In this document: positions 1 to 64,000 of the stretch, piece by piece
How the letters are laid out: every line of letters begins with the position of its first letter
How positions within the stretch are numbered: position 1 is the first letter of the stretch
From: an uncultured Dehalococcoidia bacterium
GTDB lineage: Bacteria > Chloroflexota > Dehalococcoidia > Lucifugimonadales > Lucifugimonadaceae
Direction of reading: 5' to 3'
DNA length: 64,000 nt
Assembly (NCBI GenBank): GCA_958295935.1
Contig: OY282385.1
Location: forward strand, 682,001 to 746,000
The notes under the pieces: model-generated
Seen by the model: the letters and a program-made list of their open reading frames with translations, nothing else
What the model was told of the DNA's origin: nothing
Databases searched by the model: none
Program-made: the position numbers and the translations under genes

Positions 1-2979
1 GGGCTTCTTAGCTTGGTCGCCATAGTCGCCATCGCGCTCGCCGCCATCGCCTGCACCAACGACAGCGCGCCTACTGCCACACCCGCGCCGTCCGGCGGCA
101 CGACCGCGATTCCGCCTGAACCTACCGAGACGCCCAAACCTACCGCTGCGCCAACGCCCATAAACACACCCAAACCTACCGCTGCGCCAACGCCCACAAA
201 CACGCCCAAACCTACCGCAACACCAGCGCCCACAAACACGCCCCGACCTACCATTGCGCCAGTGCCCACAAACACGCCCCGACCTACCATTGCGCCAGCG
301 CCTACACCGACACTCACGCCCACGCCAAAGCCAGCATCCGGCGAAGGGACCGCAACGGACAGGGCCGCGCTGACTGCCCTCTACAACGCCGCCGATGGAC
401 CGAACTGGAAGAACAACCACAACTGGCTGAGCGACAAGCCGCTGGATGAATGGCACGGAGTGACCACGGATGAAAATGGGCAAGTTGCAATCTTGAGCCT
501 CAATGGGAACTGGTTGAGCGGCCAGATACCACCAGAACTCGCCAATCTCACCAAACTGAAATCGCTGTTACTCAGTGGGAGTCATCTGAGTGGCCAGATA
601 CCACCAGAACTCGCCAATCTCACCAAACTGACAGTCTTAAATCTCAATGGGAGCCAGTTGAGCGGCCAGATACCACCAGAACTCGCCAATCTCACCAAAC
701 TGAAATGGCTGTTACTCAATGGGAGTCAGCTGAGTGGCCAAATACCACCAGAACTCGCCAATCTCACCAAACTGACAATCCTAGACCTCAGTAGGGGTCA
801 GCTGAGCGGCCAGATACCACCAGAACTCGCCAATCTCACCAAACTGTCGATTCTGTTACTCAGTGACAACCGGTTGAAGGGCTGCATACCCGACGCCCTG
901 CTGTATGTACCGGAAAACGACTTCAACGACACAGGCCTGCCCTTCTGCGGTACTTCCACTCGTCGCACGCACACGACACCGGGGTCGCCAACAGACAGGG
1001 CCGCGCTGACGGCCCTCTACAACGCCGCCGATGGACCCAACTGGATGTACAACGACAACTGGCTGAGCGACAGACCCTTGGCTGAATGGCATGGGGTGAC
1101 CATGGATGAAAATGGGCGCGTTGCAATCGTAAACCTCCGTGATAACGGACTGAGAGGGCAGATACCCCCCGAACTCAGCAATCTCAACAACCTGATAACG
1201 CTAGCCCTCAGTGACAATCAGTTGACCGGAGAGATACCCACCGAACTCGGCAATCTCACCAAACTGGTAGCGCTAAGCCTCCATGAGAACCGGCTGAGCG
1301 GCGAGATACCCGCTGAACTTGGCAAACTCAACAACCTGATAACCCTGTGGCTTCACGGGAATGAGCTGACCGGCGAAATACTCACCGAATTAGGCAATCT
1401 TAGAAACCTAGAATGGCTGACCCTTGACGGGAACCAATTGAGCGGCGAGATACCCCCAGAACTAGGAAAACTCACCAACCTGGAATGGCTGAGCCTCAGT
1501 GACAATCAGTTGAGCGGTGAAATACCCCCAGAACTAGGCAACCTCACCAACCTGAAAGTGCTAGCCCTCAGTAGCAACCAGTTGAGCGGTGAAATACCCC
1601 CAGAACTAGGCAACTTCAGCAATCTGTCGATTCTGCTCCTCAGTGAGAACAGGCTGACCGGATGCATACCCGAAGCCCTGCTATATGTACCGGAAAACGA
1701 CTTCGACGACACAGGCCTGCCCTTCTGCTCCGTTGCCGCACGTTCGCCCCGACCTACCGTTACGCCAACGCCCACGCCAACACTCACACCCGGTGGCAGC
1801 ATCGCCACAGATAGGGCCGCGCTGACTGCCCTTTACAATGCCACCGATGGACCGAACTGGACGTATAGTGCCAACTGGCTGAGCGACAGGCCGCTGGGTG
1901 AATGGCAAGATGTATTCACGGACGAAAATGGGCAAGTTACAAGCTTAATCCTTGGCAAGAACCAGCTGAGCGGTGAGATACCGCCCGAACTAGGAAATCT
2001 CACTAACCTGACAGAACTGTACCTCAATGAGAACCAGTTGACCGGCGAGATACCACCCGAACTAGGAAATCTCACCAACCTGACAGAACTGTACCTCGAT
2101 GAGAACCAGTTGAGCGGAAAGATACCACCCGAACTAGGAAATCTCACTAACCTCGAATGGCTGTACCTCAATGAGAACCAGTTGAGCGGGGAGATACCCA
2201 CAGAACTAGGCAATCTCACCAACCTCACATGGCTGCTACTTAGTGAAAACCAGTTGAGCGGAGAGGTACCACCCAAACTAGGCAATCTCACCAACCTGAC
2301 AGGGTTAGCCCTCGCTATCAACCAATTGAGCGGTGAGATACCCCACGAACTCGGCAATCTCAGCAACCTGAAAGCACTGTTCTTCTATGCGAACCAGCTG
2401 AGCGGCGAAATACCCCCAGAACTTGGCAAGCTCACCAACCTGGAAGCACTGAGCCTCAGTTGGAACCAGCTGAGCGGCGAGATACCCCCAGAAATCGGCA
2501 ATCTCAACAACCTGGAAACCCTGTACCTCAGTGGCAACCGGTTGAGCGGCCAGATACCACCAGAACTAGGCAGTCTCAACAACCTAGGAGCGCTGTGGCT
2601 TAGTGGCAACCGGCTAACGGGATGCATACCCAGCGCCCTACGAGATGTACCGGAAAACGATTTCGCCGACACAGGCCTGCCATTCTGCGCCGCTGCCACA
2701 CACCCCTCCACACCGACACCCACGCCAAAGCCCGCATCCGCCGAAGAGACCGCTACAGACAGGGCCGCGCTGACAGCCCTCTACAACGCCGCCAATGGAT
2801 CGAATTGGACGTACAGCGCCAACTGGCTGAGCGACAAGCCGGTGGATGAATGGCACGGCGTGACCACGAATGAAAATGGGCGAGTTGCAATCTTGAACCT
2901 CAGTGAGAACGGGTTGATCGGAGAGATGCCCCCCCGAACTAGGCGATCTCAGCAAATTGGAATGGCTGGGCCTCCATGA
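1..2979 (+). CDS. multi-module LRR surface protein, 5' part, open at left edge
   Basis: The reading frame is open from base 1, so the true start lies left of the window; the TTG at 13 is only the first start-like codon. A hydrophobic signal segment ends in a lipobox-like AAIAC, suggesting a lipoprotein. A Pro/Thr-rich stalk covers about residues 36-110. Then follow modules of an N-cap (TDRAALTALYNA..W..NWLS..PL.EW.GV), several 24-residue plant-type LRRs (L..L..L.L..N.LSGEIPPELG.L.N) and a C-cap (GCIP.AL..VPENDF.DTGLPFC). Modules start near residues 115, 326, 598 and 914. The frame is lost at a seven-C run (2929-2935); with six Cs it would continue into the next entry. Probably binds a protein or sugar ligand outside the cell; the ligand cannot be seen. 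Confidence 0.85.
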   Translation, partial: GLLSLVAIVAIALAAIACTNDSAPTATPAPSGGTTAIPPEPTETPKPTAAPTPINTPKPTAAPTPTNTPKPTATPAPTNTPRPTIAPVPTNTPRPTIAPAPTPTLTPTPKPASGEGTATDRAALTALYNAADGPNWKNNHNWLSDKPLDEWHGVTTDENGQVAILSLNGNWLSGQIPPELANLTKLKSLLLSGSHLSGQIPPELANLTKLTVLNLNGSQLSGQIPPELANLTKLKWLLLNGSQLSGQIPPELANLTKLTILDLSRGQLSGQIPPELANLTKLSILLLSDNRLKGCIPDALLYVPENDFNDTGLPFCGTSTRRTHTTPGSPTDRAALTALYNAADGPNWMYNDNWLSDRPLAEWHGVTMDENGRVAIVNLRDNGLRGQIPPELSNLNNLITLALSDNQLTGEIPTELGNLTKLVALSLHENRLSGEIPAELGKLNNLITLWLHGNELTGEILTELGNLRNLEWLTLDGNQLSGEIPPELGKLTNLEWLSLSDNQLSGEIPPELGNLTNLKVLALSSNQLSGEIPPELGNFSNLSILLLSENRLTGCIPEALLYVPENDFDDTGLPFCSVAARSPRPTVTPTPTPTLTPGGSIATDRAALTALYNATDGPNWTYSANWLSDRPLGEWQDVFTDENGQVTSLILGKNQLSGEIPPELGNLTNLTELYLNENQLTGEIPPELGNLTNLTELYLDENQLSGKIPPELGNLTNLEWLYLNENQLSGEIPTELGNLTNLTWLLLSENQLSGEVPPKLGNLTNLTGLALAINQLSGEIPHELGNLSNLKALFFYANQLSGEIPPELGKLTNLEALSLSWNQLSGEIPPEIGNLNNLETLYLSGNRLSGQIPPELGSLNNLGALWLSGNRLTGCIPSALRDVPENDFADTGLPFCAAATHPSTPTPTPKPASAEETATDRAALTALYNAANGSNWTYSANWLSDKPVDEWHGVTTNENGRVAILNLSENGLIGEMPPRTRRSQQIGMAGPP
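130..309 (+). repeat. five 36-bp tandem repeats encoding a Pro/Thr stalk
   Basis: Five in-frame 12-codon units (TPKPTAAPTPTN and variants such as TPRPTIAPVPTN) run between the signal segment and the first LRR module. Such Thr/Pro-rich tracts usually act as extended spacers that hold a domain away from the cell surface. Shorter TPTPTP stretches recur between later modules (near 1750-1795 and 2700-2735). Confidence 0.85.
2929..2935 (+). other. C7 homopolymer at the LRR frameshift
   Basis: Seven consecutive C residues follow ATG in the codons for the LRR motif GEMPPELG. With seven Cs the frame reads GEMPPRTRR and terminates at 2979; with six it reads GEMPPELGDLSKLEWL and the LRR pattern continues to 3718. 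Confidence 0.85.
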
Positions 2980-3718
2980 GAACGGGCTGAGCGGGGAAAT
3001 ACCACCAGAACTAGGCAATCTCACCAACCTGACAGTACTGTACCTCGATGAAAACCCGTTGAGCGGGGAGATACCACCCGAACTCGGCAATCTCACTAAC
3101 CTGACAGTGCTGTACCTCAGTGGGAACGGGCTGAGCGGTGAGATACCTGCTGAACTGGGCAACCTCACCAACCTGACAAAGCTGAATCTCTATGACAACC
3201 AGTTGAGCGGCAAAATACCACCTGAACTAGGAAAACTCAACAACCTGACAGAATTAAGGCTCTACGGGAACGAGTTGAGCGGCGAAATACCACCTGAACT
3301 AGGAAAACTCAACAATCTGACAGAGATGTATCTCAGTGGCAACCAGTTGAGCGGTCAGATACCCGCCGAACTCGGCAAACTCACCAAACTGACAGAGTTG
3401 AGCCTCGCTGGCAACCAGTTGACCGGAGAGATACCCCCAGAAATAGGAAAATTCAACAACCTCACAGAACTAAGGCTCTCCGGAAACGAGTTGAGCGGCG
3501 AAATACCCCCAGAACTAGGCAATCTCACAAACCTCGAATGGTTATCGCTCTTTAGCAACCGGTTGAGCGGGGAAATACCTCCAGAACTAGGCAATCTCAC
3601 AAACCTATGGTTTCTGTTCCTTGATGGGAACGGGCTGACCGGATGCATACCCGACGCCCTACGAGATGTACTAGCAAACGACTTCGCCCTTTCTCGTTTG
3701 CCATTCTGCGGCGGGTAG
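2957..3718 (+). CDS. 3' part of the frameshifted LRR gene (end of module 4)
   Basis: This frame continues module 4 of the preceding LRR gene with no loss of register: about ten 24-residue LRRs, then the standard C-cap GCIPDALRDV..NDF...LPFCGG and a TAG stop. The TTG at 2957 lies inside an LRR and has no ribosome-binding site, so it is not a natural start. Removing one C from the C7 tract at 2929-2935 joins both parts into one protein of more than 1,230 residues. The intact cap and lack of further damage suggest a recent mutation, phase variation or a sequencing error rather than an old pseudogene. Confidence 0.8.
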   Translation: MEWLGLHENGLSGEIPPELGNLTNLTVLYLDENPLSGEIPPELGNLTNLTVLYLSGNGLSGEIPAELGNLTNLTKLNLYDNQLSGKIPPELGKLNNLTELRLYGNELSGEIPPELGKLNNLTEMYLSGNQLSGQIPAELGKLTKLTELSLAGNQLTGEIPPEIGKFNNLTELRLSGNELSGEIPPELGNLTNLEWLSLFSNRLSGEIPPELGNLTNLWFLFLDGNGLTGCIPDALRDVLANDFALSRLPFCGG

Positions 3719-3857
3719 CAGAGCAGACCACAACGCGCCGTCTGCCCGGTGGAAGAACTTGCCAGGCGCGAAGCATGACTACCCGCATCCATCTCGGACG
3801 CCGCGAGCCGATATCTACCCTTTCCTCACGCTACATAACGAAAAAAAACAACTCAGC

Positions 3858-4871
3858 CTAGGTATCCAACTCCACAAGCCTGTCGAAATAACCCGCCACC
3901 GAGTAGTAAATCTCCCCGGATCCAGGTGGATACTTCGCAAGCAACCGCGCCGCCTCCCCCATCTCATCCGGACTCAGTACCCACCCAGAAGCAGCCGCGT
4001 TCTCACGAGCCTGCTCCGGAGAGCTCGCACCCGATATCACACTCCCAACCTCCCCATGCGAAAGCAGCCACGCAAACGCCAGACCATGCACCGTCCGCCC
4101 CTGACCCTCCGCAAACCGACGCAACTCCCCCAGCAAATCCAGGTTGGCCGCAGTCATCCGACGATCAGCCGTCCCCGATTCCACCGCAAAACGACTCCCC
4201 GCAGGAAAACCCTCCCCAAGACCATACTTGCCCGTCAGAAAACCCTGCGCAAGCGGCCAGTAAGGAATCACACCCACGCCCAGCCGACGGCAGGCAGGCA
4301 GCATCTCCGACTCCGCAGAACGACTCAATAGCGAGTACTCGAACGACGTCGAAACTATCGGCTCCAGCCCGTTCGCACGACAACTCCACACCAGCTCCGT
4401 AAGCCACCAGGCCGGAACATTGCTGGCCCCGATGTAACGAACCTTCCCGCCGCGCACCAGGTCATCCATGCTGCGCAACACCTCCTCGCTCGGAACCCGA
4501 GGGTCCGGACGATGCATCATGTACAGATCGATATAGTCCGTACCCAACCGACGCAAACTCCCCTCCACCGCATCCATAACGTGCTTCCGCCCACCGCCAA
4601 ACTTGTTCGGCCCATACTCCCGCATAGAACCAAACTTCGTGCAAATCACCGCCTCATGACGAACCCCGCCAGCCAAGGCACGACCAATGAACTCCTCCGA
4701 AACACCCTCCGCATATACCCGAGACGTATCTATCAACGTCACCCCGCTGGACATTGCCGAACGTATGATCGCAGCCGACTCCGAAGCATCGCGACGGATC
4801 CCGAAACTGTTCGTCCCCAGACCAACCTCGGATACCTCAAGCCCTGATCTGCCAAGATTTCGGTAACGCAA
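3858..4871 (-). CDS. aldo/keto reductase
   Basis: NADPH-dependent aldo/keto reductase of about 337 residues, cytosolic (beta/alpha)8 barrel. The AKR tetrad is readable: Asp in LIDTS, Tyr in SRVYAEG, Lys in ICTKFG, His in MMHRPD. The start was put at the TTG at 4871, because GAGGAGGG lies about five bases upstream and homologues begin LRYRNLGRSGLEVS; an upstream in-frame start at 4919 would add 16 basic residues. Divergent from the MFS gene at 5199. A T8 run just after its stop on the minus strand could aid termination. Substrate unknown; sugar-derived or general aldehyde reduction is typical. Confidence 0.9.
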   Translation of the reverse strand: MRYRNLGRSGLEVSEVGLGTNSFGIRRDASESAAIIRSAMSSGVTLIDTSRVYAEGVSEEFIGRALAGGVRHEAVICTKFGSMREYGPNKFGGGRKHVMDAVEGSLRRLGTDYIDLYMMHRPDPRVPSEEVLRSMDDLVRGGKVRYIGASNVPAWWLTELVWSCRANGLEPIVSTSFEYSLLSRSAESEMLPACRRLGVGVIPYWPLAQGFLTGKYGLGEGFPAGSRFAVESGTADRRMTAANLDLLGELRRFAEGQGRTVHGLAFAWLLSHGEVGSVISGASSPEQARENAAASGWVLSPDEMGEAARLLAKYPPGSGEIYYSVAGYFDRLVELDT

Positions 4872-5198
4872 CAATTCCCTCCTCGCTACAGACCGCCCAA
4901 GAGTAAAACCCCTGCGCAACTCGGAACGCTTTCCCGATCACACAACCGCAAGCCCCCTACTCAGACCATAGATCATAGAACGCGCCCAAGCCTCACACAC
5001 CCAAAAACTCCCCTCCTGCGACCAGCCAAAACTCGCCCTGTCACCCGCTCCTACCCCCTGCACGAGCCACAGATCATATCAAGCGCCGCGGTAATTCAAC
5101 CCGAATTACCGCGGCACCCCGCGCGATAGCCCCTTTTAGCGCGGCGACGTGCACCGCCTTTTTGCACCACCGAATCCCAGCCGCGTGACGGGTGTAAC
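4872..5198. other. divergent intergenic region with two hairpins
   Basis: The 327 bases between two divergent genes hold no convincing ORF. They contain a perfect 13-bp inverted repeat (5085-5115) and a second 6-bp one (CCGCGC at 5119-5124, GCGCGG at 5139-5144). Both lie in the presumed promoter region of the MFS gene. No clear -35/-10 pair was found. Confidence 0.6.
5085..5115. promoter_or_regulatory. 13-bp perfect inverted repeat, possible operator
   Basis: GCCGCGGTAATTC and its exact reverse complement are separated by AACCC. It lies upstream of both divergent genes and has no T-tract, so it is not a terminator of either. An operator for a dimeric regulator or a structured leader is possible. 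Confidence 0.5.
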
Positions 5199-6548
5199 AT
5201 GCCGGCAGGCCACAGGACGCGCTCGCCGCTGCAACACCCGCCACCGAATGCCAGCCAGCGGAACAGCCCACCCAAACAGGACATCGAAGATCACCCGCGC
5301 ATAAAGACCAACGCAAGGACCGAACCAAGAACGGTCCTCGCAAAACTCGCGTCCCCCTTCGCTTCACTCGCAGTTCCCAACTTCCGATACCTCTGGATCG
5401 GTCAGCTGTGCGCATCAACCGGTATGCACGCAGACATGCTGGCCAGAAGCTGGATCGTATGGGAAACCACAGGCTCCTTCACCGCCGTAGCCGCCGTCAA
5501 CGCCGCACGAGGAATCCCCATGCTCGCCTTCGGACTCTTCGGAGGCGTGATCGCAGACCGATTCAACCGACAGCGAGCCCTACTCGCCATACAGTCATGG
5601 ACCATGCTCATGCATGCATCCATGGCCGGCCTCATCATCTCAGGACGCCTAGAACTATGGCACGTATACGCCCTCTCCTTCCTCATGGGAATCGGAATGT
5701 CCATGAACCAGCCAGTACGAACCTCCATCATCCCCGAACTGGTCGGAAGAAAGAGGATGCTAAACGCCATCACCCTCAACTCCATGGCCATAAACGGCAC
5801 AAGATTCTTGGGCCCGGCAGCCATAGCCTTCCTCATCAGCTGGGCAGACGCCGGCGCTGCCTATCTGGTCTCCTCCAGCATGTACCTGCTCGTAGTCATC
5901 TCCACCTCACGAATACGAATCGACGACGTAAAGATCTCCGCCGCCAGGCCCAACATGATCTCCCAGCTTGTCGAGGGATTCCGATATCTCGCCGGAAATC
6001 GACTCCTGATGACGCTCGTGCTGCTCGGCCTGGGGCCCTTGGCCATAGGAGTCGCCCACCGAGCCCTTCTGCCCGGCCTCGTAACCGGCGTACTGGGAAG
6101 GGATGTGGAAATGCTGGGCGTTCTACAGTCCGCGGGCGCAGCAGGCAGCCTCGTAGCAGCCCTATACATAGGATCCAGAACCAGCATCGCCAAGCGCGGA
6201 TACACCATGCTAGCCGTAACTACCCTGTACGGCCTCGCTCTGCTCGCCATCGGAGGCGCAAATGCACTCTGGATAGTGCTGCCCCTCTACGTCGCATCCG
6301 CCATGTCACAAACTGCATTCCGAGCCGCCAACACCACGGCCCTCATAGATCACGCGCCGGAACAGATGCGAGGGCGCATCGTCTCCATGACCCTGATAGA
6401 CCAATCACTTTCTCCCGCCGCAGGAATGCTGGCAGGACTCGCCGCCGACCGCTGGGGCGTCGGAGCCGGGTTCATGATGCTAGGCGCCGGAATACTAGGC
6501 GTCGTCGCCCTCGCAGCCTCCATCAACCCGCGCATTCGACACGTGTAG
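5199..6548 (+). CDS. MFS transporter, EntS/MFS_3-like
   Basis: A 449-residue inner-membrane transporter of the major facilitator superfamily, with about twelve hydrophobic segments from residue 55 onward. The inter-helix motif GGVIADRFNRQRALL matches MFS motif A (GxxxDRxxRR). The pattern resembles the enterobactin-exporter/transmembrane secretion effector group (MFS_3), so drug or siderophore export is plausible; the substrate is not visible. The first 45 residues are polar, Pro-rich and not typical of the family, so the real start may be downstream of the ATG used here. Confidence 0.85.
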   Translation: MPAGHRTRSPLQHPPPNASQRNSPPKQDIEDHPRIKTNARTEPRTVLAKLASPFASLAVPNFRYLWIGQLCASTGMHADMLARSWIVWETTGSFTAVAAVNAARGIPMLAFGLFGGVIADRFNRQRALLAIQSWTMLMHASMAGLIISGRLELWHVYALSFLMGIGMSMNQPVRTSIIPELVGRKRMLNAITLNSMAINGTRFLGPAAIAFLISWADAGAAYLVSSSMYLLVVISTSRIRIDDVKISAARPNMISQLVEGFRYLAGNRLLMTLVLLGLGPLAIGVAHRALLPGLVTGVLGRDVEMLGVLQSAGAAGSLVAALYIGSRTSIAKRGYTMLAVTTLYGLALLAIGGANALWIVLPLYVASAMSQTAFRAANTTALIDHAPEQMRGRIVSMTLIDQSLSPAAGMLAGLAADRWGVGAGFMMLGAGILGVVALAASINPRIRHV

Positions 6549-6618
6549 ACAGTGAAACACCACTTCAAACAAGGCGATGGGAACAGAAGTGACAACACCC
6601 CACAGCCCACAGCCATCG

Positions 6619-6646
6619 TAGGGGGCGGATCGCGATCCGCCCCCTA
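6619..6646. repeat. 28-bp perfect palindrome, REP-like
   Basis: The stretch TAGGGGGCGGATCG followed by its exact reverse complement forms a loopless palindrome between the MFS stop and the D-aminoacylase start. On RNA it would fold into a very stable stem; there is no T-run, so it is not a classical terminator. It looks like a dispersed intergenic palindrome, but no second copy was seen in this window. Confidence 0.7.
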
Positions 6647-6753
6647 AGCCGCCCTGGGCGCGCAGGCCACCGATGGATACCATGCCCATGGTGGTAATCT
6701 CCACCCAAAAGGTGGATTTGCCTAAGAGCCCGCAGGGGTGAGTGGAGCAGAGC

Positions 6754-8346
6754 ATGTTTGAAGTCATCATCAAAAACGGGACAGTTATCGACGGTACAGG
6801 CGCTCCAGGCTTCCCGGCAGACGTCGCCATAAGCGGGGACGCTATCTCCGCCGTCGGAAAGATCAAGGCCCCGGCGGAAACCGTAATAGACGCCGATGGC
6901 AAGGCGGTGACGCCAGGCTTCATCGACCTGCACACTCACTCGGATTCGTCGTTTCTCGTAGACCCACTCGCCGACAGCAAGCTGACCCAAGGCGTCACAC
7001 TCGAACTGCTAGGCAACTGCGGATTCAGCTTCTGCGCACCGCTCATCGGAGGAGCCAAGGATCAGTTCGAACAACGCATGGACCAGACCGACTCACACCT
7101 GAAACCCTCCTGGACGTCCTTTGCGGGGTACCTCGACGCCCTCGAAGAGGCCGGCTCCGTCATAAACGTGGCAGCCCAGGTCGGACACAGCACAATCCGA
7201 ACCGCGGTCCTCAACATGGACGCCCGCTCACCTGCGCCGGAAGAGCTCGACCGCATGGTATACCTCGTCGCAGAGTGCCTCGACGCTGGCGCCCTTGGCT
7301 TCTCCACCGGCCTATGGTACCCCCCAGGCGCATATTCCCTGACCGACGAGGTCGTAGCCCTGACCCAACCCGCAGCCGACCGAGGGCTTTTGTATTCCTC
7401 TCACGTGCGCTCCGAGTCAGACGACCTCAGCGGCCTGTTCCCTGCTCACGCAGAGGCGGCCGAAATAGGACGCAGAACCGGCGCACGCATCGAGGTTTCA
7501 CACGTAAAGTCCATTGGACCCAAGTTCTGGGGCAGAGGCTACGAACTGATCGAGGGATTCGAAAGGGCGCGGCGAGAAGGCATCGACGTCACCGGAGACC
7601 AGTACCCATACGCATGGTCAAGTACCGGTTTCAACGGCGCCGTCTTCCCCAGATGGGCCATGGCCGGCGGTAGACAGGCCGCCCTCGAACGGCTATCAGA
7701 CTCCGACGTCCGAGAGCGCATCAGGGTCGGCGCCCGGTATTACATCGACCGCGCTCACGGCCCCGACGGCTCCATCGTCGCAAGCTTTCCACCCGATAAG
7801 ACCGTCGAGGGAATGACCCTGACCCAGATAAGCGACCGCATGGGATGCGAACCCGCAGAAGCGGCCCTCAGACTCTACGAAAGATCTGAAGGCTCATACG
7901 TCCAGCACACAATGGAGGATGAAGACGTCTACGCAATAGCCGCGTCTCCGCTGATCGCAGTAGCCTCGGACGGAAACTCCCTGCGAGACGAGGGCCCGCT
8001 GGCAAGCGGCAAGCCACACCCGCGGAGCTACGCCACCAATTCACGATTCTTCGAGCATATGGTAGGCCAAAAGAAACTGGTCTCCGTCGAAGAGGCCGTC
8101 AGGAAGATGACCGGCTTGCCGGCCCAGCGAATGGGCCTCGCACGACGGGGACGAATAGCCCCAGGCTTCTTTGCAGACCTACTTGTGTTCGATCCCTCGA
8201 AGATACGCCAGCGCAACACTTTCGCCGAGCCGCACCGATACTCCACAGGCATCGACCACGTACTCGTGAACGGGCGCTTCGCCATGCAGGACTCCAGGCC
8301 GACAGGCCAAAAGGCCGGCCGAACGCTCAGGTCGAAAGAGTCCTGA
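6754..8346 (+). CDS. N-acyl-D-amino-acid deacylase (D-aminoacylase) family amidohydrolase
   Basis: Zinc-dependent amidohydrolase, about 530 residues, in the size range of D-aminoacylases. Beta-sandwich start (FEVIIKNGTVIDGTGAPG), metal motif HTHSDSS at about residue 60, the GNCGFS segment, Lys-containing SHVKSIG, GDQYPYAWSST, and a C-terminal SDGNSLRDEG..HPRSY block are family signatures. Expected reaction: hydrolysis of N-acyl-D-amino acids to a D-amino acid and a carboxylate. ATG at 6754 is preferred over GTG at 6742 because GGAG lies eight bases before it. Six bases separate it from the next MFS gene, so the two are probably co-transcribed. The exact substrate could differ, as the family is broad. 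Confidence 0.88.
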   Translation: MFEVIIKNGTVIDGTGAPGFPADVAISGDAISAVGKIKAPAETVIDADGKAVTPGFIDLHTHSDSSFLVDPLADSKLTQGVTLELLGNCGFSFCAPLIGGAKDQFEQRMDQTDSHLKPSWTSFAGYLDALEEAGSVINVAAQVGHSTIRTAVLNMDARSPAPEELDRMVYLVAECLDAGALGFSTGLWYPPGAYSLTDEVVALTQPAADRGLLYSSHVRSESDDLSGLFPAHAEAAEIGRRTGARIEVSHVKSIGPKFWGRGYELIEGFERARREGIDVTGDQYPYAWSSTGFNGAVFPRWAMAGGRQAALERLSDSDVRERIRVGARYYIDRAHGPDGSIVASFPPDKTVEGMTLTQISDRMGCEPAEAALRLYERSEGSYVQHTMEDEDVYAIAASPLIAVASDGNSLRDEGPLASGKPHPRSYATNSRFFEHMVGQKKLVSVEEAVRKMTGLPAQRMGLARRGRIAPGFFADLLVFDPSKIRQRNTFAEPHRYSTGIDHVLVNGRFAMQDSRPTGQKAGRTLRSKES

Positions 8347-8352
8347 ACCGCC

Positions 8353-9837
8353 ATGTCTGCGACCGCGGACGGGCTGAGGCAAGAAAAGATCCCAACGAAG
8401 GCCCCGCCGGAAGACGGGCTATACAAGTGGAAGACCTTTGCCGCGGTAGGACTCTCTACCGTGACGATGGTCATGAGCTTCAGCATCGTCTTCCTGGCGC
8501 TCTCAAGCATCGCAGAAGACTTCAACGTCACCCTAAGGGCCGTCTCATGGGTCGTAATCGCACAGTCCCTTACTCTCAGTTCCATGATGCTGCCACTCGG
8601 CAGAGTGGCCGACATCACCGGAAGGAAGGGCTTCCTGCTAGCAGGGCTGGCCCTGTTTGGCGGCGGGGCCGTCTTCGCTTCCTTCTCTACCAGCCTGATG
8701 ATGCTCATAGCCGCAAGAGTGGTCATGGCCGTAGGTTCCGCAATGGGACAATCCGTAGGCACTGCCATCATCGTCTCGGTATTCCCCGCAAGAGAGCGAG
8801 GCAAGGGCTTGGGCTCTCAGACCACGGCAGTAGCCATCGGCGGCGCGGCAGGACCGATCATCGGCGGGCTGCTGCTACAGGTCTGGAGTTGGCAGGGACT
8901 GTTCATCTTCATGGCGATTCCCGCGGCCCTAGCCTTCCTTTGGGGCCTCTACATTCTGGACGACAGCAAGATAGGGTCACTGCAGGATGGAAAACGCCAG
9001 CGCTACGACTGGCTGGGCGCCCTGGTTTCCGCCGGTGGAATGGTGGCCATGGTCCTTACCATCAACAACCCTTTCGGCTTCGGGTGGGGCTCCCCTGTGA
9101 TCGTTGGCGGAGGCCTCCTCGCCGTAGTCCTCTTCTCCAGCTTCGTATGGTGGGAACTCAGAATAGCCGAGCCGATGGTGAACTTGAGAATGTTCAAGAA
9201 CACCGTCTTCAGATACGCCGTGGCCACCCGATACCTCGCCTTCATGGGAACGGCCGCCACACTCTTCATGATGCCAGTGTTCCTGCAGAGCCTGCGCGGA
9301 ACGTCCGAGGCGCTGACCGGCATCATCATGTTCTTCAGCGCACTCGGCATGGGAATTGCCGCACAGACCAGCGGACGCCTCTCAGACCGCTTCGGATTTC
9401 GACGCTTCACCCTCATGGGATTCTCTGTGCTCATCGCAACCTCGCTGATCTTTTCCTTCGTCAACGCATCCACCCCGCTATGGGTCATCGTCCCCGTGCT
9501 GTTCTTCAACGGCATCGGCATGGGTCTATGGTCGGCTCCAAACATGAGCGCCACAATGGGTTCCGTCCCGCGATCCGCATATGGCGTGGTGGGAGCCTTT
9601 GTCAACCTCACGCGCAACGTTGGCAACACCACCGGCCAGGCGATCATCGCTACCATCATCACCAGCGTGATGGTAGCGCGCGGTTTCGACATCAATCTGG
9701 GTGACGTTGCAGACGTCATAGGAGCCGAAGGAGCATTCCTGGCAGGATGGAAGATAGCCTACCTCTCTGTCACAGGATTCGCAGCCGCGGCTCTGATTAC
9801 CGCGTACCTCACAAACCCGCGAAACCAAAGAGCCTAG
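8353..9837 (+). CDS. MFS transporter, DHA2 (EmrB/QacA-like)
   Basis: A 494-residue, roughly 14-helix proton-driven antiporter of the inner membrane. After a 27-residue polar N-terminus come LGRVADITGRKGFLLAG (motif A) and GGAAGPIIGGLLLQ (motif C, typical of antiporters). It begins six bases after the D-aminoacylase stop, so it may move a substrate or product of that enzyme; the sequence itself does not reveal the cargo. A paralogue of the same family lies at 60719-62266. Confidence 0.88.
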   Translation: MSATADGLRQEKIPTKAPPEDGLYKWKTFAAVGLSTVTMVMSFSIVFLALSSIAEDFNVTLRAVSWVVIAQSLTLSSMMLPLGRVADITGRKGFLLAGLALFGGGAVFASFSTSLMMLIAARVVMAVGSAMGQSVGTAIIVSVFPARERGKGLGSQTTAVAIGGAAGPIIGGLLLQVWSWQGLFIFMAIPAALAFLWGLYILDDSKIGSLQDGKRQRYDWLGALVSAGGMVAMVLTINNPFGFGWGSPVIVGGGLLAVVLFSSFVWWELRIAEPMVNLRMFKNTVFRYAVATRYLAFMGTAATLFMMPVFLQSLRGTSEALTGIIMFFSALGMGIAAQTSGRLSDRFGFRRFTLMGFSVLIATSLIFSFVNASTPLWVIVPVLFFNGIGMGLWSAPNMSATMGSVPRSAYGVVGAFVNLTRNVGNTTGQAIIATIITSVMVARGFDINLGDVADVIGAEGAFLAGWKIAYLSVTGFAAAALITAYLTNPRNQRA

Positions 9838-9889
9838 CGGCTCCAGGTGATGACTTCGCCGGGCCGCCCCCAATCAGGAATAGAGACAC

Positions 9890-10855
9890 ATGCCAAAATT
9901 CGTGATGATGCCGCCCATCGACGACCAACGGCGAGAGTGGGCGGCCAGGTTGGCAGCCGCGCTTCCCGAGTATCAGGTCGCGGCCCCGGAAACCGAGGCA
10001 GACGCAGAACGGGAAATCGCCGACGCCGATGCTGCATTCGGATGGGTACCGCCCAACGCGCTCAGGAAAGCAGACAAGCTCAGATGGCTGCAAAACCCCG
10101 ACGCAGGACCCTTCCCAGGCTACTTCTACCCGGAACTGATCAAACATCCTGTCACCGTTTGCAACCCCCGCGGAATCTACTTCGATCACATCTCCCACCA
10201 CGTCATGATGTTCGTTCTGGCGCTGTCCAGAGGTCTGCCCTGGTACGCAAACGCGCAGAGGAACAGAAACTGGGACAAGGATGCCCGCAAAAGCCCCTAC
10301 GTCTATCTGGGCGAGGCCGTCGCCCTCATAGTGGGAGTAGGCGGGATCGGGCATGAAACAGCCCGCCTGTGCGCGGCCTTGGGCATGGAGGTCATAGGGA
10401 TAGACCCGCGCCCCGAATACGACTTGCCGTTCGCAGAGATGCACCGCACAGACCAACTTGATTCTCTCCTGCCAAGAGCAGACTTTGTGATAACCACAAC
10501 GCCCCACACCCCTGAGACAGAAGGCATGTGGAACTGGAAGAGATTTGCCGCCATGAAGAAAAGCGCCTACTTCATAAACGTGGGCCGAGGCAAGACCGCC
10601 AAGATAGACGACCTCGCCAAGGCCATAGAAGAAGGCGAGATCGCCGGCTGCGGGCTCGACGTGTACGAGGTTGAGCCGCTTCCAGCACAACATCCCCTTT
10701 GGGGATTGCCAAACGTACTGATGACGCCGCACGTAGCCGTCAAAGACGCCGAAAACCTCCCTGAACGCCGCTTCCGCGTGATCCTCGAAAACGCCAGACG
10801 ATTCGCAGCCGGGAAGCCCCTGGAGAACGTCGTAGACAAGGCAGCCTGGTATTAG
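9890..10855 (+). CDS. D-isomer-specific 2-hydroxyacid dehydrogenase
   Basis: NAD(P)-dependent oxidoreductase of 321 residues that interconverts 2-hydroxy and 2-oxo acids. The Rossmann motif GVGGIGHETARL sits centrally; the catalytic Arg is in FINVGRGK, Glu in GLDVYEVEPLP and His in MTPHVAV. Length and order fit the GhrA/phosphoglycerate-dehydrogenase superfamily. The gene follows the MFS by 52 bases with AGGAA upstream of ATG and is likely the last gene of the D-aminoacylase cluster, which suggests use of 2-oxo/2-hydroxy acids derived from amino acids (inference). Confidence 0.9.
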   Translation: MPKFVMMPPIDDQRREWAARLAAALPEYQVAAPETEADAEREIADADAAFGWVPPNALRKADKLRWLQNPDAGPFPGYFYPELIKHPVTVCNPRGIYFDHISHHVMMFVLALSRGLPWYANAQRNRNWDKDARKSPYVYLGEAVALIVGVGGIGHETARLCAALGMEVIGIDPRPEYDLPFAEMHRTDQLDSLLPRADFVITTTPHTPETEGMWNWKRFAAMKKSAYFINVGRGKTAKIDDLAKAIEEGEIAGCGLDVYEVEPLPAQHPLWGLPNVLMTPHVAVKDAENLPERRFRVILENARRFAAGKPLENVVDKAAWY

Positions 10856-10982
10856 CAGCACGGACAAGCGGACAGATCAGGGCCTGAGAGACGAGATGCT
10901 TTCGTCCCGTAATCTCGTAACATGAAGCCCAGACCCCGACGGTACTGCCGCCCTTGACCCCATGCACAAGCAAGGAATTGAG

Positions 10983-11228
10983 ATGGTCGCCAACACTTCT
11001 GACGGCAAAGTAGACTTCGTGCTTACCCAGATCGAAACCATGGTCGCAAGCGAAGGCGGTTCGCTTGAACTGATCTCCTCTGATGAATCCTCGCTCACCG
11101 TCAAGTACACACCCGGCGTTAACGAAGACTGCCCGGAATGTGTGCCCACTCACGACCAGGTCCGCGCCTTCATGAAAGCGTCCCTAGGGGTACACGCCCC
11201 GCACGTGGCCAGTTTTGAAGTGACGTAA
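10983..11228 (+). CDS. NifU C-terminal-like iron-sulfur scaffold protein
   Basis: Small acidic protein of about 81 residues. The pattern IETMVASEGGSLELI...LTVKYTPG...CPEC..T...V...MKASLGVHAPHVASFEV follows the NifU/NfuA C-terminal domain, in which the CxxC (here CPEC) helps bridge an Fe-S cluster in a dimer. Usual role: Fe-S cluster carriage. The ATG at 10983 has AAGGA six bases upstream; an earlier ATG at 10962 has no such site. The family usually has a Gly-rich approach to the CxxC, replaced here by a longer GVNED stretch, so function is likely but not certain. Confidence 0.72.
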   Translation: MVANTSDGKVDFVLTQIETMVASEGGSLELISSDESSLTVKYTPGVNEDCPECVPTHDQVRAFMKASLGVHAPHVASFEVT

Positions 11229-11339
11229 GCAGCCTCGGAAAACTCGCAAGCAGGACCCTGAGTACAAGTTCTGCACTGGAAGACCCGCCCGAATGCTCCG
11301 AACCCGGACGCTCGCCAGATGAATGCCTCATCTATCTAG

Positions 11340-11353
11340 CAGCGGCGCCGCTG
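11340..11353. repeat. 14-bp GC palindrome
   Basis: CAGCGGCGCCGCTG reads the same on both strands. It lies between convergent genes, about 110 bases after the NifU-like stop, without a T-run. Possibly a transcript-end hairpin. Confidence 0.45.
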
Positions 11354-11395
11354 AAAAGGTGTCCTATAAGTGGCCAGCCCGGCCAAGGGGGAGAT

Positions 11396-11413
11396 ACGGA
11401 TTTGCAAATCCGT
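11396..11413. repeat. 18-bp perfect palindrome, possible bidirectional hairpin
   Basis: ACGGATTTGCAAATCCGT is perfectly self-complementary. It lies eight bases past the stop of the minus-strand ORF ending at 11422 and could act as a transcript-end stem, but it lacks a U-tract. Confidence 0.5.
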
Positions 11414-11421
11414 TTCATCAC

Positions 11422-11646
11422 CTAGATCGGCGTTATCCTGCCCGTTCCTGGAGGCATTATCCCCAGCTCCGCCAGCTTAGCCCCGTCACCCTCATGATAG
11501 GCCTTAGATATAGCGTTCAGCCTGGCCAGCTGTTCCGGCGTGAACTGGGGATTCTCGCTAGGGATCAGCATTCCATTCTCATCCACGACACCAAGCGAGG
11601 TGTCCTCAGTCCAGCGGGAATGCGACTTTGGCAACTTCTTGGACAT
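11422..11646 (-). CDS. small hypothetical protein
   Basis: A 74-residue soluble, charged protein starting MSKKLPKSH, with a middle stretch (FTPEQLARLNAISKAYHEGDGAKLAEL) that should form two helices and a Pro/Gly-rich end (MPPGTGRI). No family recognised. The open frame extends upstream to 11790, but those codons give an unconvincing Arg/Ile/Phe-rich sequence. The ATG at 11646 lies seven bases after a perfect TATAAT (11654-11659), compatible with a leaderless or very short-leader transcript. GAGG three bases before the ATG is too close for a normal Shine-Dalgarno site. Confidence 0.5.
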   Translation of the reverse strand: MSKKLPKSHSRWTEDTSLGVVDENGMLIPSENPQFTPEQLARLNAISKAYHEGDGAKLAELGIMPPGTGRITPI

Positions 11647-11653
11647 GAACCTC

Positions 11654-11659
11654 ATTATA
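11654..11659 (-). promoter_or_regulatory. TATAAT -10 element before the small hypothetical gene
   Basis: A perfect -10 hexamer on the minus strand, seven bases upstream of the ATG at 11646. No good -35 match was found 16-18 bases upstream. Confidence 0.45.
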
Positions 11660-11804
11660 CCCCATTCCATATACCCTATTCCGTCACAACGCGAAAGCAG
11701 GAAGCGAATGGGCCAGCCTGGAAAGACCCGTCGGATGATCAGGTAAAGGTTCCGGTCGAAGAGAATCGCTTTCAGACACCCACTTCTCAAGGAGGGCTGC
11801 GCCA

Positions 11805-12701
11805 GTGAAAGTTGGATGGATAGGCGTCGGGAACATGGGAAAGCCCATGGCAGCGCACGTGCTGCGAGCAGGGTTCGGCATGAAAGTGCACGACCTGAAC
11901 CAGGAAGCCGCCGCCGACGTGCTTGAGGCCGGCGCTGTGTGGGCCGCTTCCCCGGCGGAAGCTACCGCCGGCAGCGATCTGGTAATCACCTGCCTGCCAA
12001 TGCCGCACCACGTTGAAGCCGTAGGGCTGGGCGATGACGGAATCATCGGCGCCGCGCAGGCCGACACGATAGTGGTGGACTGCTCCACCAACTCGCTAGA
12101 CGTAGTGAAACGCCTGCACTCCGCATACGCCGAACAAGGCATTCGCTTTCTGGACGTTCCGGTCAGCGGAGGTGTGATCGGCGCACAGAGACGCGATCTA
12201 TGCGTAATGGCGGGGGGCGACGAGGAGGCCTACCAGCAAATCAAGCCGGTACTCGACGCCATGGGCGATAAGGTGATGTACTGTGGACCGATTGGCAACG
12301 GCACTGTGTGCAAACTGAGCCACCAACTGTTCGGCTCGATAATGCGACACGGTTCATACGAAGTACTGACCGCCGGCGTAGCGGCAGGCGTTCCCCTTGA
12401 CACCCTCGTAGCGGCCATTTCCCAAGGCGTCAGCGGCAAGAACCCGCCGTTCGAAAACTGGAAAAGGCCAACCAACGACTTCAAGGCGGATGAGCTGACC
12501 TTCTACCTGGAACTGGCCGCCAAGGACGTCAGGTTGGCCAACCAGATCGGACGCAACCATGGCGTGCCTATGGAGCTCGCTAACCTTGTAGAGCAGCGCA
12601 TGATCGACGCGCTCAACCGAGGGTGGGGCAAGATGAAAGCTGAGGCCGTCATGATGCTCCAGCAGGAAAGGTCGAACGTAGACTTAAGTACCGCCCCGTG
12701 A
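11805..12701 (+). CDS. NAD-dependent beta-hydroxyacid dehydrogenase, MmsB/GarR-like
   Basis: A 298-residue member of the 3-hydroxyisobutyrate dehydrogenase family. N-terminal GVGNMGKPMAAH is the NAD-binding glycine motif, DVPVSGGVIGAQRRDLCVMAGG is the substrate-binding signature, and the catalytic Lys sits in GNGTVCKLSHQ. It starts with GTG at 11805 behind a clear GGAGGG. Reaction: NAD(P)-linked oxidation of a 3-hydroxy acid; the exact substrate (3-hydroxyisobutyrate, tartronate semialdehyde or other) is open. It converges on the glutaredoxin gene. A more distant paralogue lies at 59728-60621. Confidence 0.9.
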   Translation: MKVGWIGVGNMGKPMAAHVLRAGFGMKVHDLNQEAAADVLEAGAVWAASPAEATAGSDLVITCLPMPHHVEAVGLGDDGIIGAAQADTIVVDCSTNSLDVVKRLHSAYAEQGIRFLDVPVSGGVIGAQRRDLCVMAGGDEEAYQQIKPVLDAMGDKVMYCGPIGNGTVCKLSHQLFGSIMRHGSYEVLTAGVAAGVPLDTLVAAISQGVSGKNPPFENWKRPTNDFKADELTFYLELAAKDVRLANQIGRNHGVPMELANLVEQRMIDALNRGWGKMKAEAVMMLQQERSNVDLSTAP

Positions 12702-12710
12702 GGCGAAGCT

Positions 12711-12947
12711 CTAACACAAGGCGGCCAAGGCCTCGTCGATCCTGTCTGCGTCAAACCCATCGACCACGCGGTTCCCTATCACGGTGACGGGGGTGGTGTC
12801 CCAGCCCATGGCCAGAAGTTGCTCGCGGCCCTGCTGGTCGGTTGAGACGTTTCGCTCGATGAAGTCCCGCCCGCGCAGACGCAGGAACCCCTTGACCATC
12901 TCGCAGGCCCCGCACATGTTCGACGAGTACACGGTTATCTCTGGCAT
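12711..12947 (-). CDS. glutaredoxin-like protein
   Basis: A 78-residue thioredoxin-fold protein: EITVYSSNMCGACEMVKGFLRLRG carries a CxxC redox motif (CGAC), followed by the cis-Pro TTPVTVIG and the VDGFDADRI glutathione-binding-like region. Similar to the mycoredoxin/NrdH-like group in actinobacteria and Chloroflexi, where the partner may be a low-molecular-weight thiol other than glutathione. Cytosolic disulfide reduction is the expected role. The gene lies 73 bases downstream of pdxH on the same strand, so the two may be co-transcribed. Confidence 0.85.
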   Translation of the reverse strand: MPEITVYSSNMCGACEMVKGFLRLRGRDFIERNVSTDQQGREQLLAMGWDTTPVTVIGNRVVDGFDADRIDEALAALC

Positions 12948-13020
12948 AGCTAACTCCGGGAAAGGCTTGGCAAACCCAAAAACCGAACGCCCTTGAACAC
13001 TTGCCCGCCTGAAGTGTGTA

Positions 13021-13656
13021 TCACGGGGATAGACGCGATATCTTCCACTCGCTCACCCCAACCCGCTCGTACAGCAGACGGTCGTGCATACGGTTGGGTC
13101 TGCCCTGCCAGAACTCGTACGTGTCCGGGGAAACAAGGTAACCGCCCCAATGTGGAGGCCGAGGAACCGCTACGCCCGTAAAGCGTTCGTCGTACTTCTT
13201 GAAGCGGTTCTCCAGCCAAGCCCTGTCGGTTATCGGCTCGGACTGTCTTGACGCCCAAGCCTCCAGACAGGCCCCTCGCTCACGGGTAGCAAAGTAGGCG
13301 TCCGATTCATTTTGAGGCAAACGGCTGACCCCGCCCTCTACCCGGATCTGCCGGGACAGCTCATACCATACCAGCAGACACGCGGCATTCGGGTTTTCCG
13401 CAAGTTCCCGCCCCTTGCGGCTCTCGTAGTTGGTGTAGAAAACAAGACCCGACGCGTCCGACCGCCTGAGGTTCACCGCTCGGCATGAGGGCTTTCCAAA
13501 CGAATCGGCAGTCGCTACGACCATAGCCCTGTGCAGCCCGGCGCGTTCTGCCTGAACCCTCCAGGCCGCAAGCAACTCGTGCGGCTCCGGCGGAGCATCA
13601 GCCTCGTACAATCCTTTTTGCTGAAGTTCCCCCCGTAAGGTCGCTATGTCCGTCAT
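13021..13656 (-). CDS. pdxH: pyridoxamine 5'-phosphate oxidase
   Basis: FMN-dependent enzyme of 211 residues, the usual length. It oxidises pyridoxine or pyridoxamine 5'-phosphate to pyridoxal phosphate, completing the PLP salvage pathway. Signatures: MVVATADSFGKPSCRAVNLR, GLVFYTNYESRKGREL (FMN binding), QIRVEGGVSRLP, PPHWGGYLVSPDTYEFWQG and the C-terminal WKISRLSP. Starts at ATG 13656. Divergent from the aldo/keto reductase at 13815. Several PLP enzymes lie nearby (16671-17831, 20199-21419), though a functional link is not implied. Confidence 0.95.
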   Translation of the reverse strand: MTDIATLRGELQQKGLYEADAPPEPHELLAAWRVQAERAGLHRAMVVATADSFGKPSCRAVNLRRSDASGLVFYTNYESRKGRELAENPNAACLLVWYELSRQIRVEGGVSRLPQNESDAYFATRERGACLEAWASRQSEPITDRAWLENRFKKYDERFTGVAVPRPPHWGGYLVSPDTYEFWQGRPNRMHDRLLYERVGVSEWKISRLSP

Positions 13657-13814
13657 CCCGTATCTCCTGCCTCAGTGTGACTTATCCAACGGTTGCCCGC
13701 CCCAGTATCGCCTACCGGGAATGCGGCGTACTGAGGTTCCATCCGTCTCAGCAGATAGATCCACTCGCGGCTAACATGCGGCAAAATTACAGGCCGCCAG
13801 CGGAGGGCCGATTC

Positions 13815-14804
13815 ATGAAATACAGGAAACTAGGTAAGACAGGCATCGAAGTATCGGAGTTTGCGCTGGGATGCTGGCCCTTTGAGGGCGGCGACGTATG
13901 GGGCGACCAACGGGACGAGGACTCGATCGCCGCAGTTCACGCAGCGCTGGATAACGGCGTCAACTTCTTCGACACCGCCGAAAGCTACGGAAAGGGACGC
14001 TCGGAGCGCGTGCTCGGACAAGCCCTGGCCGGCCGCCGAGCCGAGGTCGTAATTGCCACCAAAGTAGCGGAAACACACCTCGCCCCGAATCAAGTCAGGG
14101 CCGCGTGCGAAGGAAGTCTTTCCAGGCTAAATACGGACTACGTCGATCTCTACCTGATCCACTGGCCAAATCAAGACGTTCCCCTCGCCGATACCGTTGA
14201 GGCCCTCACTCGCCTCGTGGAAGAAGGTAAGGTCAGGGAAATCGGGGTCTGCAATTTCGCCGTCCAGGACCTTTCCGAGATACTTGAACTAGCGAGTATC
14301 AGGGTAGACCAACTGCCCTATAACCTGGTGTGGCGTCCCATAGAGGAAGAGATCCTGCCCCTCTGCCGTGAGAACGACGTTGGGCTGATGGTGTACTGTC
14401 CCTTGGCGCAGGGCCTCCTGACGGGCAGGTACTCCACGCCGGATGAAGTCCCCAACGGCGTTGCCCTTTCGAGGCTCTTCTCAGGCGATAGGCCGCAATC
14501 GATGCATGGCGGCCCCGGCATGGAGAGCGAACTCTTCGAGGCCCTGGGAACCATCTGCCGGATTGCCGAGGAATTCGGCCATTCACCGGCAGCCGTATCC
14601 CTGGCATGGCTGCGCCAGGAACCGGCTGTCACGTCTCTTCTGATCGGCGCTCGCAACGAGACGGAGGTCGAGCTGAATTTGCCGGCCTTTGAACTTGACC
14701 TTCCGAAAGACGTAGCCGCGGAGCTTGCCAGGGCGACCGACGGTATCAAGTCCCGGATCGGCTTGAACCCCGACCTGTGGAAGCAACCGGGGCGCATGAG
14801 ATAG
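13815..14804 (+). CDS. aldo/keto reductase
   Basis: A 329-residue NADPH-dependent reductase. It begins MKYRKLGKTGIEVSEFALGCW; the tetrad is Asp in FFDTAES, Tyr in AESYGKG, Lys in IATKVAE, His in LIHWPNQD. The ATG at 13815 is preceded by GGAGGG at seven bases; the frame is open back to 13677 but those residues do not look like the family. The C-terminal cofactor segment SLLIGARNETEVELNL is typical. Related to, but clearly diverged from, the AKR at 3858-4871. Substrate unknown. Confidence 0.92.
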   Translation: MKYRKLGKTGIEVSEFALGCWPFEGGDVWGDQRDEDSIAAVHAALDNGVNFFDTAESYGKGRSERVLGQALAGRRAEVVIATKVAETHLAPNQVRAACEGSLSRLNTDYVDLYLIHWPNQDVPLADTVEALTRLVEEGKVREIGVCNFAVQDLSEILELASIRVDQLPYNLVWRPIEEEILPLCRENDVGLMVYCPLAQGLLTGRYSTPDEVPNGVALSRLFSGDRPQSMHGGPGMESELFEALGTICRIAEEFGHSPAAVSLAWLRQEPAVTSLLIGARNETEVELNLPAFELDLPKDVAAELARATDGIKSRIGLNPDLWKQPGRMR

Positions 14805-14816
14805 GCGGCCGTGAGG

Positions 14817-16208
14817 TCACTCCGGCGCGGAAGGTGTAACGTCGTCGTAGAGCCAGGCGCGGAATAGACCATCGAGGTTCTTTCCCGATACCTCTTCAGC
14901 CACTGCCACGAAATCAGACGTCGATACGTTGCCGCCCGCATGACGCAGGACGTACTCTCGGAGCGTCCTGAAAAAGGCATCGTCCCCGATATCGGTTCGC
15001 AGGGCGTGAAGAGTCATGGCCCCCCTCTGGTAAACCGTTTGCCCGAATGGGGCCTCAGGGCTAGGCTTCCCCGGTGGGCCGTAGTCGGGCCTCCACGTAT
15101 TCTCCCAGAACGCAGCAAACTCATCATTCGGGGATTTGTAATCCAGCCACAACCACTCCGCGTACGTGGCGAAACCCTCGTTTAGCCACATGTCCTCCCA
15201 AGTTGCAGGAGTAACGAGGTTCCCGAACCACTGATGGGCCAACTCGTGCGCAACGACCCGCTCACCGGCCAGCCGCAGAATGTCAAATCCGTATATCGGG
15301 CGGGTCTGCGTTTCGAGAGCGGCGAAGGGTGCATCGAGTATGATGCTGCCGAACGATTCGAAGGGATACGGTCCGAACGTATCGTTAAAGAACCCGACCA
15401 TCTTCGACGTATTCTCCAGATGACGTTCTACCGGCTCTTCTATCGTCTCCTGAATCATATTAAGTATGGGGACGCCCTGAGGTCCCTCGACGACTATTTC
15501 GTCAAAACGGGAAATCGCTACACCGACCAGGTAGCTAGCCAACTCGTCCCTGGCTTCCCAAGTGTAGGTCGTACTGTCGCCGTTATCGATGACTCCAGTA
15601 AGTTCTCCTATACCGGCCACTTCGTAAGGTTCGGGGACTGTCAGTACCAAAGTGTAGGAGGCCTTGTCTGAGGGATGCTCATTGACCGGGTACCAAGTGG
15701 ACGACCCCCACGGTTCACCGGCGGCGTAGATTCCCGTCCGGTACTTGATCCACCCGACCGGAAAGCCAAAACTTGGAACATGATCAGGAGAAGGCTGGCC
15801 CTCGTACGCAACGTCCACTTGGAACGACGCCCTGGCCGGAACAGGTCTGCTCGGAACTATGGTCAGCTCGTTTCCGTCACGCGTGTAAGTGGCAGGCAGG
15901 CCGTTCACGCTTATCGCGGTGATGGTCAGGCCCCGCAGATCAAGATTAAACGAGGAAAGTCCTTTCTTCGCGTTAGCCTGGATCCCGGTACTGCCTGAGA
16001 TGAAGTTTCGGTCTACGTCAACGTCCAAAGATACCGTGTAGTGGGAGACTTCGTAACCGCCGTTGCCTAAACCGGGATATAGCGGGTCGCCAACGCCAGA
16101 ACTGCCTGGCGAAAAGCGTGCCCCGCTAACGCATGACAAGGCCAGTAAGGCCGCAACAATGGGTGCAATACGCTGGAACGTGCGAGACAACGTCATTCCC
16201 GAATTCAA
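14817..16208 (-). CDS. M1-family zinc metallopeptidase (gluzincin), lipoprotein
   Basis: A 463-residue exported aminopeptidase-like protein. Residues 12-26 form a signal segment ending LLALSC, a lipobox with Cys26. Zinc site: H321-E-L-A-H325 and downstream E344 in NEGFATYAEW. The exopeptidase GxMEN motif appears as ALETQT (about 297-302), as in bacterial M1 branches. The protein is shorter than PepN because it ends soon after the catalytic domain and lacks the large C-terminal helical domain. Probably removes N-terminal residues from peptides outside the cell membrane. Divergent from the small gene at 16376. Confidence 0.9.
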   Translation of the reverse strand: MNSGMTLSRTFQRIAPIVAALLALSCVSGARFSPGSSGVGDPLYPGLGNGGYEVSHYTVSLDVDVDRNFISGSTGIQANAKKGLSSFNLDLRGLTITAISVNGLPATYTRDGNELTIVPSRPVPARASFQVDVAYEGQPSPDHVPSFGFPVGWIKYRTGIYAAGEPWGSSTWYPVNEHPSDKASYTLVLTVPEPYEVAGIGELTGVIDNGDSTTYTWEARDELASYLVGVAISRFDEIVVEGPQGVPILNMIQETIEEPVERHLENTSKMVGFFNDTFGPYPFESFGSIILDAPFAALETQTRPIYGFDILRLAGERVVAHELAHQWFGNLVTPATWEDMWLNEGFATYAEWLWLDYKSPNDEFAAFWENTWRPDYGPPGKPSPEAPFGQTVYQRGAMTLHALRTDIGDDAFFRTLREYVLRHAGGNVSTSDFVAVAEEVSGKNLDGLFRAWLYDDVTPSAPE

Positions 16209-16375
16209 GGGCCATGCCGCAGCGACCGCTGCGCGCAGGGTAGTGAAATTGAGTCAGACCCCTAAGGGATGTGAACGTGGGAGAGTTTACTTCACAATTG
16301 GGTGTGATTCCATATTGCTGCGAGAAACGTGGTATAGTCTGTGAAATTGACTAAGCGACCCAACAGGAGGAAAAA

Positions 16376-16660
16376 TTGAAAATCATCGACATAGACGTCA
16401 AGGAACTAAACAGGGCCACGCGTCGCGCTCGCTCCAGGTCGCCGGAGACAGACCAACTGGTAGACGTTATCAGCGGTCTGAAGCCGGACGAAGCGAAAGC
16501 AGTTGTGCTGGACGAAGGAGACTCTGTAAAGAAGATGCGCTCTCGTCTCACCTACGCCGCACGATTGGCAGGCAAGCGTTTGCAGATTGGCTACCAAGGC
16601 GATCAGGTGCTGTTTGCCCTCAGCAACCGGCCGGTAAGGTCGCGCAGCTCATCCAAATAG
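16376..16660 (+). CDS. small hypothetical protein
   Basis: A 94-residue protein starting with TTG at 16376, five bases after a strong AGGAGG. Sequence begins MKIIDIDVKELNRATRRARSR; it is basic, with a central acidic VISGLKPDEAKAVVLDEGDSVKKMRSRLTYAARLAGKRLQI and a short beta-like end (YQGDQVLFAL) plus an Arg/Ser tail. No known family recognised. A TATAGT hexamer (16333-16338) lies 40 bases upstream. The Arg/Lys content would allow nucleic-acid binding, but nothing shows it. Confidence 0.7.
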   Translation: MKIIDIDVKELNRATRRARSRSPETDQLVDVISGLKPDEAKAVVLDEGDSVKKMRSRLTYAARLAGKRLQIGYQGDQVLFALSNRPVRSRSSSK

Positions 16661-16670
16661 GCTAACTTCC

Positions 16671-17831
16671 CTACTTCGGTCCGCTAGCCTTTGGCAGGTT
16701 TTCGCCTGCCGAGGCCTCTATCAGCGTTTGACGAACGCGTTCTGCTGCGATAGGCAGTTCGCCTTCTTGGATGTTGAGCGCATCGACTTGGATGCCCGGG
16801 TCGGGCCCGAAAGTGGGAGATACGTACACGCGGGGGCTGCCAGACATGAGCATGTCCCGCACCGTCTCGCCGTCGGGTCCCCGCCATCGGGGGGTGAAGT
16901 AGATAACCGCGTGCGGTATGTAGTGGTCGTAGTCGTGCTCAACCACCGCCCGGATGCCAGGAACCTCGGCCACCTGGTCCACTACAAGCTCCATTTGGCG
17001 GCGGTATCTGGACGTTTCAGCCGCCTCGTCCTCGCCGATAAAGACGCGAAGCGCGGCGATCAAGCCCGCGATTTCCTCCCTGGATACCTTCTGCGCGCGC
17101 GCGACGGTAGGGTTCGGAGCGTTATTGAGCCGCGCATACTCGACCCAGTCGACGGTACCCAGCAACATCCCGGTGCTCTGCGGCCCGCGAATACCTTTGC
17201 CCCCGGAGAAACTCACCAGGTCAGCCCCCTGATCCACGAATTTTCGCAAGTTCGCCCTAGGAGGAAGCATCGAAGCGGCATCACACAAGACCGGAAGGCC
17301 GCGCTCGTGGGCTATCTCGACCAAGTCCGGCAGAGGAACGCTGCCCCGGTTCTTGAACGGAGATTCAAGGTGGATAACGCCCGCGGTACGATCCGAGATT
17401 GCGTCCGATATGTCGTCGGGTGTACTGCCCTCGGAAGTCCCCACCTCGACGAACCTCGCTCCCGCGCCTAGATAGAGGTGGTCATACACAAACCGTTGGC
17501 AACGCTGGATTATCAACTCGTTTGCCATGCCGTCAGTCTCGGGTAGCCTGGCGATTTTGTCGGGATCATCCCTTGCAATGGCCGCGGCAGCCTGAACAAC
17601 CAACCCGCCTGACGCCCCGCTGGTCACCGTAGCAGCCTCGACCCCGATAAGCCGGGCTATCTCCTTGCCCGCGGCGATGAGCATTTCATCCATCTGGACA
17701 AAGCTCCCCGCCGCCTCGCGCATGGCGGCGAGGGCCTCTGGCCGGGGGCGAGATCCTGAGTGCTTGGTATTAGGCCCGCCGGCGTTGATTATCGGGACGA
17801 CGCCCAGCTCCTCTGCAATGCTCTCTGACAT
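16671..17831 (-). CDS. SelA/DgaE-like PLP-dependent enzyme
   Basis: A 386-residue fold-type I PLP enzyme related to L-seryl-tRNA(Sec) selenium transferase and D-glucosaminate-6-phosphate ammonia-lyase. The PLP lysine is in DLVSFSGGKGIRGPQSTG; the phosphate-binding turn is VTSGASGGLVVQAAAA; the Asp that holds the pyridine ring is in LPVLCDAASMLPP. It lacks the long N-terminal tRNA-binding region of true SelA (about 460 residues), so a role on small beta-hydroxy or amino-sugar substrates is more likely. Starts at ATG 17831 behind AGGGA. Convergent with the small gene ending at 16660. Confidence 0.85.
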   Translation of the reverse strand: MSESIAEELGVVPIINAGGPNTKHSGSRPRPEALAAMREAAGSFVQMDEMLIAAGKEIARLIGVEAATVTSGASGGLVVQAAAAIARDDPDKIARLPETDGMANELIIQRCQRFVYDHLYLGAGARFVEVGTSEGSTPDDISDAISDRTAGVIHLESPFKNRGSVPLPDLVEIAHERGLPVLCDAASMLPPRANLRKFVDQGADLVSFSGGKGIRGPQSTGMLLGTVDWVEYARLNNAPNPTVARAQKVSREEIAGLIAALRVFIGEDEAAETSRYRRQMELVVDQVAEVPGIRAVVEHDYDHYIPHAVIYFTPRWRGPDGETVRDMLMSGSPRVYVSPTFGPDPGIQVDALNIQEGELPIAAERVRQTLIEASAGENLPKASGPK

Positions 17832-17984
17832 GTTGTTCCCTGATCCCTGAATACGTTCGACCGAGAAGAAGCGACCCTTCAGATTCCTCTAGCATATTCC
17901 ATTGCGATCCTCAGAACCTGCAAGCTCTTGGCGCTCCGCTCTATTTCCGACGCCAGACAATGCACCGCGGGATTCATCCTGCAC

Positions 17985-19148
17985 TCACTTCAGGAAATCG
18001 AGCGCGCTTCTCACCATGACCTCCACCCCGATAGGCAGGCAAGACTCATCGAAGTCGAACCGTGCGTTGTGGTGAGGCTCGGCGCCTGGACGGGAACCCC
18101 CAAGTAGGAAGTAGCACCCTGGCGCTCGGTTGAGAAATTCGGCCATGTCGTCTCCCAAGGATACGGGCGGCGCCTCGACAACCCTACTTTCACCAACCAC
18201 TTCCATGGCACAGCGGGCCACGTGCCCGGCGACTTCAGGATCGTTCACAACCGCCGGCACCCCGGCCAGGATCGAATAGTCCGCGTTGGCGCGCAGTGTC
18301 TCCGCGGCGCCCGACGAGATGCGAGCCAACGCAGAGTCGATAAGTTCCCGGATTTCAGGCCGGTAAGAGCGGAACGTGCCTTCCAACGTCACGCTATCGG
18401 CGATTACGTTGGGCGCGATTCCGCCTTCCAGACGACCAAACGTGACGACTCCCATGTCACCCGGCGGCACCTCGCGGCTGACTACGGTCTGAGCGGTGAT
18501 GACGATCTGCGACGCGGCCACGACCGGGTCGATAGCCAGATGAGGCAGCGCGCCGTGGCCCCCCTTGCCTGAGACGACTATCCTGAACATGTCCGCACTG
18601 GCGAACACCGTCCCGCGGTTGACGATCACGCTGCCAGTGGGCGCCTGGTTCCAGATGTGCAGCCCAACTACTCGGTCCGGACGCACGTCATCGAACAGGC
18701 CGTCCTCCAGCATGGCCAAGGCGCCCTTGGCCACCTCCTCGGCCGGTTGGAACGCAAACACTACCCTGCCCCGCAGCCGGTCGCGCATAGCGGAAAGTAA
18801 CTTGGCGGAGGCGATGGCGACTGCGATATGTCCGTCATGCCCACATGCATGCATAGCCCCGTTCGAGGATGCGAACGTTAGGCCGGTGGCCTCTTGTATC
18901 GGGAGGCCGTCGACATCGGCCCGTATCAGCAAAGTCTGCCCGCTGCCAGCGCCTTCCACAGTGGCAGTCAGCCCCGTCTGGCCTATGCCCCCGCGTACTT
19001 CCAGGCCGGCAGATTCCATCTCCCTGGCGATGGCGGCTTGCGTGGCTGTCTCGCGAAAGGCAAGCTCCGGCATAGCGTGGAATTTGCGTCTGATTGCAAC
19101 CAGATAAGGCTTTAGGTCGCTTATCGACTGGGAGATGTTGGGGTTCAT
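17985..19148 (-). CDS. M20D amidohydrolase (N-acyl-amino-acid / hippurate hydrolase family)
   Basis: A 387-residue two-domain metal hydrolase of the carboxypeptidase Ss1/hippuricase group. Metal motifs: MHACGHDGHIAVAIASAKLL, FAFQPAEEVAKGALAMLEDGLF, VGLHIWNQAPTGSV, and the dimerisation-domain GGHGALPHLAIDPVVAASQIV; the final His is in EPHHNARFDFDE. Cleaves N-acyl groups from amino acids or related amides in the cytosol. It lies 153 bases downstream of nothing obvious on its strand and upstream of the SelA-like gene; a joint transcript is possible but unproven. Confidence 0.92.
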   Translation of the reverse strand: MNPNISQSISDLKPYLVAIRRKFHAMPELAFRETATQAAIAREMESAGLEVRGGIGQTGLTATVEGAGSGQTLLIRADVDGLPIQEATGLTFASSNGAMHACGHDGHIAVAIASAKLLSAMRDRLRGRVVFAFQPAEEVAKGALAMLEDGLFDDVRPDRVVGLHIWNQAPTGSVIVNRGTVFASADMFRIVVSGKGGHGALPHLAIDPVVAASQIVITAQTVVSREVPPGDMGVVTFGRLEGGIAPNVIADSVTLEGTFRSYRPEIRELIDSALARISSGAAETLRANADYSILAGVPAVVNDPEVAGHVARCAMEVVGESRVVEAPPVSLGDDMAEFLNRAPGCYFLLGGSRPGAEPHHNARFDFDESCLPIGVEVMVRSALDFLK

Positions 19149-19248
19149 AAATCAACGTTCCTGGATCCGGCCGGATCCGCGCACTGGCAATCCGTGGGAA
19201 TTAGGATAGCGCCCTGAATCCATCGCAGAGGTTGCTAAACTCCACCCG

Positions 19249-19905
19249 ATGTTTCGCTGGCTTCCACTCTTTCCACTGAACTCCGTCCTGTTCCCGGGCG
19301 CTACTCTGCCGTTGCAGATTTTCGAGCCCCGATATAAGGAAATGCTAAAGCGCTGCCTGGAAGAGGACAGGCGGTTCGGAGTCGTGCTAATCCGCGAGGG
19401 CGTGGAGGTCGGCGGAGACGCCATACCGTTCGACGTAGGAACAATCGCACGAATCAATCATCTCGGTTCGCCTGTCCGAGGCGCCATGCCGCTCACCGTG
19501 GTTGGCGAGCAACGCTTCCAGTTACTAGACCTCGACCGCTCGAAAAGTTACCTGTCGGCTCATGTAGAGGTGCTTGCCGAAGACGACGGCGCATCAGTCG
19601 ATCAGAAAGTCTTTCTGGCAGCGCGCTCCGCCGCCAAGCGATTCGTATCTACCATGCTCGCCTCCAGAGGCTCTTGGAGCGCAGGACTGCGCATCCCGTC
19701 AGATCCGCTGGTACTTTCGTACTTCATCGGAATACTAGCCAGCTCCGCTCCAGAAAGATCGAGGCAGCGGCTGCTGGAAGCGGAAAGCGCTTCGGCAAGG
19801 CTTGTAGCTGGCGCAGCGCTCCTGGAAGAGGAGACTGAACGGCTCGATGATTCGATTATGAGAGCGGGACCCGGGCCGAAGGAGAGCCGATTCAGCGCAA
19901 ACTGA
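19249..19905 (+). CDS. LON-domain (Lon substrate-binding) protein
   Basis: A 218-residue stand-alone copy of the Lon protease N-terminal domain, without ATPase or protease parts. Family signatures are LPLFPLNSVLFPGATLPLQIFEPRYKEML at the N-terminus, RFGVVLIREG, GTIARINH and VVGEQRFQLLDLD; a helical C-terminal half ends in an acidic tail. Such proteins are widespread beside Lon and may bind unfolded or specific protein partners; the exact role is unknown. The start ATG lacks a visible Shine-Dalgarno site. Confidence 0.85.
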   Translation: MFRWLPLFPLNSVLFPGATLPLQIFEPRYKEMLKRCLEEDRRFGVVLIREGVEVGGDAIPFDVGTIARINHLGSPVRGAMPLTVVGEQRFQLLDLDRSKSYLSAHVEVLAEDDGASVDQKVFLAARSAAKRFVSTMLASRGSWSAGLRIPSDPLVLSYFIGILASSAPERSRQRLLEAESASARLVAGAALLEEETERLDDSIMRAGPGPKESRFSAN

Positions 19906-20198
19906 ACGCGGGCATCTTTGGCAGGCCCTCGCACAACACCTAGACCTGCACGTAAAAGTCCTTTCCCCGTCAGGGCCGGAAGGCTACAGCCTGCCACGGC
20001 TTTCGAGGCGGACGAGGTCATCAGAGCGACGCGGGACATCGTTGCCGAGGTATTCCCCAACAGTTATCCCTGCGAAAGCAGGATCCCGCAAAACGCAGAA
20101 CTGCGAAACTTCTCCTCCCAACCCAATCTCCTGAAAAGCGAAGCGCAAGGCTTCTCCCCGGACGGGGAAAGAGTGGATTGGCTGCGCGGCGGCGCTAT

Positions 20199-21419
20199 TC
20201 AGACACTGGCGGTCCCGCTCAACACGCCCATATCGTCAAACAGCTCCGCAAGCCGGGCTATGCCCTTGCGATTCTTTTCAGGGGTTTCAAAGGCGAAGCA
20301 GAGCCTCGCACAGTGCGCGCCATCGTTGTTCGGCGCGAAAGCCGGGCCTGCCACGTATCCCACGCCGCCATCCATGCAACCTTGCTGCACAGCGCCCAAG
20401 TCAGCCTTCTCCGGCATGGTCAACCACACGTAGCAGCCACCCTGCGGGCGCGACCAGGTCGCGCCTGTTCCTGCGAAATTCTCTTCCAGAGAGGCGATCA
20501 TGGCGTCTCGCTTTTCCCTGAGAAGAGGGTTCAAAGCCGCCCGGTGCCGATCGAGGTTCTCGCGCAGGAAACCTTCAACCGCATAGGCCGAGAACTGGTT
20601 GGGCCCGCTTCCGATCTTGAAACTAGATGCGCGCCTCATCACGTCATCCTGGGCCGTGAAGAAACCGAGCCGCAGCCCCGGGGCTACCAGCTTGGAGTAA
20701 GAGGCTACGTGAATGACGATACCGCTGTCGTCCAATGTCCTGAACGCCGGCTGCGTTTCCCCCTCGAATCGCAGATCCACATAGCACTCGTCCTCGATGA
20801 TGGGCATGTTCCGCCGATGTGCGATATCGAGTATCTGACGACGGCGTGCTTCAGGCAGAGTGGACCCGGTGGGGTTCTGGTGCTCGGCAATGGTGTAGAG
20901 ATACTTGGGCCGCCGGCCATCCTCAGCGAGTTCATCGATGAGCCGATCCAACGCTTCAGGCATGATTCCCATATCGTCTATAGGCGCGCCCACCACGTCG
21001 GCGCCGAACCGCTGCAACTGGTTGAGCGTACCGGTGTAGACGTATCGTTCGGTCAGAACCGTGTCACCGGGGTTGGTAAGGGCCTGAATGACCAAGCCTA
21101 TAGCCTCGCCGGAGCCTGCCGTGAGCATGATCTCGTCGGGCGATACCGATATACCCCGGTCGCTGAGGAGTTTTCCAGCGGTGAACTCCCGCAATTCGGG
21201 GGATCCCTGCACGTGCGGGTAGTACGCGAGGTTACGGGCCAGATCCTCGGCTCGCGTATCCAGCATGACCTGCAGGGCTTGCGTCAGCCCGTCCACCGGC
21301 AGAGTTTCAGGGGCCGGATAGGCCACGGCGAAGTCGTACTCGGCGTGAGTGACGACTTTAAGAGGGGTGTCCTGTGAATCCGCAGAAAACAGGTCGTCGT
21401 AGTTGAATGAACCGGGCAT
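20199..21419 (-). CDS. PLP-dependent aminotransferase, class I/II (2-aminoadipate/MocR-like)
   Basis: Fold-type I aminotransferase of about 406 residues. PLP lysine in HVASYSKLVAPGLRLGF; AEHQNPTGSTL carries the cofactor Asn, and IIEDECYVDLRFEG the pyridine-binding Asp. Sequence style matches LysN/ARO8-type and MocR C-terminal domains, but there is no GntR DNA-binding domain. The start was placed at ATG 21419 (MPGSFNYDDLF) with GGAG ten bases upstream; the frame is open to 21488, adding 23 aromatic-rich residues. Divergent from the alcohol dehydrogenase at 21556. Substrate probably a dicarboxylic or aromatic amino acid (inference). Confidence 0.9.
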   Translation of the reverse strand: MPGSFNYDDLFSADSQDTPLKVVTHAEYDFAVAYPAPETLPVDGLTQALQVMLDTRAEDLARNLAYYPHVQGSPELREFTAGKLLSDRGISVSPDEIMLTAGSGEAIGLVIQALTNPGDTVLTERYVYTGTLNQLQRFGADVVGAPIDDMGIMPEALDRLIDELAEDGRRPKYLYTIAEHQNPTGSTLPEARRRQILDIAHRRNMPIIEDECYVDLRFEGETQPAFRTLDDSGIVIHVASYSKLVAPGLRLGFFTAQDDVMRRASSFKIGSGPNQFSAYAVEGFLRENLDRHRAALNPLLREKRDAMIASLEENFAGTGATWSRPQGGCYVWLTMPEKADLGAVQQGCMDGGVGYVAGPAFAPNNDGAHCARLCFAFETPEKNRKGIARLAELFDDMGVLSGTASV

Positions 21420-21555
21420 CAGGTAAGCGCTCCACTGCCATCGAAGGTATGCCTTAAAAGCAGTGTAAGTGTATTCTGCGGCTCTCACAGCCGCAATTTG
21501 CCACTGATCCAGCGGCAGCCCGCGGCAGACAGGCGATGAGCTTAGGAGGCATTCA

Positions 21556-22584
21556 ATGCGCGGTGTGAGATTCCTGGGGAACCGGAAATGTGAAGTGATT
21601 GACTACCCTGAGGAGTCGCCAGGACAAAATGAGGTTCTCATCAAGCTTCGCTCCTCCGGCATATGCGGCAGCGATCTGCACGGATACCGCTCCGACCCGT
21701 CGGAAGGGAGAGTCACAAAGATGCGGCCCGGCCACGAGCCATGCGGCGAGGTGGTCGAACTCGGACCCGGCGTCACCGCAGTCGACGTCGGCGCGCGCAT
21801 CATGCAGCATCACTACCTGGGCTGCGGCAAGTGCCGTTACTGCGAGAGGGGTTGGACCCAACTCTGCCCGGTCACGGAGAAGCGCTTGTATTACGGCGGA
21901 ACCGCTCACGGGGGCCACGGGGAGTACATGGTGGTGCACGAGAATACCTGCATCCCGATGCCCGACGAGATCACTTTCGACGAAGGCGCATACCTGGCCT
22001 GCGGGGCCACCACGGCGTTCCAGGCGCTGAAGAGGCTGAACGTATCCGGCCGGGACGTGTTGGCCGTTTTCGGAGCCGGGCCGGTAGGGCTTGCGGCCAC
22101 GATGCTGGGCGCAGAGATGGGAGCACAGGTGATAGCCGTGGACATATCCCCCGAAAGACTGAACATGGCGGAGCAGGCAGGCGCATGGCGCACGGTGGAC
22201 AACTCCGACGGCTCTGCGGTTCAACAAATCAAGGATCTAACCGGCGGGGAAGGCGCCGAAGCCTCGCTAGAGGCCGTGGGAAGGCACGAAACGCGCGTGG
22301 CAACCGTCGAGGCCACCAGGATCTTCGGCAGGGCGTGCCTGGTAGGCGAGGGAGGAACGGTGACCTACGAGGCCACCCCGCACATCATCCACCGCCACCT
22401 AGATCTCCTGGGATCTTGGACCTTCAGCACGTTTGTACTGGCCGAGGCCGCGGAATTCGTCGTTCGACGGGGAATCGATCTTGGCAGTCTGATCACTGAA
22501 CAGGTCGACGTCGAGGACGTCCCAACCGCATACGAGGAGTTCGACCGCGGGAAGCCCGGGAAGTTGGTCATATCGTTCGGCTGA
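21556..22584 (+). CDS. zinc-dependent alcohol dehydrogenase family protein
   Basis: A 342-residue medium-chain dehydrogenase/reductase. Catalytic zinc ligands: Cys in SGICGSDLHG and the His-Glu of GHEPCGEVVELG. The structural zinc loop is complete: CGKCRYCERGWTQLC. The NAD motif is VFGAGPVGLAATMLGA followed by DIS, which favours NAD(H). Resembles sorbitol/L-threonine-type dehydrogenases. Oxidises a secondary alcohol or polyol in the cytosol; the substrate cannot be named. Start at ATG 21556. Confidence 0.92.
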   Translation: MRGVRFLGNRKCEVIDYPEESPGQNEVLIKLRSSGICGSDLHGYRSDPSEGRVTKMRPGHEPCGEVVELGPGVTAVDVGARIMQHHYLGCGKCRYCERGWTQLCPVTEKRLYYGGTAHGGHGEYMVVHENTCIPMPDEITFDEGAYLACGATTAFQALKRLNVSGRDVLAVFGAGPVGLAATMLGAEMGAQVIAVDISPERLNMAEQAGAWRTVDNSDGSAVQQIKDLTGGEGAEASLEAVGRHETRVATVEATRIFGRACLVGEGGTVTYEATPHIIHRHLDLLGSWTFSTFVLAEAAEFVVRRGIDLGSLITEQVDVEDVPTAYEEFDRGKPGKLVISFG

Positions 22585-22734
22585 AGAACACTGCCGGCAG
22601 AAAGGGTGTTGCTGATACAGCCGCCGGAAAACGTCCGCCTGTCCGAATATCGTATTCCAACGTGGGATTTTCGTATAAAGACAGGGTCAAGGCCGGCGTT
22701 TCGTCACGCCTCTTCCAGTCAGGGCCAACTGAAA

Positions 22735-22740
22735 TATAAT
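22735..22740 (+). promoter_or_regulatory. TATAAT -10 candidate for the sigma-factor gene
   Basis: Perfect TATAAT 143 bases before the rpoD start, with only a weak -35 (TTCCAG at 22713-22718, 16-bp spacer). Would give a leader of about 135 nt that contains the inverted repeats described separately. Confidence 0.4.
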
Positions 22741-22791
22741 AGAAACACACCCTGCAATTCCCGCATCGCAACTGAGAACAAGAGGACGACG

Positions 22792-22863
22792 TGATCCGAT
22801 TCCCGTTTCACGGCATCTTACTAATAGGGATTGAGAACGGGATGAGGCGACGAAATCGGATCA
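22792..22863 (+). promoter_or_regulatory. structured leader upstream of rpoD
   Basis: Outer arms TGATCCGATT (22792-22801) and AATCGGATCA (22854-22863) are exact complements. They enclose inner arms CCCGTT (22802-22807) and AACGGG (22836-22841), extendable by TCA/TGA across one bulged base. The element ends 19 bases before the TTG start, just ahead of the GAAGGGA ribosome-binding site, so folding could affect translation. No known riboswitch class is recognised. Confidence 0.5.
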
Positions 22864-22882
22864 GAGCCTGAAGGGAACAATT

Positions 22883-24403
22883 TTGCTACAGAGGTCTCGA
22901 GCGACAATCGAAGATCAACTCTTGGACGAACTTTCCCACAGACGGGAAGGTGAGGGTAGCCCCAAGATCAGTGCCGCCGGAGTTCAGTCGGAAGACGAGG
23001 CGAACTACGAAAGAGCGGACGCACGCGCGCTGACAAGCTCCGAGCTTGCGCTGTGGGAGGTCGCACGCGCGGCCGAGGAGTCTGGAAACCTGGCCGGGCA
23101 ACTGCCAGAGGAACCTCTGGACAACGAGCTTACCCAAGACATGGTCCGCATGTACCTGCGCGAGATCAGCAGGGTGTCCCTGCTCACCGCAGCCGACGAG
23201 GTCGTGCTGGCGCGCGCCGTGGAAATTTCGCAACGGCTCGAAGAGATCGAGGCAGAGCTTGCTATTGACGGGGAGCCCATTCCCGACTCCGTGGTAGTCA
23301 GAGAGGCTCTCATAAGGTTGGGCAACCTTGGCCGCGTCATGGATGCTCTGGCCCGCTACCTCGCAATACCCGTCCCCGTAACCCTGCGAACCGCCGCAAT
23401 GCACCCCGAGTTGCGGGCCGTGTTGGACGGGCGGAGGGACGACAAGGTCGTCAACTACATTGCGGACGCGTTGGGTTTGGAACCGGACGAGGCCCACCGC
23501 AAGCTGATCCTGCTATCGGTGCTCACAAGGCTGGTACCGCCAGAAATTCCCGACCTGATTGGCGATGACCCCCGCCTGGAACTACTGCCGGACCTTGTAG
23601 CGTCCAATGATTTTGAGCACGCGCAGGCTATGGCAGCCTCCTTGATCTCCAATCACCTGGCAAGAGTGCGGACAGAGGGCGAAAAGGCGCGCCGACATCT
23701 GGGTGAGGCGAATCTGCGGCTCGTGGTGAGCGTGGCAAAGAAACATCTCAACCGTGGACTCTCAATGCTCGACCTGATACAGGAGGGCAACATCGGCCTC
23801 ATGAAGGCCATCGAGAAGTTTGACTTCCGCCGAGGGTTCAAGTTCAGCACCTACGCAACTTGGTGGATCCGCCAAGGCATCACCCGGTCTATAGCCGACC
23901 AAGCCCGGACCATACGAATACCGGTTCACGTGGTCGAAACGCTGAACAAGATCACGCGCGCCCGCCGAGAACTTGGTCAGGAACTCAACCGTGAGCCGGG
24001 CGTGCCAGAATTGGCTCAGAAAGTGGGGCTCTCCATCGACCGGGTGAATGAGATTCTGCGCATAGCACAGACCCCGGTATCACTGGAGACCCCGATGGTC
24101 GAGGGCTCGGACAGTGAACTTGGCGACTTGATCCCCGACAAGGCAACTCCGGCGCCAGCTGACGTGGCCGCGCAATCCTCCATGCGCGAGCAGGTCGATC
24201 AGGCTCTACGCCACCTGACCCATCGGGAGCGAAGAGTGCTCCACCTCAGATTCGGGTTGATCGACGGCAGGCTACGAACACTTGAAGAGATCGGGCGCGA
24301 AATGGACCTCACAAGGGAACGTATACGTCAGATCGAGCGCAAGGCTCTCGGCAAGCTGCGGGGAGATTCGTACGTGGCGGAACTACGTGAACTGCTCGCC
24401 TAG
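22883..24403 (+). CDS. rpoD: RNA polymerase principal sigma factor (sigma-70 family)
   Basis: A 506-residue group 1/2 sigma factor. Region 1.2 is [22 protein letters not shown] (about 89-110). A charged non-conserved region follows, then region 2 from about residue 274 with [37 protein letters not shown] and [17 protein letters not shown] (core-binding and -10 recognition). Region 3 follows with [12 protein letters not shown], and region 4 (about 436-497) ends in the -35-reading helix [17 protein letters not shown]. Starts with TTG at 22883 behind GAAGGGA. Directs transcription of most genes if it is the only RpoD; a second copy elsewhere cannot be excluded. Confidence 0.93.
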
Positions 24404-24489
24404 CAGCCGCTCCCCCTATCGCATCGCTAATTGAACCGATAGCCGCTCTGGGCCATAATGTCCCGAAGCAAGTCACACAAAATCGGGAC

Positions 24490-26178
24490 ATGGCAGAACG
24501 AAAGATGAACGCGCCAAAAGTCGATTACACTCCGGTTGAAGGAGCCCAGCAGGCGTTCCCGCCGGAGTTGCAAACGCTGGTTTCAGCCCTCACCGAGCGT
24601 TTTGGAGACCCCATCCAAGACCTCAGAAAGGCCCGCCAGGACTCCCTTGAAGGCGCGTTGCGCCATGGGAGAATGCCCCGCCGAGCCGAGCCGAGCCCGG
24701 CTAACACTACCGACTGGTCGGTACCAGAGGTGTCCGACGAACTTCGCCGCCCGGGCATTGAGATCTCAGGACCCGCATCCATTACCCCTATGTTCATCAA
24801 CGCCCTGAACCCCGGCCCGGAGGGCGAGCGAGCCGAGGGGTATCTGGACGATGACGAAGACTCCGCAGGCCACAGACTGGTGGACACGGTACGAGCTGCC
24901 CTCAACCGCTCCGGAGCAGTCAACAGGACGCTCACATACCGCGACGCTGCACGCAACAGAGACTACGCCATCCTACCCGGCGAGTTGCCGTTCTTCATGC
25001 ACCGCGAGCGAGGACTGCACCTCGACGAGCCGGACTTCCGAGTCGATGGCCGCCCGGTACCCGCGGCCATTCTGGGGACCGCGCTGACTATGTACCACGC
25101 AGGGGTGGCGCAAACCGAACGCGGCCAAGGCGTCTACTTCTACCTACCCAAGCTGGAGTCCGCTGAAGAGGCCGCGGTATACCGGGACATGCTCGACGAG
25201 ATACGCAACCGGGTCGAGCCTTTACGCGACGCGTCTGTACGCGCGGTCATCCTGATCGAATCCCTGCCCGCAGTCTGGCAGATGGAAGAGATGCTGCACG
25301 CCCTGGGCCCATACTCCGCGGGACTGAACGCTGCCCGCTGGGACCTCAAGGCCAGCATCCTAGAGTACGTCATGGCACAGCCGGGGTCGGTCTGGCCCGA
25401 TCGCTTTGGCGTGGACGTCAAGACCACAGAGTTCATCTCGAACATCTTTCGCCGCCTCGTGGCAGTCTGCCTGAAGCACGGCGCGGTGCCCATAGGCGGT
25501 ATGGCAACGGCGTTGCCCAGCCGAGACGAGGAAGTCAATCGCACGGCAGCCGCGTCGATCCGGGCAGACAAAGAATGGGAAGCGCAGCAGGGCTTTCTGC
25601 GCGGCTGGGTCGCTCACATCTACCACATGGGCCCGGCCGCGGCCCCATTCAAGGATCTGGCAGCCGCCGGATGGACCCCAAGCCCCGATATGGCCGACCC
25701 GGACCGCTACCCGGTTGCTGTCGAGACGCCTGAAGGTCCACTCACTGAGGACGGCACCCGGCAGAACGTCAGAACGTTGATCGAATACGTCGAGGGTTGG
25801 CTTGGAGGCCGAGGCGCCAAGGGGATCGACCGGCTAGCGGGACGCAGCGGCGCAAGGCCCGCGCTTATGGAAGACCTCGCCACCGCGCGCATCTCCGTAG
25901 CCCAGATAGCCCAGCGAGTGGTGCACGCCTCCGTCGGGGAGGACAGCGGACGCGCCCATGACCTGCCGCTTGTGAAACAGATCGTGGAGTCCGAGGCGGA
26001 GGACATCATACGATTGCTCGGCTCCGACGCCAGCGCCGGGCAGGTGGAGAGGTACAGGAGCGCCGTGAAAATCGCCCTCCGCTGGATAAAGAACTACGTC
26101 GAATTCGACTTCCGAAGCCTGGGCTCCTACTCAAGGCCGGAACTTGCAACAACCGCAGCCGAGCAAGACGCGTTCTAG
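24490..26178 (+). CDS. aceB: malate synthase A
   Basis: A 562-residue enzyme joining glyoxylate and acetyl-CoA to malate. Diagnostic segments: SITPMFINALNPG, RTLTYRDAARNRDYAILPGELPFFMHRERGLHLDE, VILIESLPAVWQMEEMLHALGPYSAGLNAARWDLK (active-site strand), GGMATALPSRD and a C-terminal ISVAQIAQRVVH. Length fits isoform A rather than the larger G form. No isocitrate lyase lies within the window; glyoxylate could come from other routes. The gene follows rpoD by 86 bases, which include a weak CTATCG/CGATAG stem. Confidence 0.93.
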   Translation: MAERKMNAPKVDYTPVEGAQQAFPPELQTLVSALTERFGDPIQDLRKARQDSLEGALRHGRMPRRAEPSPANTTDWSVPEVSDELRRPGIEISGPASITPMFINALNPGPEGERAEGYLDDDEDSAGHRLVDTVRAALNRSGAVNRTLTYRDAARNRDYAILPGELPFFMHRERGLHLDEPDFRVDGRPVPAAILGTALTMYHAGVAQTERGQGVYFYLPKLESAEEAAVYRDMLDEIRNRVEPLRDASVRAVILIESLPAVWQMEEMLHALGPYSAGLNAARWDLKASILEYVMAQPGSVWPDRFGVDVKTTEFISNIFRRLVAVCLKHGAVPIGGMATALPSRDEEVNRTAAASIRADKEWEAQQGFLRGWVAHIYHMGPAAAPFKDLAAAGWTPSPDMADPDRYPVAVETPEGPLTEDGTRQNVRTLIEYVEGWLGGRGAKGIDRLAGRSGARPALMEDLATARISVAQIAQRVVHASVGEDSGRAHDLPLVKQIVESEAEDIIRLLGSDASAGQVERYRSAVKIALRWIKNYVEFDFRSLGSYSRPELATTAAEQDAF

Positions 26179-26241
26179 CCGCCTGGCGGCCATTGCATAG
26201 CGTGAGACGCCCGAACGCACCTCCCAGCAAGTAATCACGAA

Positions 26242-26292
26242 GTGGGGGGAGGGGGGAGGCCCCGCTCCGGCTATGCCCGCCTTCCCCCAACG
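26242..26292. terminator. G-rich stem after aceB, terminator-like
   Basis: Purine tract GGGGGGAGG can pair, with a G-T wobble, to CCTTCCCCC about 25 bases on. It lies about 65 bases past the aceB stop, between convergent genes. There is no clear T-run, so termination here is tentative. Confidence 0.3.
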
Positions 26293-26390
26293 CAACTTCT
26301 GCAACCCTACCGGTAAACTCCAACATTAGGAGCAGAAGCGCAAACCTATCTCTATCTGGTAGAAACCGATCGTTGGTACATATCGCAGTC

Positions 26391-26435
26391 GGCGGAAACC
26401 TCCCCGCTCAACCAGTTCTCACCAAGAGTCCAGTT
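26391..26435 (-). pseudogene. degenerate LRR remnant beyond the LRR gene stop
   Basis: Continuing the frame of the minus-strand LRR gene past its TAA (26454-26456) meets a TAG (26436-26438) and then reads NWTLGENWLSGEVSA, a recognisable LRR. The array was once longer or is being eroded at its 3' end. Confidence 0.6.
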
Positions 26436-26453
26436 CTAATCGCGGTCCGGCCC

Positions 26454-29400
26454 TTACAGGTTGCTGAGATTGCTCAGTTCGGAAGGTATCTCGCCGCTCA
26501 ACTGGTTCCCTCTGAGGTTTAGCCGTCTCAGGCTACTGAGATTCCCAAGCTCCGGGGGCATCTCGCCGCTCAACTCGTTCTGACTGAGGTCCAGCGAGTA
26601 CAGCTTGCTGAGATTCCCAAATTCCACGGGTATCCCGCCGCTCAACTGGTTCCTGTCGAGGGACAGAAATCCTAAGTTAGTGAGTTTGCCCAGTTCCGCG
26701 GGTATCTCTCCGCTAAGCTGGTTGTGACGGAGAGATAACGATGTCAGGCTGCTGAGATTCCCAAGCTCCGCGGGTATCTCACCGCTCAACTGGTTCCCAC
26801 GGAGGGTCAACCCTTTCAGGCTGCTGAGACTGCCAAGCTCAACGGGTAGCTCTCCGATCAACTGGTTCCCGGAGAGGTCCAGCAATTCCAGATTGCTGAG
26901 ACTGCCAAGCTCAACGGGTAGCTCTCCGATCAACTCGTTGTAATTGAGGGACAGCGATGTCAGGTTGCTGAGATTCCCAAGCTCCGCGGGTATCACGCCG
27001 TTCAACTCGTTGTGACCGAGGGACAGCGACGTCAGGTTGCTGAGATTCCCAAGCTCCGCGGGTATCACGCCGTTCAACCCGTTGTGACCGAGGGACAACG
27101 ACGTCAGGCTACTGAGATTCCCAAGCTCCGCGGGTATCTCACCGAGCAACAGGTTCTCACTGAGGTCCAGCGATCCTAGGTTACTGATGTTGCCAAGTTC
27201 AGCGGGTATCTTGCCACTCAACTCGTTCTCACTGAGGTCCAGCGATCCTAGGTTACTAATGTTGCCAAGTTCAGCGGGTATCTCACCGAGCAACAGGTTA
27301 TCACTGAGGTCCAGAAATTCCAGGTTGCTGAGACTGCCCAGCTCGACGGGTATCTCACCCATCAAATAGTAATCACTGAGATCTAAGGCTGTAACCCGTC
27401 CATTCCCATCCGTGGTCACCCCGTACCATTCACCCAACGGCTTGGCGCTCAGCCAGTTGGCGTTGTTCTTCCAGTTCGCGCCGTCCGCGGCCTTATAGAG
27501 CGCCACCAGCGCCGCCCTGTCACTCGCCCTCGTCCAGAAAGGCAAACCTGTATCGGTTAAATCATTTTCCGTTAGATGTCGCAGACCCTCGGGTATCTCT
27601 CCGCTCAACTGGTTCTTATTGAGGTCCAGCCCTTCCAAGTTGCTGAGACTGCCCAATTCGACGGGTATCTCTCCCCTCAAACGGTTCCCACTGAGGGTCA
27701 GCATTTCCAGGTTGCTGAGGCTACCCAGTTCCGCAGGTATCTCTCCGACCAACTGGTTCCCACCGAGGCTCAGCCCTTCCAAGTTGTTGAGACTGCCTAA
27801 TTCCGAGGGTATCTCGCCGCTCAACTCGTTATCACTGAGGTTTAGCCATGTCAGGTTGCTGAGCTTGCCCAGTTCCGAGGGTATCTCTCCGCTCAACCCG
27901 TTATCACTGAGGTTTAGCCTTGTCAGGTCGCTGAGGTTGCCCAGTTCCGAGGGGATCTGGCCGCTCAACCCGTTATCACTGAGGTTTAGCCATGTCAGGT
28001 TGCTGAGGTTGCCCAATTCCGAGGGTATCTCGCCGCTCAACTCGTTCCCAGCGAAGTCCAGCGATCCCAGGTTGCTGAGCTTGCCCAGTTCAGAGGGTAT
28101 CTCGCCGCTCAACTCGTTCTCACTGAGGTTTAGCCTTGTCAGCTTGCTGAGACTGCCCAGTTCCGCAGGTATCTCGCCGCTCAACTCGTTCCCACTGAGG
28201 TCCAGATCTGTCAGCTTGCTGAGATTGCCCAGTTCGGAAGGGATCTCGCCGCTCAACTCGTTCCCACTGAGGTCCAGATCTGTCAGCTTGCTGAGGTTGC
28301 CCACTTCCGCGGGTATCTCACCGCTCAACTCGTTCCCACTAAGGTCCAGATCTGTCAGCTTGCTGAGATTGCCCAGTTCCGCAGGTATCTCTCCGCTCAA
28401 CTCGTTCCCACCGAGGCTCAGCCGTCCCAGCTTGCTGAGGTTGCCCAGTTCGTAAGGGATCTCGCCGCTCAACTCGTTCCCACTGAGGTCCAGATCTGTC
28501 AGCTTGCTGAGATTGCCCAGTTCGGAAGGGATCTCACCGCTTAACCCGCTTTCATCTAGGACCAGTACTTCCAGGTTGCTGAGGTCGCCACGTTCAGCAG
28601 GTATCTCGTCGCTCAAATGGTTATCACTAAGGTCCAGCGATGTCAGGTTGCTGAGATTGCCCAGTTCCGAGGGTATCTCTCCGCTCAACTGGTTGTTGTC
28701 GAGGTACAGCGATTTCAACTTACTGAGGTAGCCAAGTTCCGCGGGTATCTCACTCACCAAAAAGTTATCACAGAGGTACAGAAATTCCAGATTGCTGAGG
28801 TCGCCCAGTTCAGAGGGTATCTCTCCGACCAAGTCGTTCTCACTGAGGTCCAAGGTTGTAACCCGCCCATTCCCATCCGTGGCAACCCCGTACCATTCAC
28901 CCAGCGGCTTGTCGCTCAGCCAGTTGGCGTTCCCCTCCCAGTTCTCTCCGCCCGCGGCGTTGTAGAGCGCTGTCAGCGCCGCCCCTTCACTCGAGCTCGT
29001 CGAGAAGGGCAAACCTGTATCGGCTAAATCATTTTCCGTTACATGTCGCAGACCCTCGGGTATCTCTCCGCTCAACTGGTTCTCATTGAGGTCCAGCCCT
29101 TCCAGGTTGCTGAGACTGCCAAGCTCGGAGGGTATCTCGCCGTTTAACCGGTTCCCACCGAGACTAAGCATTGTCAGGTTGCTGAGGTTGCCCAGTTCAG
29201 AGGGAATCTCGCCGCTCAACCTGTTCAAACCGAGGTACAGCTCTGTCAAATTGCTGAGACTGCCAAGCTCGGAGGGTATCTCGCCGCGCAACTCGTTCTC
29301 ATAGAGGTGCAGCGTTGTCAATTTGCTGAGACTGCCAAGTTCCGCGGGTATCTCACCGCGTAATTCGTTCTCACTGAGGTCTAATGATGTCAGGTTGTTG

Positions 29401-30035
29401 AGGTTGTCCAGTTCGGAGGGTATCTCGCCGCTCAACTCGTTATCACTGAGGGTCAGCATTTCCAGGTTGCCGAGGCTGCCCAGTTCCGAGGGGATCTCGC
29501 CGCTCAACAGATTCTCATAGAGGAACATATGTCTCAGGTCACTGAGACTGCCAAGTTCGGAAGGTATCTCGCCGCTCAACCGGTTCCCACCGAGGTTTAG
29601 CCATTCCAGGTTGCTGAGATTGCCCAGTTCGGAGGGGATCTCTCCGCTCAACTGGTTCCCACCGAGGTACAGCGCTTCCAGGTTGTTGAGGCTGCCCAAC
29701 TCCGAAGGTATCTCGCCACTCAACCGGTTCCCACTGAGGTTTAGCCATTCCAGGTTGCTGAGGTTGCCCAGTTCGGGAGGTATTTCTCCGCTCAACCGGT
29801 TCTCTACGGGGTCCAGCCATGTAACGCGCCCATTCCCATTCGTGGTCACCCCGTACCATTTACCCAACGGCTTGTCGCTCAGCCAGTTGGCGTTGTTCTT
29901 CCAGTTCGCGCCGTCCGTGGCGTTATAGAGCGCCGCCAGCGCCGCCCTGTCCGTCGCGACCCCGCCTTTGGACGCGGGCGCGCTATCGTCCACGGAGCCA
30001 TCCCCCGCAAACGCCATACCCGCTATCGCGACCAA
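26454..30035 (-). CDS. giant secreted LRR protein (three modules)
   Basis: A protein of about 1,193 residues: hydrophobic leader (LVAIAGMAFAG), short linker, then three modules. Each opens with an N-cap (TDRAALAALYNATDGANW..NANWLSDKPLG.WYGV) followed by many 24-residue LRRs (LSGEIPSELG.LSNLE.L.LS.N). The first two modules end in a C-cap in which the Cys of GCIP and PFC in the 1-3718 protein are replaced (GEIPEGLR...GLPFS/W); the third ends abruptly at SNLSNL. The only start codons in frame are TTG 30035 or CTG 30044; the nearby ATG (30048) is out of frame. Base composition is more AT-rich than neighbouring metabolic genes. Likely an extracellular binding protein; ligand unknown. Confidence 0.82.
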   Translation of the reverse strand: MVAIAGMAFAGDGSVDDSAPASKGGVATDRAALAALYNATDGANWKNNANWLSDKPLGKWYGVTTNGNGRVTWLDPVENRLSGEIPPELGNLSNLEWLNLSGNRLSGEIPSELGSLNNLEALYLGGNQLSGEIPSELGNLSNLEWLNLGGNRLSGEIPSELGSLSDLRHMFLYENLLSGEIPSELGSLGNLEMLTLSDNELSGEIPSELDNLNNLTSLDLSENELRGEIPAELGSLSKLTTLHLYENELRGEIPSELGSLSNLTELYLGLNRLSGEIPSELGNLSNLTMLSLGGNRLNGEIPSELGSLSNLEGLDLNENQLSGEIPEGLRHVTENDLADTGLPFSTSSSEGAALTALYNAAGGENWEGNANWLSDKPLGEWYGVATDGNGRVTTLDLSENDLVGEIPSELGDLSNLEFLYLCDNFLVSEIPAELGYLSKLKSLYLDNNQLSGEIPSELGNLSNLTSLDLSDNHLSDEIPAERGDLSNLEVLVLDESGLSGEIPSELGNLSKLTDLDLSGNELSGEIPYELGNLSKLGRLSLGGNELSGEIPAELGNLSKLTDLDLSGNELSGEIPAEVGNLSKLTDLDLSGNELSGEIPSELGNLSKLTDLDLSGNELSGEIPAELGSLSKLTRLNLSENELSGEIPSELGKLSNLGSLDFAGNELSGEIPSELGNLSNLTWLNLSDNGLSGQIPSELGNLSDLTRLNLSDNGLSGEIPSELGKLSNLTWLNLSDNELSGEIPSELGSLNNLEGLSLGGNQLVGEIPAELGSLSNLEMLTLSGNRLRGEIPVELGSLSNLEGLDLNKNQLSGEIPEGLRHLTENDLTDTGLPFWTRASDRAALVALYKAADGANWKNNANWLSAKPLGEWYGVTTDGNGRVTALDLSDYYLMGEIPVELGSLSNLEFLDLSDNLLLGEIPAELGNISNLGSLDLSENELSGKIPAELGNISNLGSLDLSENLLLGEIPAELGNLSSLTSLSLGHNGLNGVIPAELGNLSNLTSLSLGHNELNGVIPAELGNLSNLTSLSLNYNELIGELPVELGSLSNLELLDLSGNQLIGELPVELGSLSSLKGLTLRGNQLSGEIPAELGNLSSLTSLSLRHNQLSGEIPAELGKLTNLGFLSLDRNQLSGGIPVEFGNLSKLYSLDLSQNELSGEMPPELGNLSSLRRLNLRGNQLSGEIPSELSNLSNL

Positions 30036-30113
30036 ACCAAACAGCCATACGCCTCCGGTTCAGGTATGCCACTCTTTCCCAAACGGCCTGCATCGATAAA
30101 ACCTCCCACCCTG

Positions 30114-31583
30114 TCAGATTATTGTGAGATTTCTAAGTTTCGCGGGTACCTCGCCACTCAAGTCGTAGTTCGAAGAGAGGTCCAGCACTTCTAGGTTGCT
30201 GAGATTGCCCAGATCGGAAGGGATCTCCCCGTCCAACCCGTTCATACCGAGGTCCAGAAATTCCAACTTGCTGAGACTGCCCAGCCCGACGGGTATCTCA
30301 CCCATCAAATGGTTCACACTGAGGTCCAGAAATTCCAACTTGTCGAGGTTGCCAAGTTCCTCGGGTATCTCACCGACCAACATGTTCTCACTGAGGTCTA
30401 AGGCTGTAACCCGCCCATTCCCATCCGTGATCACCCCGTACCATTCACCCAGCGGCTTGTCGCTCAGCCAGTTGGCGCTCTCCGCCCAGTTCTCTCCGTC
30501 CGCGGCGTTGTAGAGCGATGTCAGCGCCGCCCTGTCACTCGCGCTCGTCGAGAAGGGCAAACCTGTATCGGATAAATCATTTTCCGTTACATGTCGCAAA
30601 CCCTCGGGCATCTCTCCCCTCAACCGGTTCCCACTGAGGTCCAGCCCTTCCAGGTTGCTGAGACTGCCAAGTTCCGAAGGTATCTCCCCGCTCAACCGGT
30701 TCCCACCGAGACTAAGCATTGTCAGGTTGCTGAGGTTGCCCAGTTCAGAGGGAATCTCGCCGCTCAACCTGTTCAAACCGAGGTACAGCTCTGTCAACTT
30801 GCTGAGACTGCCAAGCTCGGAGGGTATCTCGCCGCGCAACTCGTTCTCATAGAGGTGCAGCGTTGTCAATTTGCTGAGACTGCCAAGTTCCGCGGGTATC
30901 TCACCGCGTAATTCGTTCTCACTGAGGTCTAATGATGTCAGGTTGCTGAGGTTGCCCAGTTCCGAGGGGATCTCGCCGCTCAACCGGTTCCCATAGAGGG
31001 TCAGCATTTCCAGGTTGCCGAGGCTGCCCAGTTCCGAGGGGATCTCGCCGCTCAACAGATTCTCATAGAGGAACATATGTCTCAGGTCACTGAGACTGCC
31101 AAGTTCGGAAGGTATCTCGCCGCTCAACCGGTTCCCACCGAGGTTTAGCCATTCCAGGTTGCTGAGATTGCCCAGTTCGGAGGGGATCTCTCCGCTCAAA
31201 CGGTTCCCACCGAGGTACAACGCTTCCAGGTTGTTGAGGCTGCCCAACTCCGAAGGTATTTCTCCGCTCAACTGGTTCCCACTGAGGTTTAGCCATTCCA
31301 GGTTGCTGAGGTTGCCCAGCTCGACGGGTATCTCGCCGCTTAACCGGTTCTCTACGGGGTCCAGCCATGTAACGCGCCCATTCTCATCCGTGGTCACCCC
31401 GTACCATTCGCCCAACGGCTTGTCGCTCAGCCAGTTGGCGTTGTTCTTCCAGTTCGCGCCGTCCGTGGCGTTATAGAGCGCCGCCAGCGCCGCCCTGTCC
31501 GTCGCGACCCCGCCCGGGGACGCGGGCGCGCTATCGTCCACGGAGCCATCCCCCGCAAACGCCATACCCGCTATCGCGACCAA
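30114..31583 (-). CDS. secreted LRR protein, tandem copy 1
   Basis: A 489-residue protein: leader LVAIAGMAFAG, one full LRR module with N- and C-cap (GEMPEGLRHVTENDLSDTGLPFS), then a second N-cap (SDRAALTSLYNAADGENW) with four or five LRRs that ends VPAKLRNLTII. It is nearly identical at DNA level to the copy at 31663-33132, one 1,549-bp unit away, and its first module is very close to that of the larger gene at 26454-30035. Same start problem: TTG at 31583 in frame, ATG at 31596 out of frame. Presumed exported ligand binder. Confidence 0.82.
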   Translation of the reverse strand: MVAIAGMAFAGDGSVDDSAPASPGGVATDRAALAALYNATDGANWKNNANWLSDKPLGEWYGVTTDENGRVTWLDPVENRLSGEIPVELGNLSNLEWLNLSGNQLSGEIPSELGSLNNLEALYLGGNRLSGEIPSELGNLSNLEWLNLGGNRLSGEIPSELGSLSDLRHMFLYENLLSGEIPSELGSLGNLEMLTLYGNRLSGEIPSELGNLSNLTSLDLSENELRGEIPAELGSLSKLTTLHLYENELRGEIPSELGSLSKLTELYLGLNRLSGEIPSELGNLSNLTMLSLGGNRLSGEIPSELGSLSNLEGLDLSGNRLRGEMPEGLRHVTENDLSDTGLPFSTSASDRAALTSLYNAADGENWAESANWLSDKPLGEWYGVITDGNGRVTALDLSENMLVGEIPEELGNLDKLEFLDLSVNHLMGEIPVGLGSLSKLEFLDLGMNGLDGEIPSDLGNLSNLEVLDLSSNYDLSGEVPAKLRNLTII

Positions 31584-31662
31584 ACCAAACAGCCATACGC
31601 CTCTGGTTCAGGTATGCCATTCTTTCCCAAACGGCCTGCATCGATAAAACCCTCCCGCCCTG

Positions 31663-33132
31663 TCAGATTATTGTGAGATTTCTAAGTTTCGCGGGTACCT
31701 CGCCACTCAAGTCGTAGTTCGAAGAGAGGTCCAGCACTTCTAGGTTGCTGAGATTGCCCAGCTCGGAAGGGATCTCCCCGTCCAACCCGTTCATACCGAG
31801 GTCCAGAAATTCCAACTCGCTGAGACTGCCCAGCCCTACGGGTATCTCACCCATCAAATGGTTCACACTGAGATCCAGAAATTCCAACTTGTCGAGGTTG
31901 CCAAGTTCCTCGGGTATCTCACCGACCAACATGTTCTCACTGAGGTCTAAGGCTGTAACCCGCCCATTCCCATCCGTGGTCACCCCGTACCATTCACCCA
32001 GCGGCTTGTCGCTCAGCCAGTTGGCGCTCTCCGCCCAGTTCTCTCCGTCCGCGGCGTTGTAGAGCGATGTCAGCGCCGCCCTGTCACTCGCGCTCGTCGA
32101 GAAGGGCAAACCTGTATCGGCTAAATCATTTTCCGTTACATGCCGCAGACCCTCGGGTATCTCTCCGCTCAACCGGTTCTCATTGAGGTCCAGCCCTTCC
32201 AGGTTGCTGAGATTGCCAAGTTCCGAAGGTATCTCCCCGCTCAAACGGTTCCCACCGAGACTAAGCATTGTCAGGTTGCTGAGACGGCCTAGTTCGGATG
32301 GGATCTCTCCGCTCAAACGGTTCAAACCTAGGTACAGCTCTGTCAAATTGCTGAGGTTGCCCAGTTCAGAGGGGATCTCGCCGCGCAATCCGTTCTCATA
32401 GAGGTACAGCCATTCTAGGTTGCTAAGACTGCCAAGTTCCGCGGGTATCTCGCCGCGTAATTCGTTCTCACTGAGGTCTAATGATGTCAGGTTGCTGAGG
32501 TTACCCAGTTCCGAGGGGATCTCGCCGCTCAACTCGTTATCATTGAGGGTCAGCATTTCCAGGTTGCCGAGGCTGCCCAGTTCCGAGGGGATCTCGCCGC
32601 TCAACAGATTCTCATAGAGGAACATATGTCTCAGGTCACTGAGACCGCCAAGTTCGGAAGGTATCTCGCCGCTCAATCTGTTCCCACCAAGGTTTAACCA
32701 GGCCAAGCTACTGAGATTGCCCAGTTCGGAGGGGATCTCTCCGCTCAACCGGTTCCCACCGAGGTACAGCGCTTCCAGGTTGTTGAGGCTGCCCAACTCC
32801 GAAGGTATCTCGCCACTCAACCGGTTCCCACTGAGGTTTAGCCATTCCAGGTTGCTGAGGTTGCCCAGTTCGGGAGGTATTTCTCCGCTCAACCGGTTCT
32901 CTACGGGGTCCAGCCATGTAACGCGCCCATTCTCATCCGTGGTCACCCCGTACCATTCGCCCAACGGCTTGTCGCTCAGCCAGTTGGCGTTGTTCTTCCA
33001 GTTCGCGCCGTCCGTGGCGTTATAGAGCGCCGCCAGCGCCGCCCTGTCCGTCGCGACCCCGCCCATGGACGCGGGCGCGCTATCGTCCACGGAGCCATCC
33101 CCCGCAAACGCCATACCCGCTATCGCGACCAA
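31663..33132 (-). CDS. secreted LRR protein, tandem copy 2
   Basis: A 489-residue twin of the preceding gene with scattered substitutions concentrated on LRR surface positions (for example SSLAWLNLGG versus SNLEWLNLGG). The order leader, N-cap, LRRs, Cys-less C-cap, second N-cap, four or five LRRs and VPAKLRNLTII is unchanged. Same start context, TTG 33132 in frame and ATG 33145 out of frame, with GGAG rather than GGAGG upstream. As the most upstream minus-strand member it may carry the promoter of the array; none was identified. Confidence 0.82.
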   Translation of the reverse strand: MVAIAGMAFAGDGSVDDSAPASMGGVATDRAALAALYNATDGANWKNNANWLSDKPLGEWYGVTTDENGRVTWLDPVENRLSGEIPPELGNLSNLEWLNLSGNRLSGEIPSELGSLNNLEALYLGGNRLSGEIPSELGNLSSLAWLNLGGNRLSGEIPSELGGLSDLRHMFLYENLLSGEIPSELGSLGNLEMLTLNDNELSGEIPSELGNLSNLTSLDLSENELRGEIPAELGSLSNLEWLYLYENGLRGEIPSELGNLSNLTELYLGLNRLSGEIPSELGRLSNLTMLSLGGNRLSGEIPSELGNLSNLEGLDLNENRLSGEIPEGLRHVTENDLADTGLPFSTSASDRAALTSLYNAADGENWAESANWLSDKPLGEWYGVTTDGNGRVTALDLSENMLVGEIPEELGNLDKLEFLDLSVNHLMGEIPVGLGSLSELEFLDLGMNGLDGEIPSELGNLSNLEVLDLSSNYDLSGEVPAKLRNLTII

Positions 33133-33351
33133 ACCAAACAGCCATACGACTCCGGTTCAGGTATGCCACTCTTTCCCAAACGGCCTGCATCGATAAAACC
33201 CTCTCAACTGCCCTGCTGAACAGGTAGGGACGAGCCAACCAAGCGCTTGTCTCAGGTTCAGATACCTCCACCCTACCGATGTCCAACCATTAGGCGGCTG
33301 GACGCATAAAGATACCTCGCCGACAGGTGCGCCCGTATCGAAGAGCGTGCG

Positions 33352-33381
33352 CGACGCCCGGCAACGATGTGCCGGGCGTCG
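33352..33381. terminator. 12-bp perfect hairpin after the 22-residue-repeat gene
   Basis: CGACGCCCGGCA and its exact complement flank a six-base loop (ACGATG), 28 bases past the minus-strand stop at 33409. The stem is strong enough to end transcripts, but the U-tract is missing on both strands; Rho-assisted termination or mRNA protection is an alternative. Confidence 0.55.
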
Positions 33382-33408
33382 AGAGAATCACCCGATGCGG
33401 ATTATTCC

Positions 33409-34239
33409 TTACTCTTTCCCGCCCGCGACAGACTTCACCACCACCCGCACTCCGTTGATAGTGCCCGTCGCCGCCTTGCGGACCGCGTCCCCCGCGGCGT
33501 CGCTCACGTCGTAAGCGGCTTCGATCGCTCCGGTTGCGGCCGCGGAAGCGGTCTCCTCCACGTTCAGCCCGGTCTTCCTGGCAGCGTCAATCGCGCCATT
33601 GACGGTGGCGACGGCAACCTTGCCAAGGTCTTCCCCGGTCATTGCCGCGCTGCTGATTATCTGCCTGGAGGTGTCGCGAGTGGCAGTAATCACGTCCCCC
33701 GACGCGCTGCTAACCGCGGTGACCACCCCGGCTACCGTCCCCTCAGCAGCATCGACCAACGAGCCGCCTATTTCCTTTGTCCCGTCTATGACGCCGCGAG
33801 TCACCTGCACTACAGATTCCTCAGCAGTCAGGCCGACGGATGCGCCGCCTTTGAGAGCCCCCTCCACGGTATTCTGGGCCGCACTACCCAACTCCGCGCC
33901 CGCGCTGCTGGAGCCTCGAATCGCTCCCACCACCACGTCATGGAGCATCGTCGTTGAGGCGGTGGCGACCGCGCCCGCGCCTTCGATGACTCCGATAGTG
34001 GAGTCCCTTATCACCGCGCCCGTGCTGCCGCCGATGCTGCTCGCGGCTTCCAGAGTGCCGGTCACAGCGTCCTGGGCGAGGAGTCCAACTTCACCGCCCA
34101 CGGAACGGGCGCCCTTGAGTGCATTAACCGTGCTGTCACGGATCACGTCAGTGGCCAAGTTCCCCACCTGCCCGGTGCCCTCCAGCGTGGCGGTCAATGA
34201 ATCCTTCACCGCTTTACCAACTCGTCCCAAGATCGCCAT
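33409..34239 (-). CDS. protein of twelve tandem 22-residue repeats
   Basis: A 276-residue protein made almost wholly of repeats: after MAILGRVGK come twelve ungapped 22-residue units, e.g. VIRDSTVNALKGARSVGGEVGL and LAQDAVTGTLEAASSIGGSTGA, consensus [AV]xxDxTxGxLxGAxxVGxxxxx. Two 11-residue (hendecad) periods per unit suggest amphipathic helix, as in LEA, apolipoprotein or phasin-like proteins. It has no signal peptide, Cys or Trp and is rich in Ala, Gly, Val and Thr. ATG at 34239 follows AAGGAG at about seven bases. Divergent from the PLD/ATPase gene. No family assigned; membrane-surface, storage-granule or stress-protectant roles are all possible. Confidence 0.8.
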   Translation of the reverse strand: MAILGRVGKAVKDSLTATLEGTGQVGNLATDVIRDSTVNALKGARSVGGEVGLLAQDAVTGTLEAASSIGGSTGAVIRDSTIGVIEGAGAVATASTTMLHDVVVGAIRGSSSAGAELGSAAQNTVEGALKGGASVGLTAEESVVQVTRGVIDGTKEIGGSLVDAAEGTVAGVVTAVSSASGDVITATRDTSRQIISSAAMTGEDLGKVAVATVNGAIDAARKTGLNVEETASAAATGAIEAAYDVSDAAGDAVRKAATGTINGVRVVVKSVAGGKE

Positions 34240-34479
34240 CGTGTTCTCCTTCTCGCTTAGTTTGAGTCTTAGACATGTTCACCATTGTAACCGGTAGAAA
34301 TGCAAAACGCATGTACCAACCGCGCCCCCCGGCGAGCGCCTATCAAGTCCAGGCAGTCAAGCGATTCCGGTAAACTCGCCGGACTGAAACCCCTGCCAAC
34401 AAGCACGGCCCAGCCACAGGGTACGCCAATCATCCCAGAATCCAACAGGCGGCGGGAGGTCTTCGGAGATCACAGCAGT

Positions 34480-36525
34480 ATGACGCAGCAACAGCACAGG
34501 TTGGGTCTGGATGATCCTGATTCCCTGACCAAAGACTCGGGCCTGTCTGTCGTCCGGGCTCGGAGCGAAAGCGTGGAGTCTTTCGACCGGTGCTTCTTTG
34601 ACGGGTTTACGTCCATGAAGGCGCTGACCTACACGGCCAGCATGCACATGATCGTAGGCCTATTACGGGATTTCGAGTACGCGGACTTCGAGTGTGTCTT
34701 TGGCCACGAGGGTATTATCTCGCCAGACGTCAATAATGTTCTAGCCTTCCAGGCGGTGCTGGACGAGCGCCTGAGCAAGGTTTTCGCAGTCGTCAAGGCG
34801 TCTGACGAGCGTCGCCGAGTCTTGTTCGACCGGATCGCCGACCACACGGTGCGTTTCTTCGTCGTCAAAGACAAGATCGCCCACGCCAAGATATACCTGC
34901 TTGAGAGAGACGATTTGCGACGCGTGATAATCGGCTCGGCGAACCTGTCCGAAACGGCGTTCTCCGGGCGCCAGGCCGAGACACTCGTAGTGTTCGACAA
35001 CGACGATACTGCGTGGAATCTCTACACGACGCAATACGAGGCCGTCCGCAGCGTAGCCGCGAGCCGCTTGATGCCGCGGCAAGAGCCCATACCGGCCGAA
35101 CTCATACCGGTCGAGGAGATACCGGCGCTCAAGTCGGTCGAAGAAAGTCAGAAGGAGTTGACTATCTACGCGCCTGCCGACAGCCAGGAAGAGGCCGAAG
35201 TATCGATTCCTATAGTGCGCGAAACGGTGGTGAAAGTAGCGGACTCCTTACGGCATACCCTGGCCGCTGTACGACCCGACAAGAACGGCCATGTACGCAT
35301 CACCCCGCGGATTGTGAAAGAGTCGATCAAGATATCCAGGGGCCGCCTCCGAGAAAACGACGCGAAGCCCAATGTGAACTTAACTCGCCTAGGGAAGAAT
35401 TTCATCCTGTCGGGAAAGGTTATGAGCCTTGACGCGAATCCAGATGACGTTCGCAAAGACGTCGCCCACTGGATAGAGTTCTTCGACAACTATGAGAACG
35501 GGTTTAGGGGTGACGTACCCCGGCTGCAGCGAGATTACTTCACCTTCATGAGCTGGTTCTACTTCTCGCCGTTACTTTGCGACGTGCGCAATCTCGCCCT
35601 CCGCTCAGGCGCATTCAGCTTCGAGCAGCCTATGTTCGCAGTCTTGTACGGCTCCAGCAATTGCGGCAAGACCAGCCTCATACAGACCCTCATGACCTCC
35701 ATGTTCTCCCACCCGCATGAAGTCGGAGCAGACCAGTTCACGCGCACCAACCTGAAAGCTCTCCAAGGTAGCTTCAAGAGACTCCCCGTAGTGTTCGACG
35801 ACGTAACCAAGGATCGGTTCAACCGCCACGCCGAGGAGGTCATCAAGCAGGAATACATTACCAACCCGGAACATCCCTGCTTCGCCCTATCGATGAACGC
35901 GGAGGCGCGCAACTTCAAGGACGAGATCGTCAAGAGGTGTCTGATGATCTACACGCGCACCTCCTTGCCGGGCGATCAGACGAACGCTCGCAAACGGCTC
36001 CAGCGTTCGATTGCACGCATACGGGACAAGATGACCACCGCGCTTTACCGCGAGTACCTGAAGCGAATGACCGCACAGGTAGACGAGCTTCGGGAATCAG
36101 GGCACGACTCACTCGCCGACGCCGACGTATTGGAGTTGTCATCGAGAGTCCTGTGCGACGTCTTTCAAAAACACCTGCCCAAGAGCTCCAGTATGCCCAG
36201 TTGGTGCAGCCCAATGACTCTGGAGGAGTATCAGCAACGCGCCTGGGACAGACCCCGTCGGGTACTCGAGAATTTGCTTAATGCCGATAAATACACCAAA
36301 GACCGCAAGCCATCCGATGGATCCTGGACCATTTCGGGCGAAATGATCCTCCTCGGGACAGGGCAAATCGGCACTGCCCGCACACGCAACGAGATACCCG
36401 ACTGGATCCTTGACGACACGGCGTCAGTCGCCAACCAGATCGGCCTGAAACGCAGCGAGGTCGAAAACTTCCTGGGGCGCAAACTGAGGCGGCGGACCTC
36501 GATTTGGCCCTTCAAAGGCCGATGA
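34480..36525 (+). CDS. PLD-type nuclease fused to a P-loop (AAA+/SF3-like) ATPase
   Basis: About 681 residues. The N-terminal domain ends in a phospholipase-D motif, H135-A-K137-IYLL with G152-S-A-N155 (IIGSANLSETAF), like NgoFVII/BfiI-type nuclease domains; only one HxK motif is present, so an active site would need a dimer. A Glu/Pro linker follows (about 205-270). The ATPase has Walker A GSSNCGKT (391-398), Walker B VVFDD (437-441) and a sensor-like FALSMN (468-473) followed by a conserved-looking KRCL. The tail (LKRSEVENFLGRKLRRR) is basic and could bind DNA. ATG 34480 is preferred over 34300, whose first 60 residues look non-coding. Function not established; DNA cleavage gated by ATP, as in defence proteins, is inference. 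Confidence 0.72.
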   Translation: MTQQQHRLGLDDPDSLTKDSGLSVVRARSESVESFDRCFFDGFTSMKALTYTASMHMIVGLLRDFEYADFECVFGHEGIISPDVNNVLAFQAVLDERLSKVFAVVKASDERRRVLFDRIADHTVRFFVVKDKIAHAKIYLLERDDLRRVIIGSANLSETAFSGRQAETLVVFDNDDTAWNLYTTQYEAVRSVAASRLMPRQEPIPAELIPVEEIPALKSVEESQKELTIYAPADSQEEAEVSIPIVRETVVKVADSLRHTLAAVRPDKNGHVRITPRIVKESIKISRGRLRENDAKPNVNLTRLGKNFILSGKVMSLDANPDDVRKDVAHWIEFFDNYENGFRGDVPRLQRDYFTFMSWFYFSPLLCDVRNLALRSGAFSFEQPMFAVLYGSSNCGKTSLIQTLMTSMFSHPHEVGADQFTRTNLKALQGSFKRLPVVFDDVTKDRFNRHAEEVIKQEYITNPEHPCFALSMNAEARNFKDEIVKRCLMIYTRTSLPGDQTNARKRLQRSIARIRDKMTTALYREYLKRMTAQVDELRESGHDSLADADVLELSSRVLCDVFQKHLPKSSSMPSWCSPMTLEEYQQRAWDRPRRVLENLLNADKYTKDRKPSDGSWTISGEMILLGTGQIGTARTRNEIPDWILDDTASVANQIGLKRSEVENFLGRKLRRRTSIWPFKGR

Positions 36526-36603
36526 ACTGCTTGGAAAACCCTGTTCCCCACATCCCGGAATCCAAGCCGTAGCCGAATCTGTATGCCCGCAAGTAGAGCC
36601 GCC

Positions 36604-38295
36604 CTAGACGACTGACATCTCCCGGCGCATTTGGTCCAGGCCCATCGGGCCGAGACGCAATGCCTTGTTGTGCCAGTCCCTGAGATCGAAAGATCCTCCC
36701 AACCGCTCCCTTGCATATTGACGAGCCTCCAGCCACTCGCGCTCGCCAACCTTGTAGCTGATCGCCTGACCGGGAAGCCCAAGATATCGGTCGATCTCAC
36801 TGGCGGTGAAGTCGGTCGGGAAGTGCGCGTACCGGCTCATCATTTCGTTCCCCAGATCGGGCGACCAGGTCTCTCCGGGGTGGAAATCCGCGCCTTGGGG
36901 AATATCCATGCCCAAGTGCATACCGATGTCTATGATCACCCGTACCGACCTGAGAGCCTGTGCGTCCAGCATCCCCATATAGTAATCGGGGTTCTCAAGA
37001 TAGCCCAACTCCCCCATCAACCGCTCGGCGTAGAGCGCCCATCCCTCGACGTAGCCGGAAGTGCCGGCGATCAGACGCTGATACCTTGACAGTTCACCGG
37101 CCAGAGATTTTGTCGTGGCTATCTGGAAGTGATGCCCGGGCACACCCTCGTGATAGGCGATGGAGACCTCTCGCCATAGCGGGAACCTGGTCTTGCCCCC
37201 GGTGGGATACCAGGTGCGGCCCGGACGCGAGAAATCCTCCGATGGGCCGGTGTAATACATCGCGAGCGCGCCGCCGGGCGGCGCGATCAGGGCTTCGATG
37301 CGCTTGACGGGGTCGGCAAGGTCGAAGTGGACGCCGTCAAGCTGAGCAATGGTGCCGTCCTGCAAGTCCTGCATCCAACGCCTGAAACGCTCTTCCCCCT
37401 CGATAGACCTCGCGGGGTCCGACTCGAGCAGTTGGATCGCCTCATCCACGGACGAGGCCGGTTTTATGCGCCCCGCGGTTTTTTCCATCTCCGAGCGGAC
37501 CCACGCTAGCTGATCCCAACCCCAACGATAGGTATCATCCAGGTCGAGCTCCACTCCGTTGAATGAACGGGCGTGCAGGGCGTAGCGGTCGTGGCCAACA
37601 CCATCCTCACGAACCGCCGAGGGCATGTACTCCTCGCGCAGGTATCGGGCGAGTTCGGAATAAGCCCGACCGGCTTCAGCGGCTCCACGGGCCAGGTCAG
37701 ACCTGATCGAGGCGCTATCGACCGCGGACTGATCGAAACTGTCGAGCAGCCCGTCGAAGAAAGATTTGCCATCGCCGCCGCCCGACCATGCCTCGGCCTG
37801 CTCCGCGCAACCGACGGTCTGACGCCTCGACGCGGTTAGCCCACAGGCCGCGCCTTTCCTCAGAGTCTCCCGATAGCTGCTCAAAGCCTGCGGGACAGCC
37901 GCCAGGCGGGTTGCAATGTTGCGCCAGTTCTCCTCAGAGGCGCGGGGCATCATGTCGAAAACCATGCGGATGCCCTGCACCGGGCTGTGCAGTATGTTCA
38001 GCCCGCGCAGGTGTTCTCCAGCATCGTGCAGGGCTAAGTCAGACTCCATCTCCTCGATGAACGTTTCACGGCACGCCCGCTCCCGCTCGCCGTCCGGCCG
38101 CGCGGCGGACATCGCCGACAGCGTGCCCCGTTGGATGCCCGCCATCTCCTCTGAGGTGGAAGGCGAGTAGTCCGTCATCCGGTCGTCGTGCCCGGCAATG
38201 CCGATGAAAGTTGCCGCGATAGGGTCATACGCCGCCAACCGGTCCACGAACTCGTCCGCAATGCTGAATACGCCTGACATGATCATCTGCCTCAA
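36604..38295 (-). CDS. DUF885 family predicted metallopeptidase
   Basis: A 563-residue protein of the DUF885 family. The hallmark HEGVPGHHFQ lies at about residues 382-391, with a zinc-ligand Glu expected in GYVEGWALYAERL; the N-terminal FVDRLAAYDPIAATFIGIAGHDDRM is also typical. The family is thought to be zinc hydrolases or peptidases. No signal peptide. Its TTG start (38295) overlaps the stop of the serine hydrolase gene by four bases (TTGA), implying translational coupling; ATG at 38286 or 38280 are alternatives. Confidence 0.87.
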   Translation of the reverse strand: MRQMIMSGVFSIADEFVDRLAAYDPIAATFIGIAGHDDRMTDYSPSTSEEMAGIQRGTLSAMSAARPDGERERACRETFIEEMESDLALHDAGEHLRGLNILHSPVQGIRMVFDMMPRASEENWRNIATRLAAVPQALSSYRETLRKGAACGLTASRRQTVGCAEQAEAWSGGGDGKSFFDGLLDSFDQSAVDSASIRSDLARGAAEAGRAYSELARYLREEYMPSAVREDGVGHDRYALHARSFNGVELDLDDTYRWGWDQLAWVRSEMEKTAGRIKPASSVDEAIQLLESDPARSIEGEERFRRWMQDLQDGTIAQLDGVHFDLADPVKRIEALIAPPGGALAMYYTGPSEDFSRPGRTWYPTGGKTRFPLWREVSIAYHEGVPGHHFQIATTKSLAGELSRYQRLIAGTSGYVEGWALYAERLMGELGYLENPDYYMGMLDAQALRSVRVIIDIGMHLGMDIPQGADFHPGETWSPDLGNEMMSRYAHFPTDFTASEIDRYLGLPGQAISYKVGEREWLEARQYARERLGGSFDLRDWHNKALRLGPMGLDQMRREMSVV

Positions 38296-39674
38296 GCCGT
38301 CTTTTCGTAGAGGAAGCCGCCAAGCACGAACCCGGTCGCTTCGCCATCGATTCCGAACTGAAAATCCAGCCTCTCCCCTGCCCCGCGTCCATCTACGACC
38401 CTGATCTCCATAACGTCGCCAACGCGTCTGACCGCAAGACCGCAGGGAGCGTGCAACTGGTACGGATCAGACCCTGCCGGTTCTAGCGCGAGGCGGCTTT
38501 CCGTCTGAGTCAACTCCACCGCCATGGCGGGCTGCGCAAAATATCTGCCCAAGTATCCTTCGATTTCCGGCGGCAACTGGGGCGCAGCAGAAGCCGCTTT
38601 CGCTTCTCCACGGACTGCGCCCAGTTCATCGAGAGCGGCGTCGAGAAGCCCAGCCCCCGCACTATTCCGGGTTGGCGGAGGCCACACGTTGGCCAATGTG
38701 ATGGCGCCCACCCTGGACGGTTTGTTGAACAGTATCTCTGAAGAGTAGCCGTGGATTCCGCCGCCATGATTCAAGTAGACGCGATCACCGCGCCTGATCG
38801 CTCGCCAACCCAGAGCCTGGCCCCACGACCAATCCGGCTTCACGTACACAGGCCGGTGCATCTCATCGAGCGTACAGGAGTCAAGCACGTTCGACCCCAG
38901 CGCGCCGGTGTGAAACGCGATCCAACGCGCCAGGTCGTGTACGTTGGAGTGCAGTTGCCCGGCCGGGGTCAGACCCCGCAGATGTGCATACGGCGCAGGT
39001 ACCAGACCGCCCTCCGGCTCTAACGCAGGTTGGTAACCCGTTGCCATCCGACCGGATTCGACCTGACGAACCTCGAACGAGGTGTGAGCCAGGCCCAAGG
39101 GGTCGAGAATCTCCGACTCGACGTATTCGATGTAAGCCCTGCCGCTGAGCCTATAGATGACCTCGCCGAGCAGACCGAACGCGAAGTTCGAGTACTTCCA
39201 TTGGCTGTCCTGGGATATGACGACCTCAGCATCCGGTAACGCGTCCAGGATGCGCTCTCTGTCGGGGAATTCCGGCTTCGCCCACGTCGGAAGCGGCGGT
39301 TCCGTCGAAAGGCCGGAGTGGTGCGTGAGAAGGCGCTTGATCGTGACGCCCTCTATCGTCCCTGCCAAGGCGCGGGCCGCTGCGAATTCCGGTACGTGGA
39401 GTACCAAGGGGTCTTCAAGTTCCAGCAGGCCCGCGTCCCGAAGTTGCATGATGGCCGTGGCGGTAAAGGTCTTGGTGATCGAGGCGACCCTCGACGTGGT
39501 GAACTGATCCGGGACCCGCCGGGATTCAAGGTCGGAGTACCCGAGTCCCTTGAACCACACGACTTCACCGTCCACGACAAGCGCCGCCGCCACACCCGCG
39601 CCAAGCTCGCCGTCGAACACGTCGCACGCAATTGCGTCGAGACGTGACGCGAGTTTGGAGGAAATCTTGGTCAT
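38292..39674 (-). CDS. serine hydrolase, beta-lactamase/class C PBP family
   Basis: About 460 residues. The active-site SxxK is Ser69-Ile-Thr-Lys72 (numbered from the upstream TTG at 39686), followed by the YxN motif YSNFAFGLLGEV and a late HGG in VYLNHGGGIHGYSS. These are the three motifs of class C beta-lactamase-fold esterases and peptidases (EstB, D-aminopeptidase). No signal peptide was seen, so it is probably a cytosolic esterase or amidase rather than an antibiotic-resistance enzyme. ATG 39674 was chosen over TTG 39686. Overlaps the DUF885 gene by four bases, forming a two-gene operon. Confidence 0.9.
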   Translation of the reverse strand: MTKISSKLASRLDAIACDVFDGELGAGVAAALVVDGEVVWFKGLGYSDLESRRVPDQFTTSRVASITKTFTATAIMQLRDAGLLELEDPLVLHVPEFAAARALAGTIEGVTIKRLLTHHSGLSTEPPLPTWAKPEFPDRERILDALPDAEVVISQDSQWKYSNFAFGLLGEVIYRLSGRAYIEYVESEILDPLGLAHTSFEVRQVESGRMATGYQPALEPEGGLVPAPYAHLRGLTPAGQLHSNVHDLARWIAFHTGALGSNVLDSCTLDEMHRPVYVKPDWSWGQALGWRAIRRGDRVYLNHGGGIHGYSSEILFNKPSRVGAITLANVWPPPTRNSAGAGLLDAALDELGAVRGEAKAASAAPQLPPEIEGYLGRYFAQPAMAVELTQTESRLALEPAGSDPYQLHAPCGLAVRRVGDVMEIRVVDGRGAGERLDFQFGIDGEATGFVLGGFLYEKTA

Positions 39675-39686
39675 ATGATCTTGCAA

Positions 39687-40021
39687 GTAGCCTCGGCGGT
39701 ATCACCGCACAGACTTGCCGCACGCAGCAGCAGGCGACGCCGCTTTACGAGGTTATCCCAGCCTGCGCCGCCGCGCACCGGCCGGCCGGCAAGTATCGCG
39801 GGCGTGCAACCCTTTCCTTCTCCCAAAATACTTCAGAAAGGTTGCATCGAGCACGCCGCCGCAAGTGGGTTCATCTATGATGCGCTTTGTGCCGTGGAAG
39901 CCGCTCAACTGGCGGAAGTATGGAACGAGGCCGTAGAAGACATCTCCTACGCGTACCGGCCCAATTCGTAGACCGTAAGCTTTGACCAGACAAGCTCCAG
40001 GAGAACGACCTTCACCGACCC
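39687..40021. other. intergenic region with one long hairpin
   Basis: Between two minus-strand genes. Contains the inverted repeat at 39805-39846 described separately. A 98-codon plus-strand frame (39675-39971) has no recognisable family and crosses the hairpin; it was not called. Confidence 0.5.
39805..39846 (-). terminator. terminator-like hairpin after the aldolase gene
   Basis: TGCAACCCTTTC and GAAAGGTTGCA pair over 11 bp with one bulged base and a 19-base loop. Position, about 175 bases downstream of the aldolase stop and before the serine hydrolase, suits transcript termination or processing; no U-tract follows. Confidence 0.4.
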
Positions 40022-40795
40022 CTACTTCCCGGCGCCCAGCTCCCGAACTATCCTCTCGCAGGCTTGCATGTAGATCGTGGCGTCCACGTTGATAGCCAGG
40101 TACTGCACGCCCATATCGATCAACCACCGCCCCATCTCGACGTCCTTGGCGTACGAACCGACGGCGCGGCCCCGCCCCCTGGCTTTCTCAGCCGCCGCTT
40201 GCAACGCCCTCTCGACCAGCGGATTACGTACGTCGCCCGGCACTCCCAAAGACTGCGATATGTCGTACGGGCCCAGAAAAAGCACGTCGATTCCCTCGAC
40301 GGTCATGATCTCCTCTAGATTGTCGAGGCCGCGCCGGCCCTCGATGTGCACTATGACCGTTGTTTCCTCGTTCTGCCGTTCGGTGTGCTGTTCCCCTTCG
40401 TGCTTAAAATAATCGCCGGCCCTAGTGAATATGGACAGGCCGCGCTGACCGGCAGGTGCGTACTTGGCCGCGTGAAGAACCTTGTTCGCGTCCTCAGTGG
40501 AATTGACCTGAGGCACCTGCACCCCGGCAGAGCCTATGTCGAGAGCTCGCAGAATGAGACGCTCGTCATTGTCACCAACCCGAATGATCGGAGACACGCC
40601 CGCACCGTCCGCAGAAATCACCAGGTCGGTCGCGCGCTCCATGCTGATCGGGCCGTGCTCCGTATCGATGATGCAAAAGTCCATTCCGGCATAGCCCAGC
40701 GTGTCCACCAGCATCATCGAAGGCACAATGACAAACGGCCCCACAACCGTTTCGCCCGCCTGCAACCGCGCCTTGAGTTTTCCTTTATCGGGCAT
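40022..40795 (-). CDS. HpcH/HpaI aldolase family protein
   Basis: About 257 residues, metal-dependent class II aldolase of the pyruvate-releasing type. Signatures: GPFVIVPSMMLVDTLGYAGMDFCIIDTEHGP (active-site His/Arg environment and EHGP), SAGVQVPQVNSTEDA, VIVHIEGRRGLDNLEEI (metal Glu), IDVLFLGPYDISQSLGVPG (metal Asp). Cleaves or forms 2-keto-3-deoxy acids. ATG 40795 (MPDKGKLKARLQAGE) was taken because the family begins there; the frame is open to 40885. Divergent from the MBL hydrolase. Confidence 0.9.
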   Translation of the reverse strand: MPDKGKLKARLQAGETVVGPFVIVPSMMLVDTLGYAGMDFCIIDTEHGPISMERATDLVISADGAGVSPIIRVGDNDERLILRALDIGSAGVQVPQVNSTEDANKVLHAAKYAPAGQRGLSIFTRAGDYFKHEGEQHTERQNEETTVIVHIEGRRGLDNLEEIMTVEGIDVLFLGPYDISQSLGVPGDVRNPLVERALQAAAEKARGRGRAVGSYAKDVEMGRWLIDMGVQYLAINVDATIYMQACERIVRELGAGK

Positions 40796-40915
40796 ACGTC
40801 CCCCCAGCGTGTACAGAAACAGGCGCCAGTTTATTCCATGATCTGCGTTGCAGCGCAGCTGAATGGCGGCCAACGCAGTTAACAAGGCATCGCAGGCAGA
40901 TTATTCTATGGTCCC

Positions 40916-41779
40916 ATGGTTTCAACAAGAGTGATATTTCTGGGCTCGGGCACGTCGGAAGGAGTGCCGCGCGTCACCTGCCTGACGAACCCCGATGTGC
41001 ACTGCGCGGTCTGCACGGACGCCGTAAGGCCGGGGTCGAAGAACCGCAGGCGCAACACGTCATTGCTCATACAGCGACCGGGCAATGACGGCCGAGTACG
41101 AAACATCGTGATAGATGCTGGCAAGTTCTTCTATGAGTCGGCTATCCATTGGTTCCCCCCTTTCCAGGCTCACGACCTCGACGCCGTAGTTCTTACCCAC
41201 GCCCACGCCGACGCCGCAGGCGGCCTCGACGACCTACGCGATTGGACCAACTACCGGCGCCACCCCGTACCAGTGTTCACGCCCCGGAAAGATCTGAAGG
41301 TTATCGAGCGTACTCACTACTACCTGATGCCAGGCAAGAACAAGGACAGTGCAGGATCGGTTGCCAGGCTGGAGTTCCAACTGTACGACGACCACCCGTT
41401 CGTCGTGGAAGGTCTGAAGTTCACACCGCTGACAGTGGAGCATGGCCGGGGGGTCACCGCATGTGGGTTGCGCTTTGGCAACGTGAGCTACGTCCCGGAC
41501 ACTTCTCACATACCCGATGAAACGGCGCGTCTCATAGAGGGAAGCGACCTGTTAATCATCGACGCGCTTCGGCCTACCTCCACTCACGGCTCTCACTTGA
41601 CCATTGAACAGGCCATAGAACAGGTGCACAGGCTCAAGCCAAGGAGGGCGCTGCTCACAGACATGGCGCACGACGTCGACCACGAGCCGTGCAACAAATG
41701 GCTGCGGTCACTGCGCGAATCGGACGGTCTCGACGTCGAGCTAGCCTACGACGGCATGGCCTTCAAGGTGGAAACTTGA
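40916..41779 (+). CDS. MBL-fold hydrolase, PhnP-like, with altered metal motif
   Basis: A 287-residue metallo-beta-lactamase-fold protein of the PhnP/cyclic-phosphodiesterase-like group: start STRVIFLGSGTSEGVPRVTC, a two-Cys insertion (HCAVC), then the metal motif H95-A-H97-A-D99-A100 and later EHGRG, VPDTSH and THGSHLT. The canonical HxHxDH has Ala in place of the last His, so one metal ligand is missing; a mononuclear site or altered chemistry is possible. Usual activity: hydrolysis of phosphate esters or cyclic phosphates in the cytosol. It lies 40 bases before DUF503 on the same strand. Confidence 0.85.
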   Translation: MVSTRVIFLGSGTSEGVPRVTCLTNPDVHCAVCTDAVRPGSKNRRRNTSLLIQRPGNDGRVRNIVIDAGKFFYESAIHWFPPFQAHDLDAVVLTHAHADAAGGLDDLRDWTNYRRHPVPVFTPRKDLKVIERTHYYLMPGKNKDSAGSVARLEFQLYDDHPFVVEGLKFTPLTVEHGRGVTACGLRFGNVSYVPDTSHIPDETARLIEGSDLLIIDALRPTSTHGSHLTIEQAIEQVHRLKPRRALLTDMAHDVDHEPCNKWLRSLRESDGLDVELAYDGMAFKVET

Positions 41780-41819
41780 AATACCGAAGCGGATCAGCGG
41801 ACATAGGCTGCGGCGCAAC

Positions 41820-42110
41820 ATGTACGTAGCCGTATGCAGACTCACTCTGCACGTGCACGGCAGCCGCTCCCTGAAAGACAAGAGGCGGGTCGTCGTCTCG
41901 CTGCGAGACCAGCTCAGACGCAGGTTCGGCGTTTCAGTGGCCGAGGTGGACAGCCAAGAGGCCTGGCAACTGGCCGTTATTGGCATCGCCGGCGTTAGCG
42001 GCACCCTTACGACCGCCAGGGACTTGGTCGACCGGGCCGTGGAATATGCAGAATCTACGTTGACCGAGGCCGTGGTCACGAGCGCCGAGAAAGACGCCTT
42101 CGACTACTGA
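41820..42110 (+). CDS. DUF503 family protein
   Basis: A 96-residue protein matching DUF503 along its full length: MYVAVCRLTLHVHGSRSLKDKRRVVVSLRDQLRRRFGVSVAEVDSQEAWQLAVIGIAGVSG. The family is small, alpha/beta, common in Gram-positives, Thermus and Chloroflexota and often next to rbfA/infB; biochemical role unknown. Here it follows the MBL hydrolase and probably shares its transcript. Confidence 0.9.
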   Translation: MYVAVCRLTLHVHGSRSLKDKRRVVVSLRDQLRRRFGVSVAEVDSQEAWQLAVIGIAGVSGTLTTARDLVDRAVEYAESTLTEAVVTSAEKDAFDY

Positions 42111-42190
42111 TCTGACGCCGGAGAGAAGATTTGAGGCCGCCCTATGAGCAGACCTCGCGATCTGCCGCACGTTCCACGACACCTCAACGT

Positions 42191-42219
42191 AAAAACCCCG
42201 GCGCCGACGGCCCCGGGGT
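42191..42219 (-). terminator. Rho-independent terminator of the zinc-ribbon gene
   Basis: On the minus strand ACCCCGG and CCGGGGT form a 7-bp GC stem over an 11-base loop, followed immediately by a T5 run. It lies 26 bases past the zinc-ribbon stop and could also stop plus-strand transcripts from DUF503, without a U-tail in that direction. Confidence 0.75.
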
Positions 42220-42244
42220 CGTAATTCAGGCCGCCGCCGCTTGG

Positions 42245-42409
42245 TCAAGCCGCTGTCGGAATCCGCTCCCTAAGAGCCAAGACCTTCTTGACGTCTTCCC
42301 GCGTCTCGATGGTGCATGAGCACTGCAGGCACTGCAGGTACACACCCCCGACCGCACGGACGAACGTCATGTCGCCAGAGCACTTGATGCAAGCCTTGAG
42401 GTAAAGCAT
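42245..42409 (-). CDS. small zinc-ribbon protein
   Basis: A 54-residue protein, MLYLKACIKCSGDMTF....GVYLQCLQCSCTIETREDV, with two CxxC pairs 18-20 residues apart that should hold one zinc ion. The helical C-terminal third is charged. ATG 42409 follows GGGAAGA; the frame is open to 42490 but the upstream residues are only Arg/Gly-rich. Similar tiny zinc ribbons often accompany transcription or ribosome functions; none can be assigned. Divergent from hspR and closed by a good terminator, so it is a stand-alone unit. Confidence 0.75.
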   Translation of the reverse strand: MLYLKACIKCSGDMTFVRAVGGVYLQCLQCSCTIETREDVKKVLALRERIPTAA

Positions 42410-42500
42410 TTTGATCTTCCCGTTTCTGCCAGCTCGTTCCCTACCGAGCCCTGATCTTCCGATTACCGCTCTGCGGCACCATCTTGGCACTGAAACCGCG

Positions 42501-42523
42501 CAAGAGTTCCTAGGGTGAACTTG
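42501..42523. promoter_or_regulatory. imperfect inverted repeat between zinc-ribbon and hspR genes
   Basis: CAAGAGTTC-N7-GAACTTG is an imperfect dyad with one extra base in the left arm. Spacing and the CAAG/CTTG ends resemble the HAIR operator of HspR (CTTGAGT-N7-ACTCAAG), but the core differs. Confidence 0.3.
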
Positions 42524-42641
42524 TGATGCCGGTATGATACAACGATTTCAGTTGAATGTCACCCTTTTCAGCATGAATTCGTAGCAATTCTGCTCAGCTT
42601 CCAGTCGCCGAGACGAGCCGCGAAGCGTTTCGTAGCCACAG

Positions 42642-42670
42642 TTGACATGCTCCGTATCAACGTTTAGCAT
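42642..42670 (+). promoter_or_regulatory. sigma-70 type promoter of hspR-grpE-dnaK
   Basis: Perfect -35 TTGACA (42642-42647), 17-bp spacer and -10 TAGCAT (42665-42670, four of six matches). Transcription would start near 42677, giving a leader of about 33 bases before the hspR ATG. Confidence 0.65.
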
Positions 42671-42687
42671 CCTTTGTGTATTAGATG

Positions 42688-42697
42688 CCACTAGTGG
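42688..42697. promoter_or_regulatory. CCACTAGTGG palindrome in the hspR leader, possible operator
   Basis: A perfect 10-bp palindrome lies just after the predicted transcription start and three bases before GAAGG, the hspR ribosome-binding site. A repressor bound here would block the promoter exit; it is not the known HAIR sequence. Confidence 0.4.
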
Positions 42698-42709
42698 TAC
42701 GAAGGCGCG

Positions 42710-43300
42710 ATGGATCCGGATTTGACCCATAGAAGACAGGAAACCCGATCAGGAAGCCCGCAAAATCCCGCGGTTGATCTTGCGGGCTGGCTGCGGTCGG
42801 ACGTCTTCGACCGCCTATTGCGTGACGTACTCGAACCAACGGGGACGCATGTCGAAAATCGAAACGACAAGACGTTTTCCGCACAGGAATCCAGGCCCGC
42901 ATCTGCACCGCCCGTCTCAGTGCGCAGGCGCAGGCTCGCCGGAGTCTACATAATCAGCGTCGCAGCGCGCCTCGCCGACATGCACCCGCAGACTCTACGC
43001 AAGTACGAGCGAGCGGGACTTATCAGGCCTTCCAGGACCGGCGGGGCGTTAAGGCTCTACTCGGAAAGCGACGTTAGGCGCTTGCGTGTCATCCGACGGC
43101 TGGTCGGCGAGCTAGGCCTTAACCTCGCAGGAGTCAGCGTCGTACTCGAGATCGTACGGCGCCTTCAGGATGTCGTGGACGTGCTCGAGGCAAGACAGGA
43201 CACGATTGGAGCTCGAACCACCAACGCCGCCGTGCAAGAGTTGCGGAGTATCCTCAACTTCCTGGGCACGGGGGACGGTCGGGCAACTGGACTGAAATAG
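42710..43300 (+). CDS. hspR: MerR-family heat-shock repressor HspR
   Basis: A 196-residue regulator. Residues 78-130, VYIISVAARLADMHPQTLRKYERAGLIRPSRTGGALRLYSESDVRRLRVI, match the HspR winged helix-turn-helix. The following LGLNLAGVSVVLEI is also HspR-specific. HspR represses dnaK operons at HAIR sites and uses DnaK as co-repressor. An N-terminal extension of about 75 residues (LAGWLRSDVFDRLLRDVLEP amphipathic, then basic) is longer than in actinobacterial HspR. It is the first gene of the operon, followed by grpE 8 bases on, which suits autoregulation. Confidence 0.9.
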   Translation: MDPDLTHRRQETRSGSPQNPAVDLAGWLRSDVFDRLLRDVLEPTGTHVENRNDKTFSAQESRPASAPPVSVRRRRLAGVYIISVAARLADMHPQTLRKYERAGLIRPSRTGGALRLYSESDVRRLRVIRRLVGELGLNLAGVSVVLEIVRRLQDVVDVLEARQDTIGARTTNAAVQELRSILNFLGTGDGRATGLK

Positions 43301-43308
43301 GCGGCAAA

Positions 43309-43890
43309 GTGGTCAACAGCGACGAAATGCAAGACAAACCTGACCGAGATGGCGATGAGCTCTCCCCGCCCCACGCGGTTCCCGACGAGAACGCAGAGCA
43401 AGCCGAGATAGCAGCGCGTGAAGAATTTGAGGAGGCCGTTCGTGAAAGAGAGCAGTTCAAGAGACTCGCTCAACGCACACAGGCGGACCTCGCCAATTAC
43501 CGAAAACGCGTCGCCGAGGAGCGAGCCGAGGCTGAGGAACGAGCGATTAGACGTTTCGCGGCCAGGATAATCGAGGTTGTGGATCAATTCGACGCCGCAA
43601 TGTCGAAAGACGCCGCGAAAGGCGTTGCAGACAATTGGCTGAAGGGAGTGGATGCGATAAAGCGCAACTTCAACGCCGCGCTTGCTTCGCAGGGGTTCGA
43701 ACGCTACGACGCCGACGGCAAGCAGTTCGACCCCAGATTGCACGAGGCCCTTATCAGCACCCCGACCCAAGACCACGAACCAAACCGGGTCATCAGGGTC
43801 TTGAGGCCAGGCTACAAGCACAACGGAGAGGTCGTAAGACCGGCGCTTGTGGAGGTCGCAGCGCCGGACGAACGGTCCGAAGAAACTTGA
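43309..43890 (+). CDS. grpE: nucleotide exchange factor GrpE
   Basis: A 193-residue DnaK co-chaperone that releases ADP from DnaK. Acidic N-terminus, long coiled coil (about 30-85), then FAARIIEVVDQFDAAMS, GVDAIKRNFNAALASQGFERYDADGKQFDPRLHEALIS and the beta-wing VIRVLRPGYKHNGEVVRPALVEV, all GrpE signatures. Starts with GTG 43309, with ATG 43327 as alternative. Lies between hspR and dnaK. Confidence 0.94.
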   Translation: MVNSDEMQDKPDRDGDELSPPHAVPDENAEQAEIAAREEFEEAVREREQFKRLAQRTQADLANYRKRVAEERAEAEERAIRRFAARIIEVVDQFDAAMSKDAAKGVADNWLKGVDAIKRNFNAALASQGFERYDADGKQFDPRLHEALISTPTQDHEPNRVIRVLRPGYKHNGEVVRPALVEVAAPDERSEET

Positions 43891-43962
43891 TCGACGCGTA
43901 AATCTGGATACAAGGCCGCAACGGCCCGCTGCACCCAGAGCGAAGGGGAGAATTCACAAGAG

Positions 43963-45873
43963 ATGGCGAAAGTAATAGGAATCGACTTGGGCACCACCAA
44001 CTCCGCGATGGCGGTCATGGAGGCCGGGGAGCCGCGCATCCTGGAAAACAAGCAAGGCCGGCGAACCACCCCGAGCGTCGTGGGGGTCAACCCCAAGACC
44101 AATGAACGATTCGTGGGTGAACTCGCAAGACGCCAGGCGATCACCAACTCAAGCAACACCGTTTACTCGACCAAACGATTTATTGGGCGAAGATTTAACG
44201 ACCCATCCGTGCAGGACGACATCAAGCAAGTGTCCTTCAAAGTAAGCGCCTACGATGGCAACGACATAGGCATCGAACTTTCCGGCGAAAAACACAAACC
44301 CCCCGAGATATCGGCAATGGTTCTGAGGAAACTCAAGGACGACGCCGAGGACAAATTGGGCGATGAGGTCAAGCAGGCAGTGATAACCGTGCCCGCCTAC
44401 TTCAACGACGGACAGCGCGAAGCCACCAAGATCGCCGGACAAATCGCCGGCCTGGAAGTGCTACGAATCATCAACGAACCCACCGCCGCGGCTTTGGCTT
44501 ACGACCTGAACAAGCATAGCGACCGCACAATCGCAGTGTACGACCTGGGGGGCGGAACTTTCGACATCACTATTCTCGAGCTCGACCTCGACCCTGACCT
44601 CGACCAAGTCCTCTTCCAAGTCAAGTCGACCAATGGAGACACGCACCTGGGAGGGGACGACTTCGACCTGCGGATAGTCGATTTTCTGGCAGACGAATTC
44701 AAGAACCAGAACCTGATCGACCTACGCAAAGACCCCGCAGCACACCAGAGGCTGCGCATGGAGGCGGAGAGGGCAAAGATAGAGTTGTCCTCCGTGGCCC
44801 AGACCGAAATAAACCTCCCGTTCATTACCGCGGACGCCAACGGCCCCATGCACCTGCAGATGAGCCTTACAAGAGCCAAGCTGGAGGAACTGACCTCAGC
44901 CCTCATAGAGAAGACTGTCGTACCGTGCAAACAGGCAATTGAGGACGCAGGCGTCAAACTTGGCGACATAGACGACGTGGTCCTCGTGGGAGGCATGACC
45001 CGAATGCCCGCGGTGGTTGAAAAAGTGAAAGCCCTGTTCGGCAAGGAGCCCAACATCACCATCAACCCCGACGAGGTGGTCGCCATGGGCGCGGCTATTC
45101 AGGCCGGCGTGCTCCAGGGAGAGGTGAAGGACGTACTCCTGCTCGACGTGACGCCCCTGACCCTGGGTATAGAGACTGTGGGTGGAATTCGGACTGCGCT
45201 CGTAGAGCGCAACACCACCATACCCACCTCCAAGACAGAGACATGTACCACCGCAGCCGACAACCAGAGCAGCGTCGAAATACGCGTGGAGCAGGGCGAG
45301 CGGGATATGGCGAAAGACAACGTGACCATCGGGAGTTTCACGTTGGACGGAATACTGCCCGCCCCCCGAGGGGTGCCGCAAATCGACGTCACCTTCGACA
45401 TCGACGCCGACGGCATCCTTACTGTATCCGCCCGCGACAAGGCGACCAACAAAGAGCAGCACATCACCATCACCGGCCGCTCAGGCATGGACCAGACAGA
45501 GGTCCAGCGGCTGATACAAGAGGCTGAACGGCACTCGGAAGAAGACCGCATGCGGCGCGAGGAGGCCGAGACGCGAAACGGGGCCGAGAGCGCTGCTTAC
45601 CAAGCCGAGAAGATGGTCAGGGACAACGAGGACAAGATACCGGAGGAACTGAAGGGAGAGATCTACGGAAAGGTCAAGGCAGTTCGCGATTTACTTGCCG
45701 ACGAGAACGCCGATACAAGCGCCATAGCCGCAGCCGTAAACGAATTGCAGACGTCGATACAGAAAGTCGGACAGGCCGTGTACGGCTCCGGGGAGCAGCC
45801 GGGAGCCCAAGGCGGTAACGGGGACGGCAGTGACGGAGATGACACGGTAGACGGCAAGTTCAGAGAGGTCTGA
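43963..45873 (+). CDS. dnaK: chaperone DnaK (Hsp70)
   Basis: A 636-residue Hsp70. ATPase domain: [18 protein letters not shown], phosphate loop [34 protein letters not shown]; linker [19 protein letters not shown]; substrate-binding domain [30 protein letters not shown]; helical lid and a Gly/Asp-rich tail ending KFREV. The ATPase domain has the extra loop of bacterial DnaK. No dnaJ follows: the next gene is on the opposite strand. GGGGAG lies upstream of the ATG. Confidence 0.97.
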
Positions 45874-45875
45874 AC

Positions 45876-45903
45876 CCTTCAGATCGAACAGAAGGCCTTT
45901 TCA
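45876..45903 (+). terminator. weak terminator after dnaK
   Basis: CCTTC and GAAGG pair over a 10-base loop, followed by CCTTTT, three bases past the dnaK stop and between convergent genes. Only five base pairs, so efficiency is doubtful. Confidence 0.35.
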
Positions 45904-46719
45904 CCCCACTACGCGCGGACCGCCGGGGTATGAGCCGCCGGCGTTCATAGCAAGGTTGCCGCCATCCATCGGCAGAATCGCCCCGCTGACGAACGAAGAG
46001 GCGTCCGACGCCAGGAAGACGGCCGCTCCCTTGATCTCCTCAGGTCGCCCGAACCTGCCCATCGGTATTCCGCCCAAGAATACCTCCCGGAGTTCGGGCC
46101 TGTCGGCCATTCGAGCCCTGAGGCCCGCGTTCAGCACCTGCGCCGGCAGGATGGCGTTAACGCGAATCCCCCTTCCCGCCCACTCGGTACTCAGTTCACG
46201 CGTCATCTGTATCACCGCGGCCATCGCCATCCCGTAAGGCGCGTGGCCGCGGCCCAGTGAGTTCCAACCGCCTATCGAGCCGACGTTTATGATGCTGCCC
46301 TTGCCGGCGACGAGCATCCTCCTGCCCGCCTCCCGGCACGCCGTGAAACGGCCAAACACCAGGTTCTTCGCGACCTGCTGGACCACTGAAACATCGAGGT
46401 CTTCGGGAGGCCCCATCACGCCTTCCCCCGCAACATTTCCAAGTACGTCTATACGGCCAAACTCGTCGTCCAGCCTCGAGAACATCGCCTCGACCTGCTC
46501 CGATTCTGAAACGTCGCACGAAACGGGTACCGCTCGACGACCCATCGAGCGAATATATGCAGAGGTCTCCTCGGCGCCGGGCAGGTCGATATCGGCAAGC
46601 ATCACGTCAGCCCCTGCCTCGGCCAGACCAATAGCCATCTGCCTCCCCATGCCGCTCGCCGCGCCGGATACCAAGGCCACCCGACCAGCAAGATCGAATA
46701 GGTTGAGAGCGGAGGACAT
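45901..46719 (-). CDS. short-chain dehydrogenase/reductase-like protein lacking the catalytic Lys
   Basis: A 272-residue classical SDR fold. NAD(P) motif SGAASGMGRQMAI, then DVSESEQV, NVAGEG and the Ser of INVGSIGGW. The catalytic YxxxK is Y162-G-M-A-M166: Met (ATG at 46222-46224) replaces the lysine, so the normal proton-relay is broken. The C-terminal VSGAILPMDGG is typical. It begins ten bases after the carB stop and is probably the last gene of the pyr transcript, though no role in pyrimidine synthesis is known. May be catalytically weak, regulatory or a recent loss-of-function. Confidence 0.88.
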   Translation of the reverse strand: MSSALNLFDLAGRVALVSGAASGMGRQMAIGLAEAGADVMLADIDLPGAEETSAYIRSMGRRAVPVSCDVSESEQVEAMFSRLDDEFGRIDVLGNVAGEGVMGPPEDLDVSVVQQVAKNLVFGRFTACREAGRRMLVAGKGSIINVGSIGGWNSLGRGHAPYGMAMAAVIQMTRELSTEWAGRGIRVNAILPAQVLNAGLRARMADRPELREVFLGGIPMGRFGRPEEIKGAAVFLASDASSFVSGAILPMDGGNLAMNAGGSYPGGPRVVG

Positions 46720-46729
46720 TCCCGGATCC

Positions 46730-49700
46730 CTACGACGTTGAACCCGCGGTACCGCTGTCCAGGTACTCGTCCATGCGCATCACGTTGTAGGCGTGTACGC
46801 CGTCCTGCGCCGATTCCACCGCGCAACGCGCCGTATCGAGAGACGTGAAGCATGGTATGCGGCGTTCCGCAGCCGCCCGTCGAATGTGGAAGCCGTCCTG
46901 GAGCGTCTGCCTATCTCCCGTGACGGTGTTCACCACGGCCGATACGGTACCGTCCTCGATCACGTCCAGCACGGTAGGGTGGTTTCCGGACAGGCGCCGG
47001 TCCACTTCAGTGACGTCGAATCCCAGGGCGCGGACCATGGCAGCCGTGCCAGCGGTCGCGTACATGCTGTGACCGGACCGGCCCAACTCTCGTACCAGCG
47101 GTATCGAGTCTGCCTTGTCCCTGTCCGACACGCTGAGCAGCACACTGGCGTCGGGCAGCACGTAGAGGCCGGACGCCATTAGCGCTTTGACTACTGCACC
47201 ACGATAAGTACGGTCTATACCCATCACCTCGCCTGTGGACTTCATTTCCGGCCCCAGGAAAGTATCGACCCCCGCCAGCTTGGACATAGAAAATACCGGC
47301 GCCTTTACGGCCACGAGGTCGCGCATGGGGGCAAGTCCAGGCTCGTACCCCTGGCTGCGAATCGAGCGGCCGCGCATTGCCTCGACCGCCAGTTTCACCA
47401 TTGGCACACGCGTCACCTTGGAGATGAACGGAATCGTGCGGCTGGAGCGCGGGTTCACCTCCAGCACGTACACCCGACCGGCCGCGCCGACGCCCCCCGC
47501 CGCGCGCGTTCGTCGTCCTGAGTCGAGACTTCTGTAAGACCCGCCGCCAGTGATGACGAACTGTATGTTCATCAGCCCCCGCACACCCAGGGCCCTGCCG
47601 ATGCGCCCAGTGTAATCGACAAGCGTATCCACCTCCTCCTCAGTAAGCGACAGGGCAGGATACACCGCCATCGAGTCTCCGCTGTGCACGCCGGCCCGCT
47701 CGATGTGCTGCATGATGCCCGGTATGAGCGCCTCCTCGCCATCGCATACCGCGTCCACCTCCACCTCCACTCCCTCTAGATAGCGGTCTACGAGAATCGC
47801 CCGGCGGTGGGATGCCCCCATGGCGCGCTCGAAGTAGCGCACCAGTTCCGAGGGGTTCTGCACGACCTCCATCGCCCGGCCGCCAAGCACGTAACTCGGG
47901 CGCACCAGTACCGGGTAGCCAACGTTGCCTGCCACCTGCAGAGCCTGTTCCGCAGTGCGGGCCGTGCCTCCGGGCGGCTGAGGGATGCCGTGTCGCGCCG
48001 CCAGTTCCTCGAAGCGTCCGCGGTCGGTCGCCATGTCAATCGCAGAGGCTGAAGAACCCATGATCGGCAACCCGGCGATGTCCAGGGACTGCGACAGGTT
48101 GATCGCCGTCTGTCCGCCGAACTGAACCATAGCCGCCGCCCCGCCGCCGTCCGCTTGGCCGTTTTCGTTCTCGATGATGTCACGAACGCTCTCCTCGTCG
48201 AGTGGCTCGAAATACAGCCTGTCCGAGGTGTCAAAGTCCGTAGATACAGTCTCCGGGTTCGAGTTGACCATCACGCTCCGCACCCCGGCAGATTGGAGCG
48301 CCCATGCAGCGTGCACGGAGCAGTAGTCGAACTCTATGCCCTGCCCTATCCGTATCGGGCCTGAACCCAACACGACTGCGGTTTCAGACTCGACGGGCAA
48401 CGCTTCATTCTCTTCCTCGTAGGTACTGTAGTAGTACGGCGTAATCGCCTCGAACTCCCCAGCGCAGGTATCTACCATCTTGAACACGGGCTTGATGCCG
48501 AGCTCGCGGCGCATCTCGCGCAGCTGCTCCGGCAGCAGGTCGGAGAGTGTGGCGATCTGTACGTCCGAAAAGCCCATGCGCTTGGCGTACCGGAGCAATC
48601 TCTCCGAGAGTGGTTCCGACAACAATCTGCGCTCTGTATCAACGATGCGGCCAATAGCTCTCGTGAACCATGGATCGATACCCGTACGCCTCGATAACTC
48701 CAGTGGGGAGGTTTGCCGTCTGATCGCGGCAGCCAGACGCCAAATACGATCGTCATCCGCCGTCAGTTCGATGTGGGATTTTCCGGCCCAACTAGAGTCC
48801 TCCCATAGAAGAGAGCCCCTGTTGTTTTCAAGTGAGCGCACAGCCTTCTGCAGAGCCGCCTCGAACGTCCTGTCTATCGCCATCACTTCGCCCGTCGCTT
48901 TCATCTGGGTGCCCAGCTTGCGGTCTCCGGAAGCGAACTTGTCGAATGGCCAACGGGGGATCTTGACCACACAGTAGTCGAGCGCAGGCTCGAACGCAGC
49001 AGTTGTTTGACTAGTCACCGCGTTGGATATCTGGTCTAGCGTCTGACCCAATGCGATCCGGGCGGCAACTCGCGCAATCGGATAGCCCGTCGCCTTGCTG
49101 GCTAGCGCCGAGCTGCGGCTGACCCGGGGATTCACCTCGATCACGTAGTACGTCGGCTGGTCATCCGATACCGGCGGAAGGGCGCTAGCCACTTCGGTAC
49201 TTGGTAGATAAGCAAACTGTACGTTGCAGCCGCCTTCGATGCCGAGTCCGCTAATGATGTTCAGCGCGGCCGTACGGAGTCGCTGGTAGTCCTTGTCGGA
49301 AAGTGTCTGGCTGGGGGCCACCACGATCGAGTCGCCCGTGTGAACGCCCATCGGGTCCATGTTCTCCATGTTGCAGATGGTGATCACGTTTCCCAAACTG
49401 TCCCGCATCACCTCGTACTCGACCTCTTTCCATCCGAGCAGCGACTTCTCAACGAGCACTTGCCCTACGAGAGACGCAGCTATACCGCCCGCAGCAATGT
49501 CACGCAGTTCATCTTCATCGTGCGCCACTCCGCCGCCGGTACCGCCAAGTGTGTAAGCCGGGCGCACTACCGCGGGATAGTCAACCTTGACTGCTGCCTC
49601 AAGCGCCTCCTCTACGGATTGGACAGCCTCACTGGGCGGTACGGGTTCCCCTATCTCTGACAGCAATGCCCGGAACAGGTCGCGGTCCTCGGCGGTTCGT

Positions 49701-50059
49701 ATCGACTTGATGGGAGTGCCAAGTACCCGGACGTTGAACCGTTCCAGCACACCCGCCTCGTCCAACTCCACGGCCAAGTTCAGCCCGGTCTGTCCTCCAA
49801 GAGTCGGAAGTATTCCGTCTGGCCGCTCACGCTCGATGATCCGCTCCAGCACCGGCGCTGTGAGAGGCTCGATATAAACGCGGTCGGCCACGTCCTCGTC
49901 GGTCATGATGGTCGCCGGATTGGAATTGACCAGCACGACTTCCACACCCTCTTCGCGCAGCGCTTTACACGCCTGCGTGCCCGCGTAGTCGAACTCGGCT
50001 GCCTGCCCGATAACGATAGGCCCGGAGCCGATTACCAGCACCCTTGAGCAAGGTTTCAA
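46730..50059 (-). CDS. carB: carbamoyl-phosphate synthase large subunit
   Basis: A 1,109-residue synthetase making carbamoyl phosphate from bicarbonate, ammonia and two ATP. Two homologous ATP-grasp halves: [32 protein letters not shown] and [22 protein letters not shown] in the first; [28 protein letters not shown] and [19 protein letters not shown] in the second. A C-terminal MGS-like allosteric domain includes [15 protein letters not shown]. Its TTG start overlaps the carA stop (TTGA). About 35 residues longer than E. coli CarB, with a Gly/Arg-rich insert ([22 protein letters not shown]) inside the second ATP-grasp. Confidence 0.97.
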
Positions 50060-51219
50060 GGTCTTGCCTCGGTCTCGGCGCCGAATGAGTCGACGTCCAA
50101 CGTCTTCAGAAAGCGGTCGAACAAGTACTCCGAATCGTGTGGGCCTGGAGAAGCTTCCGAGTGATATTGGATTGTCATTACCGGCAGGCGCTTATGGCTC
50201 AGGCCCTCCACCGTGCCATCGTTGAGGTTGACGTGAGATACGGCTACCTCAGGAGACAACCCCGCAGGATCGACGGCATAACCATGGTTTTGGGCAGTTA
50301 CGTACACCTTGCCGGTTTCAGTGTCCCGGACGGGCTGGTTTCCGCCCCGGTGCCCAAACTTCAGTTTGAAGATGGACGCGCCCAACACTCTGGCGATTAT
50401 CTGATGCCCCAGACAGATGCCCATCAATGGCCGGCCTGTGCCGAGCAGTTCTTCCGTAGTTCTGGTCGCCGCGTCGAGTAATCGAGGGTCGCCGGGTCCA
50501 GGTGATAGGACTACGCCGTCCGGATCGTAGGACAGGACGTGGTCCGCCGAGGCGTCACTGGGTATCACGACAATGTCGCAGCCTCGGCGATAAAGGCAGC
50601 GCAGTATGTTGAACTTCACGCCGTAATCAGTCACCACTATGCGAGGCCGCCGCGGCAAGTGAGACGGATTCTCCGTATTCCGGGCAGAATGGCCTACGAC
50701 ATCGCCCCACTCGTAAGTCTGGGGCGTACTCACTTCCCCTACCACGTCAACTTCACCGTAGCGCGGAGACGCACGCAGCACGCCCAGCGCGGAGGCCCTG
50801 TCCTCTCGCGGCGTGACTATCCCCATCATCACGCCGCGCAAACGGAGCTTGCGGGCGATGGCCCTCGTATCCACCCCGGCTACGCCCGGCACTCCGTTCG
50901 CTTGCAAGTAATCATGCACTGTGCCGGTGGAGGATGGATGGCTCGGCTCGTCACAGTCCTGGCGCACCACGAAGCCGCTCACCTGTATCCGCTTGGATTC
51001 TGCGTCCTCAAGATTCACCCCGTAGTTGCCGATAAGTGGATAGGTCGGTACCAGGATCTGCCCGCCGTAAGAAGGGTCGGTCAGCATCTCCTGATAGCCG
51101 GTCATAGAAGTGTTGAAGACCACTTCCCCCACCGACTCCGCCTCGGCGCCGAGACGGACACCCTCATAGGACGAGCCGTCCTCCAGAACAAGGCTCATCG
51201 AGCCGCGGATATCGTTCAC
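50056..51219 (-). CDS. carA: carbamoyl-phosphate synthase small subunit
   Basis: About 387 residues; glutaminase subunit that feeds ammonia to CarB. N-terminal domain [45 protein letters not shown]-terminal class I amidotransferase with nucleophile Cys in [10 protein letters not shown] and a triad His/Glu near [15 protein letters not shown] 51219 was chosen because it overlaps the pyrC stop as GTGA and has CAGGG upstream; ATG 51198 is the next option. The frame runs open to 51585, but there it only shadows pyrC. The overlap on both sides points to translational coupling. Confidence 0.95.
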
Positions 51220-52583
51220 GATAGCGCCCTGCAAGCCTGCGGACTCTTCAGTTCCCGGCGCACGTCGTGAACGATCCGCCCGTTGAGCAAGGTCGCAGCC
51301 ACCCGCCCCCGAAGCCTCACGCCGGCAAGAGGTGTGTTTCGGGAGAGTGAAGCGAAGTGAAGGGGATCTACCACCCATTCGGCGTTTGGATCTAGCAGCG
51401 TCAAGTCGGCAGGCCATCCTCGGCGCAGCGATCCCAATTCCCGTCTGAGGACCCTCGCCGGCGCGGCTGTTAGACGCTCGACCAGCAATGGCAAAGAGAT
51501 CAGCCCGTCTTGCACCAGAGAGCAGAGAGAACCGAACGCCGTCTCCAGATTGTTTATCCCGTTCGCCGCATCCTCGTAACGGCACGCCTTATCGGCGCTT
51601 GCGTGAGGAGCGTGGTCCGTTGCTATCACGTCGATCACGCCATCGCGCAAAGCTTCAACGACCGCCATACGGTCGGCTTCGCTTCGCAGCGGCGGGTTCA
51701 CGCGAGTGTTCGTGTCGTAGACGGCGCGCTGGCCTGGCTCAGGTACCTTTCCGTGCAAGCCGTACACCCAGGTATCGGTGAGGGTGAGATGGTGAGGGGT
51801 AACCTCGGCCGTCACGTCCAGACCATCGTCTTTAGCCCTTCCGACGTGTTCAACGGATTCCCGCGCCGACAAGTGGGGCGCGTGCAGCCTGGCTCCGGTT
51901 TTACGGGCAAGATATACGTCGCGGGCGATCATCTTGGACTCCGCATCCCTTGACACGCCCTGCAGGCCCAACCGAGTGGCCACAGGTCCCTGATTCATCA
52001 CGGCTCCGCGAACCATGGAACGAGTCTCGGCGTGGTTGATGATAGGCAGGCCAAGCCCACCCGCCCGCTCCAGAGCCTGCTGCATGAGGCCATCGTCAGA
52101 CACCGGGTCGCCGTCGTCGCTAAAGCCGATGCATCCCGCCTCCGCCAATTCCTCCATGGGAGCGAGCGAACGGCCCCTCCGCCCGACGGTGACGGCTCCA
52201 ATGGGGAGCACTCTTGCCGAGGCCGATTGAGAACGTCGGAGAACGTCGAGGACTGTTTCCCCGGTGTCCATGGCAGGCTCTGTGTTGGGCATGGCGCAGA
52301 TCGTCGTAAATCCCCCCCGCGCCGCCGCGCGAGTGCCGCTGGCAATCGTCTCCTTGTGCTCCTCGCCCGGATCGCGCAGGTGAGTATGGAGATCTATGAA
52401 CCCTGGACAAACCACAAGGCCAGTCGCATCGAGGATTCTGTATCCCTCCGGAAATTTGGAAAGAGGCGAGGGAGTTACCTCAACAACTCGACCGCGCTCC
52501 ATGAGCACGTCGGCAAGCCGGTCAACGCCCTGTGCGGGATCGATGACACGCCCTCCGGAGATGACCACTCGCTGCGAATTCAT
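51216..52583 (-). CDS. pyrC: dihydroorotase
   Basis: A class I zinc amidohydrolase of about 455 residues that closes carbamoyl-aspartate to dihydroorotate. Metal motifs: GFIDLHTHLRDPGEEHKETIASG, INHAETRSMV, ApH-like LHAPHLSARESV, and VIATDHAPHASADKA with the catalytic Asp. ATG 52583 (MNSQRVVISGG) fits the family; GTG 52598 is an alternative. Gene lies 20 bases after pyrB and overlaps carA by four. Confidence 0.96.
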   Translation of the reverse strand: MNSQRVVISGGRVIDPAQGVDRLADVLMERGRVVEVTPSPLSKFPEGYRILDATGLVVCPGFIDLHTHLRDPGEEHKETIASGTRAAARGGFTTICAMPNTEPAMDTGETVLDVLRRSQSASARVLPIGAVTVGRRGRSLAPMEELAEAGCIGFSDDGDPVSDDGLMQQALERAGGLGLPIINHAETRSMVRGAVMNQGPVATRLGLQGVSRDAESKMIARDVYLARKTGARLHAPHLSARESVEHVGRAKDDGLDVTAEVTPHHLTLTDTWVYGLHGKVPEPGQRAVYDTNTRVNPPLRSEADRMAVVEALRDGVIDVIATDHAPHASADKACRYEDAANGINNLETAFGSLCSLVQDGLISLPLLVERLTAAPARVLRRELGSLRRGWPADLTLLDPNAEWVVDPLHFASLSRNTPLAGVRLRGRVAATLLNGRIVHDVRRELKSPQACRALS

Positions 52584-52603
52584 ACTCGATAAAACCACAC
52601 GCG

Positions 52604-54043
52604 CTACTTTCGTATCGACTCGACCGACGGTTCGGCGTAAGACGCGCTCGGCTCCAGCCCGTCCTCTCTGGCCTCTTTCACCGTGGCGTAAACGAACAGT
52701 TCTCGCTCTCCCTCTATGTCCGCCTTAGTGATCTTCGAGATTGGGTGGTACACAACCCCGTGCACGCCCCGCCGGAAGCACGACGCCGCTGCAGTACATT
52801 CCTTTCCGCAATATCGGCACTCCAGTTCGGAAACGCCGTCAACCTGGTCAAGCGTAAACTTCCGGGACGCGCTCGCCGGTTCCCTTGTAGAAACGCACAT
52901 CTCGTTTGCGCAAGCCATCCCCCCGATGCCTAACGCGCTCTTTCTGACACCAACGCGCTCCGACGGGCTCGACCACTTCTCCCTACCCGTTATCAACGCT
53001 ACAAGCGCCTGCCTCACCGGGACGCCGTACCTCGCCTGCTTGAAGTAGCGGCTCCGAGGGTCCTCGTCCACCTCTCGCGCGATTTCGTCCACTCTTGGCA
53101 GCGGGTGCATTACGATCGCCTGCTTGAACGTCGGCCGCCTCAGAACGTCTTTCGTTACCCGCAAGTAAAAGGCAGAACTATCCTCGCCGGGACGCTCACG
53201 CTCCTGTTGGCGCCGGGTCAGGTAAAGAGTAAATCTCTCATTTCCCGTCAGAGAACGGGACGACCGTTTGCCGGGCCGACTGAGCAATGTCAACTGATGT
53301 GATTCGGTGTTGGTGACGTAGAGGGCGTCGAGGTTTATCTCCTGCTGCTCCGGGATTGCAGCGCCTGCACCGACCGGAGGGTCGGCCCTGAACAGACTTG
53401 CAAAAGGCCCAACCTTTTCGCTTTGGGCGTCTACCCCATGGACGCGCCGAATCCGGGATCGTATGTGATCTGGCAGTTCAGACCCTCGAGGCGCTATCAG
53501 GTATGAATCCACCCCAAACCTGAGAAGCGCGTATATGAGCGAATGAACGGCGCGGTTCTTACGCAGGTCCCCACATATGGCCATGCTAAGGCCGTCCAAC
53601 TTGCCGTACTCCTTTTTCAGCGTGAAGAGGTCGACAAGTGTCTGAGTCGGATGCTCGTTACCCCCGTCTCCGGCATTGATGACCGGCACGTCTGCAAAAT
53701 CGGAAACGGCTTTCGCTGTGCCCTCCCATGGATGTCTGAGGACGATCAGGTCGCAGTAGCCGCTCCAGATCCGAGCCGTGTCAGCCAGCGTCTCGCCTTT
53801 CTTGATCGAGGAGGTAGCGGCGTCCGTGACGCTTATCACCCCCCCGCCAAGCCGCAGCATCGCCGATTCGAAAGAGCCGCGAGTACGAGTGCTGGGCTCC
53901 AGAAAGAGAGAGCCCATGATCAGGCCCCTACCTTTACCCGCATAGGAAGAACCATCCCGCTCGTACTCCTCGGCAAGCTGCAATATGTCCATAACCTGTC
54001 GGTCAGTCAGGTCGTCTATAGACGTAAAGCTGGACTCATGCAT
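52604..54043 (-). CDS. pyrB: aspartate carbamoyltransferase fused to a PyrI-type zinc domain
   Basis: At 479 residues it is far longer than the usual 310. The catalytic part has the carbamoyl-phosphate site [15 protein letters not shown] (46-60), [30 protein letters not shown] and [15 protein letters not shown]. Two inserts, about 212-236 and 245-273, sit before [13 protein letters not shown]. After residue 357 comes a zinc module C378-x4-C383...C409-x2-C412 (CANEMCVS...LECRYCGKE), matching the E. coli PyrI zinc domain, then about 60 more residues. The PyrI nucleotide-binding domain is absent. Makes carbamoyl-aspartate. Overlaps pyrR by eight bases. Confidence 0.93.
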
Positions 54044-54629
54044 CTGAATGCGCCGCGCCTTCGATTCCGGGGCGGATTATCAGCGCGGCGTCTTCACCGT
54101 CCACCTCGCTGAAACGCACCATCACCCGCTCTTCTGAAGCGGTCGGGATGTTCTTGCCAACGTAATCCGGTCGGATAGGCAACTCCCGATGACCCCTGTC
54201 AATCAGAGCCGCAAGTTGCACGCGCCCTGCCCTGCCGACGTCCATCAACGCATCGAGCGCCGCTCGCACCGTGCGGCCCGTGTAGAGCACGTCATCCACC
54301 AGCACCACCGGCCGGCCGTCTATATCCACCGGCATCTGCGCCGCTTTGCCGCCCCCGGTCTTGAGCAGCCCGGATCTCGCACCGCGGTTATCGTCGCGGT
54401 AGTTCTCCGGATTGATGGCCCCCACCGCCACGGAGCGCTGCTCGAAGCGCTCGATGTCGGCCGCCAGACGCTCCGCCATACACACTCCCCTCGTCTCGAT
54501 ACCCACCAGTACAAGACCGTCAGCCCCTTTGTTGCGTTCCAGAATCTCGTGCGCGATACGGGCCAGCGCGCGGCGCACGTCTTCCGAAGTCATGACCACG
54601 CGGGGCTTCACGAGGAGTCTCCGCCGCAT
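54036..54629 (-). CDS. pyrR: bifunctional pyr operon regulator / uracil phosphoribosyltransferase
   Basis: A 197-residue Pyr[44 protein letters not shown], and the PRPP loop [22 protein letters not shown], followed by [21 protein letters not shown]. PyrR binds a conserved RNA hairpin when UMP is high and favours termination. It is first in the operon and its leader holds a matching RNA site. The C-terminus has an extra tail ([19 protein letters not shown]). ATG 54629 has a weak GGA upstream. Confidence 0.95.
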
Positions 54630-54701
54630 GATTCCGGAACGGGCGTATAGAGGAATGCTCGGCGAATGTCAGTGGTGGTACAAAATGTAGTCGGAAGCGA
54701 C

Positions 54702-54729
54702 AAAAAAAGGCCTTGCCCACTCTGGCAAG
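54702..54729 (-). terminator. intrinsic terminator in the pyr leader
   Basis: CTTGCC-AGAGTG-GGCAAG stem-loop, then GCC and a T7 run on the minus strand, about 70 bases before the pyrR start. The left arm is shared with the antiterminator. Confidence 0.8.
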
Positions 54730-54816
54730 ATCTTCTGACTGGCCCCTCGGGGCCGCTATGTGAGCTCCGCCGACTCTTCGCGATCACGCGCGCAGCGGGT
54801 CTGATAAGCATCCTTG

Positions 54817-54834
54817 CCAGCCTCACTGGACTGG
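54817..54834 (-). promoter_or_regulatory. PyrR-binding RNA hairpin
   Basis: Minus-strand CCAGTCCAGTGAGGCTGG folds as a CCAG/CTGG stem with UC/GG and hexaloop CAGUGA. The core AGUCCAGUGAGGCU matches the published PyrR consensus ARUCCNGNGAGGYU at every position. Confidence 0.85.
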
Positions 54835-54915
54835 ATTAAAGGTTGGCCGGCGTTTGTGAACTAGCTAGGCTCAAGCATAGCGCCGCCCCGCAGTCGCGGC
54901 AAATCGGAAACTGCC

Positions 54916-55647
54916 TCACCCCAGGCCGGGGCTGTCTTCACCAAACGCCAGAACTCGCAGACGGACCCCGCACCTGCAACGGATGATGCTCCGCTTGCGT
55001 TTGCGCCTGTTCACAACCCCGCAAGTGGGGCATTTGATCTGAAATCTCCACTTCTCCGGAGTCCGCCCGCGACCCGCCGGATCTGCCGCCGGTACCTCCA
55101 GGTCGCCTGTATAGAACCGACCTTCAGGATCGCCAGGGTCGGGCGGTCTGCGCCGGATTCTAAGGAATTGCCGTGGTCTCACAGAGTTGCCGCATCGACA
55201 CCGCAGGAAACGCGCCCTCTGCTTCCTCCATATCTCACTACCGCAATAGGGGCATGAAAAACCAAAATACGAAATCGGGGGCCCATAACCCGCGCCCATG
55301 TCCACTGCTGCCGATGGGTCCGCCCCTATCTTCCTGCAAACCTCCCTGAATTCTTTGCCGTGCGAACGGGCTCCCGGATGACAGTGGCCAGTAACCGCGT
55401 GGGCCACCTCATGTTTCAACACTTCACGCACCGCGGCATCATCGGACTTCGTGAGAAACCACTCGCTCAGAGTTATCTCGCGGCGGCTGGGCGTGTAGCG
55501 ACCCAGCGTCTTCCACATTCGCCGTGAGATTCGCAGAGGGGCGATGTCAAGCCCGGTCGCGTGTTTCTGGATCAACTCCTTAGCCATCGAATCCAGAGAG
55601 TTGACGTACTCCGCCGTCAGTGAGCCTGAAGCGATTCTCCCAGTCAC
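54916..55647 (-). CDS. SprT-like metalloprotein with two zinc ribbons
   Basis: A 243-residue protein with an SprT-like domain: residues 20-110 contain ISRRMWKTLGRYTPSRREITLSEWFL and the metal site H79-EVAH83, followed by SHGKEFREVCRKIG. A first ribbon (CPYCGSE...LRCRCGN) follows and a second (CPTCGVV...IRCRCGV) ends the protein; normal bacterial SprT has at most one. SprT relatives act on DNA-protein crosslinks or are of unknown function. The gene lies upstream of the pyr leader on the same strand but the terminator-like switch separates them. Confidence 0.86.
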   Translation of the reverse strand: MTGRIASGSLTAEYVNSLDSMAKELIQKHATGLDIAPLRISRRMWKTLGRYTPSRREITLSEWFLTKSDDAAVREVLKHEVAHAVTGHCHPGARSHGKEFREVCRKIGADPSAAVDMGAGYGPPISYFGFSCPYCGSEIWRKQRARFLRCRCGNSVRPRQFLRIRRRPPDPGDPEGRFYTGDLEVPAADPAGRGRTPEKWRFQIKCPTCGVVNRRKRKRSIIRCRCGVRLRVLAFGEDSPGLG

Positions 55648-55751
55648 TGGATTTACCCTCGCCTATCAACGCCAGTTGGCGGGGAATAGGTCAGGTTCCA
55701 ACCTCCCGCTCCGTGACTCCACTATGCGGGGACCCTCGTGCCAAGAGGTTT

Positions 55752-56858
55752 CTACACGGCGCCGAAGCGGGCCGGATCGGCGAATCCCAGATCCACGTGT
55801 GAGTCCAGGCCAAGAGCTAGGTCCGCTGCCGCTCTACCCATCGCCGGGCCAAGCTGAATGCCGTTCCGGCCGGCGCCGGTGGACGCGAAAACGCCCTCCA
55901 GGCACGGCACCGGGCCAATGATTGGCAGTCCGTCCGGCGTAACGGGGCGAAGGCAGGCAGTTTGCCGAACCAACTCCGCGTTCTCCAGATAAGGTAGCAC
56001 GCGGACGACAGAGGCGATTATGGCGTCCCGGCCTTCATCCGTCGGCGAATCGTCGAAGCCCGCGTTCTCCTCCGTCGTACCGGCCCACACGAGCCCATCC
56101 GTCTTGCTCGTAGCGTAATCCCCATTCCACCACAGAGAGACGTTTACCGGCGGGCCCGGAGCTCGCAGCCTGACTATCTGACCCTTGAGTGGAGAGATCG
56201 GCAATTGCGTCAGCGCGCCGCCCGACCAGGGTCCCGCTGCGATGATTACCGCACCGGCATCGAAAGATTCGCCCCCGGCCCGTACACCCGTTACCCGGTC
56301 GCCCGAGCGGTTCAGCGACGTGACCTCGCGGTTGTGGAGTGAGGCTCCTCGGCGTTCCGCTGCTTGCCAAAGAGCCAGTGTGAAGCGGTAAGGCTCCACG
56401 TCATATGCCTCCCCAACGTAAAGCCCCCCATCCAGGTCGGGCGAGATGCGGGGCTCGATGTGGGACAACTCGCCATACGATAACCACCTGACGTCTATCG
56501 AATGGTCGTCGGCTCGCAGCAGATATTCGCGGCGATAAGACTGCGCCTCAGCCTCCGTCAAGGCCAAAGAAACGTGCGGCACCCGGCGGTAACCCGTATC
56601 CACGCCGGATTCATCCTCGAGCGACTCCCCCAACTCGAAGTGCAGACGCTCCGAGTACAAGGAAAGCTGCCCGCAAACGTCCCAAGTCTTCTCACCCAAG
56701 ACCTTGATGACGCCGCCAAACGCAAAACCCGAGGCATGGCTTGCGACGGAATCCTTTTCGAAGAGCGCAACAGACACGCCCTCCCTGGCGAGGTAGTAAG
56801 CAGCGGAACATCCGACCACTCCGCCGCCTATGATGATTACGTCAGCGCCGACCGCCAA
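55752..56858 (-). CDS. FAD-dependent amino-acid oxidase (DAO/glycine oxidase family)
   Basis: A 368-residue flavoprotein. N-terminal dinucleotide motif VIIIGGGVVGCSAAYYLAREGVSVALFEKD binds FAD; VIIAAGPWSGGAL and the C-terminal LRPVTPDGLPIIGPVPCLEGVFASTGAGRNGIQLGPAMGRAAADL are the DAO-family second FAD and substrate regions. Deaminates or demethylates a small amine such as glycine, sarcosine or a D-amino acid; the substrate is not clear. Four bases separate its start from the malic-enzyme stop, so the two form an operon. Confidence 0.9.
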   Translation of the reverse strand: MAVGADVIIIGGGVVGCSAAYYLAREGVSVALFEKDSVASHASGFAFGGVIKVLGEKTWDVCGQLSLYSERLHFELGESLEDESGVDTGYRRVPHVSLALTEAEAQSYRREYLLRADDHSIDVRWLSYGELSHIEPRISPDLDGGLYVGEAYDVEPYRFTLALWQAAERRGASLHNREVTSLNRSGDRVTGVRAGGESFDAGAVIIAAGPWSGGALTQLPISPLKGQIVRLRAPGPPVNVSLWWNGDYATSKTDGLVWAGTTEENAGFDDSPTDEGRDAIIASVVRVLPYLENAELVRQTACLRPVTPDGLPIIGPVPCLEGVFASTGAGRNGIQLGPAMGRAAADLALGLDSHVDLGFADPARFGAV

Positions 56859-56861
56859 TTC

Positions 56862-58334
56862 TCACCTCATCCTGAAAGCGGCGTACATCTGATCGCCGCG
56901 ACGTACTCTCCGACGCGCCACACCGGTATCCTGCGCCGCTTTGGCAACACCGCGCGCCACGTTCCGCGCCACTGCACGGTCGAAGACGCTGGGGATGATG
57001 AAGTCCTCCGAAAGGTGCCTTTGGGGAATCACGTCTGCGATAGCGGACGCCGCCGCCACCTTCATCTCATCGTTGATCTCTCTCGCCCGAACGTCCAGAA
57101 CGCCCTTGAAGAGACCAGGGAAGCAGAGAGAGTTGTTGATCTGGTTAGGGTAGTCGGTCCGGCCTGTGGCCATGATACGAACGTTTGACGGTATTTCCTC
57201 AGGCCAGATTTCAGGGTCGGGATTGGATAGAGCGAACACTATGGCATCATCTGACATGGCCGACACCTGCTCAGGCGTTACCAGCCCCGGTCCGGCAAGC
57301 CCCAACAGGAAATCCGCGCCCTCGAGCGATTCAGCCGCTCCGCAGTCCAGGTTATCCGGGTTGGTATTGTCTGCGAACCACCGCTTCATCACGTTGGAAC
57401 CGTACTCGCGATTGCGGCACAGAGCGCCCTGCCTGTCAAAGCCAATGACGTTCTTCACACCGTAATTCATCATTATCTTGGCGCAGGCAGTTCCTCCCGC
57501 TCCCACTCCTAGCAGTACAACCTTCAAGTCTTCCGGGCGTTTGCCCACGATCTTCAGCGCGTTGATAAGGCCGGCAAGCACCACCACTGCCGTCCCGTGT
57601 TGGTCATCGTGGAACACGGGAATGTCCAGCTCGTTCCGTAGTCGTTCCTCGATCTCGAAACATCGGGGAGCCGAGATATCCTCCAGATTGATGCCGCCAA
57701 AACCTGGAGCTATAGCCTTGACTATCTCGACAACCTGATCCGGATCCGTGGTGTCCAGCGCCACCGGCCAGGCATCTACCCCGCCAAATTCCTTGAACAG
57801 CAGCGCCTTCCCTTCCATTACCGGCAGAGCAGCCTCCGGCCCAATATCCCCAAGCCCCAGAACAGCGCTGCCGTCAGTCACCACCGCCACGGTATGAGCC
57901 TTTGCCGTGAGCGACCACACCGCCTCCGGGTCCTCGTGGATACGCATACACACTCGGCCCACGCCCGGCGTGTATGCCTTGGACATCTCGTCCCGTGTCG
58001 TGACCGGGGTCTTGGGGCGCATCTCGATCTTGCCGCCAAGGTGCAGTAGGAACGTGGGATCGGAGACCGCTCTAAGCGTCAGGTCGGGCACTGCCTTCAC
58101 GTGATCGATCACAATTTGGCCGTGATCGATACCAGAGGTGTTGACGGTAAAGTCTCTTACCATCTTGCCGCCGGACGTCGATACGACGTCCACTGCGGAA
58201 ACGTCGCCCCCCGCCTCCCCAATCGCAGAGGTGATCCTGCCCAACATACCGGGCTGGTTTGGATATTCACACCGAACGGTGAGGCTGTATGCCACGCCTG
58301 GGCCGGGACCAGTCATAAGCAGAAACCCCCTCAA
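56862..58334 (-). CDS. NAD(P)-dependent malic enzyme with N-terminal ACT domain
   Basis: A 490-residue enzyme that oxidatively decarboxylates malate to pyruvate. Residues 15-95 form an ACT domain (SLTVRCEYPNQPGMLGRITSAIGEAGGDVSAVDVV), expected to sense an amino acid or other small ligand. The catalytic body has SKAYTPGVGRVC, VTDGSAVLGLGDIGPEAALPVMEGK, NLEDISAPRCFEIE, PVFHDDQHGTAVVVLAGL and the NAD motif GVGAGGTACAKI. ATG 58316 is an alternative start. Could supply pyruvate from the malate made by AceB (inference). Confidence 0.93.
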   Translation of the reverse strand: MRGFLLMTGPGPGVAYSLTVRCEYPNQPGMLGRITSAIGEAGGDVSAVDVVSTSGGKMVRDFTVNTSGIDHGQIVIDHVKAVPDLTLRAVSDPTFLLHLGGKIEMRPKTPVTTRDEMSKAYTPGVGRVCMRIHEDPEAVWSLTAKAHTVAVVTDGSAVLGLGDIGPEAALPVMEGKALLFKEFGGVDAWPVALDTTDPDQVVEIVKAIAPGFGGINLEDISAPRCFEIEERLRNELDIPVFHDDQHGTAVVVLAGLINALKIVGKRPEDLKVVLLGVGAGGTACAKIMMNYGVKNVIGFDRQGALCRNREYGSNVMKRWFADNTNPDNLDCGAAESLEGADFLLGLAGPGLVTPEQVSAMSDDAIVFALSNPDPEIWPEEIPSNVRIMATGRTDYPNQINNSLCFPGLFKGVLDVRAREINDEMKVAAASAIADVIPQRHLSEDFIIPSVFDRAVARNVARGVAKAAQDTGVARRRVRRGDQMYAAFRMR

Positions 58335-58591
58335 CTCTGAACCGCTGCCAGGGTGTCCAAGAGTACTGGATCGCCTGAACGCGGGATATGCCGAGAAATG
58401 TCAGGGTGAGATATTACCATTGGCGGCGCAATGGGAAACTGAGTGCACCGGTCAGGAACGGCTCAAGAGAAACGCGCACGGCCCGCCCCCTGTTCACTGA
58501 CCAAGTTTACCGAATGGACACACGAGGGCCGGGAAGAAGGTAACCTTATGGAGAGTACTGTTACCGCGTCAACGTTAGCGAGGGGAAGTCA

Positions 58592-59344
58592 ATGACCCAA
58601 AAGGCCAGCCCAAGAATCCGGGGCAGGTTCATCACTTGCGAAATCACCAGACGGGAAGACCTCACCGAGGACCTGTGGAAGATCTGGCTTGATCCGTCAC
58701 AGAAGTTCACCTTCAAGCCTGGTCAGTACTGCACCATAGGGGCAGAAGGAATCGAGCGTCCATACTCCATAGCTTCATCGCCCAATGAGCCGCTGATCGA
58801 GCTGTTTGTCGAACTCGTGCCTCCGCCGGACGGTAACCTGACCCCCATCCTGCATCGACTGGACACGGGAACGACTCTGACGCTGCGGCCGAGGGCCAAG
58901 GGCATCTTCGTGTTCAAGCCCGAGTACAAGAACCACCTCATGGTAGGCACTGTGACAGGTACCGTTCCCTACGTCAGCATGCTGCGCAACCACCTGGAAG
59001 AAGGCATCATCCGCCAGAGCAACTACTACGTGCTTGAAGGCGCGAGCTACATGGACGAGTTCGGCTACGACGAGGAGCTCGCGAGATTTGCCGCGGAGTA
59101 CAGCAACATCGAGTTTGTACCCTCTTGCTCAAGACCGGATGAGCCCCGCAACGCCGGCTGGCAGGGCGAACGGGGCCGTATCAACACGTTAGTGGAGAAG
59201 TACGTCCGCGAATTCGGCCTTGGCGCAGAGGATACGTGTGTCTATGCATGTGGACATCCACAGATGATCGAGGACGTAAAAGCGAGGTTCACGAACACCG
59301 GCTTTCACGTAGAAGAAGAACGCTTCTGGAAAGAGGACGAGTAG
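58592..59344 (+). CDS. ferredoxin/flavodoxin-NADP reductase-like protein
   Basis: A 250-residue FAD/NAD(P)H oxidoreductase of the FNR superfamily. FAD-binding RPYSIASSPNEP follows the barrel strand FKPGQYCTIG; the NADP-binding fold has GTVTGTVPYVSMLRNHL and the C-terminal VYACGHPQMIEDVKARF; the last residues (EERFWKEDE) are typical of Fpr-like enzymes, with Trp near the end. Moves electrons between NADPH and ferredoxin or flavodoxin. GAGGGG lies upstream of ATG. Stands alone. Confidence 0.9.
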   Translation: MTQKASPRIRGRFITCEITRREDLTEDLWKIWLDPSQKFTFKPGQYCTIGAEGIERPYSIASSPNEPLIELFVELVPPPDGNLTPILHRLDTGTTLTLRPRAKGIFVFKPEYKNHLMVGTVTGTVPYVSMLRNHLEEGIIRQSNYYVLEGASYMDEFGYDEELARFAAEYSNIEFVPSCSRPDEPRNAGWQGERGRINTLVEKYVREFGLGAEDTCVYACGHPQMIEDVKARFTNTGFHVEEERFWKEDE

Positions 59345-59727
59345 AGCAAGCGCGACAACCCGCCGACCAAGCCGAGCATACTCGTCCTCACTGTCAGTTT
59401 CGGTTGATGTCTAAGACTCCGGAACCAATCGGCTAAAGTTACCGCCGGCCCCTATATCCAGGCCAAAGACTTCACTGCGCGGTAATCCCGCCAACCGCGC
59501 ATCCCTGCCATTGCCTCCTCCGCACCAACGGAATGGCAGATTATGGGGCTGAAGCGGGCTGATCGAAAGCCGGCGCCAACTTCCTTCCATGCCGAGCAGA
59601 AGCAAAACCGCTAAGATTCTATCCACGCGTCCGCCGCGGAGAGCAGCGCGAGCTAGAAAATATCCCGCGACTGCGACAAGGGCAAAACTGACCGAACTGG
59701 CCGCACGTGCGAAAGGGAGAAACCTCG
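59345..59727. other. intergenic region, no gene seen
   Basis: Contains one 8-bp inverted repeat (CTGCCATT at 59505-59512, AATGGCAG at 59532-59539). A 71-codon minus-strand frame (59411-59626) shows no family features. GGGAG near 59719 is the ribosome site of the next gene. Confidence 0.5.
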
Positions 59728-60621
59728 ATGGCTGAAAAGATCGGATTTGTCGGACTCGGAATCATGGGCAAGCCTATGGCGCGCAACCTCATGAAAGCCG
59801 GGTACCAGTTGAACGTGTACGACCTGTTCCCGGAGCCAGTGAACGAGTTGGCCGCAGAGGGAGCCTCGCCCTCCGACTCGCCGGCCGACGTAGCTGCCAA
59901 GTCCGGCGTGACTATCGTAATGGTGCAGGACGGGCCGCAGTCCGAAGTGGCAAGCCTCGGAGAAAACGGCATCGTGCGCGGCGCATCGCCGGGCCACCTC
60001 GTGGTAGACATGAGCTCCATCGCTCCCGGCATCTCGCAAAAGATAGGCGCGGCGTTGAGCGACGCAGGCGTCAACTTCCTTGACGCTCCTGTTTCCGGCG
60101 GCGAGCCGTTCGCCATATCCGGCGACCTGGCCATCATGGTTGGTGGCGGGGCAGAAAACTTCGAGCGCGCCAAACCCCTCTTCGACGTGATCGGCAAGTC
60201 TTCGGTTCTGTGCGGTGGATTCGGCGCTGGCAACGTAACCAAACTGGCGAACCAGATTTGCGTAGGCGCCAACATTCACGGGCTGGCCGAGGCCCTGGCA
60301 TTGGCCACAAAGGCCGGAGTTGACCCACAAACGGTGTTCGAGGCCATCCGGGGAGGACTTGCCGGCAGCAACGTCATGAACGCCAAGGCCCCCATGATGA
60401 TCGAACGCAACTTCCAGCCCGGCTTCCGCATCGAACTCCACTACAAAGACATCAACAACGCCATGCAGACCGCCAGGGAACTCAACATGCCCCTGCAGGT
60501 CACCGCAAACTTGCAGCAGGTGCTGACATCGCTAGTGGTGAACGGACACGGCAAAGACGACCACGCCGGCATTCTCAAATTCGTAGAGTTCGCCTCCGGA
60601 GTACAGGTGAAGCGGCCTTGA
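59728..60621 (+). CDS. tartronate semialdehyde/3-hydroxyisobutyrate reductase-like (GarR/GlxR)
   Basis: A 297-residue beta-hydroxyacid dehydrogenase. NAD motif GFVGLGIMGKPMARNL, substrate signature LDAPVSGGEPFAISGDLAIMVGG, catalytic Lys in GAGNVTKLANQICVGANIHGLAEAL, and the C-terminal FQPGFRIELHYKDINNA. The pattern is closest to 2-hydroxy-3-oxopropionate reductases. ATG 59728 was chosen for its GGGAG; the frame is open seven codons further. Role: reduction of tartronate semialdehyde to glycerate, or a related acid. Confidence 0.9.
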   Translation: MAEKIGFVGLGIMGKPMARNLMKAGYQLNVYDLFPEPVNELAAEGASPSDSPADVAAKSGVTIVMVQDGPQSEVASLGENGIVRGASPGHLVVDMSSIAPGISQKIGAALSDAGVNFLDAPVSGGEPFAISGDLAIMVGGGAENFERAKPLFDVIGKSSVLCGGFGAGNVTKLANQICVGANIHGLAEALALATKAGVDPQTVFEAIRGGLAGSNVMNAKAPMMIERNFQPGFRIELHYKDINNAMQTARELNMPLQVTANLQQVLTSLVVNGHGKDDHAGILKFVEFASGVQVKRP

Positions 60622-60718
60622 TACCCCGCGGCCTTTCGTTCAACCCGCTCGGCGTCCGCAAACCTTTTCCGGAAAGGCATCCCCGTCGCCGGGCGGGTTC
60701 GTAGCAGCCTGACCTTCG

Positions 60719-62266
60719 CTATTTGGCCGATTGCGGCTCATCAGAGGCCGTAACCTCACCCCGACCGCGAAGAGATGCGATAACGACCATGGCCGCGGCA
60801 GTCACGGCTGAGGCTGCGATGAACGCTATTCGGGACCCTGCAACGAATGCTTCTCCCGCAGTCCCTGTTGGGTCGGATGAAATGTCCCCCAAATCGCCCG
60901 ACGCACCGCGGGAAAGCATCACGCCCGTGACTATAGCCGTCGCCGCCGCCACCGCAGCCACCTGCGAGGTATTGCGAACCACGTTCATGAACGCGGCCGC
61001 CGGCCCGTAAGATGAGTTGTCGATAGAGGACAACGTGATGGCGGAAACGGGCGTGATCCAAACCCCAAACCCAAGGCCGGCAACGAAGTTCGCGAGGCAT
61101 ACCAGCGCCAAGGGAGCCTCGATCCAGAACAATGCAAACATGGCGTTTGAGGTCATCCCAAGTGCCAGACCCAGAGTCGCAAAACGGACTCGGTTCCGGT
61201 CGAACATGCGGCCCAAGAGCGTGGCCGAGAGCACCGCAGCCACAGAAGCTGAGGAAAAGACCAAGCCCACCGCGCTCGCAGAGTGGCCCTGAACGTCCTG
61301 CACCATGAACGGCAGGAGAAAGAACGTTGTCGATCCACCCAAGAAACCGAGGCAACGCGCCGTGATGGCGGAGGCAAAGACCCGGTTCCCAAAGTAACTC
61401 AGATCGAACAGGGGATGCTCTCGGCGCCGCTCCCACCATACGAACAACGCCATGCAGGCCCCGCTCGACGCAGCCATTCCCAATATCGCCGGCGACAACC
61501 ACCCAACCCGATTGCCCTCATTCAGCGTCACGATGGCCAGACATATGCCGCAGGCGATGAGCAGAGCTCCCTGCCAGTCAAATTTGGTACCCCCCAGGCG
61601 TTCTGCAGGACCAATTCGCGATTCTTCCAGCACGACTTGAGAGGCGACCAGACCGGGAACCGCAATAACCGCCATGACTGCGTAGGCGGCTCTCCATCCG
61701 CCCAGAGCCACTACCGCGCCGCCCACTACGGGGCCAATCATCATACCTACCGCAGTCACCGCCATGGCTGCGCCCAGGGCGCGGCTCCGTTCATTGTCGG
61801 GAAAGACGACCGCGACGATAGACAGCATCTGGGTAAACACTATGGCCACTCCGGCTGAGGAGACCATCCTGGCCGCTATGAGCACGGGAACGGACGGAGC
61901 CGCCGCCGCCAACACCGACCCGCCGCACAACATGGCGATTCCCGCCAGCTGCATGCGCTTTCGGCCAGTGAGGTCGGCCAGCCTTCCCATGGGAAGCAAA
62001 AGAGCGCTGATAGTAAGAGCGCCAGCGAGGGGAATCCAGGCCGCGCTGGACAAAGACATACCAAAGTCCTCTGCGATCGTAGGAAGCGCCACGCTGGAGA
62101 ACACGGTGTCCATTGCGCCGATGAGATTCGCAGCGCCAAGCGCCCAGAAGATACGCCATCGCTGCACGCTCGCGGCATTCGGCAACGAGGCGGAGGCGGG
62201 GCGCGCTTCAGTGTCGGCAGGCGGCGGGGTATCTACAACGCTGCGGGATATGTCTGAATCGCGCAT
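60719..62266 (-). CDS. MFS transporter, DHA2 (EmrB/QacA-like)
   Basis: A 515-residue, about 14-helix proton antiporter. A polar N-terminus of 36 residues precedes the first helix. Motif A is MGRLADLTGRKRMQLAG, motif C is GMMIGPVVGGAVVALGG, and the first helix has the LIGAMDTVFSSVALPTIAEDF pattern of drug exporters. Paralogous to 8353-9837. Cargo unknown. The upstream region has a nested hairpin (62318-62358). Confidence 0.88.
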   Translation of the reverse strand: MRDSDISRSVVDTPPPADTEARPASASLPNAASVQRWRIFWALGAANLIGAMDTVFSSVALPTIAEDFGMSLSSAAWIPLAGALTISALLLPMGRLADLTGRKRMQLAGIAMLCGGSVLAAAAPSVPVLIAARMVSSAGVAIVFTQMLSIVAVVFPDNERSRALGAAMAVTAVGMMIGPVVGGAVVALGGWRAAYAVMAVIAVPGLVASQVVLEESRIGPAERLGGTKFDWQGALLIACGICLAIVTLNEGNRVGWLSPAILGMAASSGACMALFVWWERRREHPLFDLSYFGNRVFASAITARCLGFLGGSTTFFLLPFMVQDVQGHSASAVGLVFSSASVAAVLSATLLGRMFDRNRVRFATLGLALGMTSNAMFALFWIEAPLALVCLANFVAGLGFGVWITPVSAITLSSIDNSSYGPAAAFMNVVRNTSQVAAVAAATAIVTGVMLSRGASGDLGDISSDPTGTAGEAFVAGSRIAFIAASAVTAAAMVVIASLRGRGEVTASDEPQSAK

Positions 62267-62317
62267 CGGCCTGGTACGGGCTCAAGGGCGAACGAGAAAA
62301 CCCTATTCTCCGGCGCT

Positions 62318-62358
62318 GCCCCTAGTGAGGAAACCCGACTGCCAGACGGGAACGGGGC
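62318..62358 (-). terminator. nested hairpin between PAC2 and MFS genes
   Basis: GCCCC/GGGGC arms enclose CCCG/CGGG arms. The element sits 45 bases past the PAC2 stop and before the MFS start, so it may end the PAC2 message or shape the MFS leader. No U-tract. Confidence 0.4.
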
Positions 62359-62402
62359 TTCCCATCCGCGTTGAGGAAATCTACTAGCGGGGTCTGACCT
62401 AT

Positions 62403-63257
62403 CTACATGCCGCCCTGTCGAGGCGTTTCGTTGCCGGAGTCGGGTTTGCGAGAGACGTCTTGGAGGAATTTCTCGATTTCCGGGGACAGTTCCACCCGCT
62501 CCTTGCCTTGCTGCTCCGTCGCCGACTCGGCTCGCTGGTCGTATTCGGTTTCGAATCTCTTGACCAACTCCTGGAGTTGCGGATTGTTCGACATCGCCTT
62601 TGCAACCTGTCCATATTGGCGTTCGCCCATCTGAATCTCGGGCAGCTCGGAGCCAAAGCCGTACTGCGAACTGAGAGCCTTGAGAAGCCGCGCAGCTCCG
62701 GCGTAGTCGTCATCGAGTTTCAGATAAAGGGGCAAGTGGACTATCAGGCTGAGAGTCTCGATGCCAATTTCCCGCCTGGCGCGGTCCGTCAACTGGCTCG
62801 TGAGACTGGTGGGACCCTGGTAGCTGCTTCTGCCCATGCCCACGCCCCCAAAGTCGGCCGGAGGGGTCCAGCCCCGAGCGGAGCCGGTTACTCGTAACGG
62901 TCGAGAGTGTGGTACGGAGTCGTACATACCCCCCACCAGTACGTATCGGGTCACTTCCAGCGTCCTGAGCATATCCAGCACACTATCGTTGAAATCCTCC
63001 GCGTTCGCGTGAGGTTCAATCATCTGGAGCAGCAGAAGGTCGGGTTCGGCGGACCTGCGGCCCAACAGGATAGAAGTGTTAGGCGCTCGCACCACGCGCC
63101 GGTTTCTAACGAACTTGATCTCAGGCCGGTAGCGCGTATAGTCATAGAAGCGGCTGGGGCGAGCAAGACGGCCGATCTCCCGCGCCGAAGTAAGCTTACG
63201 GAGACGGCCCATCGAGATGGCCCCTACGTTGCCAACGTTTACCCAAGGCCGCAGCAT
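62403..63257 (-). CDS. PAC2 family protein
   Basis: A 284-residue PAC2 (proteasome-assembly-chaperone-like) protein. Signatures: VNVGNVGAISMGRLRKL, RFYDYTRYRPEIKF, PNTSILLG, DLLLLQMIEPHANAEDFNDSVLDML, RYVLVGGMYDSVPHSRPLRVTGSA and a late IVHLPLYLKLDDDYAGAARLLKAL. The final 60 residues are charged and helical. PAC2 proteins exist in many bacteria and archaea without a settled function. Starts at an in-frame ATG (63257) with no clear Shine-Dalgarno. Confidence 0.88.
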   Translation of the reverse strand: MLRPWVNVGNVGAISMGRLRKLTSAREIGRLARPSRFYDYTRYRPEIKFVRNRRVVRAPNTSILLGRRSAEPDLLLLQMIEPHANAEDFNDSVLDMLRTLEVTRYVLVGGMYDSVPHSRPLRVTGSARGWTPPADFGGVGMGRSSYQGPTSLTSQLTDRARREIGIETLSLIVHLPLYLKLDDDYAGAARLLKALSSQYGFGSELPEIQMGERQYGQVAKAMSNNPQLQELVKRFETEYDQRAESATEQQGKERVELSPEIEKFLQDVSRKPDSGNETPRQGGM

Positions 63258-63566
63258 GGCGATACAGTGCGGATGACGGGGCGGCGGGTCAGGCCGCTCT
63301 ATTTCAAAGTCGCCAACGATCAGAAGTCACACTCCGTCCCGCCGTACAGGGCCAATTGCAATTAACCCATTATCACCGCTTGTCAAATCTCGCACCTGCC
63401 CTCAGAGTCAGCAGCGCACGGCCCACCCCCAAGCGATGTCAACAACATCGGTAGAAGGCAGCCAAGATAGCCGCTACGACAGGATTATACTTTTACGACG
63501 GGAGCGCGGCTCACACATTTCACGCGCCGTTAATCACGTTCTGGAGCCGCACCCGCACCGAGCACG
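63258..63566. other. divergent intergenic region
   Basis: Lies between PAC2 and homoserine kinase. The only promoter-like feature is TATACT at 63486-63491 on the plus strand, about 80 bases before thrB, without a good -35. No ORF or repeat of note. Confidence 0.5.
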
Positions 63567-64000
63567 ATGCCCATGATCGACCAATTGACCGTGAGAGCGC
63601 CCGCAACGACCGCCAACATGGGGCCGGGGTTCGACTCGTTAGGGATGGCTTTGGATCTTTGGAATGAGGCGACCATTGCCTTGGGTGAACCCTCGATCTC
63701 CATCGACGGCGAGGGAGCCGCTGAATTGCCCCGTAACGAATCCAATTCAGTGGTCCAAGGAATTCACGCAGCTTTTCGAGAAGCCGGCAAGGAGGCTCCC
63801 AGCCTGACCGTTCAATGCAACAACGAAGTACCCCTTCGCAGGGGCTTTGGCAGTAGCGCAGCGGCCACAGTCGCAGGACTCATGGCCGGACTGGCTTTGG
63901 CCGGCTGCGATCCCGATCCTGCCCGGTTACTAGACTTGGTGGCAAGCATCGAAGGCCACCCGGACAACTCGGCCGCGGCCATCTACGGGGGATGCTGCAT
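63567..64000 (+). CDS. thrB: homoserine kinase, 5' part, cut by window edge
   Basis: The first 144 codons of a GHMP kinase that phosphorylates homoserine in threonine synthesis. It begins MPMIDQLTVRAPATTANMGPGFDSLGMALDLWNEA, the ThrB N-terminus, and contains the ATP-binding PLRRGFGSSAAATVAGLMAG and the EGHPDNSAAAIYGG segment. An in-frame TAA at 63531 limits the start to ATG 63567 or 63573. The 3' end lies beyond the window. No other threonine gene is visible here. Confidence 0.93.
   Translation, partial: MPMIDQLTVRAPATTANMGPGFDSLGMALDLWNEATIALGEPSISIDGEGAAELPRNESNSVVQGIHAAFREAGKEAPSLTVQCNNEVPLRRGFGSSAAATVAGLMAGLALAGCDPDPARLLDLVASIEGHPDNSAAAIYGGCC

Follow-up and report, generated by a model that had tools for sequence, protein, structure and literature searches.

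A gene at positions 34480-36525 (+) of the window, the 64,000-nucleotide stretch of DNA that was analysed as a whole, raises the question of what a phospholipase-D (PLD) nuclease and an AAA+ motor do together in one protein. The gene encodes 681 residues, with the nuclease domain at the N-terminus and the motor at the C-terminus. Its reading frame is open from 34300 to 36525; with translation beginning further upstream, at the in-frame ATG at 34300, the product would have 741 residues. The start at 34480 is preceded by a plausible GGAG, and the corresponding N-terminus aligns with the start of most relatives. The motifs on which a sequence-only reading had been built (HAK...GSAN, a Glu/Pro linker, Walker A at 391-398, Walker B at 437-441 and Asn473) could be read directly in the open reading frame. 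An invariant residue absent from that list, Arg486, is added here. The features are the following:

34576..35067 (+): PLD nuclease domain, residues 33-196; Pfam RE_NgoFVII above cut-off, fold matches 4rct, 1byr and 7clg
34882..34890 (+): HxK catalytic motif, H135-K137 (HAK, 135-137); H in 48/48 and K in 47/48 relatives
34933..34944 (+): GSAN motif, residues 152-155; S153 and N155 in 48/48 relatives
35068..35376 (+): variable Glu/Pro-rich linker, residues 197-299; pLDDT below 50, Glu+Pro content
35368..36522 (+): predicted AAA+ motor (about 297-600) and C-terminal alpha/beta extension (about 600-671); AlphaFold2 pLDDT 83, pTM 0.84, Cch and SaPIBov1 Rep fold matches
35650..35673 (+): Walker A, GSSNCGKT, residues 391-398; K397 in 48/48 relatives, position 398 Thr/Ser in 36/36 bacterial and Gly/Asp in 12/12 haloarchaeal proteins
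35788..35802 (+): Walker B, VVFDD, residues 437-441; D440 in 36/36 bacterial and 10/12 haloarchaeal proteins
35896..35898 (+): sensor-1/motif C Asn473; 47/48 relatives
35935..35937 (+): candidate arginine finger Arg486, 13 residues past sensor 1; 48/48 relatives

Profile searches were performed with the window protein and its relatives. The Pfam PLD model RE_NgoFVII scored 29 bits in the window protein, as compared to a curated cut-off of 23.8, and matched 15 of 15 aligned relatives. The SF3-type 'RNA_helicase' model PF00910 matched 13 of 15 aligned relatives and stayed below cut-off in the window protein, to which a second SF3-type helicase model, DUF5906, also gave a weak match. The Pfam search gave no SF2 match to the window protein and no match in its C-terminal part, and a target-recognition (SRA) domain was not found. 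The linker (197-300) contains 22% Glu+Pro as compared to 11% overall. A search against the sequences of solved structures gave no significant match. With PADLOC-DB 2.0.0, only partial matches were obtained, to the PLD motif or to the P-loop/ATPase part. Membership in a PADLOC system was rejected, the ZacB match being to the PLD motif alone and the mad8 and GajA matches to the ATPase part alone. Judged by these searches, this database seems to lack a dedicated model for the PLD-AAA+ family.

The conservation of the two putative active sites was examined. In 34 full-length relatives, H135, K137, S153, A154, N155, G391, G396, K397, D440, N473 and R486 are invariant. In a comparison of 48 sequences (36 bacterial and 12 haloarchaeal proteins), there is no variation at H135, S153, N155, G396, K397 and R486, and K137, D440 and N473 are almost invariant, each differing in at most two relatives. 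Both domains are present at full length throughout the family, interrupted or decayed copies excepted. This pattern is what selection for two functional active sites would produce and, by the same alignments, HAK, GSAN, Walker A and B, Asn473 and Arg486 of the window protein are not chance motifs.

AlphaFold2 gave a moderate model of the whole chain (pLDDT 67) and a good model of residues 291-681 alone (pLDDT 83, pTM 0.84). A PLD fold, whose absence around residues 100-170 had been set beforehand as a reason to abandon the assignment, was predicted at residues 33-196. It matches the NgoAVII R-protein and Nuc (4rct and 1byr, Z 11.4 for both), and SauUSI is among its top fold matches. By analogy with SauUSI and BfiI, it is plausible that the PLD domains of the window protein work as a dimer. 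The fold also matches tyrosyl-DNA phosphodiesterase (Tdp1; 3sq8, Z 8.1), as might be expected of a DNA-repair enzyme clearing proteins or damaged ends from DNA. Some haloarchaeal members are indeed annotated as tyrosyl-DNA phosphodiesterases, and one locus adjoins SMC/NurA repair genes. However, Tdp1 has two HKD-type motifs per chain as compared to one in the window protein, the best PLD matches include the endonucleases NgoAVII, Nuc and SauUSI, and the occurrence of the family is far too patchy for core repair. We consider a Tdp1-like role very improbable.

At residues 295-671, the model has an AAA+ fold of the replicative-helicase type. Its best fold match is SCCmec Cch (5dgk; Z 13.0, 286 aligned, rmsd 7.4) and its second SaPIBov1 Rep (8tch; Z 12.9, 289 aligned, rmsd 7.5); MCM proteins were matched with Z around 10, D5-type and papillomavirus E1 helicases lower. 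Walker A, Walker B, the sensor-1 Asn, the arginine finger candidate and the overall fold are all features of the SF3/MCM class, of which an arginine finger at such a spacing after sensor 1 is typical. A pre-sensor-1 beta-hairpin between Walker B and sensor 1 is typical of this class too; in the model, that interval forms a helix and a loop, with no strand pair, at modest confidence (pLDDT around 70). Overall, the motor fold as modelled belongs to the SF3/MCM replicative-helicase class. The early view of a single chain that combines a PLD nuclease with an AAA+/SF3-like motor and has a single HxK is borne out by the sequence, by its conservation and by the predicted structure.

The distribution of the gene was then considered. 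Seventeen relatives were found in GTDB genomes, belonging to Chloroflexota, Ignavibacteria/Kapaibacteria, one gammaproteobacterial MAG, one Entotheonella MAG and one unclassified genome. Plasmid-borne copies occur in Acetobacteraceae, Thermus, Arcobacter, Athalassotoga, lactobacilli and haloarchaea. Those of lactobacilli were reached with an Arcobacter query, and members of a second, distant clade within the window's own class led to the haloarchaeal ones. The gene is present in 22 of 400 Chloroflexota species; the corresponding figures are 9 of 19 for one family and 11 of 294 for the class. In the class-level survey, nine genomes of the same family were examined, none of them with the gene. 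Decayed copies and relics with stop codons occur. In the Thermus plasmids pTHEOS02 (L045) and pTTJL1802 (L051), the same PLD-AAA+ gene is broken by a transposase. The DUF885/beta-lactamase-like operon adjoining the window gene is kept in six relatives, where no PLD-AAA+ match was seen, and phyla are intermixed in the gene tree. Because of the patchy occurrence, the relics, the site lacking the gene in relatives and the phylum-mixing tree, the distribution is that of an accessory gene acquired, lost and transferred.

The neighbours of the gene in the window are leucine-rich-repeat (LRR) proteins, a repeat protein, a DUF885 protein and a beta-lactamase-like protein, with no recognised defence gene. 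With such neighbours, the locus is not a defence island. Three tandem LRR proteins of 1193, 489 and 489 residues are encoded at 26454-33132 (-); the two 489-residue copies are 95% identical, so that the duplications look recent. The divergent gene at 33409-34239 (-) had been described as encoding 22-residue repeats, and a clear 22-residue period was found (identity 0.21 at lag 22 and 0.25 at lag 44, for a mean of 0.10). The product has 276 residues, is rich in Ala, Gly and Val, contains about twelve repeats and has no useful-score match in Pfam, NCBIfam or PADLOC. This gene adjoins no relative of the PLD-AAA+ gene; it was rejected as a partner and is not part of the unit.

In a survey of the neighbourhoods of homologues, proposed at the outset as a check for defence islands, no neighbour recurred and defence enrichment was not established. 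In the 42 loci compared, no gene family recurs next to the PLD-AAA+ gene, and a conserved partner gene was rejected. Therefore, the bacterial gene would act alone or with housekeeping partners. In at least seven of 28 chromosomal loci (L010, L016, L017, L069, L072, L083, L084), a restriction, GmrSD or BREX-helicase gene or another candidate for defence lies no more than about two genes away, and neighbours in several loci are type IIG enzymes, a SauUSI-like enzyme, GmrSD proteins and a BREX helicase. Defence genes, among them Hma and type III R-M, were also present in a random set of equal size drawn from these genomes. For this reason, we do not claim an enrichment in defence neighbours or defence islands.

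Some individual contexts can be described. Three loci from two distant clades have GmrSD-type restriction genes close to the PLD-AAA+ gene, namely L010 and L016 (Caldilineaceae MAGs) and L083 (G422). A 450-residue protein is encoded at L002:8624-9976, its gene ending 3 bases ahead of the closest relative of the window gene. This protein seems internally duplicated, has cysteine clusters and looks Cas4/RecB-like by eye; having no Pfam match and not being recurrent, it was rejected as a partner. On several haloarchaeal plasmids (L122, L129, L130, L132, L133), the gene is flanked on one side by a PD-(D/E)XK nuclease/helicase cluster and on the other by helicase/RNase H-like genes, some of these loci also encoding a ThiF-family protein. 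This context recurs in archaea and does not include Argonaute.

The fold of the motor, whose best matches are initiator helicases of SCCmec and SaPI elements, also suits a mobile-element replication or transfer protein, that is, a Cch/SaPI-Rep-like helicase whose PLD domain nicks DNA. HUH nucleases joined to SF3 helicases in rolling-circle Reps are the model for such a protein. Many copies are plasmid-borne, some of them near rep/par genes. However, the plasmids with the PLD-AAA+ gene have their own replication initiators, and no primase, recombinase or other mobile-element gene recurs beside it in the 42 loci. Moreover, a search of 50,697 phage records and of viral contigs gave no match to the family, and a phage or viral origin was rejected on this basis. 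Finally, the haloarchaeal homologue AgaP restricts plasmids instead of serving them (PMC11442185). We therefore regard a replication or transfer function as unlikely.

AgaP belongs to the APAP (long-A Argonaute plus PLD) system (mLife 2024; PMC11442185). The sequence-only reading recognised no named system in this domain order, but AgaP is a named relative, homologous over both domains. Comparison of A1 with the haloarchaeal proteins using hhalign aligned 564 columns (query 39-660) with a probability of 99.7 and an E value of 1.3e-26, both domains being covered, and hmmsearch of A1 against AgaP gave an E value of 2e-17. The open reading frame of Natrinema pellirubrum DSM 15624 on pNATPE02, beside a Piwi/Argonaute gene, is AgaP: H105, K107, E112, G119, S120, G157, S158 and N160 of the published protein are all at their stated positions (8/8; PMC11442185). 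AgaP carries the same C-terminal P-loop domain as the window protein. The main text of the AgaP paper mentions neither an ATPase nor a Walker motif, nor any test of the ATPase domain (PMC11442185).

AgaP expressed without its Argonaute is toxic in Haloarcula hispanica, and H105, K107, G157, S158 and N160 are needed for toxicity; plasmid restriction jointly with Argonaute depends on the AgaP catalytic site H105/K107; the APAP system gives immunity to a ssDNA virus, boosted by AgaP, without abortive infection (PMC11442185). AgaP homology therefore raises the defence reading from a guess to an inference from homology. The defence link suggested earlier stands as far as this relative is concerned, whose part in immunity to plasmids and viruses has been tested, and finds no support in the neighbourhood of the window gene. 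The toxicity of AgaP alone, with its requirement for PLD residues, is also consistent with an abortive-infection or addiction toxin, the PLD domain killing the host once the ATPase senses infection or element loss, and copies on Komagataeibacter plasmids sit amid toxin-antitoxin modules. In contrast, the complete AgaP system gave no abortive outcome (PMC11442185) and no antitoxin-like partner recurs in the 42 loci, so that a toxin function appears quite unlikely.

As regards the APAP system itself, an AgaP homologue with active-type PLD residues is present in the window, and a long-A Argonaute in the operon is absent. A Piwi search gave no match in the window's genome or in 20 other Chloroflexota carriers, and no Piwi/Argonaute gene lies beside the bacterial loci. 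Being without Argonaute, the window gene is not an APAP system, and this identity was rejected. Six of 14 inspected haloarchaeal copies adjoin a Piwi/Argonaute gene. In all 12 haloarchaeal proteins, Gly or Asp (GKG/GKD) replaces the Walker A Ser/Thr retained in all 36 bacterial proteins, and two of the 12 have also lost the first Walker B Asp. The Walker A change is also seen in those haloarchaeal copies that have no Piwi gene close by, so that it tracks lineage and not strictly Argonaute linkage; that Argonaute replaced the role of the motor is thus put forward as a hypothesis. Since AgaP acts with Argonaute and is toxic alone, its function may not extend to an Argonaute-free relative at about 18% identity.

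Overall, the data are best explained if the product of the window gene is an ATP-dependent PLD nuclease that works on its own and destroys foreign DNA such as plasmids or viral genomes, in an Argonaute-free bacterial branch of the AgaP family; we give this reading a probability of roughly 60%. It is supported by the catalytic residues of both domains, conserved in haloarchaea and in bacteria of several phyla, by AgaP homology, by the SF3/MCM motor fold and by the patchy, plasmid-borne distribution without matches in phage records or viral contigs. The lack of a recurring partner and the occurrence of some copies among restriction, GmrSD or BREX-like genes were also counted in its favour.

For such a nuclease, we infer ring formation, DNA translocation, PLD pairing, a foreign-DNA target in bacteria and self-control. 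On DNA, the C-terminal AAA+ domains would form a ring, which is probably hexameric; like the related mobile-element helicases, they would most likely do so where the DNA is single-stranded or being replicated. ATP hydrolysis would move or unwind the DNA. The N-terminal PLD domains, on flexible linkers, would come together in pairs, each pair combining its two HxK motifs into a single metal-independent active site, and would cut the DNA via a phosphohistidine intermediate. In the archaeal branch, Argonaute would provide targeting and control of toxicity; in bacteria, the motor or the linker would do both. A tentative proposal is that the AAA+ ring itself is the sensor. The bacterial enzyme might then load on replicating or single-stranded extrachromosomal DNA and cut without guide or partner, while in haloarchaea targeting would have passed to Argonaute and the Mg-binding Ser/Thr of Walker A would have disappeared from the motor. 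If this is true, one family shows a shift from a motor-guided to a nucleic-acid-guided nuclease. It is predicted that Walker A mutants abolish activity in bacterial members, perhaps not in AgaP. The analysis ties AgaP, known from experiments as a helper of Argonaute, to a larger family with members in bacteria and archaea, a link previously unmade, and shows that it carries a motor domain absent from its describers' main text. The Argonaute-free version lets the effector be studied alone.

Among known systems, SCCmec Cch and SaPIBov1 Rep give the best structural match to the motor, over nearly the whole C-terminal half. To our knowledge, these helicases have no PLD domain. They replicate their own elements, beside origins or primases, whereas no element-gene partner recurs beside the PLD-AAA+ gene in the 42 loci. 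Helicases of the SCC type assemble into hexamers and dodecamers, and it appears that two hexamers of SaPI Rep bind at its origin (PMC7581432). The restriction enzymes NgoAVII and BfiI share with the window protein the PLD nuclease fold and one HxK per chain, but both have a sequence-recognition domain. The SF2 ATPase of NgoAVII is a separate subunit (PMC7913695).

SauUSI, a type IV restriction enzyme, is the tested precedent for joining a PLD nuclease to a translocating motor within a single chain; its nuclease domains form dimers and its linker is acidic (PMC7913695). As in the window protein, the chain begins with the PLD nuclease and continues through an acidic linker to a motor driven by ATP. 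However, SauUSI has an SF2 helicase motor and a terminal target-recognition (SRA) domain, whereas the window motor is SF3/MCM-like, with no SF2 Pfam match and no recognition domain found; a SauUSI-type enzyme was rejected as the identity of the window protein on these grounds. The APAP system differs in that no Argonaute gene adjoins the window gene or was found in its genome. As compared to AgaP, identity is about 18%, the HxK-GSxN spacing is about 14 residues instead of about 50, and Walker A is intact (GKT). The two proteins nevertheless have the HxK and GSxN catalytic residues in common, H105/K107 of AgaP being equivalent to H135/K137 of the window protein.
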